64,000 bases of DNA from Terriglobus roseus (GTDB taxonomy: Bacteria; Acidobacteriota; Terriglobia; Terriglobales; Acidobacteriaceae): positions 124,001 to 188,000 of the forward strand of contig NZ_LT629690.1 of assembly GCF_900102185.1 (NCBI RefSeq). Reading direction: 5' to 3'. Below the pieces are notes generated by a model. The model was not told the DNA's origin. It worked only from the letters and a program-made list of their open reading frames with translations, and searched no databases. The translations under genes and the position numbers were made by a program. Below, piece after piece: positions 1-64,000 of the stretch. Position 1 is the first letter of the stretch. The number at the start of each line of letters is the position of its first letter.

Positions 1-105
1 CGTGGGATTCAACTCTTGTGCGTGTGCGAACACGCCGCACGCCAGAACACTGGAAAGAATAGCAACTGCGCCAACCCGCACCGATTTATATCCGTCGCGT
101 TTCAT
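1..105 (-). CDS. Secreted protein, N-terminal fragment (cut by window edge)
   Basis: Only the first 35 codons are inside the window. An ATG at 105 is preceded by a clear AGAGGAG ribosome site. The translated start is a classic signal peptide: basic residues (KRDGYK), a hydrophobic stretch (VGAVAILSSVLACGVF) and an AHAQ-type cleavage site near residue 29-30. The product is therefore exported. Nothing of the mature domain can be seen, so no function is assigned. Confidence 0.7.
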   Translation of the reverse strand, partial: MKRDGYKSVRVGAVAILSSVLACGVFAHAQELNPT

Positions 106-246
106 GATTCTCCTCTGAGAGCGGTGTAGCCGTCGCGTGTAGTCAACAACAGGCATTCGTTCCGCTTCTTGGCATGGAAAGATGCAGAGGATAAGTTCTA
201 AGTGGCCCGAAAAATGCGGAAAAGTATAAGTCGCACGCGACGATAA

Positions 247-278
247 TTTCTAAGTCATGGTTGCCCATGACTTAGAAA
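247..278. terminator. Perfect 14-bp inverted repeat downstream of gpsA
   Basis: Arms TTTCTAAGTCATGG (247-260) and its exact complement (265-278) enclose a 4-nt loop. It lies about 40 nt past the gpsA stop, in the gap before the truncated secreted-protein gene. A strong hairpin without a clean U-run, so it may be a terminator, an mRNA-stability stem or a protein-binding palindrome. Confidence 0.45.
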
Positions 279-316
279 GTCGTTATCTGGCGCTGGTATT
301 TTGATCGTTCGAAAAT

Positions 317-1309
317 TTATTCACTCTTACCGGGGCGGGTCATCAGGATGCGAATCGCTTCCTGCGGCGAACGGCCTTCATGCAGGATGGCATGCATCTC
401 GCGAGTGATGGGCATCTCGATACCCAGACGCGCAGCCAGGCCCAGTGTCGCACCTGTGCAACGCACGCCTTCTGCAACCTTGCCGTTCAATCCCGCAATG
501 ATCTCGGGCAGTTTCTTGCCCTTGCCAAGCTCCACACCCACGGTGCGATTTCTGGAAAGCGAACCCGTGCAGGTCAGAACAAGATCGCCGTAGCCTGCAA
601 GGCCCGCCATGGTTTCTGGCTTCGCTCCGGATGCAACGGCGAGTCGCGTCATCTCTGCCATGCCGCGTGTAATCAGAGCAGCGGCTGCATTGCTGCCAAG
701 CTCAAGTCCTGCCACCACACCAGCAGCAAGTGCGATCACGTTCTTCAATGCGCCGCCAAGCTCAACACCAGTGACATCATCGTTCACGTAAACGCGAAGA
801 GAGTCGGATGAGAAATCGCGTTGCAGTTGCTGCGCAGCTTCCGTGTCTGTCGACGCAAGTACGATCGCCGTCGGCAACGCTGCTGCAACTTCCTTCGCAA
901 ACGAAGGCCCGCCAAGCGTGGCAAAGCGCACAGGCGATGTAGCAGCAACTACTTCACTCATACGCAGAAACGTTGCGTTCTCCAGTCCCTTCGATGCGGA
1001 GACAAAGATCTGATTCTCACGCAGCACGGGTTCCATGGCGCGCACCGTATCGCCCACAAATTCTGAAGGGGTAACGCAGAGCAGTACGTCATGCTCTTGA
1101 GCAGTCAGCAGCAGGTCCTTGGAGATGCGAAGATCTTCCGGCAGAGCATAGCCCGGAAGAAACTGCTTGTTCTCGCGTGTTGCAATCATTGCATCCACAT
1201 GCGCGGGCGTATGCGCCCACAGTGTCAGCTCATGCTTCTTTTGGCGCGCCAACGACAGGGCCAGCGCAGTACCCCACGCACCCGCTCCCAGAATTGCAAT
1301 CCTGCTCAT
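317..1309 (-). CDS. gpsA: NAD(P)H-dependent glycerol-3-phosphate dehydrogenase
   Basis: Cytoplasmic enzyme that reduces dihydroxyacetone phosphate to sn-glycerol 3-phosphate, the backbone of phospholipids. The 330-residue protein is the normal length. Visible: Rossmann motif GAGAWG (8-13), SKGLE (106-110), GGPSFAKE (133-140), the catalytic lysine in GGALKNVIALAAG (K189), and the C-terminal GLAGYGDLVLTCTG signature. The frame is open for another 105 codons upstream, but the Rossmann strand fixes the start at 1309. That ATG overlaps the plsY stop as ATGA, so the two genes are translationally coupled; PlsY uses the product of GpsA as its acyl acceptor. Confidence 0.97.
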   Translation of the reverse strand: MSRIAILGAGAWGTALALSLARQKKHELTLWAHTPAHVDAMIATRENKQFLPGYALPEDLRISKDLLLTAQEHDVLLCVTPSEFVGDTVRAMEPVLRENQIFVSASKGLENATFLRMSEVVAATSPVRFATLGGPSFAKEVAAALPTAIVLASTDTEAAQQLQRDFSSDSLRVYVNDDVTGVELGGALKNVIALAAGVVAGLELGSNAAAALITRGMAEMTRLAVASGAKPETMAGLAGYGDLVLTCTGSLSRNRTVGVELGKGKKLPEIIAGLNGKVAEGVRCTGATLGLAARLGIEMPITREMHAILHEGRSPQEAIRILMTRPGKSE

Positions 1310-1941
1310 GCTTCCTTTTTCTTTGCTCCGAATTTGGGTTCGGTGCGGTTCAGCAGACGCGAGATATTCGCGTGATGTTTCACAATGACCAGCAACGGAA
1401 TCGCAATGTAGACAAGGTCCACAATGAGCTGGTGCCGTCTGTCGAAGAAGATGCAAAGCACTGCGAGCGCCGCGGCAGAGATGATGGAGGCAAGCGACAC
1501 ATACTTCGTCAGCGCGAAGATGATGGCGAAGATCACCACCGCAAACAACGTTGTCAGCGGCATCAGGTAAAGGAACACGCCCAACGCCGTGGCAACGCCC
1601 TTGCCGCCCTTGAAGCCAAGCCACACTGTGTACATGTGACCCAGCACGGCGAACAAGCCCGCCATCGCTTCCAGATCATAGCCGCTCGGAAATCCAAGGC
1701 GTTGTGCCATGTGCCATGCGAATGCAACGGCAACGAAACCCTTCAGTGCATCCAGCACCAGCGTCGCAATGCCCAGTCCCTTGCCGCCCGACCGCGCCAC
1801 GTTCGTCGCGCCAATATTGCCGGACCCGGTAGCGCGAACATCTTCATTCTTGAAGAAGCGGACAAGCAGGTAGCCCGTCGGGATCGACCCCAACAGATAG
1901 GCAACCAGCAACGTAATGATCCAGATCAGGGTCGGTGTCAT
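1306..1941 (-). CDS. plsY: Glycerol-3-phosphate acyltransferase PlsY
   Basis: Membrane enzyme that moves an acyl group from acyl phosphate to glycerol 3-phosphate, making lysophosphatidate. The 211-residue protein has about five hydrophobic segments and the family's cytosolic motifs: GSGNIGATN (39-47) and GHMYTVWLGFKGGKGVATALG (101-121). I take the ATG at 1941 because the first membrane helix starts there; 20 extra in-frame upstream codons look non-native. Its stop overlaps the gpsA start (ATGA), giving a plsY-gpsA operon. The repeat element at 2024-2280 lies just upstream and may hold its promoter. Confidence 0.96.
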   Translation of the reverse strand: MTPTLIWIITLLVAYLLGSIPTGYLLVRFFKNEDVRATGSGNIGATNVARSGGKGLGIATLVLDALKGFVAVAFAWHMAQRLGFPSGYDLEAMAGLFAVLGHMYTVWLGFKGGKGVATALGVFLYLMPLTTLFAVVIFAIIFALTKYVSLASIISAAALAVLCIFFDRRHQLIVDLVYIAIPLLVIVKHHANISRLLNRTEPKFGAKKKEA

Positions 1942-2023
1942 GACTCGGTAGAGTGTAGCAAGCCGGGCCCACGAACAGACGGTTCCACAGGGCAGCGGCA
2001 CCCCGCGTTATTCCCTTTCGAAT

Positions 2024-2280
2024 GAAAAACCTGTCCAAGCCCCTAACCCCTTCAAACCCAACAAACCAAAAGAAATAGAGTTGGCAGGTTATTTCCTTCA
2101 ACTCACTACAATTGAAGTAAGGAACTACCCGCGCCGGCCTCTTGCCCCAGGCGCGTCAAGTTAAGTCCTTTAGAAAGACGATTTTGCCTCTAAACCTAAT
2201 GGGCTGACGATTTTAGAGACATCGCTACCGCAACCCCTTTAGAAAGACGATTTTAGAAAAACAGGGGAGGGGGTACCCCC
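2024..2280 (+). repeat. Intergenic element copy 1 (triple GACGATTTT units ending in GGGTACCCCC)
   Basis: About 257 bp filling the gap between plsY and cinA. Ordered landmarks: AAACCTGTCCAAGCCCCTA (2027-2045), CAAACCCAACAAACCAAA (2053-2070), TTATTTCC (2089-2096), CTACAAT (2106-2112), GACGATTTT at 2177, 2206 and 2246 (steps of 29 and 40), then GGGGAGGGGGTACCCCC up to the last base before the cinA stop. An inverted second copy with the same landmark order lies at 8094-8350. No protein is encoded. Function unknown; see findings. Confidence 0.8.
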
Positions 2281-3552
2281 TTACGAAAGCAATTTCTGCC
2301 GCAACATCACCAGCGCATATTGCGACGCAAACCAGCGGACGCGCTCACGGTCGCCGCTCAGGTTTAACTCACGAACCTGCGTACCTTCCGCATCGGCAAG
2401 CGCAATGTAGACACGGCCAACAGGCTTGTTCAACGTCGCTCCTCCAGGTCCAGCGATACCGGTAACACCAATCGCCAGGTCAGACCCAATACGCGCGCGA
2501 ATGCCTTCTGCCATCGCCCTCGCCACAGGATCACTCACTGCACCATGCTTCTGGATCAGCTCCTTCGGCACATCGGCAAACAGCGCCTTCAACTCATCGG
2601 AGTAGACAACTGCGCCACCAAGGAATGAGCGTGATGATCCGGAAACAGCAGTGAGCCGTTCCGCAATCAGTCCGCCAGTGCAGCTCTCCGCCGTGGACAG
2701 CGTCAGGTGACGCATGCCCAGCATGAGCAGAACCACCTGCTCCAGCGACTCGCCGTCGGCAGAGAAGACGGAGTCCATCATCTCGTGCTCGCACTTGGAC
2801 AGCACCTCGTCCACGCGCTCCTGCGCCTCTTCCAGCGTGGGCTTGGCACACAGGAAGTGCAGTTGGATCTCGCCGCCCGTACTCAGAATGGTCGTGCTCA
2901 CATCGGGATACGAAAGGTAGATAGGCGAAGTGCGTGCATCCACTTCACTCTCAGGCACCACAGCCATGCGCAGCCAACGATACGCAATGTGCAACCGCGG
3001 AATAACCTGCTGCAACCGCGGACGCACCTGCTCCACAAACATGGGCAGCAGCTCCTTAGGCGGTCCCGGCAGCAGCGCAATATACCGCGGCTTCCCCCCA
3101 TACTCCGTAGCCATCCACTGACCCGGTGCCGTACCGTTGGGGTTAGGCAACAACTTAGCCCCATCGATCACATCAGCCTGTTTGAAGTTGATCTCCTGAA
3201 TCACAAGGCCGCGCTTGGCGAATCGCTGCTTCAGTCCTTCCACAACGGTCTCGTTGCGCGTCATGCCAACACCAAGCGCAGACGCGACAGCTTCACGCGT
3301 AAGGTCGTCCTCAGTCGGTCCAAGACCACCGGAGAACAGCACAATGTCCGCACGCGTAAGCGCGATCTTAGCCGCATCCACCAGATGCTGGAAGGTATCG
3401 CCAAGGATGGTCTTGAACGCAACGGTGACGCCAAGCTTATTCAGCTCCGCAGTCATGGCAAGCGAGTTGGTGTCCTGTCGGTAAGGCGTGAGCATCTCGC
3501 TGCCCACGGCAATAATCTCCGCAATCATGCTGGGTGTCGGGTCGGTGGCCAT
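2281..3552 (-). CDS. cinA: CinA family protein (nicotinamide-nucleotide amidohydrolase)
   Basis: Two-domain cytoplasmic protein of 423 residues. The N-terminal MoCF/COG1058 domain (about 9-175) shows GSEMLTPYRQDTNS (17-30), SGGLGPTEDD (74-83) and LLPGPPKE (160-167). The C-terminal amidase domain (about 275-420) shows TAESCTGG (287-294) and GVTGIAGPGG. The family deamidates nicotinamide mononucleotide to recycle NAD by-products and is historically linked to competence. The start follows the stop of the IPT/NHL gene by one base, so the two are likely coupled; Met9 is an alternative start. The stop abuts the GGGTACCCCC end of the repeat element. Confidence 0.93.
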   Translation of the reverse strand: MATDPTPSMIAEIIAVGSEMLTPYRQDTNSLAMTAELNKLGVTVAFKTILGDTFQHLVDAAKIALTRADIVLFSGGLGPTEDDLTREAVASALGVGMTRNETVVEGLKQRFAKRGLVIQEINFKQADVIDGAKLLPNPNGTAPGQWMATEYGGKPRYIALLPGPPKELLPMFVEQVRPRLQQVIPRLHIAYRWLRMAVVPESEVDARTSPIYLSYPDVSTTILSTGGEIQLHFLCAKPTLEEAQERVDEVLSKCEHEMMDSVFSADGESLEQVVLLMLGMRHLTLSTAESCTGGLIAERLTAVSGSSRSFLGGAVVYSDELKALFADVPKELIQKHGAVSDPVARAMAEGIRARIGSDLAIGVTGIAGPGGATLNKPVGRVYIALADAEGTQVRELNLSGDRERVRWFASQYALVMLRQKLLS

Positions 3553-3553
3553 G

Positions 3554-4600
3554 TTAACGGTTCAACCGTCCTTCCACTCCAAGGTCCACGGTGTACAGAG
3601 CACTGTTGGTCGCCAACACCGCTTCGCCTGCCTCAGTGAACGCCAGTCCAACAAGACCTGCACCACTCAGTACAAGCGATGCTTCCTTCTCTGGTGTGAT
3701 GCGGATGATGCCGCGTTCACCATGCAGCGACGCGGCGACGTACACGTTGTCCTGCGTATCCACGGCCATACCTTGCGGACGTCCCAGACCGCGATACCAC
3801 ACACTCACCTCACCATCCGGTGAGATGGCATGGGTCGCCTCGTTGCTACTCGTGGTCGGTCCCGTGACCAGCAACGTCCCATTGCCCAGGAACGCCAGAT
3901 GGTAGGCCGATACGGATGGCTCCAGCGTGGCGAACACGAACACGTTGCCCTGCGTATCCAGCTTGAAGATGGTGCCGCTGCGGTCACCAACGTAGAGGCT
4001 GCCGCTGTCGTCGAAGGCCAGTCCTGTAGCAATGCCCATGCCCTCGGCGAACTGCACCGATGCGCCGTCAGGGTTGATGCGGTAGACCGTGCCCTCCGAA
4101 CGTGAGGAGCAGTACAGATGCCCGTTAGGGCCAAAGGCAAGTGCGCTGGCGTTCTGCAGGCCCCGCACGAAAGGGCGCATCTGGTAGTCGCGGTCGATAC
4201 GGAAGATGGAGACGGGTACATCCTGCCCACGCGTGCCGGAGAAGGTGGCGAAGATATTGCCCTCGCTGTCCACGGCAGGGTTGGCGATGGGATGCAGGTT
4301 ATCCGCGATCGGTACAGCCACATTCAGCGGTAGAGGATTGCTGTGGTGATCGTGGATGCGCACAACGACATCGCCGGAGATAGAACCGTCGGGGACGCGG
4401 AAGCTTACGCGCGATGGGGAGGTATAGGTAAGTGGAGCAGCGCTATCGCCTATGGTGATGTTCGGGCGCGTGGCGTCGGCGAGGTGTGCGCCGTATAGGT
4501 CCACTACGCCGTCCGGCATCGCTGCGGCGGGGGTTATCCGGTCAAGGTGCGGTGCGTTGGGGTCGGCGTGGCCGCGGAGATGGGAGAGCAGCGTCATCAC
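3554..4600 (-). CDS. IPT/TIG-like plus NHL/SMP-30-type beta-propeller protein
   Basis: A 348-residue protein without a signal peptide. Residues about 18-95 resemble an IPT/TIG immunoglobulin-like fold (DGVVDLYGAHL, then VSFRVPDGSISGDVVV). Residues about 100-345 are repeated blades of NHL/gluconolactonase type: PAVDSEGNIFATFSG, ALAFGPNGHLYCSS, GLAFDDSGSLYVGD, GMAVDTQDNVYVAA. Such propellers bind ligands or hydrolyse lactones, but I see no set of metal ligands that would prove catalysis. GTG at 4600 and ATG at 4597 are both possible starts. It lies between pgpA and cinA on the same strand and is probably co-transcribed. Confidence 0.8.
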   Translation of the reverse strand: MMTLLSHLRGHADPNAPHLDRITPAAAMPDGVVDLYGAHLADATRPNITIGDSAAPLTYTSPSRVSFRVPDGSISGDVVVRIHDHHSNPLPLNVAVPIADNLHPIANPAVDSEGNIFATFSGTRGQDVPVSIFRIDRDYQMRPFVRGLQNASALAFGPNGHLYCSSRSEGTVYRINPDGASVQFAEGMGIATGLAFDDSGSLYVGDRSGTIFKLDTQGNVFVFATLEPSVSAYHLAFLGNGTLLVTGPTTSSNEATHAISPDGEVSVWYRGLGRPQGMAVDTQDNVYVAASLHGERGIIRITPEKEASLVLSGAGLVGLAFTEAGEAVLATNSALYTVDLGVEGRLNR

Positions 4601-4639
4601 TCTTCAGGGTATGCCGCGATGGTGGCACTTGCAACGTTG

Positions 4640-5218
4640 CTAGTGTTTGGGTGCGCTCTGGATGAGGTGGTAGATGATGAAGCCCTGCTGCAGGAGTGTC
4701 TGCACAATGAGGCCGTAGACACCAGCGGCCAGGTCGTCCACCACGATGCCTGTGCCTTCGGGGAGTCGTTCCAGGCGGCGTACTGGCGGTGGCTTGAGGA
4801 TGTCGAACACCCGGAAGCAGAGCAGTCCCAGCAGTGCGAACGGCATAGAAGGCAGGCAGAAGACCAGTGTCAGCCACTGCCCCGCAACCTCGTCGATGAC
4901 TACGATCTGTGGGTCTTTGCGGCCGCTCTCGCGGGCTACGCGGGTCGCTGCAGGAATGCCAACGGCCGTGGCTGTTGCGGCCATGATCAGGGTGATGAGC
5001 GGTAGCCAGTGGAACGGTACGTGGCGCGCCACCACGAACCACACGATGACTGCGGCGACGGAACCGTATGTTCCGGGGCCGGGCTTGAGGAAGCCTGCGC
5101 CGAAGAAGGTGCCCACGATCCATGCCCAACGGGTACGCTTCACGCCGGGAAGGTGTTCGGCGGGAAGCACCTCGTCGCGGGTGATGGTGTCGTGTTGTGC
5201 GTCGGGAATCTCAGCCAC
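4640..5218 (-). CDS. pgpA: Phosphatidylglycerophosphatase A
   Basis: Inner-membrane enzyme that dephosphorylates phosphatidylglycerol phosphate, the last step to phosphatidylglycerol. In 192 residues the family motifs are clear: GPGTYGS (47-53), VIDEVAGQW (107-115), FRVFDILKPPPVR (135-147) and GTGIVVDDLAAG (155-166), with about four hydrophobic segments. The GTG start (5218) comes two bases after the yacG stop, so it is read from the same transcript. With plsY and gpsA nearby, this end of the window is rich in phospholipid synthesis genes. Confidence 0.94.
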   Translation of the reverse strand: MAEIPDAQHDTITRDEVLPAEHLPGVKRTRWAWIVGTFFGAGFLKPGPGTYGSVAAVIVWFVVARHVPFHWLPLITLIMAATATAVGIPAATRVARESGRKDPQIVVIDEVAGQWLTLVFCLPSMPFALLGLLCFRVFDILKPPPVRRLERLPEGTGIVVDDLAAGVYGLIVQTLLQQGFIIYHLIQSAPKH

Positions 5219-5220
5219 GC

Positions 5221-5424
5221 TTAGTTCTCGTACTTGCGCTGCTGCTCGCGCTCCAGGTCTTCCAGTAGGTCGGGGTCAAGGATGGGTGAGGTGATCTTGT
5301 AGTCTCCGCTGGCCCACTTACCGAGGTCGATGCGGCGGCAACGATCACTGCAGAAGGGGAAGTCATCACTCTTCTCGGTGATCAGTGTTCGACATGTGGG
5401 ACAGCGGAGTACTTTGGTAGCCAT
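5221..5424 (-). CDS. yacG: DNA gyrase inhibitor YacG-like zinc protein
   Basis: A 67-residue protein with the YacG pattern: CPTC (8-11) and CSDRC (25-29) form a four-cysteine zinc site, followed by RRIDLGKWASGDY and an acidic tail. In E. coli YacG binds GyrB and blocks DNA binding. The short length and motif order match the family closely. It lies two bases upstream of pgpA and downstream of an uncharacterised gene on the same strand. Confidence 0.92.
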   Translation of the reverse strand: MATKVLRCPTCRTLITEKSDDFPFCSDRCRRIDLGKWASGDYKITSPILDPDLLEDLEREQQRKYEN

Positions 5425-5446
5425 AACAGTTATTGGATGCTGCTGG

Positions 5447-5875
5447 TTATGCCTTGGCTGCGACGACCTGTGCGCGGCGTGCGGCGAGCTGCTTCTTCAC
5501 GGCCTCAAACTGTGCTTGTGCCTTCTCACTGCCGTCGACCAGCTTCTTGGTGTTGGGCATGAAGGTGTTTCCGGTAGCTTCCTCGGAGATATCCGCGAAC
5601 TTGGCGCGGATGAAGAGTGCTTCACCCTGTGTGGCGAGGAAGAGGTCAGAGTCGACCGCGCCGTGCAGCGGTAGCTGAGCAGCCATTTCCCAGAAGGTGA
5701 TTACCTGACGCCAGTAGACGTTGTTGGGGTTCGTGGGTTTGTGGATCTCGCGGAATTCATCCACGCTTGCGGGCCAGAACTCCATACCGACGTAATTGCG
5801 CGCCTTGCGCATGACCTCTTCGCGGCGGAGCTCGTAGAGCTTGAGGACGATATCTGCATCTGCGGGTGTTGCCAT
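5447..5875 (-). CDS. Conserved hypothetical protein
   Basis: A 142-residue soluble protein that I do not recognise. It is mostly helical in appearance, with a charged start (LYELRREEVMRKARNY), a central aromatic stretch (VYWRQVITFWEMAA) and a Lys/Ala/Gln-rich end. There is no signal peptide or membrane segment. The ATG at 5875 is preferred over an in-frame ATG 11 codons upstream, because the upstream codons overlap the end of the neighbouring GyrI-like gene. It is 22 nt upstream of yacG and probably part of the same operon. Confidence 0.75.
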   Translation of the reverse strand: MATPADADIVLKLYELRREEVMRKARNYVGMEFWPASVDEFREIHKPTNPNNVYWRQVITFWEMAAQLPLHGAVDSDLFLATQGEALFIRAKFADISEEATGNTFMPNTKKLVDGSEKAQAQFEAVKKQLAARRAQVVAAKA

Positions 5876-5900
5876 TGTCTGTATGATCCTTCTTCCAGTG

Positions 5901-6362
5901 CTATTCACTCGGCTCTAACGGGATGCCGATCTGGATCGGTCCGCTGGCCCTGAGTGGATTGTACGGTGCCGTGAACCGCTCGAACTCCGGGACGTTGCGT
6001 TCGCGGCGGCCAGATTGAGGTAGCCACTCGCGTAGAGCCCAGATCCATGTGTCGCGAAGTGTGGCGATGTCATGCACGGTGAAGATGGCGTATTCGCCGG
6101 CTTCGATAGTGATGCGGGCAGGCGAGTTCACGCCTTCGTAGCTGGGGACTGCAATGCCCGTGAAGTAGTGGAGCTTGCCATCAGCGGTGCAGGGCGATGC
6201 GCCGTAGACGTGCGTTGCCGAGTGGAGTTCCGGGACTGGACGCGACATGAGTTCTGCCCACTGTGATGGGATGCGCTCGGTTGCGTCCTGCTGTCCTTCG
6301 TAGATGACCATGGTGCCTGCGAGGAGGATCGTGTCGATGTGGCGGAACTCGGGTTGCATCAT
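5901..6362 (-). CDS. Stand-alone GyrI-like / AraC effector-binding domain protein
   Basis: A 153-residue protein resembling the GyrI-like small-molecule-binding fold, which occurs alone or at the end of AraC/MerR regulators. The diagnostic part is the end: a TWIWALREWLPQSG segment followed by PEFERF, as in the family's W-L-P-x-S-G and E-F-E-x-Y pattern. No DNA-binding domain is attached. Start at 6362 has AGGA eight bases upstream. It sits between rimO and an unknown gene on the same strand. The ligand cannot be told from sequence. Confidence 0.75.
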   Translation of the reverse strand: MMQPEFRHIDTILLAGTMVIYEGQQDATERIPSQWAELMSRPVPELHSATHVYGASPCTADGKLHYFTGIAVPSYEGVNSPARITIEAGEYAIFTVHDIATLRDTWIWALREWLPQSGRRERNVPEFERFTAPYNPLRASGPIQIGIPLEPSE

Positions 6363-6388
6363 CGGTTGTCCTTTGCGCGGGCGTTTGC

Positions 6389-8065
6389 CTAGTCGAGAAT
6401 CCTTGCGACCACGTCGTAGTCGTGGGCTTCAGTGATCTCGGCCTGGTAGAAGGTGCCGGGTAGGAGGGCTTCGTGGGGGCCGAAGTCGTTCAGTAGGACG
6501 TGGCCGTCGATCTCCGGGGCTTGCTGGAGGGTACGGGCCTGCCATAGGAGTTCGGTCTCCTCGCTGGGGCCTTCCACGAGTACTTCCACTACCTTGCCAA
6601 CCTGTGCGGCGCGGGCTTTGGCGCTGAGCTTGAGCTGGGTGCGCATCAGCTTGCGGCGGCGTGACTCGATGGTGCGCTTTGGCACCTTGTCGCCGAGGTC
6701 GAAGGCTGGTGAGCCTTCCTCGTCCGAGTAGGAGAAGACACCGAGCCAGTCGATCTTGGCGGCCTTGATGAAGGTCTCCAGTTCGGCGAACTCCTCGTCC
6801 GTTTCGCCGGGGAAGCCGACGATGAAGCTGGTACGGATGGCGATGTCCGGGACGATGCTGCGGGCCTTGTCGAGCATGCGGAGGAAGATGTCGCCGCTGC
6901 CGCCACGCTTCATACGCTTCAGGACGGTTGGTGAGGCGTGCTGCAACGGTACATCGAGGTACTTGGCAATGTTGTCGTGCGCCGCGATGGTCTCCAGCAG
7001 CTTGGTGGTGACCTTGTTCGGATAGGCGTAGAGGAAGCGCAGCCAGTGGATCTTGCCGATGCCTTCTACTTCCAGTGTGGCGAGGGCTTCGAGCAGCATG
7101 GCGAGGCCGTCCTTCATGCCGAGGTCTTCGCCGTAGCAGGTGGTGTCCTGACCGATGAGGGTGATCTCGCGGACACCCTGCTTCACCAGGTTCTCTGCCT
7201 CGTTGAGGATGGAGGAGATGCGGCGCGAGCGGAACTTGCCGCGGAGCTGCGGGATGATGCAGAAGCCGCAGGGATGATCGCAGCCTTCGGCGATCTTGAT
7301 GTATGCCGAAGCGCGCGGTGTGCTGAGGATGCGCGGCGTCTCGTCGGAGTAGAGATAGCTGGGCAGCTCGGCGGTTGCGCCATCCCAATCGGTGCGCGCG
7401 AAGCGGCCCTGCTTCTCGCGGAGGTCGCCTTCGGGGCGCGAGGTCTGTTCGGGGACTTCAAGCTGGCTGTGCTTGCGCACGGCGCTGGATGCGCGGTCGA
7501 TGAGGCTGCTCTCCGCGATGGTTGCGGGAGAGAGATTGCCTTCGGCTACTTCCACCTCAAGCGCGGCTGCTCCACCGAGTTCGGTGTGCGCGTGCGTGTG
7601 AACCGGTGCGTTCGCGGAGGTGAGGATGTTGAACGGGCTGTTGTTCGGGACGGGCTTTGGGTGCAGGCCTGCTGCGGCGAGGATGTCGTCCAGTTCGCCT
7701 GTGCCGAGGACAGCGTCGACTTCGGGGATGTTCTTCTGGATCTCGTCGCGGTAGCGCTCGACGAGGCAGCCGGTGACGATGAGGCGCTTGGCGCGGCCTT
7801 CGGTCTTGTGCTGCACCATCTCGAGGATGGTGTTTACGCTCTCCTGCTTGGCGGAGTCGATGAAGGAGCAGGTGTTGACGACGATGATGTCGGCGTCTTC
7901 CGCGGCTGGTGTGAGTTGCGCGCCTGCGTGGTGAACCATGCCCATCATGACCTCGGAGTCGACGAGGTTCTTCGGGCAGCCGAGCGAGACGAAGCCAATC
8001 TTTGGCCGTTCGATGGTGTCGGTGCTGAGGTTCGTTTTGATTTCTGCTTCGGTGATGGTTGGCAC
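6389..8065 (-). CDS. rimO: Ribosomal protein S12 methylthiotransferase RimO, with a large insertion
   Basis: Radical-SAM enzyme that methylthiolates a conserved aspartate of ribosomal protein S12. The first Fe-S cluster cysteines are C30, C66 and C100 in the methylthiotransferase domain; the SAM cluster is EGCDHPCGFC (C262, C266, C269); a TRAM-like domain closes the protein. At 558 residues it is about 100 longer than usual. The extra length lies between the domains (about 140-240), is rich in Ala, Glu, His and Ser, and looks disordered. Translation starts at GTG 8065 with AGGGA eight bases upstream; the repeat element begins about 30 nt further upstream. Confidence 0.95.
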   Translation of the reverse strand: MPTITEAEIKTNLSTDTIERPKIGFVSLGCPKNLVDSEVMMGMVHHAGAQLTPAAEDADIIVVNTCSFIDSAKQESVNTILEMVQHKTEGRAKRLIVTGCLVERYRDEIQKNIPEVDAVLGTGELDDILAAAGLHPKPVPNNSPFNILTSANAPVHTHAHTELGGAAALEVEVAEGNLSPATIAESSLIDRASSAVRKHSQLEVPEQTSRPEGDLREKQGRFARTDWDGATAELPSYLYSDETPRILSTPRASAYIKIAEGCDHPCGFCIIPQLRGKFRSRRISSILNEAENLVKQGVREITLIGQDTTCYGEDLGMKDGLAMLLEALATLEVEGIGKIHWLRFLYAYPNKVTTKLLETIAAHDNIAKYLDVPLQHASPTVLKRMKRGGSGDIFLRMLDKARSIVPDIAIRTSFIVGFPGETDEEFAELETFIKAAKIDWLGVFSYSDEEGSPAFDLGDKVPKRTIESRRRKLMRTQLKLSAKARAAQVGKVVEVLVEGPSEETELLWQARTLQQAPEIDGHVLLNDFGPHEALLPGTFYQAEITEAHDYDVVARILD

Positions 8066-8093
8066 GCGAGTGTCCCTGCCGGGGTGAGTGGTG

Positions 8094-8350
8094 GGGTACC
8101 CCCCTCCCCCCTCAAATTTCTAAAATCGTCATGCGGAAGGACTTAGCGCGCGAGTTTCCCTAAAATCGTCATACGATTGGGGTTACACGCAAAATCGTCA
8201 TTCTGCTGGAGTTAGCAGCCGCCCGCCAAGGCTTATGCGTGCTCCTGTATGGTCACCCTCTATTGTAGCGGGTTTTGGGGAAATTATCGGCATGGGGAAG
8301 TGGTTTGGATTGTTTGGGTTATGAGGACTAGGGCTTGACAGGTTTTCAGG
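8094..8350 (-). repeat. Intergenic element copy 2 (inverted relative to copy 1)
   Basis: Read on the minus strand it repeats the landmark order of copy 1: AAAACCTGTCAAGCCCTAG (about 8346-8328), AACCCAAACAATCCAAA, ATAATTTCC, CTACAAT (8268-8262), GACGATTTT with starts at 8199, 8170 and 8130 (steps of 29 and 40), then G-rich sequence and GGGTACCCC (8096-8099 core). Both spacings equal those of copy 1. It is the leader region of rimO. On the plus strand its outer edge holds TTGACA (8335-8340), a possible -35 box for the gene at 8570. Confidence 0.8.
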
Positions 8351-8569
8351 GAGGGAACTGCTTGTTCTAGAGCGGCCAATTGATGGCTCTTATAGCTGAG
8401 TTGAAAATACTGAGTCGCGTGGGTCGATCCATTCCGTTCTTATTGACAGACGAGAACTCCAGGAGAAGGATGGCGGATTAACGGAAGCCTTTCGGCGACA
8501 TTGAATGTTGGGATCGGTGTGGCGTCGCCGTGTTCTTAAGACTCATTCAACCAATGAGGAGACACTGCC
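8351..8569. other. Noncoding region upstream of the small secreted protein
   Basis: About 220 nt without a credible gene. TTGACA occurs at 8335-8340 (edge of the repeat element) and 8443-8448, but neither has a convincing -10 box at the right distance. A GAGGAG ribosome site lies at its end. It presumably contains the promoter of the gene at 8570. Confidence 0.4.
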
Positions 8570-8989
8570 ATGAAGATTCAGCCCGTGATGATTGCTCTTA
8601 CGTTGGCAAACGCGGCGATGCTTAGCTATTCGGTGATGCGTCCTGCAGCCAACGTTGTTGCTGCGCCGGAGGTTATCTCGCCGGTTGTTCGCGCGCATGC
8701 TTTGGAGATTGTGGATGAGCAGGGACGTACTCGCGCAGAGTTGCGCGTGCTGCCTGCGCAGCCCGACTTCAAGATGCCGGATGGAACCAAGGGATATCCA
8801 GAGACGGTGCTGTTCCGGTTGCTGACTTCGCAGAACGGGCCCAACGTAAAACTTGCGACGACCGAAGATGGTGCGGGGCTTGTGTTGGGTGGGGATTCCG
8901 GTTACATACAACTCATCAAGCGTGGACCGGCGAACCCTGTGATGAACCTGGTTGCGAAGGATGGGCGGCATCGCGCGATCCAACCATAA
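8570..8989 (+). CDS. Small secreted protein of unknown function
   Basis: A 139-residue protein with a signal-peptide-like N-terminus (MKIQPVMIALTLANAAMLSYSVM). The rest is strand-rich with short alternating segments: ALEIVDEQGRTRAELRVL, ETVLFRLLTSQNG, VKLATTEDGAGLVLGGDSGYIQLI, PVMNLVAKDG. That pattern resembles a repeated beta unit ending in D-G turns. GAGGAG lies nine bases before the ATG. It stands alone between the rimO leader and the peptidase gene. I do not recognise a named family. Confidence 0.75.
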   Translation: MKIQPVMIALTLANAAMLSYSVMRPAANVVAAPEVISPVVRAHALEIVDEQGRTRAELRVLPAQPDFKMPDGTKGYPETVLFRLLTSQNGPNVKLATTEDGAGLVLGGDSGYIQLIKRGPANPVMNLVAKDGRHRAIQP

Positions 8990-9107
8990 AGCTTTTTGAC
9001 GGACCAGCATTGCCAATAAAAAAGAAACGCCGTTCGCGGGCGGTGATTGGCATACACTGATTTCGTTTGTCATCATTCCTTCACTTTCCCTCGGAGTTCC
9101 AGTCCTG

Positions 9108-10751
9108 ATGCGTCTTGCTTCTTCGGTAGTTTTTGCGTCCTTGTTGATGGTTCCTCCAATGGTGGCGCAGGCGAATCTGACTCTGCCCGATGCAGCGCAG
9201 CAGGAAGAGAAGGTAATTGATCCGGAGCGGTTGCGGCAGCATGTGAAGACGCTGGCCAGCGATGAATTTGAGGGTCGCGCGCCAGGGCAGCCCGGCGGTG
9301 AGAAGGCTGCGCAATATATTGCTGCCCAGTTCAAGGCGGCGGGGCTGGAGCCTGCCGGTGATCATGGCACGTATTTCCAGCAGGTGCCGATGGTGGGTGT
9401 GAAGACCGATCCTTCGACGGCGTTTGCGCTGGTGCCGGAGAAGGGTGAGCCGATGAAGCTGACCTTTGGCACGGACTATGTTGCGAACAACCAGACGCAC
9501 ACACCGACTGCGGAAATTGATGCTCCGCTGGTGTTTGTGGGGCATGGCATTGTGGCGCCCGAGTATGGCTGGGACGACTACAAGGGCGTGGATGTGAAGG
9601 GCAAGGTCGTGGTGGTGATTGTGAACGAGCCCACCAGCGACGATCCGAAGTTCTTCAACGGCAAGAGCATGACCTACTACGGCCGTTGGACGTACAAGTT
9701 TGAAGAGGCTGGCCGGCATGGCGCGGTGGCTTGCCTGATTGTGCATCGCACGGATTTGGCGAGCTATGGTTGGCAGGTGGTGCAGAACTCGTGGAGTGGT
9801 GAACACAGCTATCTGCGGGATGATCCGGATACGAAGCTGAAGGCTGCGAGCTGGATTACGCATGACGTTGCGGACAAGTTGTTTGCCACGGCTGGGATGA
9901 CGGCGGATGAGGCGATTACTGCGGCGGGCAAGCGCGGATTTGTGGCGAAGCCGTTGCCGGTGCGGCTGAAGGCGCATGTGATCACGAACGTTCACATGTA
10001 TGAGTCAGCGAATGTTGTCGGCAAGATTACGGGAGCGAAGCCGGGACGCACGGTGCTGTACACAGCGCACTATGACCACTTCGGTATTGATCGCACGCGT
10101 AAGGGCGATCCCGTGTTTCATGGCGCTGCGGATAACGCGACGGGTACTGCGATTGTGATGGAGATGGCAAGGGCGTTTGGGCAGAAGAAGATTCAGCCGC
10201 CATCGACGGTGATTTTTGCAGCGGTGACTGCGGAAGAGCAGGGGCTGCTGGGGTCGCAGTATCTGGGAATGCATCCGCCGGTTCCGGCGAAGGATATTTC
10301 GCTGGACATTAACTATGACGAGCTGTTGCCGCTGGGCGATGTGACGGGAGTGGGCGCCGGTGGAGCGCAGAGAACGACTGCTTATCCGCTGCTGGAGGCG
10401 TTGGCCGCGCACGACAACCTGACGCTACGCAAGGGCGGTGTGGATGCGGGCGGTGGGTACTACCGTAGCGATCACTTCTCGCTTGCGAGAGTGGGTATTC
10501 CGGCGTTTTCGCTGGGCCAGGGCGGCATGTTTGTGGGGCATGACGAGGCGTGGGGACGCGAGCAGTCGCGTGATTTTGGGCAGAACAAATATCACAGGCC
10601 TGCGGATGTTTACTCAGACTCGATGGACTTCACCGGTAATGCGCACATGGCCCGCTTTGGATTTGAGCTGGGATGGATTGTGATGAGTCAGCCGGAACGC
10701 ATGGAGTGGTTGCCGGGCGACGAGTTTGAAGCAGCTCGAAAACGGCAGTAG
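9108..10751 (+). CDS. Secreted M28-family metallopeptidase with PA domain
   Basis: Exported di-zinc aminopeptidase-like protein of 547 residues. A signal peptide (1 to about 22, ending VAQA) is followed by an N-terminal M28-associated region, a protease-associated insert (about 125-260) and the catalytic part. Zinc-site motifs are AHYDHFG (about 319-325), ADNATG (340-345), AEEQGLLGS (374-382), the Asp in LDINYDE, and the final His of KYHRPAD (about 495). Known relatives release N-terminal residues from peptides in the periplasm or outside; the substrate here is unknown. The downstream PP2C gene lies 94 nt away if its ATG start is right. Confidence 0.92.
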   Translation: MRLASSVVFASLLMVPPMVAQANLTLPDAAQQEEKVIDPERLRQHVKTLASDEFEGRAPGQPGGEKAAQYIAAQFKAAGLEPAGDHGTYFQQVPMVGVKTDPSTAFALVPEKGEPMKLTFGTDYVANNQTHTPTAEIDAPLVFVGHGIVAPEYGWDDYKGVDVKGKVVVVIVNEPTSDDPKFFNGKSMTYYGRWTYKFEEAGRHGAVACLIVHRTDLASYGWQVVQNSWSGEHSYLRDDPDTKLKAASWITHDVADKLFATAGMTADEAITAAGKRGFVAKPLPVRLKAHVITNVHMYESANVVGKITGAKPGRTVLYTAHYDHFGIDRTRKGDPVFHGAADNATGTAIVMEMARAFGQKKIQPPSTVIFAAVTAEEQGLLGSQYLGMHPPVPAKDISLDINYDELLPLGDVTGVGAGGAQRTTAYPLLEALAAHDNLTLRKGGVDAGGGYYRSDHFSLARVGIPAFSLGQGGMFVGHDEAWGREQSRDFGQNKYHRPADVYSDSMDFTGNAHMARFGFELGWIVMSQPERMEWLPGDEFEAARKRQ

Positions 10752-10845
10752 GCAAAAGCAAGATCACGAATTTCGTCTGAATAGCATCACACCGCACGCA
10801 GAGCATTTTGCCGCGGATCACAGTACGGAAGGTACCTCCAGCGGC

Positions 10846-11610
10846 ATGCTCAGGGATTGGATTGCGGGATTGAGCCGGAGGCCACACGTGGACTACGCAA
10901 TGCTGACTCATGTTGGCCGCTGTCGTGTGCACAACGAAGACACCTGCGCTGCCGATGAGATGGCGGGGCTGTTCGTGGTGTGCGACGGCATGGGCGGCGC
11001 TGCGGGCGGTGAAGTGGCGTCGCAACTGGCGGCGCGTGCGTTTCTGGAACAGGCTCGGGCGGGGCGCGATACGCAATCTGCCCGCTGGCGGTTGGAGAAG
11101 GCAGCCATGGAGGCGAATAACGCTGTCTTCATGGAGTCGCACAGGGACATGTCACTGCGCGGCATGGGAACGACGCTGGTGGGGATGGAGATTGGCCGCG
11201 ACCTGCGTGAAGCGTGGATTGTGAATGTGGGCGATTCGCGCTGCTATCGGTTGCGCGATGGTGTGTTGGAGCAACTTACGCATGACCACTCGTTTGTGGA
11301 CGAGCAGGTGCGTGCGGGGTTGATGACGGTGGATGAGGCTTCAATCTCGCATCTGCGGAACATCATTACGCGTGCTGTGGGCTCGCATGTGGATGTGGAT
11401 CCGGATGTGGTGCGGTCGCCGCTTATGCCGGGCGATTTGTTTTTGCTGTGCTCGGATGGGCTGACGCGCGAAGCGGACGATGAAGCGATTGCCCAGGTGC
11501 TCAACGGACATCAGTGTGTTGATTTGCAGATGTGCGCGAATGCGTTGGTTGCGCTGGCGAATGAGTGTGGTGGGTCGGACAACATCACCGTGGTGTTGGT
11601 GCGGATTTAA
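10846..11610 (+). CDS. PP2C-type serine/threonine protein phosphatase
   Basis: Cytoplasmic metal-dependent phosphatase of 254 residues, PrpC/Stp class. Motifs in order: THVGRCRVHNED (metal and phosphate contacts, 21-32), VVCDGMGGAAGGE (45-57), VNVGDSRCYRL, LTHDHSF, CSDGLTREADD and GGSDNITVV. All acidic metal ligands are present. The reading frame stays open back to a TTG at 10726, inside the peptidase gene, but the family begins just before residue 17, so I choose the ATG at 10846. No partner Ser/Thr kinase lies nearby. Confidence 0.92.
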   Translation: MLRDWIAGLSRRPHVDYAMLTHVGRCRVHNEDTCAADEMAGLFVVCDGMGGAAGGEVASQLAARAFLEQARAGRDTQSARWRLEKAAMEANNAVFMESHRDMSLRGMGTTLVGMEIGRDLREAWIVNVGDSRCYRLRDGVLEQLTHDHSFVDEQVRAGLMTVDEASISHLRNIITRAVGSHVDVDPDVVRSPLMPGDLFLLCSDGLTREADDEAIAQVLNGHQCVDLQMCANALVALANECGGSDNITVVLVRI

Positions 11611-11623
11611 AGGTCTAAAACAG

Positions 11624-11659
11624 ACGCCGCCGTGAGTCTTGATTGGCTCACGGCGGCGT
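11624..11659. terminator. Bidirectional terminator between PP2C and nupC-like genes
   Basis: Arms ACGCCGCCGTGAG (11624-11636) and CTCACGGCGGCGT (11647-11659), 13 perfect pairs, loop of ten. TTTTGTTTG follows on the plus strand. It lies between two convergent genes, 13 nt after the phosphatase stop and 21 nt after the carrier stop. Confidence 0.85.
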
Positions 11660-11680
11660 TTTGTTTGTGCTCTTTGATTT

Positions 11681-12937
11681 TTAGCGGATCAACATGCTGA
11701 CGATGGAGGCGCTCATCAGGTTTGCGATGGTGCCGGCGAGCAGTGCTCGCATGCCGAGGCGGGCGAGTTCGTTGCGGCGGTTGGGAATCAGCGCGCCGAT
11801 GCCGCCGATCTGCATGCCTACGGAACCGAGGTTTGCGAAACCGCAGAGAGCGAAGGTGGCGATGGCGAGCGTGCGCGTGCTGATCTGATGCGCGTTGGCT
11901 AGTTGGCCAAGCTGCGTGTAGGCGATGAACTCGTTGAGTACGGCGCGGGTTCCGATGAGGTTGCCGACGATGGGCGCGTCGTGCCACGGGATGCCGATGA
12001 GCCACGCGATGGGTGCGCAGAAGAAGCCGAGGATACTGTTCAGCGTGGATGGGAAGCTGACGTTGTGTCCGCCGACCTGGTGCACGCCGATGAGGTTGTG
12101 GATGCCGGTGAGGATGCCGTTGAGCAGGCCGACGAGCGCGAGGAAGCTGATGAGCATGATGGCGACGTTGAAGGCGAGTTGACCGCCGTCAATAGTGCCG
12201 CGCGCGATGGCTCCGATGAGGTTTTCGTTCTTGTGTTCGTCTTCGCTCTTGATGTGGACGGTGCCCAGGGTTTCCGGGACTTCGGTCTCCGGCACGAGCA
12301 TTTTTGCGATGAGGATGGTGCCGGGCGCGGTCATGATGACGGCGCTGAGCAGGTCCTGCGCGCGGATGCCGAAGGAGATGTACGCCGCCATGATGCCGCC
12401 GGAAACGTGCGCCATGCCGCTGGTCATGATGGTCATCAGTTCAGAGCGGGTGGCGTTGTTGAGGAAGGGGCGGATGGTGAGCGGAGCTTCCGTCTGGCCC
12501 ATGAAGATGGAGGCCGCGACGTTCGTTGATTCTGCGCCGGAGGTGCCCATGGTGCGCTGCATGACCCATGCCATGCCGCGGATGACGATCTGCATGATGC
12601 CGAGATGGTAGAGCACGGCGAACAATGCTGACACGAAGATGATGGTGGGTAGAACGGCGAAGGCGAAGACTTGCAGGGGGCTGGTGGGGTCGCCGAGTTT
12701 GCCGAAGACCATTGATGAGCCGTCGACCGAATGCGCGAGGAGACCGGCTACTGCGCCTGCGCCTTTGGCGAGGAGGAGCTGTCCGAAACTCCACTTGATG
12801 ACGAGGAAGGCGAAGAAGACTTGCAGGGAGAGGCCCCAGGCGACGGTGCGCCAGCGGATGGCACGGCGGTCGGTGGAGAGGGCGTAGGCAACGCCAAGTA
12901 AAACGACTAGGCCAATGAGTCCGGTAAAGCGGGCCAA
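11681..12937 (-). CDS. nupC: NupC-type concentrative nucleoside transporter
   Basis: Inner-membrane cation-coupled nucleoside importer, CNT family, 418 residues with about eight or more hydrophobic helices. Family features: QVFFAFLVIKWSFG near residue 40, SIFMGQTEAPLTIRPFL in the core, HVSGGIMAAY, the paired GTRAVLNEFIAY helix end, and CGFANLGSVGMQIGGIGALIPNRR near the C-terminus. The start is a TTG at 12937 with GAGGAGG seven bases upstream; a longer frame back to 13069 has no ribosome site. Together with cdd and deoA about 5 kb away it would supply nucleosides for salvage. Confidence 0.93.
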   Translation of the reverse strand: MARFTGLIGLVVLLGVAYALSTDRRAIRWRTVAWGLSLQVFFAFLVIKWSFGQLLLAKGAGAVAGLLAHSVDGSSMVFGKLGDPTSPLQVFAFAVLPTIIFVSALFAVLYHLGIMQIVIRGMAWVMQRTMGTSGAESTNVAASIFMGQTEAPLTIRPFLNNATRSELMTIMTSGMAHVSGGIMAAYISFGIRAQDLLSAVIMTAPGTILIAKMLVPETEVPETLGTVHIKSEDEHKNENLIGAIARGTIDGGQLAFNVAIMLISFLALVGLLNGILTGIHNLIGVHQVGGHNVSFPSTLNSILGFFCAPIAWLIGIPWHDAPIVGNLIGTRAVLNEFIAYTQLGQLANAHQISTRTLAIATFALCGFANLGSVGMQIGGIGALIPNRRNELARLGMRALLAGTIANLMSASIVSMLIR

Positions 12938-12985
12938 ATCGGGCCCTCCTCTGCTGCAAATCAGGTGCGTTGCAGAAAGAGTGTA

Positions 12986-13013
12986 CCGGAGGCGAAGGGG
13001 AAACCGCCTCCGG
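12986..13013. terminator. Hairpin downstream of the first SDR gene
   Basis: Arms CCGGAGGCG (12986-12994) and CGCCTCCGG (13005-13013) with a ten-base loop, 15 nt past the SDR stop. CTTTT follows on the plus strand. A likely terminator separating the SDR from the carrier gene. Confidence 0.6.
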
Positions 13014-13028
13014 CTTTTCACCGATTGT

Positions 13029-13781
13029 TTATACGGCCACGAATCCGCCGTCGACGAAGAGTTCCACACCGGCGACGAAGCTGCTGTCGTCCGAGGCGAG
13101 GAAGACGACTGCCTTGGCGAGTTCGTCCGGTTCGCCCATGCGGCCGAGAGGAACGCCTGCTGCCAGACCTGCCTTCAACGCCTTCTCCTGCTCGGAGTCG
13201 TTGCCGACGAGACCGCTGATGGCGGGGGTGTCGATGGGGCCGGGGCTTACGACGTTGACGCGGATCTTGCGTGCCTTCAGTTCGTTGGTCCAGGTGCGGG
13301 CGAAGGAGCGGACGGCAGCCTTGGTGGCGTTGTAGACGCCGAAGTTCTCAAAGCCCTTCATGGAGACGATGGAGCCATTCAGCACGATGGTTGCGCCGTC
13401 GGGCAGCAGCGGGAGCGCCTTCTGCACGGTGAAGACGAGGCCTTTCACGTTGATGTTGAAGGTCTTGTCGAAGTGCTCTTCAGTGTAGCTGCCGAGCGGA
13501 ATGAATTCGCCACCACCAGCGTTGGCGAATACGACGTCCAGCTTGCCCTTTTCGGACTTGATCTGCGCGAAGAGACGATCAAGGTCGTCGAGGTTGGAGA
13601 CGTCGCCCTGTACGGCGGTGACATTCTTGCCGATGAACTTTACGGCTTCATCCAGGGAGCTCTGACGGCGTCCGGTGATGAACACGTAGGCGCCTTCATC
13701 CACGAAGCGTTTTGCCGTTGCGAGGCCGATGCCGCTGTTGCCGCCGGTGACGAGTGCGATCTTTCCTTCGAGCTTACCCAT
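13029..13781 (-). CDS. Short-chain dehydrogenase/reductase (paralogue 1)
   Basis: NAD(P)-dependent oxidoreductase of 250 residues, classical SDR. Visible: cofactor motif TGGNSGIG (12-19), NAG (87-89), N111, catalytic S137, Y150 and K154 (YNATK), and PGPIDTP after strand six. It is closely similar along its whole length to the next gene, so the pair arose by tandem duplication. An upstream in-frame ATG ten codons earlier exists, but the paralogue starts at the same MGKLEGK. Substrate cannot be told. Confidence 0.92.
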
Positions 13782-13941
13782 GATGTTTCCGTCCTTTTGA
13801 TATTTTGACAACCATCGAAATGATCCATCGGGATAGATTGCTGTGGCTTTGAAAAGGATTCATGAAGTTGTTGGGTGAACTGTTTAAAACCTGCTGCACC
13901 GAAGGATACGCTCGTCTACGTGCGCTGACTTTGGTTGTCAA

Positions 13942-13986
13942 TGAATCTCGGTAAATGCCTTGCGATCAGGCACTCACCGAGATTCA
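13942..13986. terminator. Hairpin downstream of the second SDR gene
   Basis: Arms TGAATCTCGGT (13942-13952) and ACCGAGATTCA (13976-13986), 11 perfect pairs, with a further TGCC/GGCA pairing inside. It lies seven bases after the stop of the second SDR gene. The U-run is weak. Confidence 0.55.
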
Positions 13987-13992
13987 CCGATT

Positions 13993-14727
13993 TCAGATAG
14001 CCGAGAAGCCGCCGTCGACATTCAGCTCCACGCCATTCACGAAGCTGGAATCGTCTGAAGCAAGAAACAGAGCTACTGTCGCGATTTCTTCAGGTTGCCC
14101 CATTGTTCCTCGAGGGATCAAGGATTCAAACATCTGCTTCGCCTCAGGAGTGAGCACTTCTTCCTGCATCGGAGTAGCGATTGGCCCGGGGCCCAGCACG
14201 TTCACCCGGATATGCCTGTCCTTCAATTCGTTGAGCCATGTGCGTGCGAAGGAGCGCAGTGCTGCCTTGCTTGCCGCATACACGCCGAAACCGGGAAAGC
14301 CCTTTACTGAAGCGACTGACCCGGTCATGATGATCGATCCGCCGTCGTTAAACAGTGGCAATGCCTTCTGAACTGTAAACAGCGTTCCGCGCGTGTTCAG
14401 GCCGAAGGCCGCATCGAAGTGCTGTTCGGTAATTTCGCCCAGTGGCAGGGCCTCGCCCCGGCCAGCGCTCGCGAATAAGACGTCGATCTTTCCCTTTTCC
14501 CGTTTGACGATGTCGAACAGACGATCAAGGTCGTTGAGATTGGCTGCGTCACCACGTACGCCGGTTACGTTTCGACCAATCTGCCTGACTGCCTCATCGA
14601 GCTGTTCCTGCCTTCGGCCTGTGATGAAAACGTAGGCACCCTCTTCCACGAAGCGTTTGGCGCTCGCCAGTGCCAGCCCACTCGATCCCCCCGTGACGAC
14701 TGCGACCTTACCTTCCAGTTTTCCCAT
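13993..14727 (-). CDS. Short-chain dehydrogenase/reductase (paralogue 2), altered cofactor loop
   Basis: SDR-family oxidoreductase of 244 residues, paralogue of the gene at 13029, from which it shares the MGKLEGK start, FITGRRQ, the YxxxK site (Y150, K154) and S137. The glycine-rich loop reads TGGSSGLA (12-19), so the last of the three classical glycines is alanine. It is read divergently from an AraC regulator starting 118 bp away, which suggests that the regulator controls it. The spacer between the paralogues holds the hairpin at 13942-13986. Confidence 0.92.
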   Translation of the reverse strand: MGKLEGKVAVVTGGSSGLALASAKRFVEEGAYVFITGRRQEQLDEAVRQIGRNVTGVRGDAANLNDLDRLFDIVKREKGKIDVLFASAGRGEALPLGEITEQHFDAAFGLNTRGTLFTVQKALPLFNDGGSIIMTGSVASVKGFPGFGVYAASKAALRSFARTWLNELKDRHIRVNVLGPGPIATPMQEEVLTPEAKQMFESLIPRGTMGQPEEIATVALFLASDDSSFVNGVELNVDGGFSAI

Positions 14728-14845
14728 AATTGCTCCCTTCGGTAGATGTGTAGCATTCACTACAGCAGAGTAGATTTCCTTGGAAGTGGACGAGAACTGC
14801 CCAAGAATCCGAATATTTTGTCTATTCGTCCAAATTGTGGAGGTT
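14728..14845. promoter_or_regulatory. Divergent SDR / AraC promoter region
   Basis: A 118-bp spacer between the oppositely read second SDR gene and the AraC regulator. It must hold both promoters and probably the regulator's binding sites. I see no clean palindrome or consensus -35/-10 pair. Confidence 0.5.
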
Positions 14846-15844
14846 ATGTTGGACCCAATAACGGACATCTTCAAAACGATGCACGTGACCGCGTTTGGTC
14901 TGCACAGGCTGGAAGCCACAGTTCCGTGGGGCGTGAAACAGGAAAATCGGTCCGAAGAAAAAGTCACGCCCTCCGGCAAGAAAACGCCGCCCGCAGATTT
15001 GGCGCACTTCGCCATGCTTTCGCGGGGCAGCTGTTGGCTGAGTGTGGAAGGCATTGCAGAGCCAATTCCCCTTAGTGGTGGTGATTGCTTCTTGGTGGCC
15101 AAGGGGACTTCGATCGTTTTGCGCGACAGCCCGCGAACACGCCCGAAGTGGACATTCCGCGAGATCGGGGCTTTGGCCAACGGCAATGTCGCTCAGTGTG
15201 GGGGTGGTGGCGCACCCACGACTATCGTCTGTGGGTCTTTGAGTTTCGATCGCGCGAGCCTGAAGCCGATCACCCAGTTATTGCCGAGCTTCATTCTGAT
15301 GAAGGCCGATGAGGAACGCACGCTTGCTCTTCACAACACCGTGCAGGCGCTTGCGTCAGAAATGGCTGTACAGGCACCGGGATCGGAGGTCGTCGCGACG
15401 CGCCTGGCCGAGGTTCTGTTTATACAGGTGTTACGAGCGCATATCGCGTTGGGGCAGCAACGCAACAAAGGATGGCTTCGCGCGATCTTCGATCCTCAAA
15501 TGGGAGTCGCTTTGAGTGCCGTTCACGACAGTGTGAGTGCGGCCTGGACGGTTGAATCACTGGCCGCAGCGGCGGGCATGTCTCGCTCCGCATTCGCAGT
15601 GCGCTTTAAAGAACTGCTGGGACAAACACCAATGGAATACGTAACCGAGTGGCGGATGCAAAAGGCGATGCAGTTACTCCAGCAGCGTGACAAGAAGCTC
15701 ATAGACGTTGCTCGGTTAGTCGGTTACGAGTCCGACGCTGCTTTCAGTAAGGCGTTCAAGCGAGTTGTTGGGGTCAATCCTGGTGAGTACCTGAAACGTG
15801 GTTTTGAAGATCACAGAAATGCCGGGATGACGGAAGATTTTTGA
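14846..15844 (+). CDS. AraC-family regulator with Cupin_6-type sensor domain
   Basis: Transcription factor of 332 residues. The N-terminal half (about 1-170) fits the Cupin_6 AraC-binding type: DPITDIFKTMHVTAFGLHRLEATVPWGVK, then FAMLSRGSCWLSVEGIAEPIPLSGGDCFLVAKG. The C-terminal 100 residues are two HTH motifs (WTVESLAAAAGMSRSAFAVRFK and LIDVARLVGYESDAAFSKAFKRVVG). Regulators of this type often sit divergently beside oxidoreductases they induce, as here. GGAGG is only two bases from the ATG at 14846, so the TTG at 14780 remains an alternative start. Confidence 0.9.
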   Translation: MLDPITDIFKTMHVTAFGLHRLEATVPWGVKQENRSEEKVTPSGKKTPPADLAHFAMLSRGSCWLSVEGIAEPIPLSGGDCFLVAKGTSIVLRDSPRTRPKWTFREIGALANGNVAQCGGGGAPTTIVCGSLSFDRASLKPITQLLPSFILMKADEERTLALHNTVQALASEMAVQAPGSEVVATRLAEVLFIQVLRAHIALGQQRNKGWLRAIFDPQMGVALSAVHDSVSAAWTVESLAAAAGMSRSAFAVRFKELLGQTPMEYVTEWRMQKAMQLLQQRDKKLIDVARLVGYESDAAFSKAFKRVVGVNPGEYLKRGFEDHRNAGMTEDF

Positions 15845-16016
15845 AGCGAAGACTCTGACTCGGCGGGGAGCAGATGCCATGGAAGTATTTTTCCGCTGAG
15901 CGCAATGCGGCTACAGCTCATGCGCTGCAGAGGGTATTGGTAGAGTAACTCTTCGTCATGGATAGTTCACACTGCGGTCATGCTGCAGCAATGAGCCCGC
16001 GCGAAGCTGTTGGGGT

Positions 16017-16823
16017 ATGGTGCGGACCTGCGATACGCTCATCCTCTCCGACGTCCACCTGGGCTCAGATGTTAGCCGGGCGGAAGAAGCCATCGATGTG
16101 CTGGAAGGTGTGGACTTCCGGCAATTGATTCTGCTGGGTGACATCTTCAGCGATCTTGATTTTGCGCGATTGAAGCGACAGCACTGGGATTTTCTGTCGT
16201 GTATCCGTAAGCTCTCCAACCCGAAGCAACGTCGCACGATTGTGTGGGTGGAAGGCAATCACGATCATGGGTTGTCGCAGTTGATGTCGCACATGGTGGG
16301 CGTGCCGGTATATCAGCGCTACGTGTGGGAGTACGCGGGTAAGCGACATCTGGCGGTGCATGGGCATCAGTTTGATCGTTTTATCAACCGCAACATTTTG
16401 TTGAGCCGCTTCTTTGAGGGCTTCTACGAGATGTCTCAGCGGTTGGATGGCAAGGAACAGCGGATGTCGCGCTGGTTTGATCGCTTCAGCACACGCTGGT
16501 TGCGGTTGTCAGACAAGGTTGCAGAGGGTGCGCTGGCGTATGCGAAAGAAGGTCACGCAGACCGAGTGTTCTGCGGGCATACGCATGAGGCGATGCAACG
16601 TAATGAAGGCAGTATTGAGTATTTCAACTCCGGGTGCTGGACAGATACACGCGCCACGTTTTTGACCATCGACCGTAAGGGAGTCCAGATCCATGAGTAT
16701 CAACCCGGAACTGTCCATCGTGATCCCGGCAAAGAACGAATCGAGACACCTGCCCTCGCTGCTGAGTTCGCTGGCGAAGCAGGATTATCCGGCTATGGCG
16801 GATACGGAAGTCTTCGTTGCTGA
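16017..16823 (+). CDS. Calcineurin-like metallophosphoesterase (LpxH-like)
   Basis: A 268-residue phosphohydrolase with the full two-metal site: SDVHLGS (11-17), GDIFSD (41-46), EGNHDHG (79-85), HLAVHGHQFD (111-120) and FCGHTHEA (about 185). The arrangement resembles UDP-2,3-diacylglucosamine hydrolase LpxH and its relatives, but the substrate is unproven. The fold should end near IDRKGVQIHEY; the last roughly 43 residues are read out of frame through the glycosyltransferase start, are Gly/Ala/Glu-rich, and look non-domain. The overlap with the next gene is 131 nt. Confidence 0.88.
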   Translation: MVRTCDTLILSDVHLGSDVSRAEEAIDVLEGVDFRQLILLGDIFSDLDFARLKRQHWDFLSCIRKLSNPKQRRTIVWVEGNHDHGLSQLMSHMVGVPVYQRYVWEYAGKRHLAVHGHQFDRFINRNILLSRFFEGFYEMSQRLDGKEQRMSRWFDRFSTRWLRLSDKVAEGALAYAKEGHADRVFCGHTHEAMQRNEGSIEYFNSGCWTDTRATFLTIDRKGVQIHEYQPGTVHRDPGKERIETPALAAEFAGEAGLSGYGGYGSLRC

Positions 16824-17439
16824 TGCCGGTTCGACCGACGGAACGGCTGCCATTGCACGTAGCTATGACAACCTGCTGAATGTTCGTGTGATTGAGGGCG
16901 GGTTGCCTTCTGTGGGACGGAATCGTGGTGCGGCGCAGAGCACATCGCGCTATGTGCTGTTTCTGGATGCGGATGTAGAGTTGCGTGATCGTACGTTGCT
17001 GCGTCGCGCGATGACTGCCATGCAAAAGCAGCGCCTACACTGCCAGACGGTGGACATTGCGTGTGCGGAAGGAACGTGGGCGGACCGGCTGCTGTATTGG
17101 GGTAACAGCCGGATGCAGCGGTTGAGCGCGTGGGGCATGCCGTTTGGCACGGGAATGTTTCTGCTGTTTGAGCGCGGACGCTTTCATGAGCTTGGTGGCT
17201 TTGCTGAAGATGCAGTTTTTGCTGAAGACTTTCTGCTGACGAAACAGGTTTCCTCTCTGCGCTTTTCTGTGTTGGATGGATGCATCTACACGTCGAACAG
17301 GCGGTTCCACAGAACAGGACATGCGCGCATGGTGTTTCTGTTTTTCTGGACGCTGCTGAACTGCAAAAACCGTAGCCACTTTGTACGTGACCACGGTTAT
17401 TGGGATGGTGCTGCTACGGAGACGGTTAGCAAGGCCTAG
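16693..17439 (+). CDS. Family 2 glycosyltransferase
   Basis: A 248-residue GT-A enzyme: SIVIPAKNES (8-17), ADAGSTDGT (43-51), GRNRGA (75-80) and the metal-binding DAD (92-94) in LFLDADVEL, with a hydrophobic segment near the C-terminus (MVFLFFWTLL) that may touch the membrane. It would add a sugar from a nucleotide donor to an unknown acceptor. The start has AAGGGAG nine bases upstream, inside the metallophosphoesterase gene. Pairing with an LpxH-like phosphatase hints at envelope glycolipid work. Its stop overlaps the deoA stop tail to tail (CTAG). Confidence 0.9.
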   Translation: MSINPELSIVIPAKNESRHLPSLLSSLAKQDYPAMADTEVFVADAGSTDGTAAIARSYDNLLNVRVIEGGLPSVGRNRGAAQSTSRYVLFLDADVELRDRTLLRRAMTAMQKQRLHCQTVDIACAEGTWADRLLYWGNSRMQRLSAWGMPFGTGMFLLFERGRFHELGGFAEDAVFAEDFLLTKQVSSLRFSVLDGCIYTSNRRFHRTGHARMVFLFFWTLLNCKNRSHFVRDHGYWDGAATETVSKA

Positions 17440-18770
17440 TGTTGTTGGTCTGCAACGATAACCTGGCGGATGAGTGGCTGCTTCACTGGAAGTTCTTGCT
17501 TGATCTGAATGGTCTCTCGCAACATCTGTTCGGGTGTGTCGAGTAGCTCTGCGTTTTCTGTAAACAGCGTGACGAGTGGCTGCCCCTTGATGATGCGATC
17601 GCCGATCTTTGCGTGCATCTCAATGCCTGCATGAGCTGAAACTGGGTCGCCGGGTTTCTCGCGGCCTGCACCTAGGCGCTGCACAGCCCATCCGACTTGT
17701 GTGCAATCCATGCTGGCAAGATAGCCGTCGGATTCTGCCTTTAGAACGCGCGTGGCCTTGGGTTTGTGGAAGGCTGCTGGATCGTCGAAGGGTTTGATGT
17801 CGCCGCCTTGCAGCTTTGTCATCTCAATCCATTTTTTGTACGCAGAGCCATCGTGGAGTAGTGCGAGGGATTTTGTCTTGCCTTCCTCTGGAGTCTTGCT
17901 GACGCCGCCAAGATGGAGCATCCATCCGGAGAGTGTGACGGAGAGTTGGATGAGGTCGGCGTACATGGGGTGATGGACGCCCTTCATGATGTCGATGCAT
18001 TCCCACACTTCGATCCAGTTGCCGGAGAAACGTCCGAGTGGCTCGTCCATGGTGGTGAGCAGAGCGACGGTGCGCGTGCCGTTGCCTTCGCCGGTGCTGA
18101 CCATGAGGCGTGCGAGGTGTTCGCTGTCCTCGTACTTTTTCATGAATGCGCCGCTGCCTGTTTTCACGTCGAGCACGAGGCCATTGAGGCCTTCTGCGAG
18201 CTTCTTGCTCATGATGCTGGCGGTGATGAGATATGGCGATTCAACGGTTCCGGTGTGGTCACGGAGTGCGTAGAGGATGCGGTCGGCGGGGACGAGGTTT
18301 TTGGTTTGTCCGATCATGCTGAAGCCGCACTTTTCGATGACTTCGCCGAACTGTTTGAGTGAGAGTTGCGTGTTGAAGTTGGGGATGGTTTCGAGCTTGT
18401 CGAGTGTGCCGCCGGTGTGACCGAGCGAGCGGCCGCTGATCATGGGATCGGCGAGACCTGCTGCTGCCACGATGGGTGCGATGAGTAAGGAACTTTTGTC
18501 GCCGACGCCGCCGGTGGAGTGCTTGTCGACGGTGAACTTATTGAGGAATGCGGAGTCAAAGACTTCGCCGCTGCGACGCATCGCGTCAGTCAGTGTGGCG
18601 AGTTCGCGGGGGCTGAGGCCTCGCTGAAAGATGGCCATGAGCAACGATGCGATGCGCGCGGGTGTGATGGATTCGTCAACGACGCCAGCGATGAAGCCGC
18701 GGATTTCAGCGTCGGAAAGTTCGTGGCCGTCGCGCTTGTGCAGGATAACGTCGATGGGATGAATGCTCAT
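17436..18770 (-). CDS. deoA: Thymidine / pyrimidine-nucleoside phosphorylase
   Basis: Cytoplasmic enzyme that splits thymidine or uridine with phosphate into base and (deoxy)ribose 1-phosphate. The 444 residues show KHSTGGVGDKSS, the signature SGRSLGHTGGTLDKLE, KTGSGAFMK and a C-terminal domain with AGREKPGDPV and HAKIGD. The frame is open for 56 more codons upstream, but MSIHPIDVI matches the family start and follows the cdd stop by two bases. It forms a cdd-deoA salvage operon. Confidence 0.95.
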   Translation of the reverse strand: MSIHPIDVILHKRDGHELSDAEIRGFIAGVVDESITPARIASLLMAIFQRGLSPRELATLTDAMRRSGEVFDSAFLNKFTVDKHSTGGVGDKSSLLIAPIVAAAGLADPMISGRSLGHTGGTLDKLETIPNFNTQLSLKQFGEVIEKCGFSMIGQTKNLVPADRILYALRDHTGTVESPYLITASIMSKKLAEGLNGLVLDVKTGSGAFMKKYEDSEHLARLMVSTGEGNGTRTVALLTTMDEPLGRFSGNWIEVWECIDIMKGVHHPMYADLIQLSVTLSGWMLHLGGVSKTPEEGKTKSLALLHDGSAYKKWIEMTKLQGGDIKPFDDPAAFHKPKATRVLKAESDGYLASMDCTQVGWAVQRLGAGREKPGDPVSAHAGIEMHAKIGDRIIKGQPLVTLFTENAELLDTPEQMLRETIQIKQELPVKQPLIRQVIVADQQH

Positions 18771-18772
18771 GA

Positions 18773-19228
18773 TTACTTGGATGCTGATTGTTGCAGGCTT
18801 TGTGCGTTGAAGGATGCAGGAAGGAGATCGGCCAGGGTGCATTCGCCGGGCTTGCCGTGTTCCGCGGGAAAGAAGATGCGGCAGGTGGGGTCGGCGAATT
18901 CCGCGATGGTTTGACGGCAGGCACCGCAGGGCTGGCATGCGATGGTGGCGTCTTCGTTAGCGATGGCAACGGCGACGATGCGGATGTGTGCGCCGCGCTC
19001 GACTACTGCGCGTGCGACCGCGGCTTGTTCGGCGCAGGTGGTCAGGCGGTAGCTGGCGTTTTCGACGTTGCAGCCGGTGATTATGTGGCCGTTGTCCAGC
19101 AGCAACGCGGCGCCTACGTGGAAGAGGCTATAGGGCGCGTAGGCGTTTTTTGCGGCGTGGGCGGCCTGTTCGCGAAGGCTGCGGATGCGGCTTTCGTCGA
19201 GGGTTGCGGATTTGTTTTCCAGCGACAT
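18773..19228 (-). CDS. cdd: Cytidine deaminase
   Basis: Converts cytidine and deoxycytidine to uridine and deoxyuridine. In 151 residues the zinc site is complete: CAE (C65, catalytic E67) and PCGACRQ (C101, C104), with the NVENASY substrate loop (54-60). This is the short homotetrameric type. The gene lies directly before deoA, so deaminated nucleosides can be passed on to phosphorolysis. The divergent lhr gene begins about 75 bp away. Confidence 0.96.
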   Translation of the reverse strand: MSLENKSATLDESRIRSLREQAAHAAKNAYAPYSLFHVGAALLLDNGHIITGCNVENASYRLTTCAEQAAVARAVVERGAHIRIVAVAIANEDATIACQPCGACRQTIAEFADPTCRIFFPAEHGKPGECTLADLLPASFNAQSLQQSASK

Positions 19229-19301
19229 AGATTGCTGAGGCTAAACCCATGCGCGAAAGGTTGCAAGCGATGCGGCGCGAAGGGGCACCTGCGCGTCTAA
19301 C

Positions 19302-22300
19302 ATGCTGCCAGATATGCCTGTTAAGAAAACAGCGACGAAACGAACGAAACCGAAGAAGCCGGAGAGTGTTGAAGCATCCGTGCAGGCGGTTGATCCTGCT
19401 GATACGAGCGTGGATGATTCAGTGTTGAAACTGTTTCATCCGGTGACGGCGGCCTGGTTTCGTGCGGTGTTTGAAGGGCCGACGCAGCCTCAGCGCGAGG
19501 GATGGCCTGCGATTGCGCGTGGGGATTCGACGTTGATCCTGGCGCCTACTGGTACTGGTAAAACGCTGACGGCGTTCTTGTGGTGTCTGGATCGTTTGAT
19601 GCTGCAGCCTCGTGCGGCTGCTCCTGTCGAAACTTCAAAGCGTGGGCGCAAGGCTGCTGCGTCGCCGGTCTTGGACGGCGTACGTGTTGTTTATATTTCG
19701 CCGCTGAAGGCGCTTGCTGTCGATGTAGAGCGCAACCTGCGTTCGCCTTTGCAGGGCATTGCGAATATGGCGCAGCGCATGGGCGTTGATGTACATACGC
19801 CAGAGATTAACGTGCGTACGGGCGATACGCCTGCGAATGAGCGCGCGCGTTTCAGCAAACATCCTGGCGAGATTTTGATCACTACGCCGGAGTCGCTGTA
19901 TTTGCTGCTGACTTCGAATGCGGGCGAGGCGCTGCGCAGTGTTGAGACGGTGATCATTGACGAGATTCATGCACTGGTACCGACGAAGCGTGGCGCGCAT
20001 ATGGCGTTGTCGTTGGAGCGACTGGAGGCGTTGACTGGGCGCAAGGTGCAGAGGATTGGATTGTCTGCAACGCAGAGGCCGCTAGAAGAAGTGGCTCGGT
20101 TTCTTGGTGGTGCTGAAGGAACGCAGCAGGTTAGCGCATCTGCGAATGAGCAAGTGGGAGACGGGGAGGCGGAGGCTGGTGGGATTCGCTATCGGCCTGT
20201 TGCGGTTGTGAATGCGGGTGCGCGGAAGCGGTTGGAGTTGACTGTGGAAGTGCCTGTGGAGGATATGGCGAAGCTTGGCGAGATTCAGGACACGCCGAGT
20301 GGGCCGGCTTCACAGGGGCCGAAGCGAACAAGTATCTGGCAGAGTATTCATCCGCGTTTGCTGGAGCTGATTCGCGCGCATCAGTCGACGATTTTGTTTG
20401 TGAATGCGCGGCGCATTGCAGAGCGGCTGGCGGGTGCGATCAATGAGCTTGCGGGTGAGCCGATTGCGCGTGCGCATCATGGTTCGCTTGCTGCTTCACA
20501 GCGTAGTGAGATTGAAGAGTTGTTGAAGGCTGGTGAGATTCGCGCGCTGGTTGCTACGTCTTCGCTTGAGCTTGGCATTGATATGGGCGCGGTGGATCTG
20601 GTGATTCAGATTGAAGCACCGCCTTCGGTTGCGAGCGGGATGCAGCGCATTGGGCGTGCGGGGCACCAGGTGGGCGCGCCTTCCAAGGGCATTATCTTTC
20701 CGAAGTATCGTGCGGATTTGATTGCGTGCGCCGCGGTGACGCGTGCGATGCATGAAGGGCATGTGGAGAGTACGCGCTATCAACGGAATGCGCTGGATGT
20801 GTTGGCGCAGCAGATGGTGGCGATCATTGCACATCCTCCGTTGCCTATTGCGGAAGCGGAACGCAGGATGAAGCGGTTCCGCAGTGATGAGGAAGATGCT
20901 CCGGGCATTGCGTATGACGAGTTGTTGCGCATTGTGCGTTCGTGCAGTGGATATGCGGGTTTGAGCACGCAGGTGTTTGATGGTGTGTTGGACATGCTGG
21001 CGGGGCGTTATCCGTCGGATGAGTTTGGCGAACTGCGTCCGCGCATTACGTGGGATAGAACGAAGCAGTGGTTGACGCCTCGGCAGGGTGTGAAGCGGAT
21101 TGCGATTTTGAATGGCGGTACGATTCCGGATCGCGGTTTGTATGGTGTGTTTCTTTCCGGTGAGCGATCAAAGCCGATTCGCGTGGGCGAGTTGGATGAA
21201 GAGATGGTCTTTGAGGCGCGCACGGGTGAGACGTTTGTTCTTGGTGCGAGTACGTGGCGCATTGATGAGATTACGCATGATCGTGTGCTGGTTTCGCCTG
21301 CGCCGGGTGAACCGGGGAAGATGCCTTTCTGGCATGGCGATCAAGCAGGGCGGCCGTTGGAGTTTGGACGACGCATTGGTGCGTTGATCCGTGAGTTGCG
21401 CGATATGCCTCGTGCCGCTGCTGTCTCGCGATTGACGCGTGAGCATGATCTGGATCAGCTTGCTGCGGAAAATGTGATGCGTTACCTGACCGATCAGGAG
21501 GTGGCGACCGAACAGGTGCCGGATGATCGCACGATTGTGGTGGAGCGCGTGCGCGATGAGCTTGGTGATTGGCGCGTATGTGTGATGACTCCGTTTGGTT
21601 CACGTGTGCATGCGCCGTGGGCGATGGCGGTGCAGGGACGCATCCGTGCGGCAGGCGCGGTGGATGTGGAGACGATGTGGAGCGAGGATGGCTTCGTCGT
21701 TCGTTTTCCTGAGGCAGATAATGCGCCGGATGTTGATCCGTTCTTTCCTGAAGCGCAGGAGGCGGTGGAGTCTGTACAGCGGCAGTTGGGTTCGACTGCG
21801 CTGTTTGCTGCGAAGTTTCGTGAGGCGAGTGCGCGTGCGTTGTTGTTGCCGCGTCGTCGTGCGGATGGTCGTGCTCCGCTGTGGCAACAACGTAAACGTG
21901 CGTATGACTTGTTAGCTGTTGCTGCGCGGTATCCGGAATTTCCGATGTTGCTGGAGGCGTATCGCGAGTGTTTGCGTGATGTGTTTGATATGCCTGCGCT
22001 GGCTGAGATTCTGAGGAGCGTGGAGCAGCGGCAGATTCGTGTGCACACGGTGGATTCGCGCACACCTTCGCCCTTTGCTTCGGCGCTGTTGTTCTCTTAC
22101 GTTGCGAATTACATCTATGACGGCGATGCTCCGCTAGCCGAACGTCGTGCGCAGGCGTTGGCGATTGATCAAGATCAGTTGCGTGAGTTGATGGGCGATG
22201 CCGATCTGCGTGAGCTGCTGGACCGCAATGCGATTGAAGAGACGGAAGAGCAGTTGCAGATGCTGGCGGATGACTATCGTGCGCGCACGATGGATGGTGT

Positions 22301-24125
22301 GCATGACATGCTGCTGCGGCTGGGTGATCTAAATCGCACTGAGTTGTTGCGGCGATGTGTTTCGCCCGAGGTGGCGATTACGCTGGATCGTTTAGCGAAG
22401 GCGCGTCGTGCACTGGAGTTGCGCATCGGTGGCGAGAAGCGATGGATTGCTGTGGAGGATGCGGCACGTTATCGCGATGCGTTGGGAGTTCCACTGCCGC
22501 CGGGTTTGCCTACGGCATTTCTTGAACCTTCTGCGGATGCGATTACGGATTTGATTCGGCGTTATGGGCGTACGCATGGGCCATTCACAACGGCGAAGGT
22601 GGCTGCGCGATTTGAAGTGCCGATCCAGACCGTTGAGGCAGTCTTGCAGAAGCTAGTGGGCATGGGGCGCGTGGTGGAAGGCGCGTTCTGTCCTGGTGGG
22701 CAGGAGCGTGAGTGGTGCGATGTGGAGGTGTTGCGCACCATTCGCAGGAGATCGTTAGCCAAGTTACGCAAAGAAGTGGAGCCGGTGGAGCAGCAGACGC
22801 TGGCGCGTTTGTTTACGCACTGGCAGGGCGTGTTGACGCCTCGGCGTGGGTTGGATGCGTTGCTGGATGCGATTGATAATTTGCAGGGTGCGCCGCTGCC
22901 TGCGTCGTTGCTGGAGACGGAGATACTTCCTGCGCGTATTGCGAATTATCGATCTGCTGACTTAGATACATTGGTTGCCGCTGGCGAAGTGACGTGGGCA
23001 GGGTTTGAGCCGATTGGCGAACGTGATGGTCGTGTGGGTTTGTATCTGGCGGAGAGGTTGCCGCTGCTATGGCCGGTGGTGAATACACAGCAGGCTGCGA
23101 GTGCCATTGAGAATGGGAGCAACACGCGGGAACGCGAAGAGAGGATTGTCGAGTATCTGCGCGCGCATGGTGCTTCGTTCTTTCAGAATGTGCATGACGG
23201 CACGGGCGGCGGTTTTGCGAACGAGACGATTGAAGCGCTTTGGAACCTGGTGTGGCGCGGTGCGATCACGAATGACTCGTTGCAGGCGCTGCGGGCTTAT
23301 ACGAATCGCGAGTCGACGAGTACGCGGAAGCCTGCGCGGCGTGTGCACAATCAACAGGCTGCATTTCGTTCGCGCAGAACGACACCGCCTACGGCTCAAG
23401 GGCGTTGGGTGTTGCATCCTGCGCTTGGTGCGGTGAATCGCAATGCTACAGAGTGGTCGCATGCGGAGGCGCAGCAGTTGCTGCAGCGATACGGCGTGGT
23501 GTTTCGCGAGACGGCGCATGCGGAGAATTTGCCGGGTGGTTTCTCTGCGGTGTATGACGTGTTGAAGGCGCTGGAAGAGAGTGGCAAGGTGCGTCGCGGA
23601 TACTTTGCGGCTGAGCTTGGTGCTACGCAGTTTGCTTTGCCCTCTGCGTTGGATTTATTGCGGTCTTTGCGCAATAAGCGGTTGGATAGCGATCCGGAGA
23701 TGGTGGTGCTGGCTGCGACCGACCCTGCGAATCCTTATGGAGCTTTGTTGCGTTGGCCTGCGGTGGGTGAGGGTGTTTCGTTGCAGCGGAGTGTGGGCGC
23801 GCGCGTTGTTTTAGCGGATGGTGCGCTGGTGGCGTATCTGCGTCGTGGTAATCCGAATATTCAAGTGTTCTTGTCGGACGAAGAGCCGCAGCGCGGGCAG
23901 GTGATGCGTGCGTTGGCTCGTTACTTTGTGGTGATGGCGCAGATGCATGAGAGTGAACGTGCTGCTGCTGGGATGTTTGTGCAGACGATCAATGGTGTGA
24001 ATGTTGCAGAGCATCCCATGGCGCGCGTGTTGTTGGATGCGGGGTTTCAGGCCGCGCCTATGGGGTTTAACTTGCGGCGGAATCTGCCTTCTATCTCAGT
24101 AGAGCGGCCGGTGGGCAATGCCTGA
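19302..24125 (+). CDS. lhr: Large ATP-dependent helicase Lhr
   Basis: Superfamily-2 helicase of 1607 residues, the full-length Lhr form. After a Lys-rich leader come the RecA-like domains: motif I APTGTGKT (81-88), IIDEIHALV, SATQRP, then SSLELGIDMGAVDLVIQ and QRIGRAGHQVG. The winged-helix and beta-barrel Lhr core follows, and a long C-terminal region of about 700 residues. Lhr-Core unwinds RNA:DNA hybrids 3' to 5' in mycobacteria. Met1 (19302) and Met5 are both possible starts; neither has a strong ribosome site. Its last eight bases overlap the Nei gene. Confidence 0.95.
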   Translation: MLPDMPVKKTATKRTKPKKPESVEASVQAVDPADTSVDDSVLKLFHPVTAAWFRAVFEGPTQPQREGWPAIARGDSTLILAPTGTGKTLTAFLWCLDRLMLQPRAAAPVETSKRGRKAAASPVLDGVRVVYISPLKALAVDVERNLRSPLQGIANMAQRMGVDVHTPEINVRTGDTPANERARFSKHPGEILITTPESLYLLLTSNAGEALRSVETVIIDEIHALVPTKRGAHMALSLERLEALTGRKVQRIGLSATQRPLEEVARFLGGAEGTQQVSASANEQVGDGEAEAGGIRYRPVAVVNAGARKRLELTVEVPVEDMAKLGEIQDTPSGPASQGPKRTSIWQSIHPRLLELIRAHQSTILFVNARRIAERLAGAINELAGEPIARAHHGSLAASQRSEIEELLKAGEIRALVATSSLELGIDMGAVDLVIQIEAPPSVASGMQRIGRAGHQVGAPSKGIIFPKYRADLIACAAVTRAMHEGHVESTRYQRNALDVLAQQMVAIIAHPPLPIAEAERRMKRFRSDEEDAPGIAYDELLRIVRSCSGYAGLSTQVFDGVLDMLAGRYPSDEFGELRPRITWDRTKQWLTPRQGVKRIAILNGGTIPDRGLYGVFLSGERSKPIRVGELDEEMVFEARTGETFVLGASTWRIDEITHDRVLVSPAPGEPGKMPFWHGDQAGRPLEFGRRIGALIRELRDMPRAAAVSRLTREHDLDQLAAENVMRYLTDQEVATEQVPDDRTIVVERVRDELGDWRVCVMTPFGSRVHAPWAMAVQGRIRAAGAVDVETMWSEDGFVVRFPEADNAPDVDPFFPEAQEAVESVQRQLGSTALFAAKFREASARALLLPRRRADGRAPLWQQRKRAYDLLAVAARYPEFPMLLEAYRECLRDVFDMPALAEILRSVEQRQIRVHTVDSRTPSPFASALLFSYVANYIYDGDAPLAERRAQALAIDQDQLRELMGDADLRELLDRNAIEETEEQLQMLADDYRARTMDGVHDMLLRLGDLNRTELLRRCVSPEVAITLDRLAKARRALELRIGGEKRWIAVEDAARYRDALGVPLPPGLPTAFLEPSADAITDLIRRYGRTHGPFTTAKVAARFEVPIQTVEAVLQKLVGMGRVVEGAFCPGGQEREWCDVEVLRTIRRRSLAKLRKEVEPVEQQTLARLFTHWQGVLTPRRGLDALLDAIDNLQGAPLPASLLETEILPARIANYRSADLDTLVAAGEVTWAGFEPIGERDGRVGLYLAERLPLLWPVVNTQQAASAIENGSNTREREERIVEYLRAHGASFFQNVHDGTGGGFANETIEALWNLVWRGAITNDSLQALRAYTNRESTSTRKPARRVHNQQAAFRSRRTTPPTAQGRWVLHPALGAVNRNATEWSHAEAQQLLQRYGVVFRETAHAENLPGGFSAVYDVLKALEESGKVRRGYFAAELGATQFALPSALDLLRSLRNKRLDSDPEMVVLAATDPANPYGALLRWPAVGEGVSLQRSVGARVVLADGALVAYLRRGNPNIQVFLSDEEPQRGQVMRALARYFVVMAQMHESERAAAGMFVQTINGVNVAEHPMARVLLDAGFQAAPMGFNLRRNLPSISVERPVGNA

Positions 24126-25023
24126 AGGGGATACCATCTATCGGTCTGCTCGCGCGCTTGCGAAGGTGCTGGAGGGGAAGCATGTCACGCGGTTTGATAC
24201 GGGGTATGCGCATCTGGCTGCGGTGCATGATGACCGGCCTTTGGTTGGGCGTTTGATTGAGAAGGTGGAGGCGCGGGGGAAGTGGCTGCTGATTTATCTC
24301 TCCGGCGATCTGATTCTTGTGACGCACATGTTGATGAGTGGTTCGTGGCATATCTATCGCACGGGTGAGAAGTGGTGGATGCCGAAGAAGGCGATGCGTG
24401 CGTTGCTTGAGGTGGATGGTTGGCAGGCGGTTGCTTTCAATGTGCCGGTTGCGGAGTTTCATACTGCGGCTTCGCTTGCTCGTAAGTCGAGTGTGCCGAA
24501 GCTTGGGCCGGATATTTTGTCTGAGGGGTATAACGCGGATGTTGGTTATGCCGCGTTGAAGGTGCGTGCGGCTTCGCATCCTGAGGATGAGATTGCGAAT
24601 GTGTTGCTGAATCAGCGCGTGATTGCTGGCCTGGGGAACGTTTACAAGAGTGAGGTTTGTTTTGCTGCGCGGGTGCATCCGTTTCGGATGATGAAGACGA
24701 TCAGCGATGACGAGATGCGACAGATGGCCGATGTTGCGCAGCGGTATATGAAGGCGAATGTGGTGGATGGTACGGGTGAGGGGATTGTGACCTATACCGG
24801 GAAGCGTCGGACGACGCACCAGACTCGCAGGGAAGATCGGCTTTGGGTGTATGGACGGCGTGGGTTGGAGTGTCGTCGTTGCGGTGGAGTGATTGAGTAT
24901 CGCAAGCAGGGGAGTGCGGTGCGGTCTACTTATTGGTGTCCGGAGTGTCAGCCCTGGGTTGGGGATGGGACTGCTGTGAAGGGACTGGATACGCCTGTGC
25001 GGCGAGTGAAGATGAGTTGTTAG
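24118..25023 (+). CDS. nei: Fpg/Nei-family DNA glycosylase (endonuclease VIII, Nei2-like)
   Basis: Base-excision repair enzyme of 301 residues. MPEGDT at the N-terminus supplies the catalytic Pro2 and Glu3; GKWLLIYL holds the conserved lysine; NQRVIAGLGNVYKSEVCF is the helix-two-turn-helix; and the end has a zinc finger (CRRC then CPEC). It removes oxidised bases and nicks the strand. The ATG lies within the last codons of lhr (eight-base overlap), so both come from one transcript. In mycobacteria lhr and a nei gene are also neighbours. Confidence 0.94.
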   Translation: MPEGDTIYRSARALAKVLEGKHVTRFDTGYAHLAAVHDDRPLVGRLIEKVEARGKWLLIYLSGDLILVTHMLMSGSWHIYRTGEKWWMPKKAMRALLEVDGWQAVAFNVPVAEFHTAASLARKSSVPKLGPDILSEGYNADVGYAALKVRAASHPEDEIANVLLNQRVIAGLGNVYKSEVCFAARVHPFRMMKTISDDEMRQMADVAQRYMKANVVDGTGEGIVTYTGKRRTTHQTRREDRLWVYGRRGLECRRCGGVIEYRKQGSAVRSTYWCPECQPWVGDGTAVKGLDTPVRRVKMSC

Positions 25024-25050
25024 GGCGTTCTTGTCTTCCCGCGAAATCGT

Positions 25051-25121
25051 AGTGGTGCGAGAAGAATGCAGGTCCTTCGGCTTCGCTCAGGATGACGCAC
25101 TTTGTGCGTATGAGCTTCGCT
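25051..25121 (+). repeat. Short dispersed repeat, family B copy 1
   Basis: About 71 bp with GAATGCAGGTCCTTCGGC, GCTCAGGATGACGC and GTATGAGCTTCGCT in order. A second copy lies at 38004-38082 in the same orientation, with a ten-base insertion (ACTTCGTTTC) and a small deletion. TCCTTCGG and CTCAGGA can pair as a small hairpin. It lies between convergent nei and the HAD gene, where it could also act at the RNA 3' end. Confidence 0.75.
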
Positions 25122-25146
25122 AGTTTCCAGCAACGTTGTGATTGAT

Positions 25147-25764
25147 TTACTTACGCTTCCAGCGTGGGGTCCAGTGGTTGCGGATGTCGATGTGTTGCAT
25201 GCCTGCGCGTTTGGCTGCTGTGAGGCCTTCGTTTGAGTCTTCGAGGACGAGGCAGCGGGCGGGTGCGATGTTCAGGAGTTCGGCAGCTTTGAGGTAGATG
25301 TCTGGTTCGGGCTTGCCGTATCTCACGTCTTCAATGCTGACGATGGTGTTGAAGTAACTGATGAGGCCGGTTGCGGTGAGTGCGCCGTTGACGGCTACTC
25401 GCTGCGCGTTGGTGACGACGGCCATGGGGACTTTGCCCTGCCATGCGCGTGCCACGTCTGCAACGATGGTGACTTCTTCGAGCGCGTGTGCGGCTTCACC
25501 GTAGCCGGTGGTGCAGCGGTTGAAGAACTCTTCGCGTGTGATGTTGAGTGCGCCGATGGCGGCTTCGTAGTCGTCCATGAGATCGGCGGGGGAGAGGCCG
25601 AGGCGTGCGAAGTACCAGTCGCGCGGCATGGGTGCGGAGTGCGGATGGAGCGCGTTGGTAATGGCGAGATGCCATGCGGGCGCTGATTCGACGAGTGTGC
25701 CGTCGCAGTCAAAGAGAATGGCGTCGAACGCGCCTTCTACAAGATGGATCGGCTTTTCGTACAA
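25147..25764 (-). CDS. HAD-superfamily phosphatase (beta-phosphoglucomutase-like)
   Basis: Cytoplasmic phosphohydrolase of 205 residues. Motif I is FDCDGTLVES (18-27, nucleophile D19 and acid D21), a helical cap follows, motif II is VVTNAQR, motif III the lysine in RYGKPEPDIY, and motif IV VLEDSNEG. The closest group by pattern is the phosphoglucomutase/phosphoglycolate-like subfamily; the substrate is open. Translation starts at a TTG (25764) only three bases past the holA stop, with GGAG about nine bases upstream inside holA, so it is coupled to holA. Confidence 0.88.
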   Translation of the reverse strand: MYEKPIHLVEGAFDAILFDCDGTLVESAPAWHLAITNALHPHSAPMPRDWYFARLGLSPADLMDDYEAAIGALNITREEFFNRCTTGYGEAAHALEEVTIVADVARAWQGKVPMAVVTNAQRVAVNGALTATGLISYFNTIVSIEDVRYGKPEPDIYLKAAELLNIAPARCLVLEDSNEGLTAAKRAGMQHIDIRNHWTPRWKRK

Positions 25765-25767
25765 CGG

Positions 25768-26943
25768 TTACATCTCCAGTGCGAACTGTGCGGACTCAGC
25801 AAAGACGCCGTTGCGCGGTTCGGTGGCGAGGTCGAGGATGAGGCGCTCGAGCACGAGTGTCTTATCAACGGGGCCGCTGCGCAGTTCGATGTCCGCGCGT
25901 GCGATGAGGCGCATGGCGCGCGAGATTTCGCGGCGTGATTTGTAGCGGCGTGCCTGCTGGATCAAAACGTCTGCGGCGAAAGGCGGCATGCGGAAGCCCT
26001 GCCAGAGAACCTGCCAGATGGCGCGTGAGTCGCGCACGTTCTTCTCGTGGATGATGAGCATCTGGCGATAGGTGCGCGCGAGCATGTAGAGATGGCCGAT
26101 TGCGGAGTCTTCTCCGCCGTCGCTGGCGTGCAGAAGTCCGTGAAGAAGCGAGAGTGCGCGTGGGCGGTCACGTTGCGAGAGCGCATCGGTCAGTTCGTAG
26201 AGTGAACGCTGCTTGGCTGCAAGCACCATCGTTTCGACGTCGCCCAGTGTGATGTGTCCGAAGTGTGTTGCGTCGAGGTTGTTTTCGCGGACGGGAGCGC
26301 TGACGTAGAGCAGCAGCTTTTCTAGCTCGCTGCGGATGATCATCATGTCGACGGCGAGTGCGTCGACGAGTTCGCGTGCGGCTTCAGGATCGCATTTGAC
26401 GCCGCGTTCTTCCGCGGTGCCGATGACCCAGCGTGCGGCGTCGCCCTCTTCTACCTTTTGCAGTTCCACGATGCCGCAGTGATCGCCGAGCGTTTCCTTG
26501 ATGCGGTCGTAGCGGTCCTTGTCTTCGCGCTCCATGCGGCGAAGGTCCGTGGGCAGTGTGAGGTGATCGGCTACGAAGAGGATGAGCGCCTGCGGGTTGG
26601 GCGACTGGAAGTATCGATCGAGTGCTGCGAACTCTTCCTTCTTTGCGCCGCGACCGTAGAGGCTCTTGAGGCCGCGAATGAAGATGACCTGGAAGGGCGC
26701 CATGAGAGATGGCGTCTGTGCGAGATCGAGCGCTTCGAAGATGGTGGTTTCGCTGCCGAGTTCAAGATCGTGCAGGCAGAAGTCGCGAAGGTCCTGCGGG
26801 ACGAGCTTTTCAAGCACGCCCTGGCGCGCGCGTTCGTAGAGGAAGGTCTCATCGCCCAGGAGGACGTAGCCCGGCCGCATCTCAGCGGTGCTGAGTTGGG
26901 TGAGGAAGCGATCAGTCGATGCAAATGAACGTAACGGCGGCAC
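25768..26943 (-). CDS. holA: DNA polymerase III, delta subunit
   Basis: Clamp-loader subunit that opens the sliding clamp. The 391 residues follow the family: MRPGYVLLGDETFLYERA near the start (22-39), FIRGLKSLYG, LILFVADHL, the mid-region VDALAVDMMIIRSELEKLLLY, and the C-terminal helical collar with LYMLARTYRQML and RRYKSRREISRAM. Start is GTG at 26943, without a strong ribosome site; Met22 is the alternative. It lies 92 nt after lptE in the gltX-lptE-holA-HAD operon; lptE-holA linkage is common in bacteria. Confidence 0.9.
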   Translation of the reverse strand: MPPLRSFASTDRFLTQLSTAEMRPGYVLLGDETFLYERARQGVLEKLVPQDLRDFCLHDLELGSETTIFEALDLAQTPSLMAPFQVIFIRGLKSLYGRGAKKEEFAALDRYFQSPNPQALILFVADHLTLPTDLRRMEREDKDRYDRIKETLGDHCGIVELQKVEEGDAARWVIGTAEERGVKCDPEAARELVDALAVDMMIIRSELEKLLLYVSAPVRENNLDATHFGHITLGDVETMVLAAKQRSLYELTDALSQRDRPRALSLLHGLLHASDGGEDSAIGHLYMLARTYRQMLIIHEKNVRDSRAIWQVLWQGFRMPPFAADVLIQQARRYKSRREISRAMRLIARADIELRSGPVDKTLVLERLILDLATEPRNGVFAESAQFALEM

Positions 26944-27035
26944 TGGTTTCTATTTTCGACGAGATGAGGACTGTTTGTGCTGCGAATCCTGTGCAGGAAT
27001 CAACGACGCGACGCTGTGGAATACGTGGATAAAAC

Positions 27036-27578
27036 TTAGAAGCTGTTCAGGATGTCGGCGACGATCTCACTGGCCATATCGCGCGAGAGGCGACGGACGG
27101 CGGCGCTGTCCTCCTGAATGAAGGCGCTTAGATCCTGCGTGGACTGGTATTGCTCACGGAAACTGAGCTTGTCGTTTTGGTACAGGACGTGGCCGTCGCG
27201 CGCGGTGAGCACGATTTTTGCTGTGACCTGGATGAGGTAACTGGATGTGGAGCCTGTGCTGGGATCGTAGGTGAGCGGTGCGACGGTTTGGGTGAGGATG
27301 GTGCCTGTGAGGGTAGCGTCGGCGGACTCAGGATCGTCAGACGAGGTGATGCGATATTTTGTGCGGGTGTTGAGCTCGCGGATGGTCGCGTCGGTGAGTG
27401 CGACTTCTGTGCGGTATTGCACCACGTTGGTTTTGAAGATGGGCACGGCCAGCGTGCGGACGTTGGCGGGTACGTGCGTGGCCGAGCCTGCGACGTGGTA
27501 TCCGCAGCCTGTGAGGCTTGCGGCGCCCACAAGCATTGTGAGCGCCAGTGCCGATTTGTGCAGGGAAGATCGCAGCAT
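27036..27578 (-). CDS. lptE: LPS-assembly lipoprotein LptE
   Basis: Outer-membrane lipoprotein that plugs and assists LptD in placing lipopolysaccharide on the cell surface. In 180 residues there is a lipoprotein signal peptide with lipobox LTGC (C25), then CGYHVAGSATHVPANVRTLAVPIFKN-type start typical of LptE/RlpB, and a C-terminal helix pair (DLSAFIQEDSAAVRRLSRDMASEIVADIL). The ATG directly follows the gltX stop. Its presence shows that the organism has an LPS-type outer membrane. Confidence 0.9.
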   Translation of the reverse strand: MLRSSLHKSALALTMLVGAASLTGCGYHVAGSATHVPANVRTLAVPIFKTNVVQYRTEVALTDATIRELNTRTKYRITSSDDPESADATLTGTILTQTVAPLTYDPSTGSTSSYLIQVTAKIVLTARDGHVLYQNDKLSFREQYQSTQDLSAFIQEDSAAVRRLSRDMASEIVADILNSF

Positions 27579-29120
27579 TTACTTTCCGCGGTTGGCCAGC
27601 GCTGCGGCCTTCTTCTGCGCTTCCATGAAACGCCGGTAACGATCCAGCGAACGGGCCTTGCCGAAGACGACCAACGACTCCAACAGCGGCGGCGATGCGG
27701 TGCTGCCGGTGAGGATGGCGCGCAGCAGCATAAAGCCTTCCTTGACGCTCCATTCCTTTGCGGTAAGAACTCCACGGACAGCGGCGTCAATGGCTTCAGT
27801 GGTCCAGTCGCTGGCTTCGAGTGCTGTGAGCAGGTCGGCGGCGAAGGCGAGTGTGTCTTCCAACGTGCGCTTCTTGGGAACGAAGAGTTCCGGTGCGGGC
27901 ATGATGTTGTCCGCGAAGAAGAAGCCGGTCATGTCGCCGAACTGGCCGAGCGTTTCGATACGTGTCTGCACGAGCGGAGCGATGGCCTTGATGTAGTCGT
28001 CGCTGAGGATGGTCTGGCGCAGCGCGGCGAAGAAATCTTCCGGCGACAGCTTGCGAAGGTATTCGCCGTTCATCCACTTCAGCTTGACCAGATCGAAGAC
28101 CGGACCGCCGAGCGAGATGCGCTGGAAGTCGAACTTCTGCTTCATGTCCTCGATGGAGAAGATGTCGGAGAGCTTCATGTCGAGGCCCTTGCTGACGATC
28201 TCCTGCTCGGTGGGCTGTGCCATGCCGCCGCCCATGAGGCCGAGGTAGTTGAGCAGGGCCTGTGGCAGGAAGCCGGCCTGGCGATAGTAGATGAGCGAGA
28301 CGGGGTTCTTGCGCTTGCTGATCTTGCTCTTGTCGATGTTGCGCAGGAGCGGCATGTGCCAGAAGCGCGGCAGTTCCCAGCCGAAAGCCTGGTAGAGCAG
28401 AACGTGCTTGGGTGTGGAGCTGATCCACTCTTCCGCGCGGATGACGTCAGTGATGCCCATCAGGTGGTCGTCAACAACGTTGGCCAGGTGATAGGTGGGG
28501 TAGCCGTCAGACTTGAGCAGCACCTGATCGTCCACGTTGTGGTGGTCGAAAGTGATGTCGCCACGAAGTTCGTCGCGGAAGGTGGTCGACGAGATGCCGG
28601 GGCCTTTTTCGCCGTTGGGCACGCGGAGGCGCACGGTGTATGGCTTGCCCAGGGCGATGGCTTCTTCGGCCTGTTCCTTGGTGTAGTAGCGGCTGGGGCC
28701 GTTGTACTTGGGCGCGGTCTTCGCGGCCATCTGGGCCTTGCGTTCTTCTTCCAGCTCTTCCGGCGTTTCGAAGGCGCGGTAGGCTGCGCCGCTGTCGATG
28801 AGCTTCTGGCAGAATTCGCGATAGATTTCGGTGCGTTCGCTCTGGCGATAGGGGCCGACGGGGCCGCCGACATCTGGACCCTCGTCCCACTGGAGGCCGA
28901 CCCAACGCAGGGAGTCGAAGATCATCTGCTCGCTGGTGGAGACGAAGCGCGTGCGGTCGGTGTCCTCAATGCGGAGGATGAATTTGCCGCCACGCTGCTT
29001 GGCGAATAGATAGTTGAGCAGGCCGATATAAGCCGTGCCGACGTGCGGATCACCTGTGGGTGACGGTGCGATACGGACGCGGACGGGCGCCGTCGCTTTA
29101 TTGATGAATTCGGAAGTCAT
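27579..29120 (-). CDS. gltX: Glutamyl-tRNA synthetase, zinc-less form
   Basis: Class I synthetase charging tRNA-Glu. The 513 residues show the HIGH-equivalent PSPTGDPHVGTAY (19-31), the Rossmann core, DHLMGITDVIRAEEWISSTPKH, and the KMSKS-equivalent KISKRKN (about 268-274), then the anticodon-binding domains. The segment that holds zinc-binding cysteines in E. coli GluRS reads AYRAFETPEELEEER here, so the zinc site is lost, as in several bacterial groups. It heads the operon with lptE, holA and the HAD gene; its stop touches the lptE start. Confidence 0.95.
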   Translation of the reverse strand: MTSEFINKATAPVRVRIAPSPTGDPHVGTAYIGLLNYLFAKQRGGKFILRIEDTDRTRFVSTSEQMIFDSLRWVGLQWDEGPDVGGPVGPYRQSERTEIYREFCQKLIDSGAAYRAFETPEELEEERKAQMAAKTAPKYNGPSRYYTKEQAEEAIALGKPYTVRLRVPNGEKGPGISSTTFRDELRGDITFDHHNVDDQVLLKSDGYPTYHLANVVDDHLMGITDVIRAEEWISSTPKHVLLYQAFGWELPRFWHMPLLRNIDKSKISKRKNPVSLIYYRQAGFLPQALLNYLGLMGGGMAQPTEQEIVSKGLDMKLSDIFSIEDMKQKFDFQRISLGGPVFDLVKLKWMNGEYLRKLSPEDFFAALRQTILSDDYIKAIAPLVQTRIETLGQFGDMTGFFFADNIMPAPELFVPKKRTLEDTLAFAADLLTALEASDWTTEAIDAAVRGVLTAKEWSVKEGFMLLRAILTGSTASPPLLESLVVFGKARSLDRYRRFMEAQKKAAALANRGK

Positions 29121-29159
29121 GCCACTGTTGATTCTACCGTTTCGGCGGGATCAACCTGG

Positions 29160-29534
29160 TCAGGCTGTTGTGTTCGGGTCCGTTGGCGGCGGTACGTAGG
29201 GTGGCTGCTGTGGCGGATAGGCTGGCGGCGCGGCGTATGCCGTGGGCGGAACGTAGCCCGGCTGCGGTGGATACGGCGGCGGATAGGGGGGATATTCCGG
29301 GCCCGCCGGGATCACGTTCCAGCGCGAGAAGGCCAGCACGTACAGCATGATGAGGTTCACCAGGGGCAGGATCATCAGCAACGACAAAGCGGGAGTCATG
29401 CCGGCTTTTTTGAAGATCTGCCAGAAGGGCACGATGAGGATGGCCCAGACAACGAGCATGCCGAAGAAGATGAAGGGGATCATCGCCATCATCATGGCGT
29501 GAATCTGTGCTGGATCGGGCGGCGTGTGCTCCAT
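29160..29534 (-). CDS. Small membrane protein with Pro/Tyr-rich tail
   Basis: A 124-residue protein: a short Pro-rich head, two hydrophobic helices (about 15-45 and 50-75: MMMAMIPFIFFGMLVVWAIL and ALSLLMILPLVNLIMLYVLA), then a low-complexity tail of repeated P-P-Y and Y-P-P steps (about 80-124). The membrane part resembles small two-helix proteins fused to proline tails in many bacteria; no function is known to me. The ATG at 29534 has CGGAGG ten bases upstream, better than the in-frame ATG at 29564. It stands between gltX and ispF. Confidence 0.8.
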   Translation of the reverse strand: MEHTPPDPAQIHAMMMAMIPFIFFGMLVVWAILIVPFWQIFKKAGMTPALSLLMILPLVNLIMLYVLAFSRWNVIPAGPEYPPYPPPYPPQPGYVPPTAYAAPPAYPPQQPPYVPPPTDPNTTA

Positions 29535-29602
29535 GCGCGGTGGGCCTCCGGGTGTTGGCTGCAAGCGTACACCCGGAGCATGGATTTTTCAGCAGGAAAC
29601 TC

Positions 29603-30223
29603 TTAGGTCAGATCGTCGGTGTCGAAGGTGGGTTTGCGGCCCAGGCGGGCCATGTTGTGTGGCTCTTCTTCGCCCATAAGGGTGCGGACGACTACGTCGA
29701 CTTCTGTTGGGTCGTCGATCTCTGCGACCAGCTTCTTTGGTTCGTCGAGGCCTGCGATGGATTCGAGCAGCACCGTGACGTGGGCGACGGCTGTGCCTTC
29801 CTGTGGCAGACCTTCGGGGGTCTTGGCCTTGATGCTGACGTCGCGTTCGGAGACGTGCAGCAGCTCGGCGACGCGGGCGCGCATTTCGCCAGCGATGGGC
29901 ACGATCTTGGGGCGCATCATGATGAGCACGCAGTCGAGGTTGACGATGCGGTAGCCAGCGGTGGCGATCTCTTCTAACGCGGTTTCGAGGAAGACGGTGG
30001 AGTCGGCGTTCTTCCAGCGCATGTCGCTGGGTGGGAAGAAGGTTCCGATGTCGCCTGCGGAGACGGCACCGAGCAGGGCGTCGGTGATGGCGTGGAGCAG
30101 CAGATCGCCGTCCGAGTGTCCGGCGAGACCCTCGGGGTGGTCGATCTTCAAGCCGCCAATCACCAGTGGTACACCCGCCTTGAATGCGTGCGAATCAAAG
30201 CCGTACCCAATCCTCATGCCCAT
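29603..30223 (-). CDS. ispF: 2-C-methyl-D-erythritol 2,4-cyclodiphosphate synthase
   Basis: Fifth step of the MEP isoprenoid pathway, forming the cyclic diphosphate. Metal-site motifs GYGFDSHAF (D10, H12) and AGHSDGDLLLHAITDALLG (H42 region) are intact, as are DIGTFFPPSD and IKAKTPEGL. At 206 residues it is about 45 longer than the usual 158; the extra part is an acidic C-terminal tail (EPKKLVAEIDDPTEVDVVVRT onward). Met1 and Met3 are alternative starts. The ispD gene lies about 0.8 kb away on the other strand. Confidence 0.95.
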   Translation of the reverse strand: MGMRIGYGFDSHAFKAGVPLVIGGLKIDHPEGLAGHSDGDLLLHAITDALLGAVSAGDIGTFFPPSDMRWKNADSTVFLETALEEIATAGYRIVNLDCVLIMMRPKIVPIAGEMRARVAELLHVSERDVSIKAKTPEGLPQEGTAVAHVTVLLESIAGLDEPKKLVAEIDDPTEVDVVVRTLMGEEEPHNMARLGRKPTFDTDDLT

Positions 30224-30287
30224 CGTGCTGCCTCATACCCGCGGTGTGTTCGCGCGGTTTCTTGCGAAGTCTGCATTTCAAGCATAA

Positions 30288-30315
30288 ATGCCCGGCTGCG
30301 CGTGCAACCGGGCAT
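30288..30315. terminator. Terminator downstream of the SnoaL-like gene
   Basis: Arms ATGCCCGG (30288-30295) and CCGGGCAT (30308-30315), loop of 12. It lies 17 nt after the stop of the gene at 30333 on the minus strand and is followed there by a T-rich stretch. Confidence 0.7.
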
Positions 30316-30332
30316 AAGCGAAAGCGGATGCG

Positions 30333-30836
30333 CTACTTCACGTCCATCCGAGTGGGGGAGACGGCGGTGTTTTGCGCTGCAGCAATGCGCCATGTTCCTG
30401 CTTCTTCCACCAGGATGTACTTCAGGCGCGTGCGGAAGATGCCGGGTTCGGTGGGCGTGAGGCCCGGCGGTAGCGTGGCAAATCCGCTAACTTCGCTGGT
30501 GATGTCCGCAATGGCGACGTGCGGCGCAGGGTATTCGATGGTGTCGATCGAAGCGGAAAGACGCGTGCCTTTGTATGGGCCTTGGAAGATGAAGGCGTGA
30601 ATCTTTTCGATGGCTTCGCGGCCTTTGACGACATCGCCACGAACGTTGATGAAGGTGGCGAGGGTGGAGTAGTCCGAGGCCCACGCTGCGGCGTCGTTAC
30701 GGTTCCACGAATCGAGTTGATGCGCGATGATCTGCTGGATTTGTTCTGTGGAGGTGAGTGGTGCGGATGTTTCCGCAGCGGGTGAAAGATAGGCGGGAAC
30801 CAGCAGCAATGCTGCGGCGGCCAGGATGCTGTTCAT
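30333..30836 (-). CDS. Secreted SnoaL/DUF4440-like protein
   Basis: A 167-residue protein with a signal peptide (MNSILAAAALLLVPAYLSPAAE). The mature part has the NTF2/SnoaL-like pattern: a helix IQQIIAHQLDSWNRNDAAAWASDYS, a D-V-V-x-G-R-E turn, and strands ending in TWRIAAAQNTAVSP. Proteins of this SgcJ/DUF4440 type bind small ligands and are mostly uncharacterised. The ATG at 30836 has GGAGAA upstream; an ATG seven codons earlier is less likely. Flanked by ispF and ispD but unlikely to be part of that pathway. Confidence 0.85.
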   Translation of the reverse strand: MNSILAAAALLLVPAYLSPAAETSAPLTSTEQIQQIIAHQLDSWNRNDAAAWASDYSTLATFINVRGDVVKGREAIEKIHAFIFQGPYKGTRLSASIDTIEYPAPHVAIADITSEVSGFATLPPGLTPTEPGIFRTRLKYILVEEAGTWRIAAAQNTAVSPTRMDVK

Positions 30837-30992
30837 AGCTTCTCCAGAAAAATGCATGAATTGGGGGCGGAATCGCTGCTGGAGGGAAAAAGGTCAGCGT
30901 ACACGCAGATGAAATGGGATACGCGTAGATTTCGCTGCGGTTCCATAAAAATGCCGATTTTGTAGATTTCAGCAGTGTTTTGATCTGGAGAC

Positions 30993-31016
30993 GCGGAGGC
31001 GTTTGTGCGCCTCCGC
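30993..31016. other. Leader hairpin upstream of ispD
   Basis: Arms GCGGAGGCG (30993-31001) and CGCCTCCGC (31008-31016), nine perfect pairs, ending 27 nt before the ispD start. It may lie in the ispD leader RNA or end transcription coming from elsewhere; no U-run follows. Confidence 0.4.
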
Positions 31017-31043
31017 ACCTTAACGGGCTATACTGCACATCCT

Positions 31044-31748
31044 ATGGTTGTTCATGCGATTCTTCCGGCAGCGGGTTTGGGCACGCGCATGGCTGTGTCC
31101 GGTGTCAGCGCCAAGCAGTTTCTTTCACTCGGCGGTGTGCCGATTCTGATCCACAGTGTTCGCGCGTTTGCGGACAAGCTGAATGTGTCGACTGTGACGC
31201 TGGCGGTGCGTGCGACAGAGATTGATCATGTTCGTGCTCAGCTTAAGCAGTATGGGTTTGGCGACAAAGTGCGCGTGGTGACCGGCGGCGAGACGCGGCA
31301 GGAGTCAGTGGCTGCGGCGCTGCGGTCGCTGGATGCTGGTGATGACGATATTGTGCTGGTGCATGATGCGGTGCGTCCGTTGATTGAGCCTGCCACGATT
31401 GAGCGCACGATTGAAGCGATTGCCAAGCATGGCGCGGCGATTGTGGGTGTGGGCGCGATTGACACCATCAAGCTGGTGGAACGCACCGCAGATGGCGCGA
31501 TCATCACTGGCACTGTGCCGCGTGAACGTGTGGTGCAGGCGCAGACTCCGCAGGGCGCTCGTTATGCGGATATGTTGCGTGCGTTTGATGAGGCTGAGGT
31601 GGATAGCTTTGCCGGTACGGATGAGGCGAGTCTGCTAGAGCGTGCGGGTATCACCGTGGCTGTGGTGCAGGGGTCGTCAACGAACCTGAAGATTACGCAG
31701 CCGGGCGATCTGGAGCTTGCCGAGTTTTATCTGAAGGCTCGCAGGTAA
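31044..31748 (+). CDS. ispD: 2-C-methyl-D-erythritol 4-phosphate cytidylyltransferase
   Basis: Third enzyme of the MEP isoprenoid pathway, joining CTP and methylerythritol phosphate. In 234 residues: the nucleotide loop PAAGLGTRM (8-16) with K24 (SAKQF), GGETRQESV, VHDAVRPL and the end GSSTNLKITQPGDLELAE, all typical. The ATG at 31044 is chosen because the first strand starts right after it; 13 upstream codons are open but unlikely. It is not in an operon with ispF, which is on the other strand. Confidence 0.95.
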   Translation: MVVHAILPAAGLGTRMAVSGVSAKQFLSLGGVPILIHSVRAFADKLNVSTVTLAVRATEIDHVRAQLKQYGFGDKVRVVTGGETRQESVAAALRSLDAGDDDIVLVHDAVRPLIEPATIERTIEAIAKHGAAIVGVGAIDTIKLVERTADGAIITGTVPRERVVQAQTPQGARYADMLRAFDEAEVDSFAGTDEASLLERAGITVAVVQGSSTNLKITQPGDLELAEFYLKARR

Positions 31749-31843
31749 GCGTTTTAACGCTACGCGCGAACGATTGTGGCGCGAATAGCCATGGATGATT
31801 CGCGTGGTGACGCGGCTGCTCGCGATACCATTGCCACGACCCC

Positions 31844-34126
31844 ATGAAGACACTTGCTCTTGCTGCTCTCCTTGTTGCCTCGACTGCGTTTGCGCAAACC
31901 GTTCCGCAGGCGAACGATCGTTTGATCTTTCAGACTCAGAACGGCTGGTCACCGCGTGTGAACGTGGAGGCTGGCTCGGTGATGGTGTATGGCATCAGCG
32001 AGAGCATGCCGGATCGCATCAAGTCATGGAAGGACCATGGCTACCGCGTGACGGTGATGACTGGCGTTGCGTGGGGTACGTATGGCGACTATCTGCGTGG
32101 CGAGTTTGATGGCAAAGAACACTGGGACGAGACGCAGCAGGAGTCCAGCGGCAAGCTGATTCTGCATGGCGGTAAAGAGGTGCCATATGTTGCGCCTTCG
32201 GAAAGCTATGGCAAGTATCTCAGCCGTGGTGTGCTGCGCGCTTTGGATGCGGGTGCTGAAGCTATTTATCTTGAGGAGCCGGAGTTCTGGGCTCGCGCGG
32301 GTTGGAGCGAATCATTCAAGCGTGAGTGGGCGGCTTATTATCACGAGCCCTGGATTGCGCCGGACTCGTCGCCGGATGCGCAGTATCGCGCGAGCAAGTT
32401 GAAGTACTTCCTGTATCAGCGTGCGTTGGCGCAGGTGTTTGCTGCGGTGCGTGTGTGGGGCAAGGAGCATGGCAAGGTTGTGCCTTGTTATGTGGCGACG
32501 CATTCGCTGATCAACTATGCGCAGTGGCAGATTGTTTCGCCGGAGTCGTCGCTGCTGGATGTGGGTGCGGATGGATACATTGCGCAGGTGTGGACGGGTA
32601 CGAGCCGCGCGGTGAATGTGTATCAGGGCGTGAAGGCAGAGCGCACGTTTGAGACGGCGTTCCTGGAGTATGGCGCGTTGCAGAACATTGCGCGTTCCAG
32701 CGGCAAGCGAATCTGGTACCTGAACGATCCCATTGAAGATAATCCCAATCATTCGTGGATTGATTACAAGCGCAATTGGGAGTCGACGCTGGTGGCTTCG
32801 TTGTTGCAGCCAGAGGTGAGCAGCTACGAAATTCTGCCTTGGCCGGATCGTATCTTCGGGCCGAAGGCATTGCGTCCTTCTACGGAACCAACGGAAGCAA
32901 ATCCGAAGCCGCAGCGCACGTTTATTCCGGCGGAGTATGAGACGGAGTTACAGACTGTGTTTCATGCGTTGGGGCAGATGCAGGGACAGACGGCGAAGTG
33001 GCAGGTGAGCGGCACGCAGAACATTGGTGTGTTGGTGAGTGACACGTTGATGTTTCAACGCGCGAAGCCACTGCCTTCCGATGCTGACCTAGGCAACTTC
33101 TATGGCATGGCGCTGCCGTTGGTGATGCACGGTGTTCCTGTGGAACCAGTGCAGATTGAGAGCACGTATCGCGGTAAGGATGCAGCGGATTTTCTTAAGC
33201 AGTACAAGGTTCTGTTTCTTACCTATGAGGGACAGAAGCCGCCGTCGCCAAAGTTTCATGATGCGATCGCTGCATGGGTGAAGGCTGGTGGTGCGCTGGT
33301 TGTGATGGATAACGATGGTGATCCTTACAACCACGCGCAGGACTGGTGGAATGACAACGGCAAGACGCAGGTGATTCCCCGCGATTTGCTATTCCGCACG
33401 CTTGGTCTGGATGCAGCGAAGGAAGGCACGCATCGTGTGGGCAAGGGCGTGGTGATCTTCCGCAAGGTTTCGCCTTCTGCCATTGCTCAGGATGTGAAGG
33501 GGCCGGATGCGGTGCTTGCCGTGGCGAAGGAAGCTGCGGCACAGGTGAAGTTGCCCTGGCGTGAGTCATCGGCATTAGTGTTGCGGCGTGGGCCGTTTGT
33601 GATTGCCTCTGGGTTTGATCGACCGGAAGGCACACCGGAGCGTGCGATTACGCGTGTTGCGAACAGCGCTGTTGCTTCACTGGATAAGAACAATACGAGC
33701 AATGTGACGCATGAAGAGGCTGTTGTATTGCCGCACACAACGCCTGCTCCTACGGTGTTGCGTGGCGAGTATGTTGATCTGTTCGACGCGCATTTGAAAC
33801 TGGTGCAGAACCCGCAGGTGGCAGAGGGAGAGCGGCGTTTGTTGCTTGATCCTTCTGTTGTTGCCAAAGGCAAAGCGCATGTTCTTGCCGCGAGTGCGAA
33901 GGTGACGGATGAGCAGGTGACTGCGAGTTCGCTACGCTTTGCGGTGTCGAACATTGATGCTCGTGATGAGCATGACGTGACGGCTGTGCGGTTGATGTTG
34001 CCGCGTGCTGCGAAGAGTGTGACGGTGGATGGAAAGCCGCTCACGCCTGGTAAGGGAGAGAGCGGCACGTTGTTGCTGGAATTCAAGGCGAGCGCAACGC
34101 CTCAACAGGTGAATGTGACGTTCTAG
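31844..34126 (+). CDS. Large secreted protein of unknown function, glycosidase-like architecture
   Basis: A 760-residue exported protein (signal peptide 1-17, ending TAFAQ). Residues about 50-330 look like a barrel-type region: GYRVTVMTGVAWGTYGDYL, AIYLEEPEFWARAGWSESFKREWAAYY, and SSYEILPWPDRIFG. Residues about 370-560 resemble a beta-galactosidase-trimerisation/GATase-like fold (IGVLVSDTLMF, YKVLFLTYEGQ, AAWVKAGGALVVMDNDGDPY). The last 150 residues are strands. The paired glutamates in YLEEPEF could be catalytic, but I cannot name a family. It ends tail to tail (CTAG) with a secreted esterase gene, suggesting polysaccharide use. Confidence 0.75.
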   Translation: MKTLALAALLVASTAFAQTVPQANDRLIFQTQNGWSPRVNVEAGSVMVYGISESMPDRIKSWKDHGYRVTVMTGVAWGTYGDYLRGEFDGKEHWDETQQESSGKLILHGGKEVPYVAPSESYGKYLSRGVLRALDAGAEAIYLEEPEFWARAGWSESFKREWAAYYHEPWIAPDSSPDAQYRASKLKYFLYQRALAQVFAAVRVWGKEHGKVVPCYVATHSLINYAQWQIVSPESSLLDVGADGYIAQVWTGTSRAVNVYQGVKAERTFETAFLEYGALQNIARSSGKRIWYLNDPIEDNPNHSWIDYKRNWESTLVASLLQPEVSSYEILPWPDRIFGPKALRPSTEPTEANPKPQRTFIPAEYETELQTVFHALGQMQGQTAKWQVSGTQNIGVLVSDTLMFQRAKPLPSDADLGNFYGMALPLVMHGVPVEPVQIESTYRGKDAADFLKQYKVLFLTYEGQKPPSPKFHDAIAAWVKAGGALVVMDNDGDPYNHAQDWWNDNGKTQVIPRDLLFRTLGLDAAKEGTHRVGKGVVIFRKVSPSAIAQDVKGPDAVLAVAKEAAAQVKLPWRESSALVLRRGPFVIASGFDRPEGTPERAITRVANSAVASLDKNNTSNVTHEEAVVLPHTTPAPTVLRGEYVDLFDAHLKLVQNPQVAEGERRLLLDPSVVAKGKAHVLAASAKVTDEQVTASSLRFAVSNIDARDEHDVTAVRLMLPRAAKSVTVDGKPLTPGKGESGTLLLEFKASATPQQVNVTF

Positions 34127-35085
34127 TTCAACATGCCGATGGTGTGCAGCCACACTTCAACGAGGTGTGGCCACGCCGTTGCGGGATACTTTGTTGGTCG
34201 CAGACCGAAGGCGTGCGCGCCTTCTGCGTAGGAATGGAACTCGACCGGCACCTTGGCTTTGATGAGTGCGGCTTCGTAGCTGAGCGCGTCCCAGATGCTG
34301 TCCACGTTGTCGTTCTCGTTTTGAAGAAGGAACGTGGGCGGTGTCTGCGCGGTGATGTGGCTTGCGATGTCCGGGTTCAGTTCCAGCGTGCCTCGCTTGA
34401 AGCCGAGATGACCGGGGTAGAGTGCAACGGCGAAGTCGGGGCGGCAGCTTTGGTCGTCTGCGGCATCTACGCGTGGGTAGATGCGTTTGTCGAAATGGAC
34501 GCTCATGCCTGCGACCATATAACCGCCTGCTGAGAAGCCGAGCACGCCGATCTTATGTGGGTTGATTTTCCATTCGGCCGCATGTTGGCGAACGAGGCCC
34601 ATGGTGCGTTGCGCATCTTCGAGCGCCATGGGGGATCCGGGATACGCACCCCAGTATGGGGCTGAGCGCGGCGCGGGTACGCGGTACTTCAACACAATGC
34701 AGGTGATGCCATGCGTGGTGAGCCAGTCGCAGACCTCTGTACCTTCCAGGTCAATTGCGAGTTCCATGAAGCCGCCGCCGGGGAATACGACTACGGCAAC
34801 GCCGGTGTTGTTGGACTTGGGTGAGTAGACCGTCATGGTGGGTCGCGAGACGTTTTCAATGCCGCTGGATGGCTTGCCACCAATGAAGTACTTCGGGTCG
34901 GTGGTTGTCTCCATGCGCTCTGGACCCTTGGCTGGCAGTGCGTCGGGAATTTTTCCGGGCCAGATGGGGATTTGTGTGTGGCCGGGAGATGGCTGCCACG
35001 TGTTGGCCTGCGCCCTGAGCATGGGCAGGCATGTGAAGACGGCGAGGCAAAGGAGCAACAGACGTGCGGAACGCAGACGGCTCAC
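34123..35085 (-). CDS. Secreted alpha/beta-hydrolase (acetyl-esterase / xylanase-associated type)
   Basis: Exported esterase-like protein of 320 residues with signal peptide (1 to about 26, LLLLCLAVFTCLPMLRAQA). The alpha/beta-hydrolase core shows the oxyanion FPGGGF, the nucleophile elbow GFSAGG, a late Asp in NENDNVDS, and the histidine in GAHAFG. The combination of an IPIWPG start and YRVPAPRS resembles esterases that deacetylate xylan or other sugars. Start is GTG at 35085. Its stop codon shares CTAG with the stop of the convergent gene at 31844. Confidence 0.85.
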   Translation of the reverse strand: MSRLRSARLLLLCLAVFTCLPMLRAQANTWQPSPGHTQIPIWPGKIPDALPAKGPERMETTTDPKYFIGGKPSSGIENVSRPTMTVYSPKSNNTGVAVVVFPGGGFMELAIDLEGTEVCDWLTTHGITCIVLKYRVPAPRSAPYWGAYPGSPMALEDAQRTMGLVRQHAAEWKINPHKIGVLGFSAGGYMVAGMSVHFDKRIYPRVDAADDQSCRPDFAVALYPGHLGFKRGTLELNPDIASHITAQTPPTFLLQNENDNVDSIWDALSYEAALIKAKVPVEFHSYAEGAHAFGLRPTKYPATAWPHLVEVWLHTIGMLN

Positions 35086-35258
35086 GGGAAAACCTGATGT
35101 GTGGAGTGGTGCGGCAGCGGGATGCGCGGCGGCACCAGCACAGGCTACGCCCGTGGCCTGTGCATCGTGCCGGAGGTATCCGCGTTGCTACTACGTCAGT
35201 TTCAGCATCTCGTTGGCGCACTGGAAGCTTGCCCAAAAATATTTCTGCAAAAACCCTT

Positions 35259-35288
35259 GGAATATATTCCGATATAGGAATATATTCT
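35259..35288. promoter_or_regulatory. Duplicated ArsR operator (GGAATATATTCC)
   Basis: A perfect 12-bp palindrome GGAATATATTCC at 35259-35270 and a near-perfect copy GGAATATATTCT at 35277-35288, centres 18 bp apart, ending four bases before the arsR start. Position and symmetry suggest autorepression by the ArsR protein encoded next. No Shine-Dalgarno sequence lies between the second copy and the ATG. Confidence 0.75.
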
Positions 35289-35292
35289 TGCC

Positions 35293-35655
35293 ATGACACG
35301 GAGATCACATTCTGCGGATGTCTTCAGCGCCATCGCCGAGCCGCGGCGGCGAGAGGTTGTTGCGGTGCTTGCGGATGGCGAGGAGTATGCCGTCAATGAG
35401 ATCGTGCTGCGGATGAAGATGGCTCAACCTGCCGTCTCAAAACACCTGAACGCCCTGCGCAAGGCCGGGGTGGTGACGGTGGTCAAACGCGGACAACACC
35501 GCATGTATCGTCTCGATGCCTTGGCGCTTAAGCCGGTGCATGACTGGGTGCGGGAATTCGAACGTTACTGGACGCACCAGGTGGATCAGATCAAGCAGCG
35601 TGCCGAGCAGAAGGCGCTGGAGAGATTGATTCGTATCGACAAAGACAAGAAGTAA
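35293..35655 (+). CDS. ArsR-family repressor
   Basis: A 120-residue winged-helix regulator: VFSAIAEPRRREVVAVLADGEEYAVNEIV, recognition helix AQPAVSKHLNALRKAGVV, wing VKRGQHRMYRLD, and a C-terminal WVREFERYWTHQVDQIKQRAEQKA dimerisation helix. No metal-binding CxC is present, so it belongs to the non-metal type that heads cassettes with AHSA1 (SRPBCC) proteins. Two GGAATATATTC operators immediately precede it. The next gene starts 17 nt downstream. Confidence 0.92.
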   Translation: MTRRSHSADVFSAIAEPRRREVVAVLADGEEYAVNEIVLRMKMAQPAVSKHLNALRKAGVVTVVKRGQHRMYRLDALALKPVHDWVREFERYWTHQVDQIKQRAEQKALERLIRIDKDKK

Positions 35656-35671
35656 ACCCAAAGGGGGAGCA

Positions 35672-36124
35672 ATGGCAGCCACAGTTATAGAAGGCGTTTT
35701 GCATGCCTTTGAAATCGTTAAGGAAGAACGAATCGCGGCTCCGATTGAGATCGTCTTCGAGACCATTCTGGAGCAGATGGGACCGCTTAATTCCACTCCG
35801 GAAAAGCCGATGCCGATGGTATTGGAGGCGTGGCCCGGAGGACGGTGGTACCGCGATCTGGGCAATGATTCTGGTCACTTCTGGGGAAATGTGCAGGCCA
35901 TCAAGGCGCCTTCGTTGCTTGAAATCTCGGGGCCTCTTTTCATGTCCAACCCTGCGGTTTCGAATTTGCAGTATCGGCTTACAGAAGAGGATGGCGAAAC
36001 TGTGATGCGCTTTCGTCATCGTGCGATGGGCTGGGTTGGCGATCAGGAACGTGGCGTGGATGCCGGCTGGAGCAACATGATTGAACGGATTCGCGAGGCT
36101 GTAGCGGAACGAGCGAGGAAATAG
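35672..36124 (+). CDS. AHSA1/SRPBCC-family protein
   Basis: A 150-residue START-like ligand-binding protein: KEERIAAPIEIVFETIL, WPGGRWYRDLGNDSGHFWGNVQAI, LLEISGPLFMSNPAVSNLQYRL and WSNMIERIREAV. GGGGGAG lies before the ATG. Position right after an ArsR gene is the usual setting of this family, whose ligands are mostly unknown. Next downstream are a very small membrane protein and DUF899. Confidence 0.9.
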   Translation: MAATVIEGVLHAFEIVKEERIAAPIEIVFETILEQMGPLNSTPEKPMPMVLEAWPGGRWYRDLGNDSGHFWGNVQAIKAPSLLEISGPLFMSNPAVSNLQYRLTEEDGETVMRFRHRAMGWVGDQERGVDAGWSNMIERIREAVAERARK

Positions 36125-36126
36125 CC

Positions 36127-36261
36127 ATGTGTCCCTTTTGCATTTCGACTGCGGTATGGATTGCGGCGGGTGTTGCATCTGCGGGAGGAGCTTCCGCGCT
36201 TGCTGTAAAAATTTGGAACTCAAAGACGCACAAACAGGAGGTGAACGGTGACAACGAATGA
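36127..36261 (+). CDS. 44-residue membrane peptide with N-terminal CPFC
   Basis: ATG at 36127, two bases after the AHSA1 stop, to TGA at 36261. The peptide begins MCPFC, continues as one hydrophobic Ala/Gly-rich helix (ISTAVWIAAGVASAGGASAL), and ends with a short charged tail. Its 3' end carries the AGGAGG site of the DUF899 gene and overlaps that gene by 14 nt. The coupling on both sides argues that it is translated. I recall similar tiny CPxC membrane peptides beside ArsR/DUF899 genes elsewhere, but no function. Confidence 0.7.
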   Translation: MCPFCISTAVWIAAGVASAGGASALAVKIWNSKTHKQEVNGDNE

Positions 36262-37000
36262 GCAGATTGCGCAGATGAAGAAACCCGCCGTGGTTTCTGC
36301 AGAAGAATGGCAGAACGCATGGCAGGAGATGCTGGTGAAAGAGAAGGAATTCACTCGTTCACGCGACGCTTTGGCAGCGGCACGCCGTCGGATGCCCTGG
36401 TTTGCAGTGGAGAAGGAGTATGTCTTCGAAGGGCCGCAGGGCAAGGTTTCACTGCTGGATCTATTCGATGGACAGCGGCAGCTTGTGCTGTATCGCGCGT
36501 TTTACGACTCGAATGTTTATGGCTGGCCGGAGCATGCCTGCGTTGGTTGTTCGATGGGGGCAGACCAGGTTTCGAACCTGTTGCACCTTCATGCACGCGA
36601 CACCTCGCTGGTGTATGCATCGCGTGGATCGCAGGAGAACATTGCCACGCTGAAGCAGCGTATGGGATGGGATGCGATTCCCTGGTTCACCATTACGGAT
36701 GACTTCGATAAGGACTTCGGTGTGGATGAGTGGCATGGCCACAACGTGTTCTTTCGCGATGAGCACGACAAAATCTTCCGCACGTACTGGGTGAATAGCC
36801 GTGGCGATGAAGCGATGGGGAATGTGTGGAGCTATCTTGACGTGACTCCGCTGGGACGGCAGGAACTTTGGGAAGATTCGCCTGAGGGTTATCCGCAAAC
36901 GGAACCGTATAAGTGGTGGCGTTGGCATGATGCTTACGGGAAAGAAGATGCGAAGTGGTCGAACGTTGTTGATAACGCGACGGTACTTCTTAACCTGTAA
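36248..37000 (+). CDS. DUF899 thioredoxin-like protein
   Basis: A 250-residue protein of the DUF899 family, a thioredoxin-fold group of unknown role. Visible: VVSAEEWQNAWQEMLVKEKEFTRSRDALAAARRRMPW, FEGPQGKVSLLDLFDGQRQL, the cysteine pair CVGC in HACVGCSMGADQ, and YWVNSRGDEAMGNVWSYLDVTPLGRQE. Start is GTG (36248) with AGGAGG five bases upstream. It ends the ArsR-AHSA1-small peptide-DUF899 operon. The cysteine pairs here and in the small peptide hint at a redox function. Confidence 0.92.
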   Translation: MTTNEQIAQMKKPAVVSAEEWQNAWQEMLVKEKEFTRSRDALAAARRRMPWFAVEKEYVFEGPQGKVSLLDLFDGQRQLVLYRAFYDSNVYGWPEHACVGCSMGADQVSNLLHLHARDTSLVYASRGSQENIATLKQRMGWDAIPWFTITDDFDKDFGVDEWHGHNVFFRDEHDKIFRTYWVNSRGDEAMGNVWSYLDVTPLGRQELWEDSPEGYPQTEPYKWWRWHDAYGKEDAKWSNVVDNATVLLNL

Positions 37001-37063
37001 GAGTGAGCAAGATCGACGCGCGATCACGAGTGGAGGGTATGTTCTAAGTCAGGGAGCGACTGC

Positions 37064-37486
37064 ATGAACATACAGAAGCAAATTCAGGAGTATATCGCCG
37101 CGCAGCCAGAGCCCAAACGCGGCGATATACAACAACTGCATTCCATGATTCTGGCGCTGAAGCCCACCTGCAAATTGCGGTTTCTGGATGGGAAGGACGA
37201 ACACGGAAAAACTGTCTCAAACCCAAACATTGGTTATGGTTCGCAGAACATTCCCTATGCCAATGGAAAAACCAGAGAGTTCTATCAAGTTGGACTGAGT
37301 GCGAATACGACAGGCATCTCCGTCTACATCATGGGCATAAGTGACAAAAACTATCTCGCCCAGACATTTGGTCCGGAACTTGGCAAAGCAAGCATTACGG
37401 GATATTGCATTAAGTTCAAAACACTCTCAGACATAAAAATGGATGTACTGAAAGCCGCAATTCAATATGGCCTGGATCGCGAGTAA
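37064..37486 (+). CDS. DUF1801 (YdhG-like) protein
   Basis: A 140-residue cytoplasmic protein of DUF1801 type: IQEYIAAQPEPKRGDIQQLHSMILAL, then NIGYGSQNIPY, EFYQVGLSANTTGISVYIMG, and the C-terminal GKASITGYCIKFKTLSDIKMDVLKAAI, matching the family's G-K-x-C-I-x-F order. Function unknown. GGGAG lies before the ATG. It is 63 nt downstream of DUF899 and may be an independent unit. Confidence 0.87.
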   Translation: MNIQKQIQEYIAAQPEPKRGDIQQLHSMILALKPTCKLRFLDGKDEHGKTVSNPNIGYGSQNIPYANGKTREFYQVGLSANTTGISVYIMGISDKNYLAQTFGPELGKASITGYCIKFKTLSDIKMDVLKAAIQYGLDRE

Positions 37487-37523
37487 GCGTGCTGATCTCG
37501 AGCGATCCAGGCATTGCAACTCG

Positions 37524-37979
37524 TTAGAGCTTCAACATCATTTCGTTGGTTTGGTTGAAGCCAGCCTTCTCATAGATGGGTTTGCCGAAGGGCGAGGCAT
37601 GCAGTGTGATGACTTTGTAGCCGAGTTCACGGCATAGATCGGTGGCTGCCTCCAGGATACGCTTCGCGTAGCCTTTGCCGCGGGCTTTGTCTGCTGTGTA
37701 GAAGTTCAGTAAATAGGGGCGGCCCGCTTCCGTGTGGAGATAGTGCGGCGGGAAGTCGCCGAAGAAGATGCCGCCGCTTGCCATTACTTCGCCTTCTTCT
37801 TCGAGGAGCAGACCCACGTAGCGGCCATCGGCAAGGCGATCGCGTACCCACGGTTCGAAGTTGGCGTCCATCGTGTTCAGTCGCTCTTCGGTTGCGAACT
37901 CATTGGCAGTGAACATGGCGTGGCGATGTTCGGTGATGAGCTTCGTGTCTTCGACGGTGGCTTGGCGGATGGTGGACAT
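37524..37979 (-). CDS. GNAT-family N-acetyltransferase
   Basis: A 151-residue acetyltransferase: IRQATVEDTKLITEHR at the start, ASGGIFFGDFP, the strand YLLNFYTADKARGKGYAKRILEAA with the acetyl-CoA pyrophosphate loop (R/Q-x-x-G-x-G/A form ARGKGYA), and TLHASPFGKPIYEKAGFNQTNEM. Substrate unknown. The ATG at 37979 has AAGGAGA nine bases upstream; the open frame 20 codons further runs into the family B repeat. Confidence 0.9.
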   Translation of the reverse strand: MSTIRQATVEDTKLITEHRHAMFTANEFATEERLNTMDANFEPWVRDRLADGRYVGLLLEEEGEVMASGGIFFGDFPPHYLHTEAGRPYLLNFYTADKARGKGYAKRILEAATDLCRELGYKVITLHASPFGKPIYEKAGFNQTNEMMLKL

Positions 37980-38003
37980 CTCTGTGGTCTCCTTCAGCAT
38001 TGC

Positions 38004-38082
38004 AGTAGTGCGAAAAGAATGCAGGTCCTTCGGCTTCACTTCGTTTCGCTCAGGATGACGCTTCGTTCGTATGAGCTTCGCT
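38004..38082 (+). repeat. Short dispersed repeat, family B copy 2
   Basis: About 79 bp sharing GAATGCAGGTCCTTCGGC, TCGCTCAGGATGACGC and CGTATGAGCTTCGCT with the copy at 25051-25121. It lies upstream of the GNAT gene and downstream of metK. The pattern CCTTCGGC plus CTCAGGATGAC is typical of REP-like palindromic repeats. Intergenic location in both cases. Confidence 0.75.
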
Positions 38083-38119
38083 TGTGGTTGAGAGACTTCT
38101 GTTGGTTGGTGAAAAGAAG

Positions 38120-38175
38120 AAGGGCGGCCTGTGGGCCGCCCTTACTTGGCTTGGTGGGCGGCTTAGCTGCCGCCC
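38120..38175. terminator. Double hairpin terminator region of metK
   Basis: Two GC-rich stems lie in the 75 nt after the metK stop: GGGCGGC/GCCGCCC (38156-38162 and 38169-38175), then AAGGGCGGCC/GGCCGCCCTT (38120-38129 and 38134-38143). On the minus strand the outer one is followed by CTTCTTTTC, as in an intrinsic terminator. Confidence 0.8.
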
Positions 38176-38193
38176 TGATTGGGTGACAGCGAT

Positions 38194-39366
38194 TTAGCGG
38201 GCTGCTCCTGCGAGCTGCTCGGCACCGGCCTTGAGAGCTGCGGCCTTGTCCGTGTTCTCCCAGGTGAAGCCTTCGCCGCTACGGCCAAAGTGACCGTAGG
38301 CTGCGGTGGCCTGGAACTTGGGCTTGCGCAGGTCGAGCGTCTCGATGATGGCCTTCGGCGTCAACGAGAAGTTCTCGCGGACGAGCTTGGTGATTTCGCC
38401 TTCGGAGATCTTGCCCGTGCCGAAGGTGTCAACCAGAACGCTGACCGGCTCAGCTACGCCGATGGCGTATGCGAGCTGAACTTCTGCGCGGTCTGCGAGG
38501 CCGGCAGCAACGATGTTCTTGGCGATGTAGCGCGCCATGTATGCAGCCGAACGGTCAACCTTGGTGCTGTCCTTACCGGAGAATGCGCCACCACCGTGAC
38601 GACCCATGCCACCGTAGGTGTCCACGATGATCTTGCGGCCGGTCAGACCGGAGTCGCCCATGGGGCCACCGACAACGAAACGGCCGGTCGGGTTGATGTG
38701 GTACTTGGTGTCTGCGTCGAGAAGCTCAGCGGGGAGGACAGCCTGGATTACGTGCTCGAGGATGTCAGCGCGTAGCTGTTCGGTGGTGACAGCTTCGTCA
38801 TGCTGCGAGGAGATGACGACTGCGTCGATGCGCACGGGCTTGTGGTCAGCGGAGTACTCCACAGTGACCTGGCTCTTACCGTCGGGACGGAGGTAGCCGA
38901 GCTTGCCGTTCTTACGCACTTCGGTGAGGCGTGCGGCCAGCTTGTGTGCCAGCGAGATGGGGGTGGGCATCAGCTCCGGGGTCTCGTTGGTTGCATAGCC
39001 GAACATCATGCCCTGATCGCCCGCGCCGCCCGTGTCCACGCCCATGGCGATGTCCGGCGACTGCGAGTTGATGGAGGAGATGACGGCGCAGGTGTTGCTA
39101 TCGAAACCGTACTCGGAGTGGGTGTAGCCAATGCCTGCAACTGTCTCGCGGACGAGCTTCTGGAAGTCGACGTAGGCCTTGGTGGTGATTTCGCCAGCAA
39201 CTACGACGAGGCCGGTGCAGGTGAGAGTCTCGCACGCAACGCGGCTGTACGGATCCTGTGCCAGGCAGGCATCGAGGATGGCGTCGGAGATCTGGTCGGC
39301 AATCTTGTCGGGATGGCCTTCGGTGACGGACTCAGAGGTAAAGAGGAAACGATCGCGAGTGGACAA
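38194..39366 (-). CDS. metK: S-adenosylmethionine synthetase
   Basis: Makes S-adenosylmethionine from methionine and ATP. The 390 residues show [17 protein letters not shown], the ATP motif [12 protein letters not shown], and [19 protein letters not shown]. The frame is open 20 codons upstream to an ATG, but an AAGGAG site lies six bases before a TTG at 39366, which starts [21 protein letters not shown], as in the family; I take TTG. Together with ahcY 2 kb away it covers synthesis of the methyl donor and removal of its product. Confidence 0.96.
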
Positions 39367-39462
39367 AAACTGCTCCTTGAGGCGCTTGCAGCGAGGAATA
39401 GATATTCGATCCATTTTAACGCGCATGGATGCAGAAAACGCTGATTAAGGAAGGAATGAGTA

Positions 39463-39924
39463 CTAGTGCGTTCTGTAAATGGCCGGAACCCACTTCTTTT
39501 CCGGCAGATGCACGATGCCGCGACGCACAAGAACCCATAGAACACCGGCGGCAAGGGCAAGGACAATGAGCAACATAGCCACGACGCCGAGCCAGCGCAG
39601 GCGGCGGGCCGGGGCATCCGTGACGCGGCTGCGATGTACGGCTTCGGCGAGTTCACGCCAGTCGTCTTCGTGTCCGTTGGTATCGAGGCCTTTGGCGCGC
39701 ATGGCGTCCAGGAAGCGACGGACGGTTTCGTCTACATCAAGTCCGCAGAAGTTGGCGTAGGAACGAACGATGCCACGATTGAAGACTCCGCCGGGCAGGT
39801 CAGTGTAGCGGTCTCCCTCAAGCGCCTGAAGGTGGCGCAAGGAGACACGCGTGGAGACTGAGACCTCGTCGAGCGAGATGCCGCGCGATTCGCGCTGCTC
39901 CTTGAGTTCCTGACCGAATGGCAT
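39463..39924 (-). CDS. Membrane-anchored RodZ-like helix-turn-helix protein
   Basis: A 153-residue protein: an N-terminal HTH of the RodZ (HTH_25) type (FGQELKEQRESRGISLDEVSVSTRVSLRHLQALEGDRY, then GGVFNRGIVRSYANFCGLD), a charged linker, and one membrane helix (about 112-132). The periplasmic part is only about 20 residues, much shorter than in E. coli RodZ, so a cell-shape role is uncertain. It lies 97 nt upstream of metK on the same strand. Confidence 0.88.
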   Translation of the reverse strand: MPFGQELKEQRESRGISLDEVSVSTRVSLRHLQALEGDRYTDLPGGVFNRGIVRSYANFCGLDVDETVRRFLDAMRAKGLDTNGHEDDWRELAEAVHRSRVTDAPARRLRWLGVVAMLLIVLALAAGVLWVLVRRGIVHLPEKKWVPAIYRTH

Positions 39925-40126
39925 GCGTTCCGATGCTCGTAATGTACTCTGCAGAGTTTGCGACTGACGCTACGCCGTCATGCTACATGTAACCCGTTAA
40001 AAACCAAAGATACTGGCAGATAAAAAGCCTATTACCGAACCTGAAATGGAACGGCTGATATTGCCAGCAGGGTCAAAACGGGTTGCGATATAAGGGTGAG
40101 CTAAGAAATTCCGCTCGGAGAGTGCT
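39925..40126. promoter_or_regulatory. Divergent promoter region
   Basis: About 200 nt between the RodZ-like gene (minus) and the GH5-like gene (plus). It must hold both promoters. CGGAG seven bases before the GTG at 40127 is the only clear signal. Confidence 0.4.
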
Positions 40127-41239
40127 GTGAAAGCTTGCCGTTTGTTGTTCGTTCTTCTTGTTGCCGTACTTGTTTCGGTGATTTCGTCACGTGCCCAGGA
40201 GCGCTGGTCCGCTGACAAAGCAAAGGATTGGTATGCCAAGCAGCAGTGGTTGGTGGGCGCGAACTACGTGCCTTCCGATGCCATTAACCAGCTTGAAATG
40301 TTCCAGGCAGCAACGTGGAATCCGGCGCTGAATGACAAGGAACTGGGATGGGCTGAAGGCATTGGCATGAACACCATGCGCGTGTTCCTGCATGACCAGT
40401 TGTGGGCGCAGGATCCTGAGGGGTTCAAGAAGCGGCTGAATGAGTTTCTGGCCATCTGCGCGAAGCATCACATCAAGCCGATGCTGGTGCTATTTGATTC
40501 TGTGTGGGACCCCGAGCCAAAGCTGGGACCGCAGCATCCTCCGATTCCGGGAGTGCATAACTCGGGATGGGTGCAGAGCCCGGGACGTAAAGGCCTAACT
40601 GATCCTGCTTATGAGCCGAAGTTGGAAGCGTATGTGAAGGGCGTTGTTGGTGCGTTTGCGAAGGATGATCGCATCCTGGCATGGGACATCTGGAATGAGC
40701 CGGATAACGACACGCCGCAGTACGGTGTGATTGCGAACAAAACAGCGCGCATCGATTACTACCTGCCCAAGGCGTTTGCATGGGCGCGTAGCGAGCATCC
40801 GATACAGCCGTTGACCAGCGGTGTGTGGCATGACGATTGGAATCCCGGGAAGTTGAAGTCGACCGCGAAGATTCAGCTTGAAGAGTCTGACGTGATCAGC
40901 TTCCACAACTACGGATGGCCTGAGGAGTTTGAGGCGAAGATCAAGGAACTGCAGCAGTATGGCCGTCCGATCATCTGCACGGAGTACATGGCGCGTGGTG
41001 CGGGCAGCACGTTTGATAACAGCTTGCCCATTGCGAAGCAGTATCACGTGGGTGCCATCAACTGGGGTCTTGTGGATGGCAAGACGCAGACGCGTTATCC
41101 GTGGGACTCATGGAAGAAGCCCTATGTGATGGATCAGCCGGTGCTTTGGTTCCATGATGTGTTTCATGCGGATGGCACGCCCTATCGTCAGCATGAGGCG
41201 GAGTTGATTCGGCAATTGACTGGCCGGGGCATGCAGTAG
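40127..41239 (+). CDS. Secreted GH5-like glycoside hydrolase
   Basis: Exported retaining glycosidase of clan GH-A, 370 residues. After a signal peptide (about 1-23) the barrel shows ANYVPSDAINQLEMFQ, MNTMRVFLHD, the acid/base glutamate in WDIWNEP (E191), SFHNYGWPE, and the nucleophile glutamate in ICTEYMAR (E286). The pattern matches cellulase-family (GH5-type) proteins, often annotated as xylanases; the true polysaccharide is open. Start is GTG with CGGAG seven bases upstream. A strong terminator follows, so it is a single-gene unit. Confidence 0.9.
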   Translation: MKACRLLFVLLVAVLVSVISSRAQERWSADKAKDWYAKQQWLVGANYVPSDAINQLEMFQAATWNPALNDKELGWAEGIGMNTMRVFLHDQLWAQDPEGFKKRLNEFLAICAKHHIKPMLVLFDSVWDPEPKLGPQHPPIPGVHNSGWVQSPGRKGLTDPAYEPKLEAYVKGVVGAFAKDDRILAWDIWNEPDNDTPQYGVIANKTARIDYYLPKAFAWARSEHPIQPLTSGVWHDDWNPGKLKSTAKIQLEESDVISFHNYGWPEEFEAKIKELQQYGRPIICTEYMARGAGSTFDNSLPIAKQYHVGAINWGLVDGKTQTRYPWDSWKKPYVMDQPVLWFHDVFHADGTPYRQHEAELIRQLTGRGMQ

Positions 41240-41252
41240 AGAGCAAAGCGCG

Positions 41253-41300
41253 AACGCCGTGGTTGCAGGGAATCCTCTGCGATCACGGCGTTTGTTGTTT
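41253..41300 (+). terminator. Terminator of the GH5-like gene
   Basis: Outer arms AACGCCGTG (41253-41261) and CACGGCGTT (41284-41292) enclose a smaller stem GCAG/CTGC; TGTTGTTT follows. It starts 13 nt after the stop. Confidence 0.8.
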
Positions 41301-41371
41301 ACAGAACTTGTAGGGCGTCTAGTGCTAACCTTGGCAGTGACGCATTATCTTTTCACGAGGTTTCACGACAC

Positions 41372-42808
41372 ATGGCTACAGCCGTAATCGCACCCGAAGA
41401 AGTTCTCCCGTACAAGGTCGCTGACCTATCGCTTGCTTCATGGGGACGTAAGGAAATCGACATTGCCGAGCAGGAGATGCCCGGCCTGATGAGCATCCGT
41501 GCGAAGTATGCTGCAGGCAAGCCGCTGGCGGGTGTACGCGTGACCGGATCGCTGCACATGACCATTCAGACGGCTGTGCTGATCGAGACGTTGAAGGACC
41601 TTGGTGCCGATGTTCGCTGGGCAAGCTGCAACATCTTCTCCACGCAAGATCATGCGGCTGCTGCTATTGCAGAGACGGGCACGCCGGTCTTTGCATGGAA
41701 GGGCGAGACCCTGGAGGAGTACTGGTGGTGCACGTACCAGGCACTGACGTTCCCTGGTGGTCTGGGACCGCAGCTTGTTGTGGATGATGGTGGCGATGTG
41801 ACGCTGCTGATCCACAAGGGCGTTGAGTTGGAAGATGGTGACCGCAGCTTTGTGGATGCGAAGACTGGCATCAGCGAAGAAGAGGCCGTGATCCAGAAGC
41901 TGTTGCTGAAGGTGCTTGCTGAAGATCCGCAGCACTGGCACAAGCTGGCGAAGGAGTGGCGTGGTGTTTCGGAAGAGACCACGACGGGTGTACATCGCCT
42001 GTACGAGATGATGCGCAAGGGATCGCTGCTGGTGCCGGCCATCAACGTGAATGACTCCGTGACCAAGAGCAAGTTCGACAACCTGTATGGCTGCCGCGAG
42101 TCATTGGCCGACGGCATCAAGCGCGCAACGGACGTGATGATGGCGGGCAAGGTTGCTGTGGTCTGCGGTTACGGCGATGTGGGCAAAGGCTCTGCGCATT
42201 CACTGCGTGGTATGGGCGCTCGCGTCGTTGTTACGGAAATCGATCCCATCAATGCTCTGCAGGCTGCGATGGAAGGTTTTGAAGTGACCACGCTGGAAGA
42301 CACGCTGGGTCGTGGCGATATCTATGTCACCTGCACCGGCAACCTGGACATCATCACGCTGGAGCACATGCAGCAGATGAAGGATCAGGCCATCGTTTGC
42401 AACATTGGTCATTTCGATAACGAAATCCAGATGGAGCGCCTGAACAACTCTGGCGCAGAGAAGCTGGAGATCAAACCGCAGGTACACAAGTACACGTTTG
42501 CCAAGGGCAATGCGATCTTCATCCTTGCGGAAGGCCGCCTGGTGAACCTGGGTTGCGCAACGGGTCATCCTTCGTTCGTGATGAGCAACAGCTTCAGCAA
42601 CCAGACGCTGGCGCAGCTTGATCTGTGGAAGAACAAGGACACCTACGAGGTGGGTGTGTATGTACTGCCGAAGCAGTTGGACGAGGAAGTCGCTCGGCTG
42701 CATTTGGAGAAGATTGGCGTGAAGCTGACGACACTCTCGCAGAAGCAGGCTGACTACATTGGCGTGAAGGTAGAAGGTCCTTATAAGGCCGAGACTTACC
42801 GCTACTAG
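41372..42808 (+). CDS. ahcY: Adenosylhomocysteinase
   Basis: Splits S-adenosylhomocysteine to homocysteine and adenosine, removing the product inhibitor of methyltransferases. The 478 residues include [37 protein letters not shown], the NAD loop [11 protein letters not shown] and a C-terminal [13 protein letters not shown], the invariant tail with the Lys-Tyr that completes the neighbour's site. The insert near residues 150-190 fits the long bacterial form. No SAH riboswitch is visible in the 130-nt leader. Ends in a clear terminator. Confidence 0.97.
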
Positions 42809-42825
42809 CTGTTTGTTGTTCGTGG

Positions 42826-42855
42826 AAGGGCGCGGCTTCGGCTGCGCCCTTTTTC
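42826..42855 (+). terminator. Terminator of ahcY
   Basis: Arms AAGGGCGC (42826-42833) and GCGCCCTT (42844-42851) with inner GGC/GCT sequence, followed by five T. It starts 17 nt after the ahcY stop. Confidence 0.88.
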
Positions 42856-42956
42856 GTGCCATGAATATGGCGCATTCAGGCATAGGTAGGCATGGCCACA
42901 CGCAGGACTCCCTGTCAGACAGGGCGGCATCCTAGCCTGCGATGAGGTGAACTGCT

Positions 42957-43460
42957 ATGCGCCTAAGCATTGCGTTGTTCGTTTCGAGTTTTCTTGTGGC
43001 CGGGGCCGGCATGGCTCAGACGACGATGACTCCGCCCGCCGCCGCAACCCCCGGTCAGCCGGTCGCACCTGTGGGGCCGCCCAGCGTGAACAACCCTCCG
43101 AAGCCAGGTGCGCCCGCGTTGCCAACGGCGCCCGGAACCTTACCGGAGCAACCCGCGCCGGGAGGCGTAGCGCCGACTCCGTCGCCGTCCACGCCTTCTA
43201 CCGCTCCGGGCAGGTCACCCACGCCCAGCCTGTCACCGACTCCGGGAATGTCGCCCGCGCCGATGACGCCGCCCTCTGGTGCATCCGTCAACGGAACGAC
43301 GCAGACTACGCCGTCTGGCAGTTCCACCCAGACGCGTGGCAGTGGTCGAACTGGCCGAACGGGTGCCAATTCCTCGACATCCACCACAACGACGACACCG
43401 TCCACAACCATTCCCAGCTCGCAGCCCGGTGCACCGGGATCGAACGTGGCTCCTCACTAG
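42957..43460 (+). CDS. Secreted Pro/Thr/Ser-rich low-complexity protein
   Basis: A 167-residue protein: signal peptide (1 to about 20, ending AGMAQ), then a proline-rich region with repeated T-P-S and P-G steps (25-110) and a Ser/Thr/Gly-rich end (110-167). No cysteine or folded domain is evident. Such sequences are surface linkers or wall-associated extended proteins; no specific function is implied. GAGGTGA lies before the ATG. The next gene, also a small exported low-complexity protein, starts 37 nt downstream. Confidence 0.78.
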   Translation: MRLSIALFVSSFLVAGAGMAQTTMTPPAAATPGQPVAPVGPPSVNNPPKPGAPALPTAPGTLPEQPAPGGVAPTPSPSTPSTAPGRSPTPSLSPTPGMSPAPMTPPSGASVNGTTQTTPSGSSTQTRGSGRTGRTGANSSTSTTTTTPSTTIPSSQPGAPGSNVAPH

Positions 43461-43497
43461 AGAGGCGCTTTCCTAATCACGCAGGAGGTAAACCCAA

Positions 43498-43779
43498 ATG
43501 AAGCACACCACGATGACTACCGCGCTGCTGGCGCTTTCCCTGACATTTGCAGGCAGTCTGGCAGCACAACAGACCAATGAGCAGGCACGACAGGACGCAG
43601 CGGCGCAGGCAAATATGGATCAGCATGCGTCGAAGCAGCAGAAGAAGGCAGCTAAGGCCCAGGAAAAGGCCGATCAGAAGCGCGAGAAGGCGCTGAATAC
43701 CGACGCATCCAAGGATGCAGCCAAGGCCCAGGACAAGGCGGATAGCCAGGCAGTGAAGGCTGGCGAAACTCCGCGATAA
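43498..43779 (+). CDS. Small secreted Lys/Ala/Gln-rich protein
   Basis: A 93-residue protein with a signal peptide (1-23, ending SLAAQQ). The mature part is charged and helical: repeats of A-K-A-Q-(E/D)-K-A-D (about 53-58 and 73-80). AGGAGG lies eight bases before the ATG, so translation should be strong. It is probably co-transcribed with the Pro-rich gene and ends in a bidirectional terminator. Function unknown. Confidence 0.8.
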   Translation: MKHTTMTTALLALSLTFAGSLAAQQTNEQARQDAAAQANMDQHASKQQKKAAKAQEKADQKREKALNTDASKDAAKAQDKADSQAVKAGETPR

Positions 43780-43798
43780 ATCGGTTTCTTCAATAGAA

Positions 43799-43835
43799 AA
43801 GGCCCACCCGAATTGTCCGGGTGGGCCTTATTTTT
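43799..43835. terminator. Bidirectional terminator
   Basis: Arms AAGGCCCACCCG and CGGGTGGGCCTT (43799-43810 and 43818-43829), loop of seven, followed by ATTTTTG on the plus strand and TTTTCTATTG on the minus strand. It separates the convergent small secreted protein and DsbA-like genes. Confidence 0.92.
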
Positions 43836-43845
43836 GTGACTTTGA

Positions 43846-44523
43846 TTACTTGTGAGCGGCGGCCTTGGTGGCAACCGGTGCGCCCTGTGTCTGGCGGAGT
43901 GCGCCTTCCACCATGGCGAAGACGCGGTTGGGATCGTTCGATCCGCTTTCACTACCGGAGACGATCTGCCACTTGTTCGCGGTGGCCACCACAATCGTGG
44001 GGGTGCGGGTGACGTTCAGCTTCAGGCCCAGGTTGTAGTCGGCCTGCACTTCTGCGGCGAACTTGGGATCCATGGAGAAGGGCATGGCCTGGCCGTGCTG
44101 CTGCATCCAGCGGCGGGTGAAGTTCTGGAGATCATCCTTGCTGTTCAGCGCGGGCTGCTGGACGAAGACGTCGTCGCGGTACTTGTTGGCCATGTCAGGG
44201 CTGACACGGTCCTGCAGGTAGCGGGCGAAGATGGCCGCGTCTTTGCTCCAGACGTGCATCTGGAGGGGGAAGTCATACCGGATCAGCGGTACATGGTATT
44301 GGGCCGCAGCGCGCTCCATGATGGGATTGGCGTTCCGGCAGGCGGGGCATTCGAGGTCGAAGAATTCAATAATCGCCACCTTGTGACCGGCGGGCGGCTT
44401 CAGCATGGAGGTATCGCGGAAGGTGGAAGGATCGGGTGTTCCGGCGAACTGTGCGTGGGCGGCGGGTACTGCGGCAAGGCCGATGGCAAACAAAGAAGCG
44501 GCCACGGTGCGGCGAATCGACAT
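43846..44523 (-). CDS. Periplasmic DsbA-like thiol-disulfide protein
   Basis: Exported thioredoxin-fold protein of 225 residues. A signal peptide (1-25, ending AHAQ) is followed by FFDLECPACRNANP with the CPAC active site (C59, C62), an alpha-helical insert, and the cis-proline strand RTPTIVVA. Similar proteins (DSBA-like Thioredoxin_4) oxidise or isomerise disulfides. The ATG at 44523 has GGGAG ten bases upstream. The divergent TolC-like gene starts about 150 bp away. Confidence 0.9.
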   Translation of the reverse strand: MSIRRTVAASLFAIGLAAVPAAHAQFAGTPDPSTFRDTSMLKPPAGHKVAIIEFFDLECPACRNANPIMERAAAQYHVPLIRYDFPLQMHVWSKDAAIFARYLQDRVSPDMANKYRDDVFVQQPALNSKDDLQNFTRRWMQQHGQAMPFSMDPKFAAEVQADYNLGLKLNVTRTPTIVVATANKWQIVSGSESGSNDPNRVFAMVEGALRQTQGAPVATKAAAHK

Positions 44524-44674
44524 GGGTTTCGGGTCTCCCGGCGCGGGCTCACAGGCCACACATGCGCCATGTTCTGCATTCTATGACGTATCGCCCGGCG
44601 GAAAGTCGCTGAAGAGCAAGGTGGCGCACGATAAACTTTCCGCAACCGTCAGGCCCTTCCGGGAATCGAATGAA

Positions 44675-46273
44675 ATGTCTGCCCCTTCCGGGGCCCTGAG
44701 TCAGAAAGCCTTGAGCGAAAGCGTTTATACAAAAAGATTGCCGATGTGGGCCGCCGTGGTGCTGGCGGCGCCGATGGTTGCCTCTGCGCAAACCCAGCCG
44801 GTTCCGCCTGTACAGGAACCCGCCATCCAGACTGCGCCCGCGCCGCAAAAGCAACCACCTGTTGCGGATGCGCTGAATCTTCCAGAAGCTCCCGCACCGC
44901 AGGCTGTGTCGCAGCCGGTGCAGGCAGCCTTGGCCGCAGCCAAGCCTCAGGATTTAGGTCATGGTGTGACGACGCCGGTCTCCACGGGACAGCCCCTGGC
45001 GCTCTCGCTGGACGATGCCGTGCGTATCGCGCTGGAACATAACCTGACGATTTCGGTCGATTTGCAGAATCAGCGACAGATCAGCGGATTGCAGAAGACG
45101 GCGTTCAGCGCTCTGATTCCGACGATGACTGCCGTGGGTAAGACCAATACCCAGGAAGTGAATCTGGCGGCGATGGGCTTTAAGCCGTCGTCCGTGGCCG
45201 CGTTGCTGCCCCCGGGAACGACCTTCAACACGATTGTGAAGTTTGACACCACCGGCGCCCAGTTGAATGTTTCTCAGCAGTTGTTCAACCTGCCCGCGTA
45301 TGAGGTGTACAAGGCTTCGAAGTCTGTAGCCGATGTGGCGAAGTGGCAACTTTATCTTGATCGCGGCGACGTGGTGAACAAGGTAGCCGCGCAGTACATC
45401 CAGGTCCTGTCGGACATGGCTTCCATTGAGAATTCGAAGTCTCAGGTGGCCAGCGATCTTGAGTTGGAACGACAGTCGCAGGCACGCAAGGACACAGGAA
45501 CGGGCACGAACCTGGATCTACTGCGCGCACGTGTGGAGCGACAGACGCGCCAGCAGGAATTGATCGCCAACACGGCTCAGTTTGAGAAGGACAAGGTGCA
45601 GTTGAACCGGCTCATGGGGCTGGCGGCGGATCAGCCGTTGCAGTTGACCGATGCGGTTCCGTACCACGAGCTGGAAGCTTTGCCGCTGGAAACAGCGAAT
45701 CAGGTGGCGTTGAAGCGTCGTAAGGATCTGCTGGCTCTGCAGGCGCAGATGAAGACTGCTGAATTGCAGCGCAAGGCTGTGAAGTATGAACGCCTGCCTG
45801 CGGTGACGCTTGGCGGTTTCTATGGTGTCCTGGGGCAGACGCGTGGCTTGTATCACGGTGTGTTCTCGGCGCAGGGCGGTATCAACTTCCCCATCTTCGA
45901 AGAGGCACGTATTCGTGGCGACCGCGAAGTGGCCGATGCACGGCTGGTGCATCTGCGCAAGGAAGTGGATAGCCTGAAGGCCTACATTGAGGCGCAAATT
46001 CGTTCGGCGATGCTGGATGTGAATACTTCCGACGAGCTGGTGAAGGATGCCACGAGTAATGTGGATCTGGCGGCCGAGGCGCTGGACGAGACGCGGCAGC
46101 GTTATCGTGCAGGCATCGACGACAACCTGCCAGTCGTTCGTGCGCAGGCGACGTTGGCGAATGCGCAGGCACAGCTTGTAAGTGCGCTGTATCAGTTCAA
46201 TACGGCTAAATTGCAACTTGCGCGTAACACTGGCGTGGTGGAGTCGCAGTACGACACTTACCTGGGCGACTAA
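44675..46273 (+). CDS. TolC-family outer-membrane efflux channel
   Basis: Outer-membrane factor of 532 residues. After a signal region (MWAAVVLAAPMVASAQ, about 24-39) and a Pro/Ala/Gln-rich stretch come the two long coiled-coil halves typical of OEP proteins: LSLDDAVRIALEHNLTISVDLQNQRQISGLQKTAF and LAAEALDETRQRYRAGIDDNLPVVRAQATLANAQAQLVSALYQFNTAKLQLARNTGVVE. The membrane-fusion and inner pump partners are not beside it; an MFS exporter follows 69 nt downstream and could work with it. The start at 44675 is less certain than the rest. Confidence 0.88.
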   Translation: MSAPSGALSQKALSESVYTKRLPMWAAVVLAAPMVASAQTQPVPPVQEPAIQTAPAPQKQPPVADALNLPEAPAPQAVSQPVQAALAAAKPQDLGHGVTTPVSTGQPLALSLDDAVRIALEHNLTISVDLQNQRQISGLQKTAFSALIPTMTAVGKTNTQEVNLAAMGFKPSSVAALLPPGTTFNTIVKFDTTGAQLNVSQQLFNLPAYEVYKASKSVADVAKWQLYLDRGDVVNKVAAQYIQVLSDMASIENSKSQVASDLELERQSQARKDTGTGTNLDLLRARVERQTRQQELIANTAQFEKDKVQLNRLMGLAADQPLQLTDAVPYHELEALPLETANQVALKRRKDLLALQAQMKTAELQRKAVKYERLPAVTLGGFYGVLGQTRGLYHGVFSAQGGINFPIFEEARIRGDREVADARLVHLRKEVDSLKAYIEAQIRSAMLDVNTSDELVKDATSNVDLAAEALDETRQRYRAGIDDNLPVVRAQATLANAQAQLVSALYQFNTAKLQLARNTGVVESQYDTYLGD

Positions 46274-46341
46274 AGTTTCTGTAGTCTGCTAACGGCAGAC
46301 GCAATGGGTGCGTCCTTGCTATGTCACCATAGAAGACAGGG

Positions 46342-47691
46342 ATGCCCGACTCCGCCTATTCCAGTGAAGTGCACCACGGCAAACGCCCGTTAGATTCTGA
46401 AGGTAAGGAAGGCGCGGCGTTTTCGTCGCGTAACTTTCGTCGCTATCAGCTTGCGCGCATGCTGGCCATTATGGGTGCCGAGGCGCAGTCCGTCGCCGTT
46501 GCGTGGCAGATTTACCAACTGACACATAATGCGTTTCTACTGGGCTGCACTGGCCTGGCGCTGTTTCTGCCTGGCATCTTCTTTGTGTTGCCGGCGGGGC
46601 ATGCCGCGGACCGTTACGATCGCCAACGCATTATTGTTCTCTGCTACGCGATGCAGGCCATATGTACAGCGATCTTGTTGTACATGTCGCTGGTGGGCGT
46701 GCGGCATGTGCTGTACATCTACGTGATGCTGTTCTTCATTGGTGCGGGGCGCGCATTCAGCGGGCCAGCATCATCGGCCATTCAGCCGCAGCTTGTACCC
46801 AAGGGCGCGTTTGTGAACGCGATGACCTGGGGCTCGGCGATCTTTCAGATTGCGAACATCAGCGGACCTGCCATTGGCGGATTGCTCTTCACCATTCAGT
46901 TTTCCGGTTCGATGGCCCAGTGGACGGGTGCGCCCATTGTGTATGCGTTGACCATGTGCACCATGCTGACGTTTGTGGTGCTGGTGAGCACGCTGCGGCC
47001 GCGCAAGGAGCAATCGGAGAGCCGTGCCATGTCATTGCAGACGATGATGGAAGGCGCTCGCTACGTCCGAAACGCAAAGCTGCTGTTGGGATCGATCTCG
47101 CTGGATATGTTCGCGGTGCTGTTGGGCGGTGCTGTGTCACTGATGCCCATCTTTGCGCAGGACATTCTTCATGCCGGACCGCGTGGACTGGGCATTCTGC
47201 GTGCCGCACCCGCGCTAGGCGCGTTGTGCACTTCGATTACGTTGTCGCTGCGACCCATTCGGCACAGCGCGGGTAAGTTGATGCTGGTGGCGGTGGGTGT
47301 CTTTGGTGTGGCGACGGTGGTGTTCGGGCTGTCCAAGTCACTGCCACTATCGTTGGCGGCCCTGTTTGTGCTGGGCGCCAGTGACAACATCTCGGTCATC
47401 GTGCGGCAGACGATCTTGCAGCTTGGCACGCCGCCTGCGATGCGTGGTCGCGTGTCGGCCATCAACTGGCTGTTCCTGGGCGCTTCCAATGAGTTTGGTG
47501 AGTTTGAAAGCGGCTTAACGGCACAGTGGTTCGGCGCGGTGCGTGCTGTGGTGTTCGGCGGTATTGGGTCGGTCATGGTGACGGTGTTGTGGAGCATCTT
47601 CTTTCCCAAACTGCGGAATGTGAATTCGCTGAATGCGGAAGAGTTGTTGAAGGCGAATGCTGCCTATGCAAACAGCGAGCCTGTCGATTAG
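46342..47691 (+). CDS. MFS transporter (EntS/MFS_3-type exporter)
   Basis: Inner-membrane carrier of 449 residues with twelve expected helices: FRRYQLARMLAIMGAEAQSVAVAWQIYQLT (helix 1), the A-loop GHAADRYDRQR, then AGRAFSGPASSAIQPQLVPKGAFVNAMTW typical of the EntS/MFS_3 branch, and GASDNISVIVRQTILQLGTPPAMRGRVSAINWLF. Such proteins export siderophores or drugs. Substrate unknown; adjacency to a TolC-like channel fits export. Confidence 0.9.
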   Translation: MPDSAYSSEVHHGKRPLDSEGKEGAAFSSRNFRRYQLARMLAIMGAEAQSVAVAWQIYQLTHNAFLLGCTGLALFLPGIFFVLPAGHAADRYDRQRIIVLCYAMQAICTAILLYMSLVGVRHVLYIYVMLFFIGAGRAFSGPASSAIQPQLVPKGAFVNAMTWGSAIFQIANISGPAIGGLLFTIQFSGSMAQWTGAPIVYALTMCTMLTFVVLVSTLRPRKEQSESRAMSLQTMMEGARYVRNAKLLLGSISLDMFAVLLGGAVSLMPIFAQDILHAGPRGLGILRAAPALGALCTSITLSLRPIRHSAGKLMLVAVGVFGVATVVFGLSKSLPLSLAALFVLGASDNISVIVRQTILQLGTPPAMRGRVSAINWLFLGASNEFGEFESGLTAQWFGAVRAVVFGGIGSVMVTVLWSIFFPKLRNVNSLNAEELLKANAAYANSEPVD

Positions 47692-47753
47692 AGAGCAGCT
47701 TTCTGTTGCCCTTGGTGAATGTGGTCTGCAGTCTGAGTTAATCTGCTTGCGAT

Positions 47754-48533
47754 ATGGGCATGTTCGATACTCCAGCTACCAGTGGTTCCGGGAACGATGT
47801 TCCTGAGAGCAAAGGGCCTTCCATTAAGAAACTGATTTTGTGGTTCACGCTGCTGTTGGTGGTGGTGGCTGCGGTGCGTGTGTTTCTGATCTGGCGCACG
47901 CGGCATGAGGCTGCGAAGCCTGTCGCAGCTGTGGAAGAAAGCTACACCGCGGATGAGATGGTGTTGCCGCGTAAGCTGCATCAGACCGATCTGAAGGATG
48001 CGCGTGAGTTGAATGGAAAGCGTATCTGGGTCTATGCAGCCGGGCAGTTGAATGCGTATCCTGCGACGGCAGCGCACATGGACTATGCGCATCCCGGGCC
48101 GCTGTTGCTGGGTGCGGAGCCGCTGGAAGTAGTGAATTTCATTGAGCAGAAGGCGCCTGCGTCGGTGTATAGCCGTGTTCCCAAGGGCGATGCGCAGGTG
48201 ATCATGCTGTTCCATCGCAAGGACGATCCTGCGAAGTTGTGGGGCGTGCCGGTGGGCGATCGTGAGGGCAAGTTTTATAACTTCTTCCTCGATGAATGTT
48301 TCTTCTACGACGATCCGCACGAGTTGTACAAGCACTGGAAGCCTGAGGTGTGGAAGGCCGTGGACGAGCATCGCGTGGAGAAGGGTATGAACGAGTTGCA
48401 GACCGATCTTGCGCTGGGGCAGGTGAGCAAGCCGGGGCCCGGGCAGGTGGGCGATCGCACTGTGTTGTTCGACAACGACGGCAAGCCGGTCTCAGTGACG
48501 TTTGTGAAGAACAAGGCCGTCAGCATTAACTAA
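47754..48533 (+). CDS. Membrane-anchored protein of unknown function
   Basis: A 259-residue protein: short cytosolic head, one membrane helix (about 25-47, LILWFTLLLVVVAAVRVFLIW), then a periplasmic domain with RKLHQTDLKDARELNGKRIWVYAAGQLNAYP and VYSRVPKGDAQVIMLFHRKDDPAKLWGVPVGDREGKFYNFFLDECFFYDDP. I do not recognise the domain. The D-E-C-F-F-Y-D-D-P stretch and the DKDG-like NDGKPVSV end are striking and probably conserved. It ends at a shared terminator. Confidence 0.75.
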   Translation: MGMFDTPATSGSGNDVPESKGPSIKKLILWFTLLLVVVAAVRVFLIWRTRHEAAKPVAAVEESYTADEMVLPRKLHQTDLKDARELNGKRIWVYAAGQLNAYPATAAHMDYAHPGPLLLGAEPLEVVNFIEQKAPASVYSRVPKGDAQVIMLFHRKDDPAKLWGVPVGDREGKFYNFFLDECFFYDDPHELYKHWKPEVWKAVDEHRVEKGMNELQTDLALGQVSKPGPGQVGDRTVLFDNDGKPVSVTFVKNKAVSIN

Positions 48534-48550
48534 CGGCTGTGAATCGATAA

Positions 48551-48579
48551 GAAAGGGCAGGCATTGCGCCTGCCCTTTC
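48551..48579. terminator. Bidirectional terminator
   Basis: Arms GAAAGGGCAGGC (48551-48562) and GCCTGCCCTTTC (48568-48579), 12 perfect pairs and a five-base loop, then GCTTTT on the plus strand. It ends five bases from the beta-lactamase stop on the opposite strand. Confidence 0.92.
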
Positions 48580-48583
48580 GCTT

Positions 48584-49486
48584 TTAGCCGAGGAGGATGG
48601 CTTCTCGGATAAAGCGGCCAACTTCAGCGATCATGGCTCCGCGCTTTGTCTCTGGGCCGGGGCATTGCGTGATGTAGCAGGTGACGATGACGGGCGGCCG
48701 ATGGATGGGCCACAAGATGGCGATGTCGTTTGTTGTGTGTTCGCCGTTGGAGCCGGTTTTGTCTGCGGCGCGCCAGCCTTCCGGCATGTCTTTGCGCAGG
48801 CGCTCGAGGCCGGTAAGGCTGTTCTCCATCCACTCGGTTATCTGGCGGCGCGATGCAGGCTTGAGGGTATTGCCTAACAGGATGCGTTGCAGATTCTTCG
48901 CCATGGCAACGGGGGTGGTGGTGTCGCGCGGGTCGCGGTCGATGCTGGAATTCAGGTCCGGCTCATTGCGGTCGAGGCGTGTGAATTCATCGCCGATGGA
49001 GCGTGTGAATGCCGTGATGGCCGGAGGGCCTCCAATGGCGTCCAGGAGGACGTTGGCGGCGGTGTTGTCGCTCTGGTTGAGGATGGCATTGCAGAGGGCA
49101 GCGACCGACATGGTTGCGCCTGCATGCGGTTCTGTTAGAGGCGAGTGGCCGATGAGTGGCTTGTTCGGGATGGGAAGCGACTGATCGAGAGACTGCTTGC
49201 CGTCGTCCACGAGTTTGAGAACCGCGGCTGCCAGCAGAAATTTGAAGGTGGAGCACATGGGGAAGCGCTGGTCCTCGCGGTTACCCGCGAATTTTCCATT
49301 GCCGGTGTCCAACGCATAGACGCCGATGCGGCCACCGCTGGCTCTTTCCAGCGCAGCCACCTGTTGCGGCAGGCGCTGGAAGATGTTTCGCTTCTCGTCC
49401 GCATGGGCTTGTGGAAGAGCCAAAGAGAATGCGGTAAGGGCGGACGTGGAGAGAAAGCTGCGCCGGGTGAGCATGTATTCATTCAT
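48584..49486 (-). CDS. Class A beta-lactamase
   Basis: Periplasmic serine hydrolase that opens penicillin-type rings. All class A motifs are present (numbers from the ATG at 49486): CSTFK with nucleophile S79, SDN (139-141), omega-loop glutamate in EPDLN (E175), and KTG (243-245). A cysteine precedes the nucleophile, as in CTX-M and KPC enzymes, but the partner used for the KPC disulfide is absent (KTGSN). The leader reads LTRRSFLSTSALTAF, a Tat-type signal. Starts at 49516, 49486 or 49474 are possible. It is flanked by ordinary chromosomal genes. Confidence 0.93.
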   Translation of the reverse strand: MNEYMLTRRSFLSTSALTAFSLALPQAHADEKRNIFQRLPQQVAALERASGGRIGVYALDTGNGKFAGNREDQRFPMCSTFKFLLAAAVLKLVDDGKQSLDQSLPIPNKPLIGHSPLTEPHAGATMSVAALCNAILNQSDNTAANVLLDAIGGPPAITAFTRSIGDEFTRLDRNEPDLNSSIDRDPRDTTTPVAMAKNLQRILLGNTLKPASRRQITEWMENSLTGLERLRKDMPEGWRAADKTGSNGEHTTNDIAILWPIHRPPVIVTCYITQCPGPETKRGAMIAEVGRFIREAILLG

Positions 49487-49596
49487 GCGGAATCGTGGAT
49501 GTGGAAACAAGTCCATTTACGATTGCTTGCACCTCGTTGGTCAAGGGCGCATCCTTTAGGGGTGCACCGGGTTTGTTGCATGCAGAGGAGATAAAG

Positions 49597-50598
49597 CTGG
49601 TTCCGACAGACTCAGAGGATATTGACCAGACCACGCGACGTACGAATCGCGCCGCGGAGGCCGTATTGCAACGCGCGCGTTCGGCGCATCGTCATGCCAT
49701 GGAGGTGGGCGCGGACCTGGGCAATGAGGGGTTGCGTTTCACCGACAAGGTGCGTTTGGCCTACTGGAATGCCTTTCAGCATGACTGCCTGAACACGGCT
49801 AAAGCGACGGCGTATTCGGCCATCTTTGCCATCTTTCCCATGATTGCGGTTGTAGCCGCGTTGATTGCGCTGGTGCCTTACACGGGGCCGCTGCGGTCGC
49901 AGATTGAAGTGTTTGCTGTCCGCGTTTTGCCGGACAGTGTGTGGCCGCTGTTTTCGGGTTTCTTCAACACCACGCACAGCAAGCCGCAATCGACGACGGT
50001 GCTTCTTGCGGCCATCTTTGTGAGTGTCGGCGGTGCGGCGGGTGTGTTGGCAACGCTGATGGAAGGGTTTCGCCGCGCTTACGGCCTGACGGAGAACTGC
50101 TGGGGCGGGGGATGGCGCGGACAGTTGCGTCGGCAGTTGCAGTCGTACCTGATGGTGCCGATTGCTGCGTTGCCTATGGCGGTGGCCAGCCTGCTGGTGA
50201 TCTTCGGTCACTACGGCTTGCTGGCTCTGATGCGGTACTCGCCTACTGGTTGGGATTCGGGGCTGTACTGGACCGCGAATGCTGTTCGCTGGGTAGCGTC
50301 GCTGAGCGCGACGGCTGCCGTGCTGGCGGTGATTTATCGCTTTGGGATCCCGGTGCGTCCAAGCTGGCGCGAGGTGATGCCGGGAGCAGCTTTTGCAACG
50401 GCAACGTGGTTTGTCTCAACCTTGGCATTCGGCTTTTATGTCACGCGATACACGCACTATTCGAAGGTGTATGGATCGCTGGGAACGGGCGTGGTGTTGC
50501 TGGTATGGCTCTTTCTGACGTCGCTAACGGTGCTGTGCGGGGCCGAGCTGAATGCGGAGCTTGCACGCGATGCCGGGCCGACTGTCTTTGATATTTGA
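49597..50598 (+). CDS. YihY/virulence-factor BrkB-family membrane protein
   Basis: Integral membrane protein of about 333 residues, formerly mis-named RNase BN. Six helices are expected; the hallmarks are NTAKATAYSAIFAIFPMIAVVAAL, the W-G-R-rich middle, and the C-terminal YSKVYGSLGTGVVLLVWLFLTSLTVLCGAELNAEL. Function of the family is unsettled. AGAGGAG lies seven bases before a CTG at 49597, which I take as the likely start; in-frame GTG at 49495 overlaps the beta-lactamase leader, and ATG at 49699 lacks a ribosome site and would remove a soluble head. Confidence 0.85.
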   Translation: MVPTDSEDIDQTTRRTNRAAEAVLQRARSAHRHAMEVGADLGNEGLRFTDKVRLAYWNAFQHDCLNTAKATAYSAIFAIFPMIAVVAALIALVPYTGPLRSQIEVFAVRVLPDSVWPLFSGFFNTTHSKPQSTTVLLAAIFVSVGGAAGVLATLMEGFRRAYGLTENCWGGGWRGQLRRQLQSYLMVPIAALPMAVASLLVIFGHYGLLALMRYSPTGWDSGLYWTANAVRWVASLSATAAVLAVIYRFGIPVRPSWREVMPGAAFATATWFVSTLAFGFYVTRYTHYSKVYGSLGTGVVLLVWLFLTSLTVLCGAELNAELARDAGPTVFDI

Positions 50599-50783
50599 GT
50601 TAGTGTGTGAATTTTTCATGAGTGCGGATATCAGTCCGGAGTGAGCGATATTCGCCCGAGTTTGCCGGAATCCGTATAGTTACCGATAATGCGAGAGGCC
50701 CCATGCACAGATTGTTTCCCTTCTTCGAGGGGAAAAATTAAGCTGTGCCGACGGGAATTTTCATACGTCCGGTCTGGAGAACG
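50599..50783 (+). promoter_or_regulatory. Leader region of pyk
   Basis: About 185 nt between the YihY gene and pyk. It holds CGGATATCAGTCCGG and GAGCGATATTCGCCCG, each partly palindromic, and ends with GGAGA before the pyk start. No terminator is obvious for the YihY gene. Nothing is coded. Confidence 0.4.
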
Positions 50784-52250
50784 ATGAGCGAAGGTAATTT
50801 TCTGCTGGGCGGCCTGGGCCGCAGCGCCAAGATTGTAGGAACGCTGGGACCGGCGTCGTCTTCGCCGGAGGTCTTTCGGCAGTTGGTGCGCGCGGGTCTG
50901 GATGTGGCGCGTTTGAACTTTTCGCATGGCTCGCATGAACAGAAGGCGGAACTGATCCGCATGGTGCGCGAGGTCAGTGAGAGCGAAGGCAAGCCGATCT
51001 GCCTGCTCGCCGATCTGCAGGGCCCGAAGATCCGTACGGGCAAGCTCGTCGACGGCAAGCCGGTGCTGCTGGAAGCTGGCAAACAGCTCATCATTACGCC
51101 GCACGAGATGAAGGGAACCGTCGAGAAGGTGAGCACCGTGTTCCCGACGCTGGCGGAGAACCTGGGACCGGGCGATACGATTCTGCTATCCGACGGTTTG
51201 ATTGAGCTGAAGGTCGCGCGCGTCGATGGTCTGGACGTGGTGTGCGACATCGTCAACGGCGGCTACCTGGGCGAGAACAAGGGCATCAACCTGCCGGGTA
51301 TCCCGGTGAAGGTTCCCGCGCTGACTGAGAAGGACGAGGAAGATCTCGAGTTCATCGCGAAGCAGGGCGTGCATGCGCTGGCACTGTCGTTTGTGCGCAC
51401 GGCGGAGGACATTCGTTACACGCGCCGTCGCATGAAGGAACTGAACTTCGACGCATGGATTGTGGCGAAGCTGGAAAAGCCGCAGGCGATTGAAAACCTG
51501 GAAGAGATTCTGGAAGAGACCGATGCGCTGATGGTTGCGCGTGGTGACCTGGGCGTGGAAGTGCCGCCGGAGAAGGTGCCTGCAATTCAGAAGCACATCA
51601 TTCGTCGCGCGCTGGCGTATCGCAAGCCCGTGATCACGGCGACGCAGATGCTGGAAAGCATGATCGACAATCCGCGTCCCACGCGTGCAGAAGCCAGCGA
51701 CGTGGCCAATGCCGTGTATGACGGCACGGATGCCGTGATGCTTTCGGCAGAGTCGGCAGCGGGCAAGTATCCGGTGCAGGCCGTGGCCATGATGGCGAAG
51801 ATCATTGTGGAGACGGAAGCGCAGATGACGCTGGATCCCACGACGGCTCCGCAGCTTCCGATGCACGCCAAGGGCGCGAAGCTCAGCGTTGCAGAGACCA
51901 TCTGCGAGAGCATGGCGCATTCGGCTGAAGATCTGGATCTGAAGGCAATTGCCGTGTTTACGGAGTCGGGAACGTCAGCGCGTTTGCTGTCGAAGTACCG
52001 TCCCAACGTACAGATTTATGCGCTGTCGACAGAGCTGGATGTTATCGGCAAGTGCATGATGCTGTGGGGCGTGTACCCGCTGCGCGTGGACCGTTTCGGC
52101 GGCGGCGATCTGCAGATTGAGATGGCTGAGCAGAAGCTGCGTGAACTGGGTCTGGCAAAGCCGCGCGAGGTGCTGGGCATTGTAGGTGGAACGGCCAGCC
52201 GCATCGGTGGAACTAACTTCATGAAGCTGCATGAGATTCCGGACGCGTAG
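50784..52250 (+). CDS. pyk: Pyruvate kinase
   Basis: Last step of glycolysis: phosphoenolpyruvate plus ADP to pyruvate plus ATP. The 488 residues show KIVGTLGPASS (16-26), ARLNFSHGSHEQ, LADLQGPKIRTG, the active-site stretch WIVAKLEKPQAIENL, MVARGDLGVEVP and TATQMLESMIDNPRPTRAEASDVANAV, then the C-terminal domain. GGAGA lies five bases before the ATG at 50784; a GTG 13 codons upstream has no ribosome site. A terminator stem with a UACG loop starts 28 nt after the stop. Confidence 0.96.
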   Translation: MSEGNFLLGGLGRSAKIVGTLGPASSSPEVFRQLVRAGLDVARLNFSHGSHEQKAELIRMVREVSESEGKPICLLADLQGPKIRTGKLVDGKPVLLEAGKQLIITPHEMKGTVEKVSTVFPTLAENLGPGDTILLSDGLIELKVARVDGLDVVCDIVNGGYLGENKGINLPGIPVKVPALTEKDEEDLEFIAKQGVHALALSFVRTAEDIRYTRRRMKELNFDAWIVAKLEKPQAIENLEEILEETDALMVARGDLGVEVPPEKVPAIQKHIIRRALAYRKPVITATQMLESMIDNPRPTRAEASDVANAVYDGTDAVMLSAESAAGKYPVQAVAMMAKIIVETEAQMTLDPTTAPQLPMHAKGAKLSVAETICESMAHSAEDLDLKAIAVFTESGTSARLLSKYRPNVQIYALSTELDVIGKCMMLWGVYPLRVDRFGGGDLQIEMAEQKLRELGLAKPREVLGIVGGTASRIGGTNFMKLHEIPDA

Positions 52251-52257
52251 GCGACAG

Positions 52258-53109
52258 ATGTCGATCCATGTTTCGATCCGAAGCGGAGCCTACGGGCTCC
52301 GCTTCGTTTGTTTTGCTGCTGTGTTGCTTGTATGCGGTGCGACGTACGGCCGTGCTCAGACAGCGTTTGATGTTGCGTCGGTTCGGCTAAACACTGGCGA
52401 GGGAAGATCACTGCTGGAGGCGACGCCGGGCCGGTTTGCGGCGACGAACATCTCTGTGCAACGGCTCTTACTGATTGCATACAGCAGCCAGGATTTTCAG
52501 ATGGCCGATGCGCCGTCGTGGACGGCTTCGGAACATTACGACGTGACCGCAAAGGCGAGTGGCGACACAACCGTGAATCAGATGGAAGGGCCGATGCTTC
52601 AGGCTCTGCTGCAGGAGCGCTTTGGATTGAAGGCGCATCGAGAGATGAGAGTCCTGCCGCGTTACGAGTTGAAAGTTGCAGAAGGAACATCCAAGCTTCG
52701 TCGCTCTGTTGAGGGAAGCTGCAAGCCATACGTGAAAGACGCGCAGCCGGATATGGCTTCCAATGGGAAGCCTGCGGTGCCCTTTTGCGGCTTGCACAGG
52801 ACTGAGGAAGGCCCGAACCGCAGGTTGGAAGGTAAGGGAGTCACCATCGCGGATTTGGCGGCAAGTCTGTCGCATAGCTACAACACAGACCTGAACAGCG
52901 TTGTTGTGGACGTGACGGGGCTGTCGGGCGGATTCGACATGAGCTTGCGATGGACGAATGATACGGACGCTCAGCCGGTGACAGGATTATCCGCAGATCC
53001 GTCGTTGCCAACCGCTTTGCGTGAACAGCTTGGACTCAAGCTTGAGCGTTCCAAAGGCGAGGTTGAGGTGCTTGTGATCGATCACATCGACCGGCCAGAG
53101 GCGAACTAA
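52258..53109 (+). CDS. TIGR03435-family secreted protein
   Basis: Exported protein of about 283 residues of the TIGR03435 family, expanded in Acidobacteria and of unknown function. Signature parts: FDVASVRLNTG just after the signal peptide, NISVQRLLLIAYSSQDFQM, LQALLQERFGLKAHREMRVLPRYELKVAEG, and a C-terminal GLSADPSLPTALREQLGLKLERSKGEVEVLVIDHIDRPEAN, all typical. The ATG at 52258 gives a plausible signal peptide (cleavage near GRAQ) but places the pyk terminator stem inside codons 8-16. No ribosome site precedes it, so this start is provisional. Confidence 0.9.
   Translation: MSIHVSIRSGAYGLRFVCFAAVLLVCGATYGRAQTAFDVASVRLNTGEGRSLLEATPGRFAATNISVQRLLLIAYSSQDFQMADAPSWTASEHYDVTAKASGDTTVNQMEGPMLQALLQERFGLKAHREMRVLPRYELKVAEGTSKLRRSVEGSCKPYVKDAQPDMASNGKPAVPFCGLHRTEEGPNRRLEGKGVTIADLAASLSHSYNTDLNSVVVDVTGLSGGFDMSLRWTNDTDAQPVTGLSADPSLPTALREQLGLKLERSKGEVEVLVIDHIDRPEAN
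52279..52316 (+). terminator. pyk terminator with UACG tetraloop, inside the next gene's leader codons
   Basis: Arms CGAAGCGGAGCC (52279-52290) and GGCTCCGCTTCG (52295-52306), 12 perfect pairs closed by a UACG loop, then TTTGTTTTG. It is 28 nt past the pyk stop and lies within the codons for the signal-peptide head of the TIGR03435 protein. Confidence 0.88.
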
Positions 53110-53113
53110 AGTT

Positions 53114-53866
53114 CTAACGGCCTATGCGGAGCCGTTTGGCGAGCCTTTCCGGCAGGCCTGCGAGCAGGATGCGGCCCTGCGCCAGATCGATGTCGTACGG
53201 AACGCGATGGAAGGTGATGGTCTTTGCGTTGCTGTCGTAGATGGCGTATGCAGCGCGCGGGTCCAGATCGCGCGGCTGGCCAACGGAGCCGGGATTCAAC
53301 AGGTAGCGGCGGCCTTCGTCCATCGACATTGTCCAACAGCAGGGGCCGGAGCCGCGAAGGTACTTGGGCGTCACGGTGAACCAATGGCCGTCCTGCCAAC
53401 CGAAGCCGCCCTGGATGTGGGTGTGGCCAAAGAAGGTGACCTGTTGCTGCATGACCTGCAGCGGCTGCCACGCATCGCGAATGTTCAGGATGTAGATGTC
53501 TTCATGTACGGGGGAGCCGTGCGCGAGGGAGACATCGGCGTTGTCCGCCTTGATGGGCCCGTGGGGAAGCACCTTGAGCCACTCAATGGATTCCGAGGAA
53601 AGATGTTCCCGTGTCCACTCCACGGCTTCGCGTGCGGATGGGTTGAAGGTCTCGGCCGACTCGATGCCACTGGCGACCTTATCGTGATTGCCACGCACAT
53701 TCTGGGTGGCGCGGCGACTCATCTGGTCGACGACTTCGTTGGGACTGGCGCCGTATCCGACCACGTCCCCAAGGTTCCATAGCGCATCCCATGAGCCTGC
53801 GTCTTCCAGCACAGCATTGAGTGCTTCAAGATTGCCGTGGATGTCGGAGAGAACGAGTGCGCGCAT
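53114..53866 (-). CDS. Calcineurin-like metallophosphatase (YfcE/ApaH-like)
   Basis: Cytoplasmic two-metal phosphohydrolase of 250 residues: SDIHGNLEAL (8-17), LGDVVGYGASPNEV, VRGNHDKV, SLAHGSP, FGHTHIQGGF and LLNPGSVGQPRD, in the order of the COG0639 family, which includes diadenosine tetraphosphatases. The ATG at 53866 matches the family start; 13 more upstream codons are open. It is convergent with the TIGR03435 gene, with only four bases between their ends. Confidence 0.9.
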   Translation of the reverse strand: MRALVLSDIHGNLEALNAVLEDAGSWDALWNLGDVVGYGASPNEVVDQMSRRATQNVRGNHDKVASGIESAETFNPSAREAVEWTREHLSSESIEWLKVLPHGPIKADNADVSLAHGSPVHEDIYILNIRDAWQPLQVMQQQVTFFGHTHIQGGFGWQDGHWFTVTPKYLRGSGPCCWTMSMDEGRRYLLNPGSVGQPRDLDPRAAYAIYDSNAKTITFHRVPYDIDLAQGRILLAGLPERLAKRLRIGR

Positions 53867-53931
53867 CAGGAAACAGGGTCTGCGCGGACGCGCGAACCTA
53901 TCCATGCTATCGCAATGTTCGATAGGACGCG

Positions 53932-54735
53932 TCAGAGTGTTGCGAGGGGGCGTGTCCGGTCGGTGTGCATGGTGGGCACGGCGGCCAGCAGGGCACGCGT
54001 GTAGTCGTCCTGGGGGGCCCGGAAGAGCTCGGCGGCGGTGTTGGTTTCCAGGATGTGGCCGTGGCGCATTACGGCCACGCGGTCGGCTGTTTGCGCTGTC
54101 ACGGCCAGGTCGTGCGAGATGAAAAGCATGCTCAGGCCGTGTTGTTCGCGGAGGTCGCGCAACAGGCGAAGGATTTGGGCCTGTACTGTGACGTCGAGCG
54201 CGGTTGTGGGCTCGTCTGCAATGAGCAGTCGCGGCTGGTTGACCACGGCCATGGCGATCATGATGCGCTGGCGCTGGCCACCGCTGAACTGGTGCGGGTA
54301 ATCCTTGCTGCGGCGTGTCGGATCGGGAAGCGCAACGTTGTTCAACGACTCAAGGACGCGATCCTTTACTTCTGCCTTGTTGAGCTTTGGATGATGCACG
54401 CGGACGGCTTCGGCGATCTGTTCACCAATGGTCATCGCGGGATTCAGTGCCGTCATGGGCTCCTGAAAGATCATGCTGATGTCGCGTCCACGACGTGCGC
54501 GCATCTGCTTCTCTGAAAGCTCCAAAAGATTATGGCCGTCGAAGTGGATGGTGCCGGTCATCGCTGCAGAAGGAGCGAGAAGACGCAGGATCGCAAGCGA
54601 GGTGACAGATTTGCCGGAACCGGATTCGCCGACCAGGCCGAGCACTTCGCCTTCGTTAATGGAAAACGAGATGCCATCCACGGCGGTGCTGTTGCCGAAG
54701 CGAATGTTCAGGTTTTCAACGGAGAGCAAAGCCAT
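53932..54735 (-). CDS. Orphan peptide/nickel-type ABC transporter ATPase (DppD/OppD-like)
   Basis: Nucleotide-binding subunit of 267 residues: Walker A GESGSGKS (36-43), the Q-loop in [11 protein letters not shown] typical of the Opp/Dpp/Nik group, signature FSGGQRQR, Walker [19 protein letters not shown], and the switch histidine in FISHDLAV. In this group two ATPases, two permeases and a binding protein usually lie together; here none of them is adjacent. The C-terminal zinc/iron-like cysteine region of full DppD/OppD is missing, so the protein is about 60 residues shorter. Confidence 0.9.
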
Positions 54736-54827
54736 GGCGTTAGTGTAGCGGGACTGGAAGACAATTCGATTGCGTGACGGCTGATGGTGCGTGCTCGGCG
54801 ACGGTTTGTGTATGGTGGTTGGAACTC

Positions 54828-55988
54828 ATGAGCCATTCACACGCACGCATTCAACCCAAACAGCATTTTGAAATCCTCGATGGTCTGCGCGGCGTCGCGG
54901 CCATGATGGTGGTCTTGTTCCACATCTGCGAAACGTGGAACGGCGGCGACCACGCGAAACAGATCATCAACCACGGCTACCTGGCGGTGGATTTCTTCTT
55001 CATGCTGTCTGGCTTTGTGATCGCTTATGCGTATGACAGCCGCTGGAATCCTACCAACGGCCAACCAGGCATGACGCTGTGGGACTTCTTCAAGCGCCGC
55101 GTCATCCGATTGCAGCCGATGCTCATCATGGGCAATGTTCTTGGTGCGCTGTTGTTCTACTTCAGCGCCAGCCCTAAGATCTTTCCGATTGTCGCAACTA
55201 CGTCAGTGTCGCGACTTATTCTGATCGCGCTCATCGGATGCACCGTCATTCCTATTCCGATTTCAATGGACATTCGTGGCTGGCAGGAGATGCATCCGCT
55301 GGCCGGCACGGCGTGGTCATTGTTCTTTGAGTACATCGCCAACATTGCTTATGCGCTGGGTCTGCGCAAGGTATCCAATCGCGTGCTCATGGTGCTTGCA
55401 GTGCTTTCCGCAGCATTGCTTACGCACTATCTTGTGACCACACCGCGCGGCGACATTACGGGCGGTTGGTCGGTGAATGCGATGGAACTCAAGATCGGTT
55501 TTCTCCGACTGGCTTTTCCATTTCTCGCGGGCATGCTCCTGCAACGCATGCACAAGCGCATTCATGTGCGGAATGCGTTCCTGTGGTGCAGCCTGCTGCT
55601 TGTCGTTACTTTCATCCTGCCGCGCTTCGGCACTACAGCCTCGCTCTGGATGAACGGTTTGTATGAGGCGATGGTCATTATCTTCGTATTCCCGATTGTC
55701 GTCGCGATGGGTGCGGGTGAGCAGATCAGCGGACGCACGGCGACGCACCTATGCCGTTTCTCAGGTGCAATTTCTTATCCGCTCTACATTACGCACTACT
55801 CGCTGATTTACATCTACACAGCCAAGGTGTACGACGGAAAGTTGACACCAATGCAGGGCGTGACATGGGGTGCGGCGTTGTTCGTCACCGCTGTGGCGAT
55901 TGCCTATGCCTGCCTCAAGCTCGTCGACGAGCCAGTACGCCGCTGGCTGAATCGTCGCTTCCTGGTCACTGGCACTACGTCGCTTTAG
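54828..55988 (+). CDS. Acyltransferase family 3 membrane protein
   Basis: Multi-helix membrane O-acyltransferase of 386 residues (OafA/NodX class). Visible: LDGLRGVAAMMVVLFHICE at the N-terminus with the catalytic histidine (H in LFH), GYLAVDFFFMLSGFVIAYAY, FFKRRVIRLQPML, and a closing helix before LKLVDEPVRRWLNRRF. Such enzymes acylate surface sugars, peptidoglycan or antibiotics; the acceptor is unknown. The start at 54828 is chosen at MSHSHARIQPKQHFEILDGLRG. Confidence 0.9.
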   Translation: MSHSHARIQPKQHFEILDGLRGVAAMMVVLFHICETWNGGDHAKQIINHGYLAVDFFFMLSGFVIAYAYDSRWNPTNGQPGMTLWDFFKRRVIRLQPMLIMGNVLGALLFYFSASPKIFPIVATTSVSRLILIALIGCTVIPIPISMDIRGWQEMHPLAGTAWSLFFEYIANIAYALGLRKVSNRVLMVLAVLSAALLTHYLVTTPRGDITGGWSVNAMELKIGFLRLAFPFLAGMLLQRMHKRIHVRNAFLWCSLLLVVTFILPRFGTTASLWMNGLYEAMVIIFVFPIVVAMGAGEQISGRTATHLCRFSGAISYPLYITHYSLIYIYTAKVYDGKLTPMQGVTWGAALFVTAVAIAYACLKLVDEPVRRWLNRRFLVTGTTSL

Positions 55989-56091
55989 TTCGAATCCATA
56001 CATCATCTGCCCACTTCGCAAAGATTCATGCGGAGTGGGCTTTTTGACGTGGAACGAGGTTTCGCTTTGCGAAATTTTGGTCGATTATCAC

Positions 56092-56120
56092 TTGACTATC
56101 CATAACCAAATGGTTATGGT
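56092..56120 (+). promoter_or_regulatory. arsR promoter with overlapping palindromic operator
   Basis: TTGACT (56092-56097) and TATGGT (56115-56120) are spaced 17 bp. The inverted repeat CCATAACC-AAAT-GGTTATGG (56100-56119) covers the spacer and the -10 box, so bound repressor would block polymerase. Transcription would start near 56127, next to the GTG at 56128. Confidence 0.65.
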
Positions 56121-56127
56121 TTCTTTC

Positions 56128-56451
56128 GTGCCACAAGCTAATGCCAATCTCGTGTTTCGCGCTCTTTCTGATCCGACTCGAAGGGCGATCTTCGAAGAGC
56201 TGATCAGAGAAGGGGAGCAGACGGTGCATGCGTTGACTCGCTTTGCTGGAGTCTCGCAGCCCGCTGTCTCCAAGCACTTAACGGTGCTCAAACAGGCAAA
56301 GCTGGTGCGGCATCGTCGCGCCGGGCGCGAGACACACTATCGCTCTCGCCCGGAAGCGCTGGAGCCTATTGCTGATTGGTTGCGGTATTACAGCGTGTTC
56401 TGGCGTGAACGATTCGACAAGCTTGAAGAAGTTTTGGAAAGGATGGAATGA
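56128..56451 (+). CDS. ArsR-family repressor (second cassette)
   Basis: Winged-helix regulator of about 107 residues: LVFRALSDPTRRAIFEELIREGEQTVHALTRFAGVSQPAVSKHLTVLKQAKLVRHRRAGRETHYR, then a helical end WLRYYSVFWRERFDKLEEVLERME. This is the ArsR type that accompanies AHSA1 proteins; no metal cysteines. ATGs at 56110 and 56116 lie inside the operator/-10 box, so I favour the GTG at 56128, which the predicted transcript start would make leaderless. The stop overlaps the next start (ATGATGA). Confidence 0.85.
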   Translation: MPQANANLVFRALSDPTRRAIFEELIREGEQTVHALTRFAGVSQPAVSKHLTVLKQAKLVRHRRAGRETHYRSRPEALEPIADWLRYYSVFWRERFDKLEEVLERME

Positions 56452-56879
56452 TGAGCAACTCCACAGAAACAAACCGTAGCGTTGTGATCGAGAGGAGCTT
56501 TCCGCATCCTCCTGAAAAACTGTGGCGCGCGCTGACAGAATCTGCGCTGCTGGCGCAGTGGCTTATGAAGAATGACTTCAGTCCTGAAGTTGGCAAGTCG
56601 TTTCAGTTCCGCGCTGAACCTGTGGCGAATTGGAACGGCGTTATTGACTGCGAAGTGTTGGCGATTGAGCCGCAGCGGAAGCTTTCGTACACATGGGGTT
56701 CCATGGGGCTGGGGAGTGTCGTGCTCTTTACGCTGACTCCGGAAGAGGGCGGTACGCACCTTCGCATGGAACAGTCTGGTTTCCGCGAGGATCAGGAAGC
56801 TGCGTTCCGCGGTGCGCAGTACGGATGGCAGAAGTTTATGGGCCAGTTGGAGCAGGTGCTGGCTGGGAGCGCTACGTAG
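56448..56879 (+). CDS. AHSA1/SRPBCC-family protein (second cassette)
   Basis: A 143-residue START-like protein: VVIERSFPHPPEKLWRALTESALLAQWLMKNDFSPEVGKSFQFRA, YTWGSMGLGSVVLFTLTPEEGGTHLRMEQSGF and GWQKFMGQLEQVLAG, the standard AHSA1 order. It is more typical than the copy at 35672 and only distantly similar to it. Its ATG overlaps the arsR stop and its TAG overlaps the GTG of the next gene by one base, so the three are one operon. Confidence 0.93.
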   Translation: MMSNSTETNRSVVIERSFPHPPEKLWRALTESALLAQWLMKNDFSPEVGKSFQFRAEPVANWNGVIDCEVLAIEPQRKLSYTWGSMGLGSVVLFTLTPEEGGTHLRMEQSGFREDQEAAFRGAQYGWQKFMGQLEQVLAGSAT

Positions 56880-57250
56880 TGGCGTCGAAGCGATGTGCCG
56901 TGGGTTTCTGGATCACCACGGCACTCTTCGCCATCCACATGACCTTTACGGCTTATGCGCAGTTGAAGTTGCCTCAAGTGGCTGCGGCATTCGCTCATCT
57001 TGGATTTCCAAGCTACTTCCGTGTTGAACTCTCGTGGGCCAAGTTTGCGGGAGTGATTGCGTTACTTGTGCCTATGATTCCAACGTGGATCAAGGAGTGG
57101 GCGTATGCAGGCTTTGCTATTACGCTTGTTTCCGCTGTGATTGCGCATCTTGCTGTGGGCGATGGTCCAGCGGCCTGGGGCTGGGCCGTGGGCGCGGGTG
57201 TTCTGCTGGGAATGTCCTATATCTTCTGGCGTTGCAGTCGAACTGCATAA
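56879..57250 (+). CDS. DoxX-like small membrane protein
   Basis: A 123-residue protein with four expected helices: GFWITTALFAIHMTFTAYAQL, a FRVELSWAKFAGVIALLVPMIPTWIKEWAYAGFAITLVSAVIAHLAVGD core typical of DoxX-like family proteins, and a last helix GVLLGMSYIFW. Start is GTG at 56879, one-base overlap with the preceding stop, with GGGAGC about nine bases upstream. ArsR-AHSA1-DoxX triads are common; the biochemical role is unknown. Confidence 0.87.
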   Translation: MASKRCAVGFWITTALFAIHMTFTAYAQLKLPQVAAAFAHLGFPSYFRVELSWAKFAGVIALLVPMIPTWIKEWAYAGFAITLVSAVIAHLAVGDGPAAWGWAVGAGVLLGMSYIFWRCSRTA

Positions 57251-57343
57251 CAAGAGCATTCGTTTCCAGGCTGTGTTTGCCCGTGGAATCGCGTATCGTT
57301 TGAGTCATGCGTATTGTGTTGCATGCGCATGACTTGAGCGCTC

Positions 57344-58573
57344 ATGAAAACGATAAGTAAATCCACCAAACTGGCACATGTTCTGTATGACATCCGTGGT
57401 CCCATCATGGAACGTGCCAAGCAGATTGAGGACGAAGGCCAGCAGTTAATCAAGCTCAACATTGGCAACCTGGCCGTGTTTGGCTTCAATGCGCCTGAAG
57501 AAGTCCAGCAGGACATGATTCGTAATCTGCCGAACTCAGCAGGTTATTCGGATAGCAAGGGCATCTTTGCCGCCCGCAAAGCCGTGATGCATTACACGCA
57601 GACGCAGGGTATTCAAGGTGTGACGCTGGAAGACGTCTACCTGGGCAATGGCGCCTCTGATCTGATTGCGATGGCAGTGAACGCGCTGCTGAATGATGGC
57701 GACGAGCTGCTGGTTCCAGCGCCGGACTATCCGCTGTGGACGGCTGTGACCAGCCTGTCTGGCGGCAAGCCCATGCACTACCTGTGCGATGAAGCCAACG
57801 GTTGGATCCCGGATCTGGATGACATTCGATCGAAGATCACGCCGCGCACCAAGGGCATTGTCGTTATCAATCCGAACAATCCCACAGGTGTGCTCTATCC
57901 CGATCACATTCTGCGCGGCATCGTTGCGATTGCTCGTGAGCATGGCCTGGTGATTCTGGCGGACGAAGTCTACGACAAGGTTTTATATGACGGCGTGACG
58001 CACACGGCGATTGCCAGCCTGTCCACGGATGTACTCACGCTCACGTTTAACTCGCTTTCGAAGAGCTATCGCGCCTGCGGTTATCGTGCGGGATGGATGG
58101 TGGTCTCTGGCGATAAGCTCGCTGCGAAGGACTACATTGAAGGCCTGAACATGCTGGCCAACATGAAGCTGTGTGCGAATGTGCCGGGGCAGTGGGCGAT
58201 TCAGACGGCGCTGGGTGGCTACCAGAGTATTCATGACCTCGTGGGCGAGGGTGGACGGCTGCGTCGTCAACGTGACCTGGCTTACGAGTTGCTGACTGCG
58301 ATTCCGGGTGTGACGTGCGTGCGGCCGCAGGCTGCGCTGTACATGTTTCCGCGGCTTGATCCGGAGCTGTATCCGATCAAGGACGACCGCCAGTTCCTGC
58401 TGCAGTTGCTGGAAGCAACGCGTGTGTTGCTGGTTCAGGGCACGGGCTTCAACTGGCCTCATCCTGACCACTTCCGCATTGTGTTCCTGCCGCATGAGCC
58501 GGATTTGCGCGAGGCCATTGGCCGCATCGCGAAATTCCTTGAGGATTACCGCAGGAAACACGGTAACCAGTAG
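57344..58573 (+). CDS. alaA: AlaA-type PLP-dependent aminotransferase
   Basis: Class I/II aminotransferase of 409 residues. Its start, KSTKLAHVLYDIRGPIMERAKQIEDEGQQLIKLNIGNLAVFGFNAPEEV, closely follows AlaA (pyruvate-glutamate alanine-forming enzyme). Further: NSAGYSDSKGIFAARKAV, VINPNNPTGVLY, ADEVYDKVLYD, and the PLP lysine in SLSKSYRACGYRAGW. A strong terminator follows, so it stands alone. Confidence 0.92.
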   Translation: MKTISKSTKLAHVLYDIRGPIMERAKQIEDEGQQLIKLNIGNLAVFGFNAPEEVQQDMIRNLPNSAGYSDSKGIFAARKAVMHYTQTQGIQGVTLEDVYLGNGASDLIAMAVNALLNDGDELLVPAPDYPLWTAVTSLSGGKPMHYLCDEANGWIPDLDDIRSKITPRTKGIVVINPNNPTGVLYPDHILRGIVAIAREHGLVILADEVYDKVLYDGVTHTAIASLSTDVLTLTFNSLSKSYRACGYRAGWMVVSGDKLAAKDYIEGLNMLANMKLCANVPGQWAIQTALGGYQSIHDLVGEGGRLRRQRDLAYELLTAIPGVTCVRPQAALYMFPRLDPELYPIKDDRQFLLQLLEATRVLLVQGTGFNWPHPDHFRIVFLPHEPDLREAIGRIAKFLEDYRRKHGNQ

Positions 58574-58577
58574 AGAA

Positions 58578-58620
58578 GACAACAATGCTCACCCTTCGGG
58601 GTGAGCATTGTTGTCTTTAG
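58578..58620 (+). terminator. Terminator with 17-bp stem and UUCG loop
   Basis: Arms 58578-58594 and 58599-58615 are perfectly complementary (17 pairs, including AACAATGCTCACCC) and closed by C(UUCG)G, an unusually stable loop; TTTAG follows. It starts five bases after the aminotransferase stop. Confidence 0.93.
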
Positions 58621-58634
58621 CGGAAACTAATTAA

Positions 58635-58702
58635 TGAACATGTTCAAAAAATGTTTGCATCCTTGTCGCAGATGACCGTATCTTAGTAATTGAACGCGTT
58701 CA
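58635..58702 (+). promoter_or_regulatory. TetR operon promoter flanked by two TGAAC-GTTCA operators
   Basis: Perfect 12-bp palindromes TGAACATGTTCA (58635-58646) and TGAACGCGTTCA (58691-58702) share the half-site TGAAC and lie 56 bp apart centre to centre. Between them are TTGCAT (58655-58660) and TATCTT (58679-58684), spaced 18 bp, so the start of transcription falls on the second operator. The TetR gene two genes on is the obvious ligand-responsive binder. Confidence 0.8.
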
Positions 58703-58749
58703 GATTTCTTGCTTGAGCGCGTCGAGTCGGATGTGAGAGGAGCAATACT

Positions 58750-59127
58750 ATGTATGTGCCTTTGGCTTACTTCGGTTATCTGATTGTCAGTGTCCTGCTT
58801 ACGATTTGGGTGGGACGGACGCTTCATCGCAGCGGCAGGGTGTTCCTGGTGGATGCGTTTCACGGGAATGAACCTCTTGCAGACAGCGTGAACAACCTGT
58901 TGAAGATCGGGTTTTATCTAATCAATTTGGGTTACATCGCTTTGTATCTGCAGACTTATAACCCGCTACAAACACTGCGGCAGGTGATTGAGCTGGAGAG
59001 TGCGAAGCTTGGTGCGGTGGCATTGGTACTTGGTCTGGTGCACTTCGTGAATATCTTTATTCTGGCGAAGGTGCGTGGCCGGTCCGTTCATCCGGCGCGT
59101 ATGTTTGAACGTCAGGTGCAGGCGTGA
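58750..59127 (+). CDS. Small integral membrane protein of a TetR operon
   Basis: A 125-residue protein with three probable helices: YVPLAYFGYLIVSVLLTIWVG (1-22), LKIGFYLINLGYIALYL (about 51-68) and LGAVALVLGLVHFVNIFILA (about 86-106), with a conserved-looking GRVFLVDAFHGNEPLADSVN loop. I do not recognise a named function. GAGAGGAG lies before the ATG. It is first in a two-gene operon with its TetR regulator, which begins inside its last codon, so regulation by a ligand of TetR is likely. Confidence 0.8.
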   Translation: MYVPLAYFGYLIVSVLLTIWVGRTLHRSGRVFLVDAFHGNEPLADSVNNLLKIGFYLINLGYIALYLQTYNPLQTLRQVIELESAKLGAVALVLGLVHFVNIFILAKVRGRSVHPARMFERQVQA

Positions 59128-59831
59128 AACGCGCTGTGGCATCGGGAGACGTGTCCGTAACGGCGGCGCCTACGACTCAACGAAAGAGTGAGGAGACCCG
59201 CCGACGGATTCTGGATGCAGCGCTCGAGGTTTTTAGCGAGCGTGGTTTCGAGGCTGCCACCATGCGGGAGGTGGCGGCCAAGGCCGGGATGGCAGTAGGG
59301 GCAGCCTACTACTACTTCCCTTCGAAGGACGCCATTGTGCTGGCGTTTTATGAAGAGGCACAGCAGGAGATGCGTACCGCACTCGAAGCCGCACTGGCCC
59401 GAAGCCGATCGCTGGACGCTTCGCTGCGTACGATTATTCAGACCAAGTTCGACTACTTCGGAAAAAACCGGCCATTAGTAGGAGCTCTGGCCTCTCACGT
59501 AGACCCCAAACACCCTCTTTCTCCGTTTAGCGCGAACACGGCCCATATCCGTGAACAGGACCAACAGTTCTTTGAACGCGCGGTGGAACAGGCGAAGTTG
59601 AAGTTGCCGAAAAATGTGGCGCCCTATCTGCCACGGTTGTTGTGGATGTACCAAATGGGTCTGTTTCTGTTCTGGATCTATGACGAGTCTCCGGAACAGA
59701 GCCGCACCGGTGTGCTTCTCGAAAAGACATTGAAGATGCTGGTCATGACGCTGAAGCTTGCCGCACTACCAATCTTTCGTCCGTTTCAAAAACTTGCGGG
59801 CGAACTGTTGGAGGCGGTTTACGGCGGGTAA
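59124..59831 (+). CDS. TetR/AcrR-family repressor
   Basis: A 235-residue regulator. The N-terminal domain is clear: RRRILDAALEVFSERGFEAATMREVAAKAGMAVGAAYYYFPSKDAIVLAFYEE (about 26-78), the TetR helix-turn-helix. The ligand domain (80-235) is helical and ends in a long hydrophobic helix. The GTG start overlaps the stop of the membrane-protein gene (GTGA). It very probably binds the two TGAAC-GTTCA palindromes upstream of that gene, repressing its own operon. Confidence 0.92.
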   Translation: MKRAVASGDVSVTAAPTTQRKSEETRRRILDAALEVFSERGFEAATMREVAAKAGMAVGAAYYYFPSKDAIVLAFYEEAQQEMRTALEAALARSRSLDASLRTIIQTKFDYFGKNRPLVGALASHVDPKHPLSPFSANTAHIREQDQQFFERAVEQAKLKLPKNVAPYLPRLLWMYQMGLFLFWIYDESPEQSRTGVLLEKTLKMLVMTLKLAALPIFRPFQKLAGELLEAVYGG

Positions 59832-60041
59832 ACAAAACGCTTCGTGGTTCCCGGCGAGAGTGGCCATGGGGGCCGGCTTCTGTCGAAGCACTTTCACCAG
59901 CATGGGGAGTGATCTGGTGAGGCGAATGCGCGAAGATGTCTCAGCAGGGGTTGGTGCCCCTGACCCTTGGGACAGCACCGGGATCTAACCGTTGATGCGG
60001 AACCTTGGTAGGTGGGCTGCATCGTTTTCTGTTTGCCTCGA
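59832..60041. other. Noncoding gap with a GC hairpin
   Basis: About 210 nt between the TetR gene and the convergent secreted-protein gene. It holds CAGGGG/CCCCTG (59945-59950 and 59957-59962), a short stem with a six-base loop and no U-run. I see no gene or clear promoter in it. Confidence 0.4.
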
Positions 60042-60761
60042 TCAATGAGCTTCTGTTGGAGTCACGCTAACGACCTTTCGCTCAATGAAACCCGGAGGAG
60101 GCAGGAAGGTAGAAGGATCCGGCTCTTCACGGCTAATACTTTGTGCTGTGAGTGTGTACGTGCCGCTTCGTGGGTCAGAGCCGCTGGCGCTCAGTTGAAG
60201 GTTGAATTCTTTGGACATGCAGTGTTCGGATACGTTCGTGATGGGACGGTCGTTACCGAGCACGCCTATTGGATACACAACGGTGGAACGAGTGGCAAGG
60301 CAGGCGAAACCCTGCACTTCCTGCATGCCGAGCGATTCGTTTGTTCGTTGCAGTTTCGGAGCCGGCCGAGTTGTGGATGGAGAGGATTGGTGCGGCACAT
60401 CGGTAGCGTTCGGGCTATGCATTGTGCTCACGGTATAAGTCGATTCCATGTGGTCGCCAATTACCCAACTGAAGGTGACCTTCTTTACAGGATCGAAAAT
60501 CAGGACATTGGTCCGGGGAGAGTCCCCGATGTCTGAGTTTACGAAGTAGTCGACACGCGTGCGCCCCTGACTGTCGCCATAATGCTTCTCGCGAGAGACT
60601 CGTACAATGTGCGTGCCGTCGGCCAGCGTCTGCTCTCGCTTTTCTTCGATTTCGATGATGTAGGGATGACGCGTGGCCGGCCGTGCTGGATTGCCCTGTT
60701 GTGCGAAACCAGGGACTGCCATAAGAAATAAACCTGCTGCGAATGAAAACCGCGAACGCAT
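60042..60761 (-). CDS. Secreted protein of unknown function
   Basis: A 239-residue exported protein: signal peptide (1-21, RFSFAAGLFLMAVPGFAQ), then strand-rich sequence with IEIEEKREQTLADGTHIVRVSREKHYGDSQGRTRVDYF, FDPVKKVTFSW, EFNLQLSASGSDPRSGTYTL and a PPGFIE end. It resembles acidobacterial exported proteins with an x-R-E-Q/D-x-x-G-R-T-R pattern, but I cannot name a family. The ATG at 60761 has GGAGG eight bases upstream, which excludes a longer start at 60800. Confidence 0.8.
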   Translation of the reverse strand: MRSRFSFAAGLFLMAVPGFAQQGNPARPATRHPYIIEIEEKREQTLADGTHIVRVSREKHYGDSQGRTRVDYFVNSDIGDSPRTNVLIFDPVKKVTFSWVIGDHMESTYTVSTMHSPNATDVPHQSSPSTTRPAPKLQRTNESLGMQEVQGFACLATRSTVVYPIGVLGNDRPITNVSEHCMSKEFNLQLSASGSDPRSGTYTLTAQSISREEPDPSTFLPPPGFIERKVVSVTPTEAH

Positions 60762-60836
60762 CAGCCACGCCTCCGGGTGAGACGTGGCGATTATAGCCAC
60801 TTGCCGTCTTGTTACGGCAGCGTTTTCACGCCAGTG

Positions 60837-61775
60837 CTAGCCGTTGATTGTGGTGAGTGTCTTCTGCAGGCTGTCGCCGTCTTCCACGTTGAGCATCTTC
60901 TGTGCGCGGTCGATCTGGCGCATCAGGCCGCTGAGGACTTTGCCGGGCCCTACTTCGATGAAGGTGGTTGCGCCGCTGGTCTTCAGTAGCTCTACGCATT
61001 CCACCCAGCGAACGGCACCGGTCACCTGGCGAATCAGGCAGTCGCGGACATCCGCGCGGCGGCTGATCATGCGGGCGTCGACATTGCTGGCGACGGGAAT
61101 CTGCGGGTCGAGAATGACAACGCGTTCCAGTTCCGCTGCCAGGCGTTCGGCGGCGGGTTCCATCATCTTGCAGTGGAAGGGCGCGGAGACGGGCAGGGGC
61201 ACTACGCGCTTGGCTCCGGCTTCTTTGCAGAGTTCGCCTGCGCGGGTGACGGCGGAGGCTTCGCCGGAGATGACGGTCTGTTCGGGCGCGTTCATGTTCG
61301 CGGGAGCCACGATGCAGTTGTGCTCGTCACTGGCCTGCTGGCAGAGTTCGCCGATGCGTCCTGCGTCGAGGCCCAGGATGGCGGACATGCCACCCTTGCC
61401 CGCTGGGACGGCTTCCTGCATGAACTGACCGCGTAGACGCACGGTACGGACGGCGTCGGCGAAGGTGAGGGTTCCGGCGGCGACGTGGGCACTGTATTCG
61501 CCCAGCGAATGGCCAGCGGCCATGGTCGCGGTGACGCCGTGGTCGGCAAGGACGCGTGCGGCGGCCACGGAGACGGTCAGAATCGCGGGCTGGGTGTATT
61601 CCGTGAGCTTCAGCTGGTCTTCCGGGCCTTCGAAGCAGAGTTGCGACAGGCTGTAACCCAGGGCGTCGTCGGCTTCCTCAAAAACGGCTTTGGCGGCGGG
61701 GAATTTTTCTACCAGATCGCGGCCCATGCCGACGCTTTGCGAACCCTGTCCAGGGAAGAGAAATGCGATGCTCAT
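60837..61775 (-). CDS. fabD: Malonyl-CoA:ACP transacylase
   Basis: Cytoplasmic fatty-acid synthesis enzyme that moves malonyl from CoA to acyl carrier protein. The 312 residues have GQGSQ (9-13), the nucleophile S90 in AGHSLGEY, R115 in RLRGQFMQ, the histidine in SAPFHCKMM (about 201), and GPGKVLSGLMRQI near the end. Length and order are standard. No other fab gene is beside it. The next gene upstream on the same strand is a small membrane protein ended by a terminator. Confidence 0.96.
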   Translation of the reverse strand: MSIAFLFPGQGSQSVGMGRDLVEKFPAAKAVFEEADDALGYSLSQLCFEGPEDQLKLTEYTQPAILTVSVAAARVLADHGVTATMAAGHSLGEYSAHVAAGTLTFADAVRTVRLRGQFMQEAVPAGKGGMSAILGLDAGRIGELCQQASDEHNCIVAPANMNAPEQTVISGEASAVTRAGELCKEAGAKRVVPLPVSAPFHCKMMEPAAERLAAELERVVILDPQIPVASNVDARMISRRADVRDCLIRQVTGAVRWVECVELLKTSGATTFIEVGPGKVLSGLMRQIDRAQKMLNVEDGDSLQKTLTTING

Positions 61776-61807
61776 CGTTCGTATGTCCTTGCTTTTTCAA
61801 GAGGAAA

Positions 61808-61833
61808 CCCCACGCTCGCGGCGGAACGTGGGG
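61808..61833 (-). terminator. Terminator upstream of fabD
   Basis: Arms CCCCACG (61808-61814) and CGTGGGG (61827-61833), extended by AGG/CCT with mismatches, then a T-rich run on the minus strand. It starts 22 nt after the stop of the small membrane-protein gene. Confidence 0.7.
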
Positions 61834-61854
61834 CCTCGGTTTATTCGGATGTGT

Positions 61855-62157
61855 CTAGATGCCGACGCCGAACTCCAGGTCGGGCGTCTGATCGCCCGCG
61901 TGGGCGTAGTAGTCGTAAGGGGTGCGACGGTTCATCTTGTAGCGCACACGCAGCTCGCGGCCTGCGAGAAGTCCAAGCGTCAAAACGCCCACGCCACCAG
62001 CAACCCATGCGGCGGTGACGGCCAGTTTGTGCGACTTCGACCGGGGGAGTGCAGCCTCAACAGCCGCAGGAATCTGGGAAAGAGTTTCCTGGATACGTGC
62101 TTCGATTTCTTCCAGTTTTTTGCGGCGACTGCGAGACAGCTTCATGCGGAACATCAT
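61855..62157 (-). CDS. Small membrane protein, single helix
   Basis: A protein of about 100 residues: a basic head with KLSRSRRKKLEEIEARIQETL, one membrane helix (LAVTAAWVAGGVGVLTLGLLAG), and a short RRTPYDYYAHAGDQTPDLEFGVGI tail. No family is recognised. ATGs at 62157, 62154 and 62145 are close together; GGGGGTG lies before the first. Its terminator is at 61808-61833. Confidence 0.7.
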   Translation of the reverse strand: MMFRMKLSRSRRKKLEEIEARIQETLSQIPAAVEAALPRSKSHKLAVTAAWVAGGVGVLTLGLLAGRELRVRYKMNRRTPYDYYAHAGDQTPDLEFGVGI

Positions 62158-62286
62158 AGCGCACCCCCGTGTGCGATGGCAGTGGGTGAGACGCACGAAA
62201 GGCAACAGGGTTGGCTGTCGCGTATCTGCGTGGGCATGTTTCTGTTCGATATGCGACTCGTGGGAAGAAAGCGGGTCTCACTGGAT

Positions 62287-62871
62287 ATGGGTTTTATCCG
62301 TACGCTTTCGACCTTGACCGCTGCTGCCGTTCTGGCTGTGGGAGCTGTTTGCCTGGCAGCCCAGAGCGCGCCTCCGCCATCTGTGGCTGCCGCTCCACCG
62401 GTTGGGTGGGCACCAAACTTTGGCGATGTCATTAGCAGCAATACATCGCAGACCTCGTTTACCTTTGACCGCAACATGCTGTCAGCGGCGGACCAGTTCT
62501 TTGCCAATAGCGATCCGGAGACGCGTCGTGTGGTGGCCGGGCTGAACAGCATTACCGTGCGGACGTTTCACGCGAAGGATTTCGCGCGGTACGATCCCGG
62601 TGCGTTGGGCATGATTGACGCACAGTATCGCGCTGCTGGATGGAAGCACCTGGTGAACGCTAATGGTGCGGCGTCCGTGAATATGACGGATATGTGGCTG
62701 CACTTTCAGGGAACGAACATCACAGGCGTGACCGTGCTGACGCGCGGCGACCGGAACATGAGTGTGGTCAGTGTGGATTGCATGCTGCGGCCGCTGGATC
62801 TACTGCATCTGAGCGGACACTTCGGGATTCCGAAGGTAGACGAGAACGCCGTCATGGTGCCGGCACACTAG
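62287..62871 (+). CDS. Secreted protein of unknown function
   Basis: A 194-residue exported protein: signal peptide (1-25, LSTLTAAAVLAVGAVCLAAQS), a Pro/Ala linker, then FDRNMLSAADQFFANSDPETRRVVAGLNSITVRTFHAKDFARYDPGALGMIDAQYRAAGWKHLV and a strand-rich end. The arrangement is reminiscent of DUF4252-type exported proteins, but I cannot confirm this by eye. The ATG at 62287 lacks a strong ribosome site; an in-frame ATG at 62251 is possible. It stands alone. Confidence 0.75.
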   Translation: MGFIRTLSTLTAAAVLAVGAVCLAAQSAPPPSVAAAPPVGWAPNFGDVISSNTSQTSFTFDRNMLSAADQFFANSDPETRRVVAGLNSITVRTFHAKDFARYDPGALGMIDAQYRAAGWKHLVNANGAASVNMTDMWLHFQGTNITGVTVLTRGDRNMSVVSVDCMLRPLDLLHLSGHFGIPKVDENAVMVPAH

Positions 62872-63127
62872 GCGGTTCTCAGTGTTGAACAAGTGAGGCA
62901 GGGTTCAAGAGGTAGGAGTTGCCGGATTTGCGGGTGTCGAAATGCTTATATGGACTCCGACATAGGGCAGGCCGCGGGAGAGAGGGAGTGGAGGTACTTC
63001 CCGGTTCTCGCGGCCTGTCTGACCCTGGAACGGGTCTAGGAGTACTTTTAGGCTACTCCTGTCTAAGACGTTTGGCACATAAATCTTTTCCACCAGTGGC
63101 CGTTTGACGCCATTTGTAACAGGATTT
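62872..63127. other. Structured noncoding region
   Basis: About 256 nt between the secreted protein and the SDR gene. Its core is a stem CAGGCCGCG/CGCGGCCTG (62968-62976 and 63009-63017) around a purine-rich loop (GAGAGAGGGAGTGGAGG). TGACCCTGGAACGGGTC (63019-63035) makes a second hairpin and GGAGTAC-TTTTAG-GCTACTCC (63040-63059) a third. An 83-codon minus-strand frame crosses it but lacks a ribosome site. Confidence 0.5.
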
Positions 63128-64000
63128 TCACGCCTGGGCGGGTGAGAACGGCGCACGCGTGTTGCCGTTGTTTCTAACTGCCTTCTGGGCCTTTCGTTGT
63201 GCTTCGATCTCAGACCCTTTTATCGGCTCTCGGTTGCCGTTGGCGGCGGGAAGAGCCAGGTGACTGACCGCTGCTGCAAAGCGGGTGGAGCATTCCGGAG
63301 CGACGCCAACCAGCCGCGCGGCGAGCCATGCCTGCGGTGTGATGGTGATCTCTGCCCGGCGTTCTACGGTGGCGCGGAAGATGGTGCGGGCTGCGGCGCG
63401 AGCAGCAACGGAGATGCCGGGCATCGTGGCGCCGAGTTTGAACCAGCGATATTCCTTCTCTGCGTTGCCAACCACATCCACCTGCACCTGCGAGCCGGTA
63501 CGCATGAGGCCAGGGCAGACGGTGAGCACGTGGACGCCCTTGTGGCGAAGTTCAGCATGCAGGCCTTCGCTGAGGCCAACGAGGGCAAATTTACTTGCGA
63601 CGTACGGCAGCAGGTGCGGTACGGCAATCTTGCCGCCGATGCTGGCAATGTTCACGATCTGTCCTGCTTTTCGCTCCAGCATCTGCGGCAGTACGGCCTG
63701 GATGGCGTAAAGCTGGCCGAAGAAGTTGATGTTCATAGCGTCGCGGAAGGCTTCGGTGGGTTGGTCTTCAAACGGACCTACGGTGATGATCCCGGCGCAG
63801 TTGATAAGGATGTCCACCCGGCCGTAGCGCTCGGTTGCGTCGGCGATCATCCGTTCGCAGTCTTCTTTCAGGCTGATGTCGGCAGTGATGGTGTGGGCCG
63901 TGCCGCCGTTCGGGATGGCACAGTCGCGCATCAACGAGCCGAGGGCTTCCCGTAGTTCGTTATCCTTACGCGCGACAAGCACCAGGTGCGCACCGCCGAG
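63128..64000 (-). CDS. Short-chain dehydrogenase/reductase, N-terminus beyond window
   Basis: The 3' 290 codons of an SDR oxidoreductase; the reading frame continues past 64000, so the cofactor glycine loop is outside. Visible: LVLVARKDNEL (end of strand two), CAG (NAG equivalent), the catalytic serine in NIASIGG, Y and K in YVASKFA, and the later strand CPGLMRTG. The last 80 residues are an extension with a basic end, as in the larger DltE/YohF-like SDRs. Substrate unknown. Confidence 0.9.
   Translation of the reverse strand, partial: LGGAHLVLVARKDNELREALGSLMRDCAIPNGGTAHTITADISLKEDCERMIADATERYGRVDILINCAGIITVGPFEDQPTEAFRDAMNINFFGQLYAIQAVLPQMLERKAGQIVNIASIGGKIAVPHLLPYVASKFALVGLSEGLHAELRHKGVHVLTVCPGLMRTGSQVQVDVVGNAEKEYRWFKLGATMPGISVAARAAARTIFRATVERRAEITITPQAWLAARLVGVAPECSTRFAAAVSHLALPAANGNREPIKGSEIEAQRKAQKAVRNNGNTRAPFSPAQA

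Follow-up and report, generated by a model that had tools for sequence, protein, structure and literature searches.

What are the two intergenic stretches that share one ordered set of short sequence blocks, the spacer between cinA and plsY and the leader of rimO, and what could they be for? Both lie in the window, by which is meant the whole 64-kb stretch of DNA analysed (positions 124001-188000 of a 4.85-Mb single-contig genome, labelled G000). The first-pass annotation had described their common blocks in a stated order, with three GACGATTTT words at steps of 29 and 40 nt over the same total length, and all of this is present as claimed (Table 1). With ends set by the family to which they belong, the copies measure 251 bp each and are 76% identical (178 of 235 ungapped positions in a global alignment), and GACGATTTT occurs exactly at 2177, 2206 and 2246 on the plus strand and at 8199, 8170 and 8130 on the minus strand, in both cases with starts 29 and then 40 nt apart. 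Aligned locally, they score 81, whereas none of 1000 dinucleotide-preserving shuffles scored above 28. Taken by itself, GACGATTTT with up to one mismatch is not enriched, at 15 occurrences in the window for 13.5 expected; significance resides in the ordered block set rather than in this word alone. Copy 1 is antisense to its neighbours and reaches, with its GGTACC end, directly up to the stop codon of cinA; copy 2 forms the sense leader of rimO.

Table 1. Features of the two window copies (window positions) and the Y1 domains located near copies in a comparison of five element-bearing genomes
Feature	Position	Strand	Basis
Copy 1 of the element (cinA-plsY spacer)	2031..2281	+	family alignment, profile, pairwise comparison with copy 2
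(C)TGTC(C)AAGCCCC, conserved 5′ end and left limit of the conserved element	2031..2044	+	family alignment
A-rich conserved block AACAAACCAAAAGAAATAGAG	2060..2080	+	family alignment
TTGGCAGGTTATTTCC block; TTGGCA starts 26 nt before TACAAT	2081..2096	+	spacing measurement
TACAAT within the conserved (C)TAxAATAGAA block, resembling a -10 hexamer; promoter function putative	2107..2112	+	family alignment
Hairpin slot, CGCGCC...GGCGCG in copy 1	2130..2155	+	stem by eye
Unit 1, copy 1, core GACGATTTT 2177-2185	2162..2187	+	exact match
Unit 2, copy 1, core GACGATTTT 2206-2214	2191..2216	+	exact match
Unit 3, copy 1, core GACGATTTT 2246-2254	2231..2256	+	exact match
Terminator-like stem and GTTTTTC, directly after the cinA stop codon	2263..2281	-	terminator scan
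G-run and GGTACCCCC palindromic 3′ end, copy 1	2264..2281	+	family alignment
cinA, convergent 3′ neighbour of copy 1	2281..3552	-	name from the first-pass annotation; matched in 19/19 genus genomes
rimO, codirectional 3′ neighbour of copy 2	6389..8065	-	name from the first-pass annotation
Copy 2 of the element (rimO leader)	8091..8341	-	profile, block order, pairwise comparison with copy 1
GGTACC end of copy 2 with its G-run; the start codon of rimO follows after ~25 bp	8091..8111	-	sequence
Unit 3, copy 2, core 8122-8130	8120..8145	-	exact match
Unit 2, copy 2, core 8162-8170	8160..8185	-	exact match
Unit 1, copy 2, core 8191-8199	8189..8214	-	exact match
TACAAT of copy 2	8262..8267	-	sequence
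Y1 domains near copies	G013:C3:226007, G007:C1:1548259, G007:C2:17557		
Y1 domains near copies	G011:C1:3272824, G011:C1:4463886, G004:C1:747370		

The window copies are members of a dispersed, non-coding modular family of ~250 bp with a fixed layout. Copy 1 as a BLAST query gave 44 matches in G000, several of which are pieces of one copy; copy 2, not among the best 40 of the 50 BLAST candidates from copy 1, is linked to the family via the profile (E 3.7e-44). An iterated profile (HMM) produced 46 matches in 44 of the 45 loci supplied, with no profile match in L081, which had been fetched for an exact 11-mer match, and 41 of the 44 loci align at full length. Together with four further places the genome holds at least 48 copies, 48 being likewise the count of the unit pattern at up to one mismatch, so the profile and pattern searches dispose of the early concern that the two might have no further copies. 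The pattern ACGATTTT-N0-30-GGGGGTACCC counts 24 in G000 and 26 and 11 in its sister species G013 and G007, and none in 38 other relatives; reversed, it counts 0. Across the order, the strict unit pattern (up to one mismatch) is found in 63 of 397 genomes and 13 of 80 genera, and its reversed control matches 6 of the 397, implying that part of the single unit-pattern matches are chance. A looser pattern matched Edaphobacter aggregans, an Edaphobacter MAG, Granulicella sp. dw_53 and an Acidobacteriota MAG. Two G007 contigs, C1 and C5, both begin inside the element at the identical base (bases 1-89), and the assembly may thus have broken at near-identical copies; the G011 pairs L279/L281 and L305/L306, identical across the printed stretch, are probably segmental duplications.

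From 5′ to 3′, the first half of the element consists of (C)TGTCAAGCCCC, a spacer, AACAAACCAAAAGAAATAGAG, TTGGCATGGTATTTCC and (C)TAxAATAGAAA; a hairpin slot follows, and then the second half with units 1 and 2, a spacer, unit 3 and AAAAACAGGGGGGAGGGGGGTACC, each 26-nt unit having the consensus TAACYCCWWTAGAAAGACGATTTT and two more bases. Spacing was measured on 114 aligned full copies of the three sister species. TTGGCA and TAxAAT were both recognised in 76 copies, and in 75 of these they are 26 nt apart; among the 81 copies with three recognised cores, the step from unit 1 to unit 2 is 29 nt in 79, and that from unit 2 to unit 3 is 40 nt in 68 and 41 nt in 12. From TAxAAT to the core of unit 1 the distance varies between 50 and 128 nt with the length of the hairpin slot. 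The fixed spacing proposed at the outset is therefore upheld inside each half (26; 29; 40/41 nt) and lost across the slot, and binding on one helix face does not follow from it by simple arithmetic, since with 10.5 bp per turn neither 29 nor 40 nt makes a whole number of turns. The slot itself is swappable, being occupied in other copies by a 9-bp GC hairpin or by other sequence, and, judged against mononucleotide shuffles, it folds at z < -2 in 55 copies out of 87 and not in the other 32. A GGG-N6-loop-N6-CCC layout is present in 54 copies (44 distinct). In these rows, which were selected for the outer pairs and, with orthologues included, are not independent, pairing is standard in 372 of 396 cells, a level reached by 0 of 1000 column shuffles, and some pairs are changed on both sides, as in covariation. 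By eye, the 41 full-length G000 copies have three units. L075 is a split or partly duplicated copy, L231 from another genus has extra unit-like repeats, and in some relatives a similar layout goes together with a third unit of another kind. Another 5′ half, CTTGACA-N6-8-TAxAAT, is carried by 6 of the 33 G011 copies (motif test; L307, L301 and L278 are examples from G011 and G004). CTTGACA is TGTCAAG in reverse complement, and in L307 this 5′ half is followed by a strong hairpin that is terminator-like on both strands.

The unit core is nearly uniform inside the closely studied genomes and different between lineages. It reads GACGATTTT in 277 of 342 units of the three sister species (191 in register and 86 taken as one alignment column off), and TCTRATTTTT in 99 of 141 unit positions of G011 and G004, which belong to the same genus and have steps of 29 and 41. 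Among the matches listed, cores recurrent within a genome are GACGACTTT (G386), CCCGATTTT (G137), CAAATTTTT (G293) and TCGGATTTT (G021), and mixed cores within one genome are found in G024 and G073. G011 has six copies at five loci in common with G000, L305 and L306 being the duplicated pair. A clearly locus-specific sequence is seen in the rimO pair only, which ranks 1 of 41, the remaining common copies ranking 4 to 23; the core may hence have changed in place or by re-insertion, and pure in-place replacement of the core was set aside. Between the rimO leaders of G011 (L271) and G000 (L082), all three cores differ in concert and the other blocks are common.

The proposal that the second copy was not a recent one gains from the flanks: for 42 of the 44 copies in G000, a flank recurs beside a copy of G013 or G007 (L025 and L068 have no flank in common with any copy of either species). 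Taken together with units that are more conserved than their surroundings, this indicates that the copies are old and constrained. In 30 orthologous pairs of G000 and G013, identity is 0.91-0.95 in the units and 0.96 in the TAxAAT block, compared with 0.70-0.79 in the spacers, 0.50 in the stretch after the G-run and 0.83 in the least-conserved codon phase of flanking genes; in 26 pairs of G000 and G007, units have 0.85-0.89, spacers 0.61-0.64 and the codon phase 0.76. Gene conversion between copies could account for part of the unit constraint. Whether a copy is present at a given place varies with the lineage. The rimO copy is also found in G011 and, decayed, in G004, and in the remaining 14 genus genomes none stands upstream of rimO (by eye). 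The cinA-plsY copy is present in three of the 18 genus genomes printed (G000, G013, G007), the other 15 having cinA and plsY closer together or a different neighbour, and it was probably gained in the G000/G013/G007 lineage. L152, a G013 copy, is absent from G000, where two stop codons touch and the difference is 253 bp; at this empty site, the only one of such quality between G013 and G000, there is no target duplication. The absence may reflect precise loss in G000 rather than gain in G013; in G007, ~117 bp of other DNA lie at the place.

The two sides of the element have fared differently, in that the DNA beyond the TGTCAAG end differs between species far more often than that beyond the GGTACC end. 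With 1500-bp flanks and at least 400 bp aligned, loci compared between G000 and G013 retained both flanks in 20 cases, only the GGTACC side in 13, only the TGTCAAG side in 1, a mixed pattern in 1 and none in 9; the corresponding numbers are 12, 18, 0, 0 and 14 for G000 and G007, and 12, 14, 0, 0 and 15 for G013 and G007, the class of none being partly due to comparison of the best 40 of 55 and 40 of 44 candidates. Counted per G000 locus, 24 retain only the GGTACC-side flank and 1 only the TGTCAAG-side flank (binomial 1.5e-6). The comparison of G011 with G004 gave 7 loci with the GGTACC side only, 1 with the TGTCAAG side only, 5 with both and 20 with none. The sole TGTCAAG-side exception involves the two near-identical copies L071 and L076. 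In two-sided loci, the gap to the neighbour has a similar length on either side of the element. Of 45 one-sided pairs, 35 were measured at the edge: the 30 bases upstream have at most 15 matches in 30 of them and at least 24 bases kept in 5, and at most 15 matches are also seen in 16 of 29 two-sided pairs (4 of 15 for G000 and G013). The element itself has a median identity between G000 and G013 of 0.909 in one-sided, 0.921 in two-sided and 0.833 in random pairs; since one-sided pairs are as similar as two-sided ones, a joint replacement of element and cargo is ruled out for these two species. At nine one-sided loci for which 20 kb of upstream DNA was inspected, synteny is restored 0.1-10 kb further upstream, and the intervening pockets hold extra ORFs, up to ~10 kb, that appear by eye to be ordinary accessory genes. 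In 4 of the 9 loci the pocket ends, judged by eye, at the stop codon of the upstream gene or no more than ~10 bases from it, and no common far-end motif or recombinase was noticed by eye in the nine. In G007, the same mosaic of short hairpin repeats is found at the TGTCAAG edge of 15 of the 38 fetched copies by a motif test, and of more by eye (e.g., L180, L184, L191); it is ordered and includes CGCCGAAGGCG and GCACGAAGTGC.

Minus-strand terminator-like sites are found in 28 of 44 copies in G000, 28 of 41 in G013 and 25 of 35 in G007, for 15.4, 15.2 and 16.2 expected from dinucleotide shuffles, so that the composition of G-run and A-run accounts for over half of them; plus-strand sites are found in 9, 5 and 5 copies for 2.3, 2.2 and 1.8 expected. 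Mononucleotide shuffles, from which 0, 0 and 1 were expected, were too lenient, and the dinucleotide shuffles halved the excess. The minus-strand stem region of copy 1 has 5 overlapping terminator-like sites, the mean in dinucleotide shuffles being 0.7. By neighbour orientation, assigned with a simple purpose-made ORF picker, the minus-strand terminator occurs in 21 of 25 G000 copies with a convergent 3′ neighbour and in 7 of 19 others (p 0.0018). The link is weaker in G013 (p 0.15) and G007 (p 0.25), which represent largely the same loci; it holds in G004 (6/8 vs 0/6, p 0.0097), is reversed in G011 (11/25 vs 5/8) and is not significant for the two combined (p 0.36). In 19 of the 44 G000 copies the 3′ neighbour is codirectional, and the minus-strand terminator is thus without plain use there. 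No link was found for a plus-strand terminator serving the TGTCAAG-side gene in the sister species (p 0.70, 0.11, 0.63) or in G004 (0.56), and in G011 the direction is opposite (p 0.047).

A CRISPR array combines identical repeats with unique spacers of ~26-72 bp and cas genes, and was rejected on account of the gaps of only 3 and 14 nt left by the 26-nt units; a type III toxin-antitoxin system has its toxin gene directly beside the repeat array, and was likewise rejected, copies 1 and 2 adjoining cinA/plsY and rimO. Neighbour lengths and strands vary from copy to copy. With intrinsic bidirectional terminators, which are hairpins with a T-run at gene ends, the element shares the minus-strand hairpin and T-run at that position, but a terminator needs neither a fixed architecture of 250 bp nor three direct units. 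Miniature inverted-repeat transposable elements (MITEs) such as ERIC and Correia are short, non-autonomous and able to carry promoter or terminator parts, and are defined by terminal inverted repeats and target duplications. Like them, the element exists in many non-coding, non-autonomous copies (at least 48, of ~250 bp); unlike them, it has no target duplication at the one clean empty site and no terminal inverted repeat, with 8 of 30 end positions matching and no inverted repeat joining the ends of copy 1 or L011. No autonomous copy was noticed. According to PMC3049150, BOX of Streptococcus resembles the element, being dispersed, modular and non-coding, having predicted hairpins and repeating its middle module, and differs in its variable number of boxB modules, its terminal inverted repeats and its target duplications; the element has three direct units at fixed steps and a lineage-specific core, and neither terminal inverted repeats nor, at the one site examined, a target duplication. 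REPs are described in PMC3733652 as palindromes of 20-40 bp, unlike the 26-nt direct repeats of a 250-bp element. There is a likeness to REP/REPIN sequences with their Y1 (RAYT) transposases (PMC6006769) in high copy number, intergenic location and lineage-specific sequence, Y1 domains being found near several copies here, and in G007 REP-like hairpins adjoin the TGTCAAG end of the element. Of 16 Y1 transposase domains, six have a copy no more than 2 kb away and stand each on its TGTCAAG side, but Y1 domains also occur in genus genomes without unit matches. The 16 are those of G000, G013, G007, G011 and G004, with positions compared by hand and a below-cut-off match in G005 left out; by a hand estimate, some 4% of a genome is that near to a copy, and at least two pairs among the six are orthologous loci. 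No published description of the element was found among the titles and abstract openings searched.

Based on the collective evidence, the element is tentatively understood as an old non-autonomous mobile element turned into a cis-acting boundary cassette for the gene on its GGTACC side, a possible account and the best single one that we can offer. It draws on fixed spacing, the lineage-specific core, age, constraint, gain, one-sided linkage, the terminators and hairpin covariation; the dinucleotide-shuffle control has lowered its probability. The element would have begun as a non-autonomous mobile element. Its three direct units may serve as double-stranded DNA sites for a putative oligomeric, lineage-specific DNA-binding protein, evolving together with the unit core, and the hairpin slot and the G-rich end would supply intrinsic terminators on the minus strand. 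Terminators and units would stop transcription leaving the convergent neighbour, and the boundary so formed would shield the GGTACC-side neighbour against accessory DNA that comes in past the TGTCAAG end. That the element is instead a plain miniature mobile one, whose copies are alike only through amplification of one master per lineage, with units that are sites of a lineage-specific transposase and with no host function, is somewhat unlikely. No flank in common with any G000 copy was found at 27 of the 33 G011 loci, making amplification largely lineage-specific, and the clean empty site at the place of L152 and the Y1 domains on the TGTCAAG side also speak for it. The missing terminal inverted repeat, the missing target duplication at that one site and the failure to notice an autonomous copy argue against it, however, as do the flanks shared between species by nearly all G000 copies and the conservation of blocks above that of flanking third-codon-like sites; Y1 domains are, moreover, frequent also in genus genomes without a unit-pattern match (e.g., G002, G008).

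The side bias in flank turnover might also mean that the TGTCAAG edge is an active site of recombination or breakage at which accessory genes land, with units that recruit the enzyme. Such a landing pad is consistent with the divergence of the upstream 30 bases next to an orthologous element in most one-sided pairs, with the extra ORFs in the nine pockets and with the recurrence of the bias between G011 and G004; yet it is unlikely, because the same 30 bases are poorly conserved in two-sided pairs too, suggesting that the gap turns over anyway, because five one-sided pairs keep most of them, and because the pockets offered neither a common recombinase nor a far-end motif to the eye. Selection keeping the element beside the GGTACC-side gene accounts for the same bias. 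Slightly lower again we place a small-RNA family, in which transcription would start at TAxAAT and the three units would be read in RNA form. The strong conservation of that block and the covarying hairpin after it are in its favour. The suggestion made early on, that CTACAAT is a -10 box whose transcript carries the units, has become doubtful: the gap between TTGGCA and TAxAAT is 20 nt, neither of the two copies scanned (copy 1 and L011) has a sigma-70-type promoter with -35 and -10 boxes 16-18 nt apart, the two promoter-like sites of L258 are both located elsewhere than TTGGCA-TAxAAT, and in L307 a terminator-like hairpin stands between TACAAT and the units. More than a third of the hairpin slots, besides, fold no better than z -2. 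Rfam gave 0 matches at gathering in the whole window, in line with the initial impression that no known family fits, and at E up to 5 only far-below-gathering matches, nothing credible, on copy 1 and L011; the families searched include Acido-1 and Acido-Lenti-1, named as such in PMC2864571. The least probable of the readings is that the element forms the chromosomal half of a gene-capture system, in which a putative lineage-specific protein would read the array and open or cut the DNA at the TGTCAAG edge. Were it true, the genome would have ~50 standing ports at which accessory genes could be swapped without harm to the gene on the other side.

Lastly, the analysis extends the earlier observation of two copies to a family with wide dispersal, lineage-specific cores and one-sided turnover of flanks. 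A genome carries some 50 of these old and constrained non-coding elements, and relatives of them occur across the Acidobacteriaceae, which implies that a DNA-binding system exists for which the recognised word changes from one lineage to another. The elements mark pockets of gene-content difference among soil Acidobacteria, which can thus be easily listed and tested.
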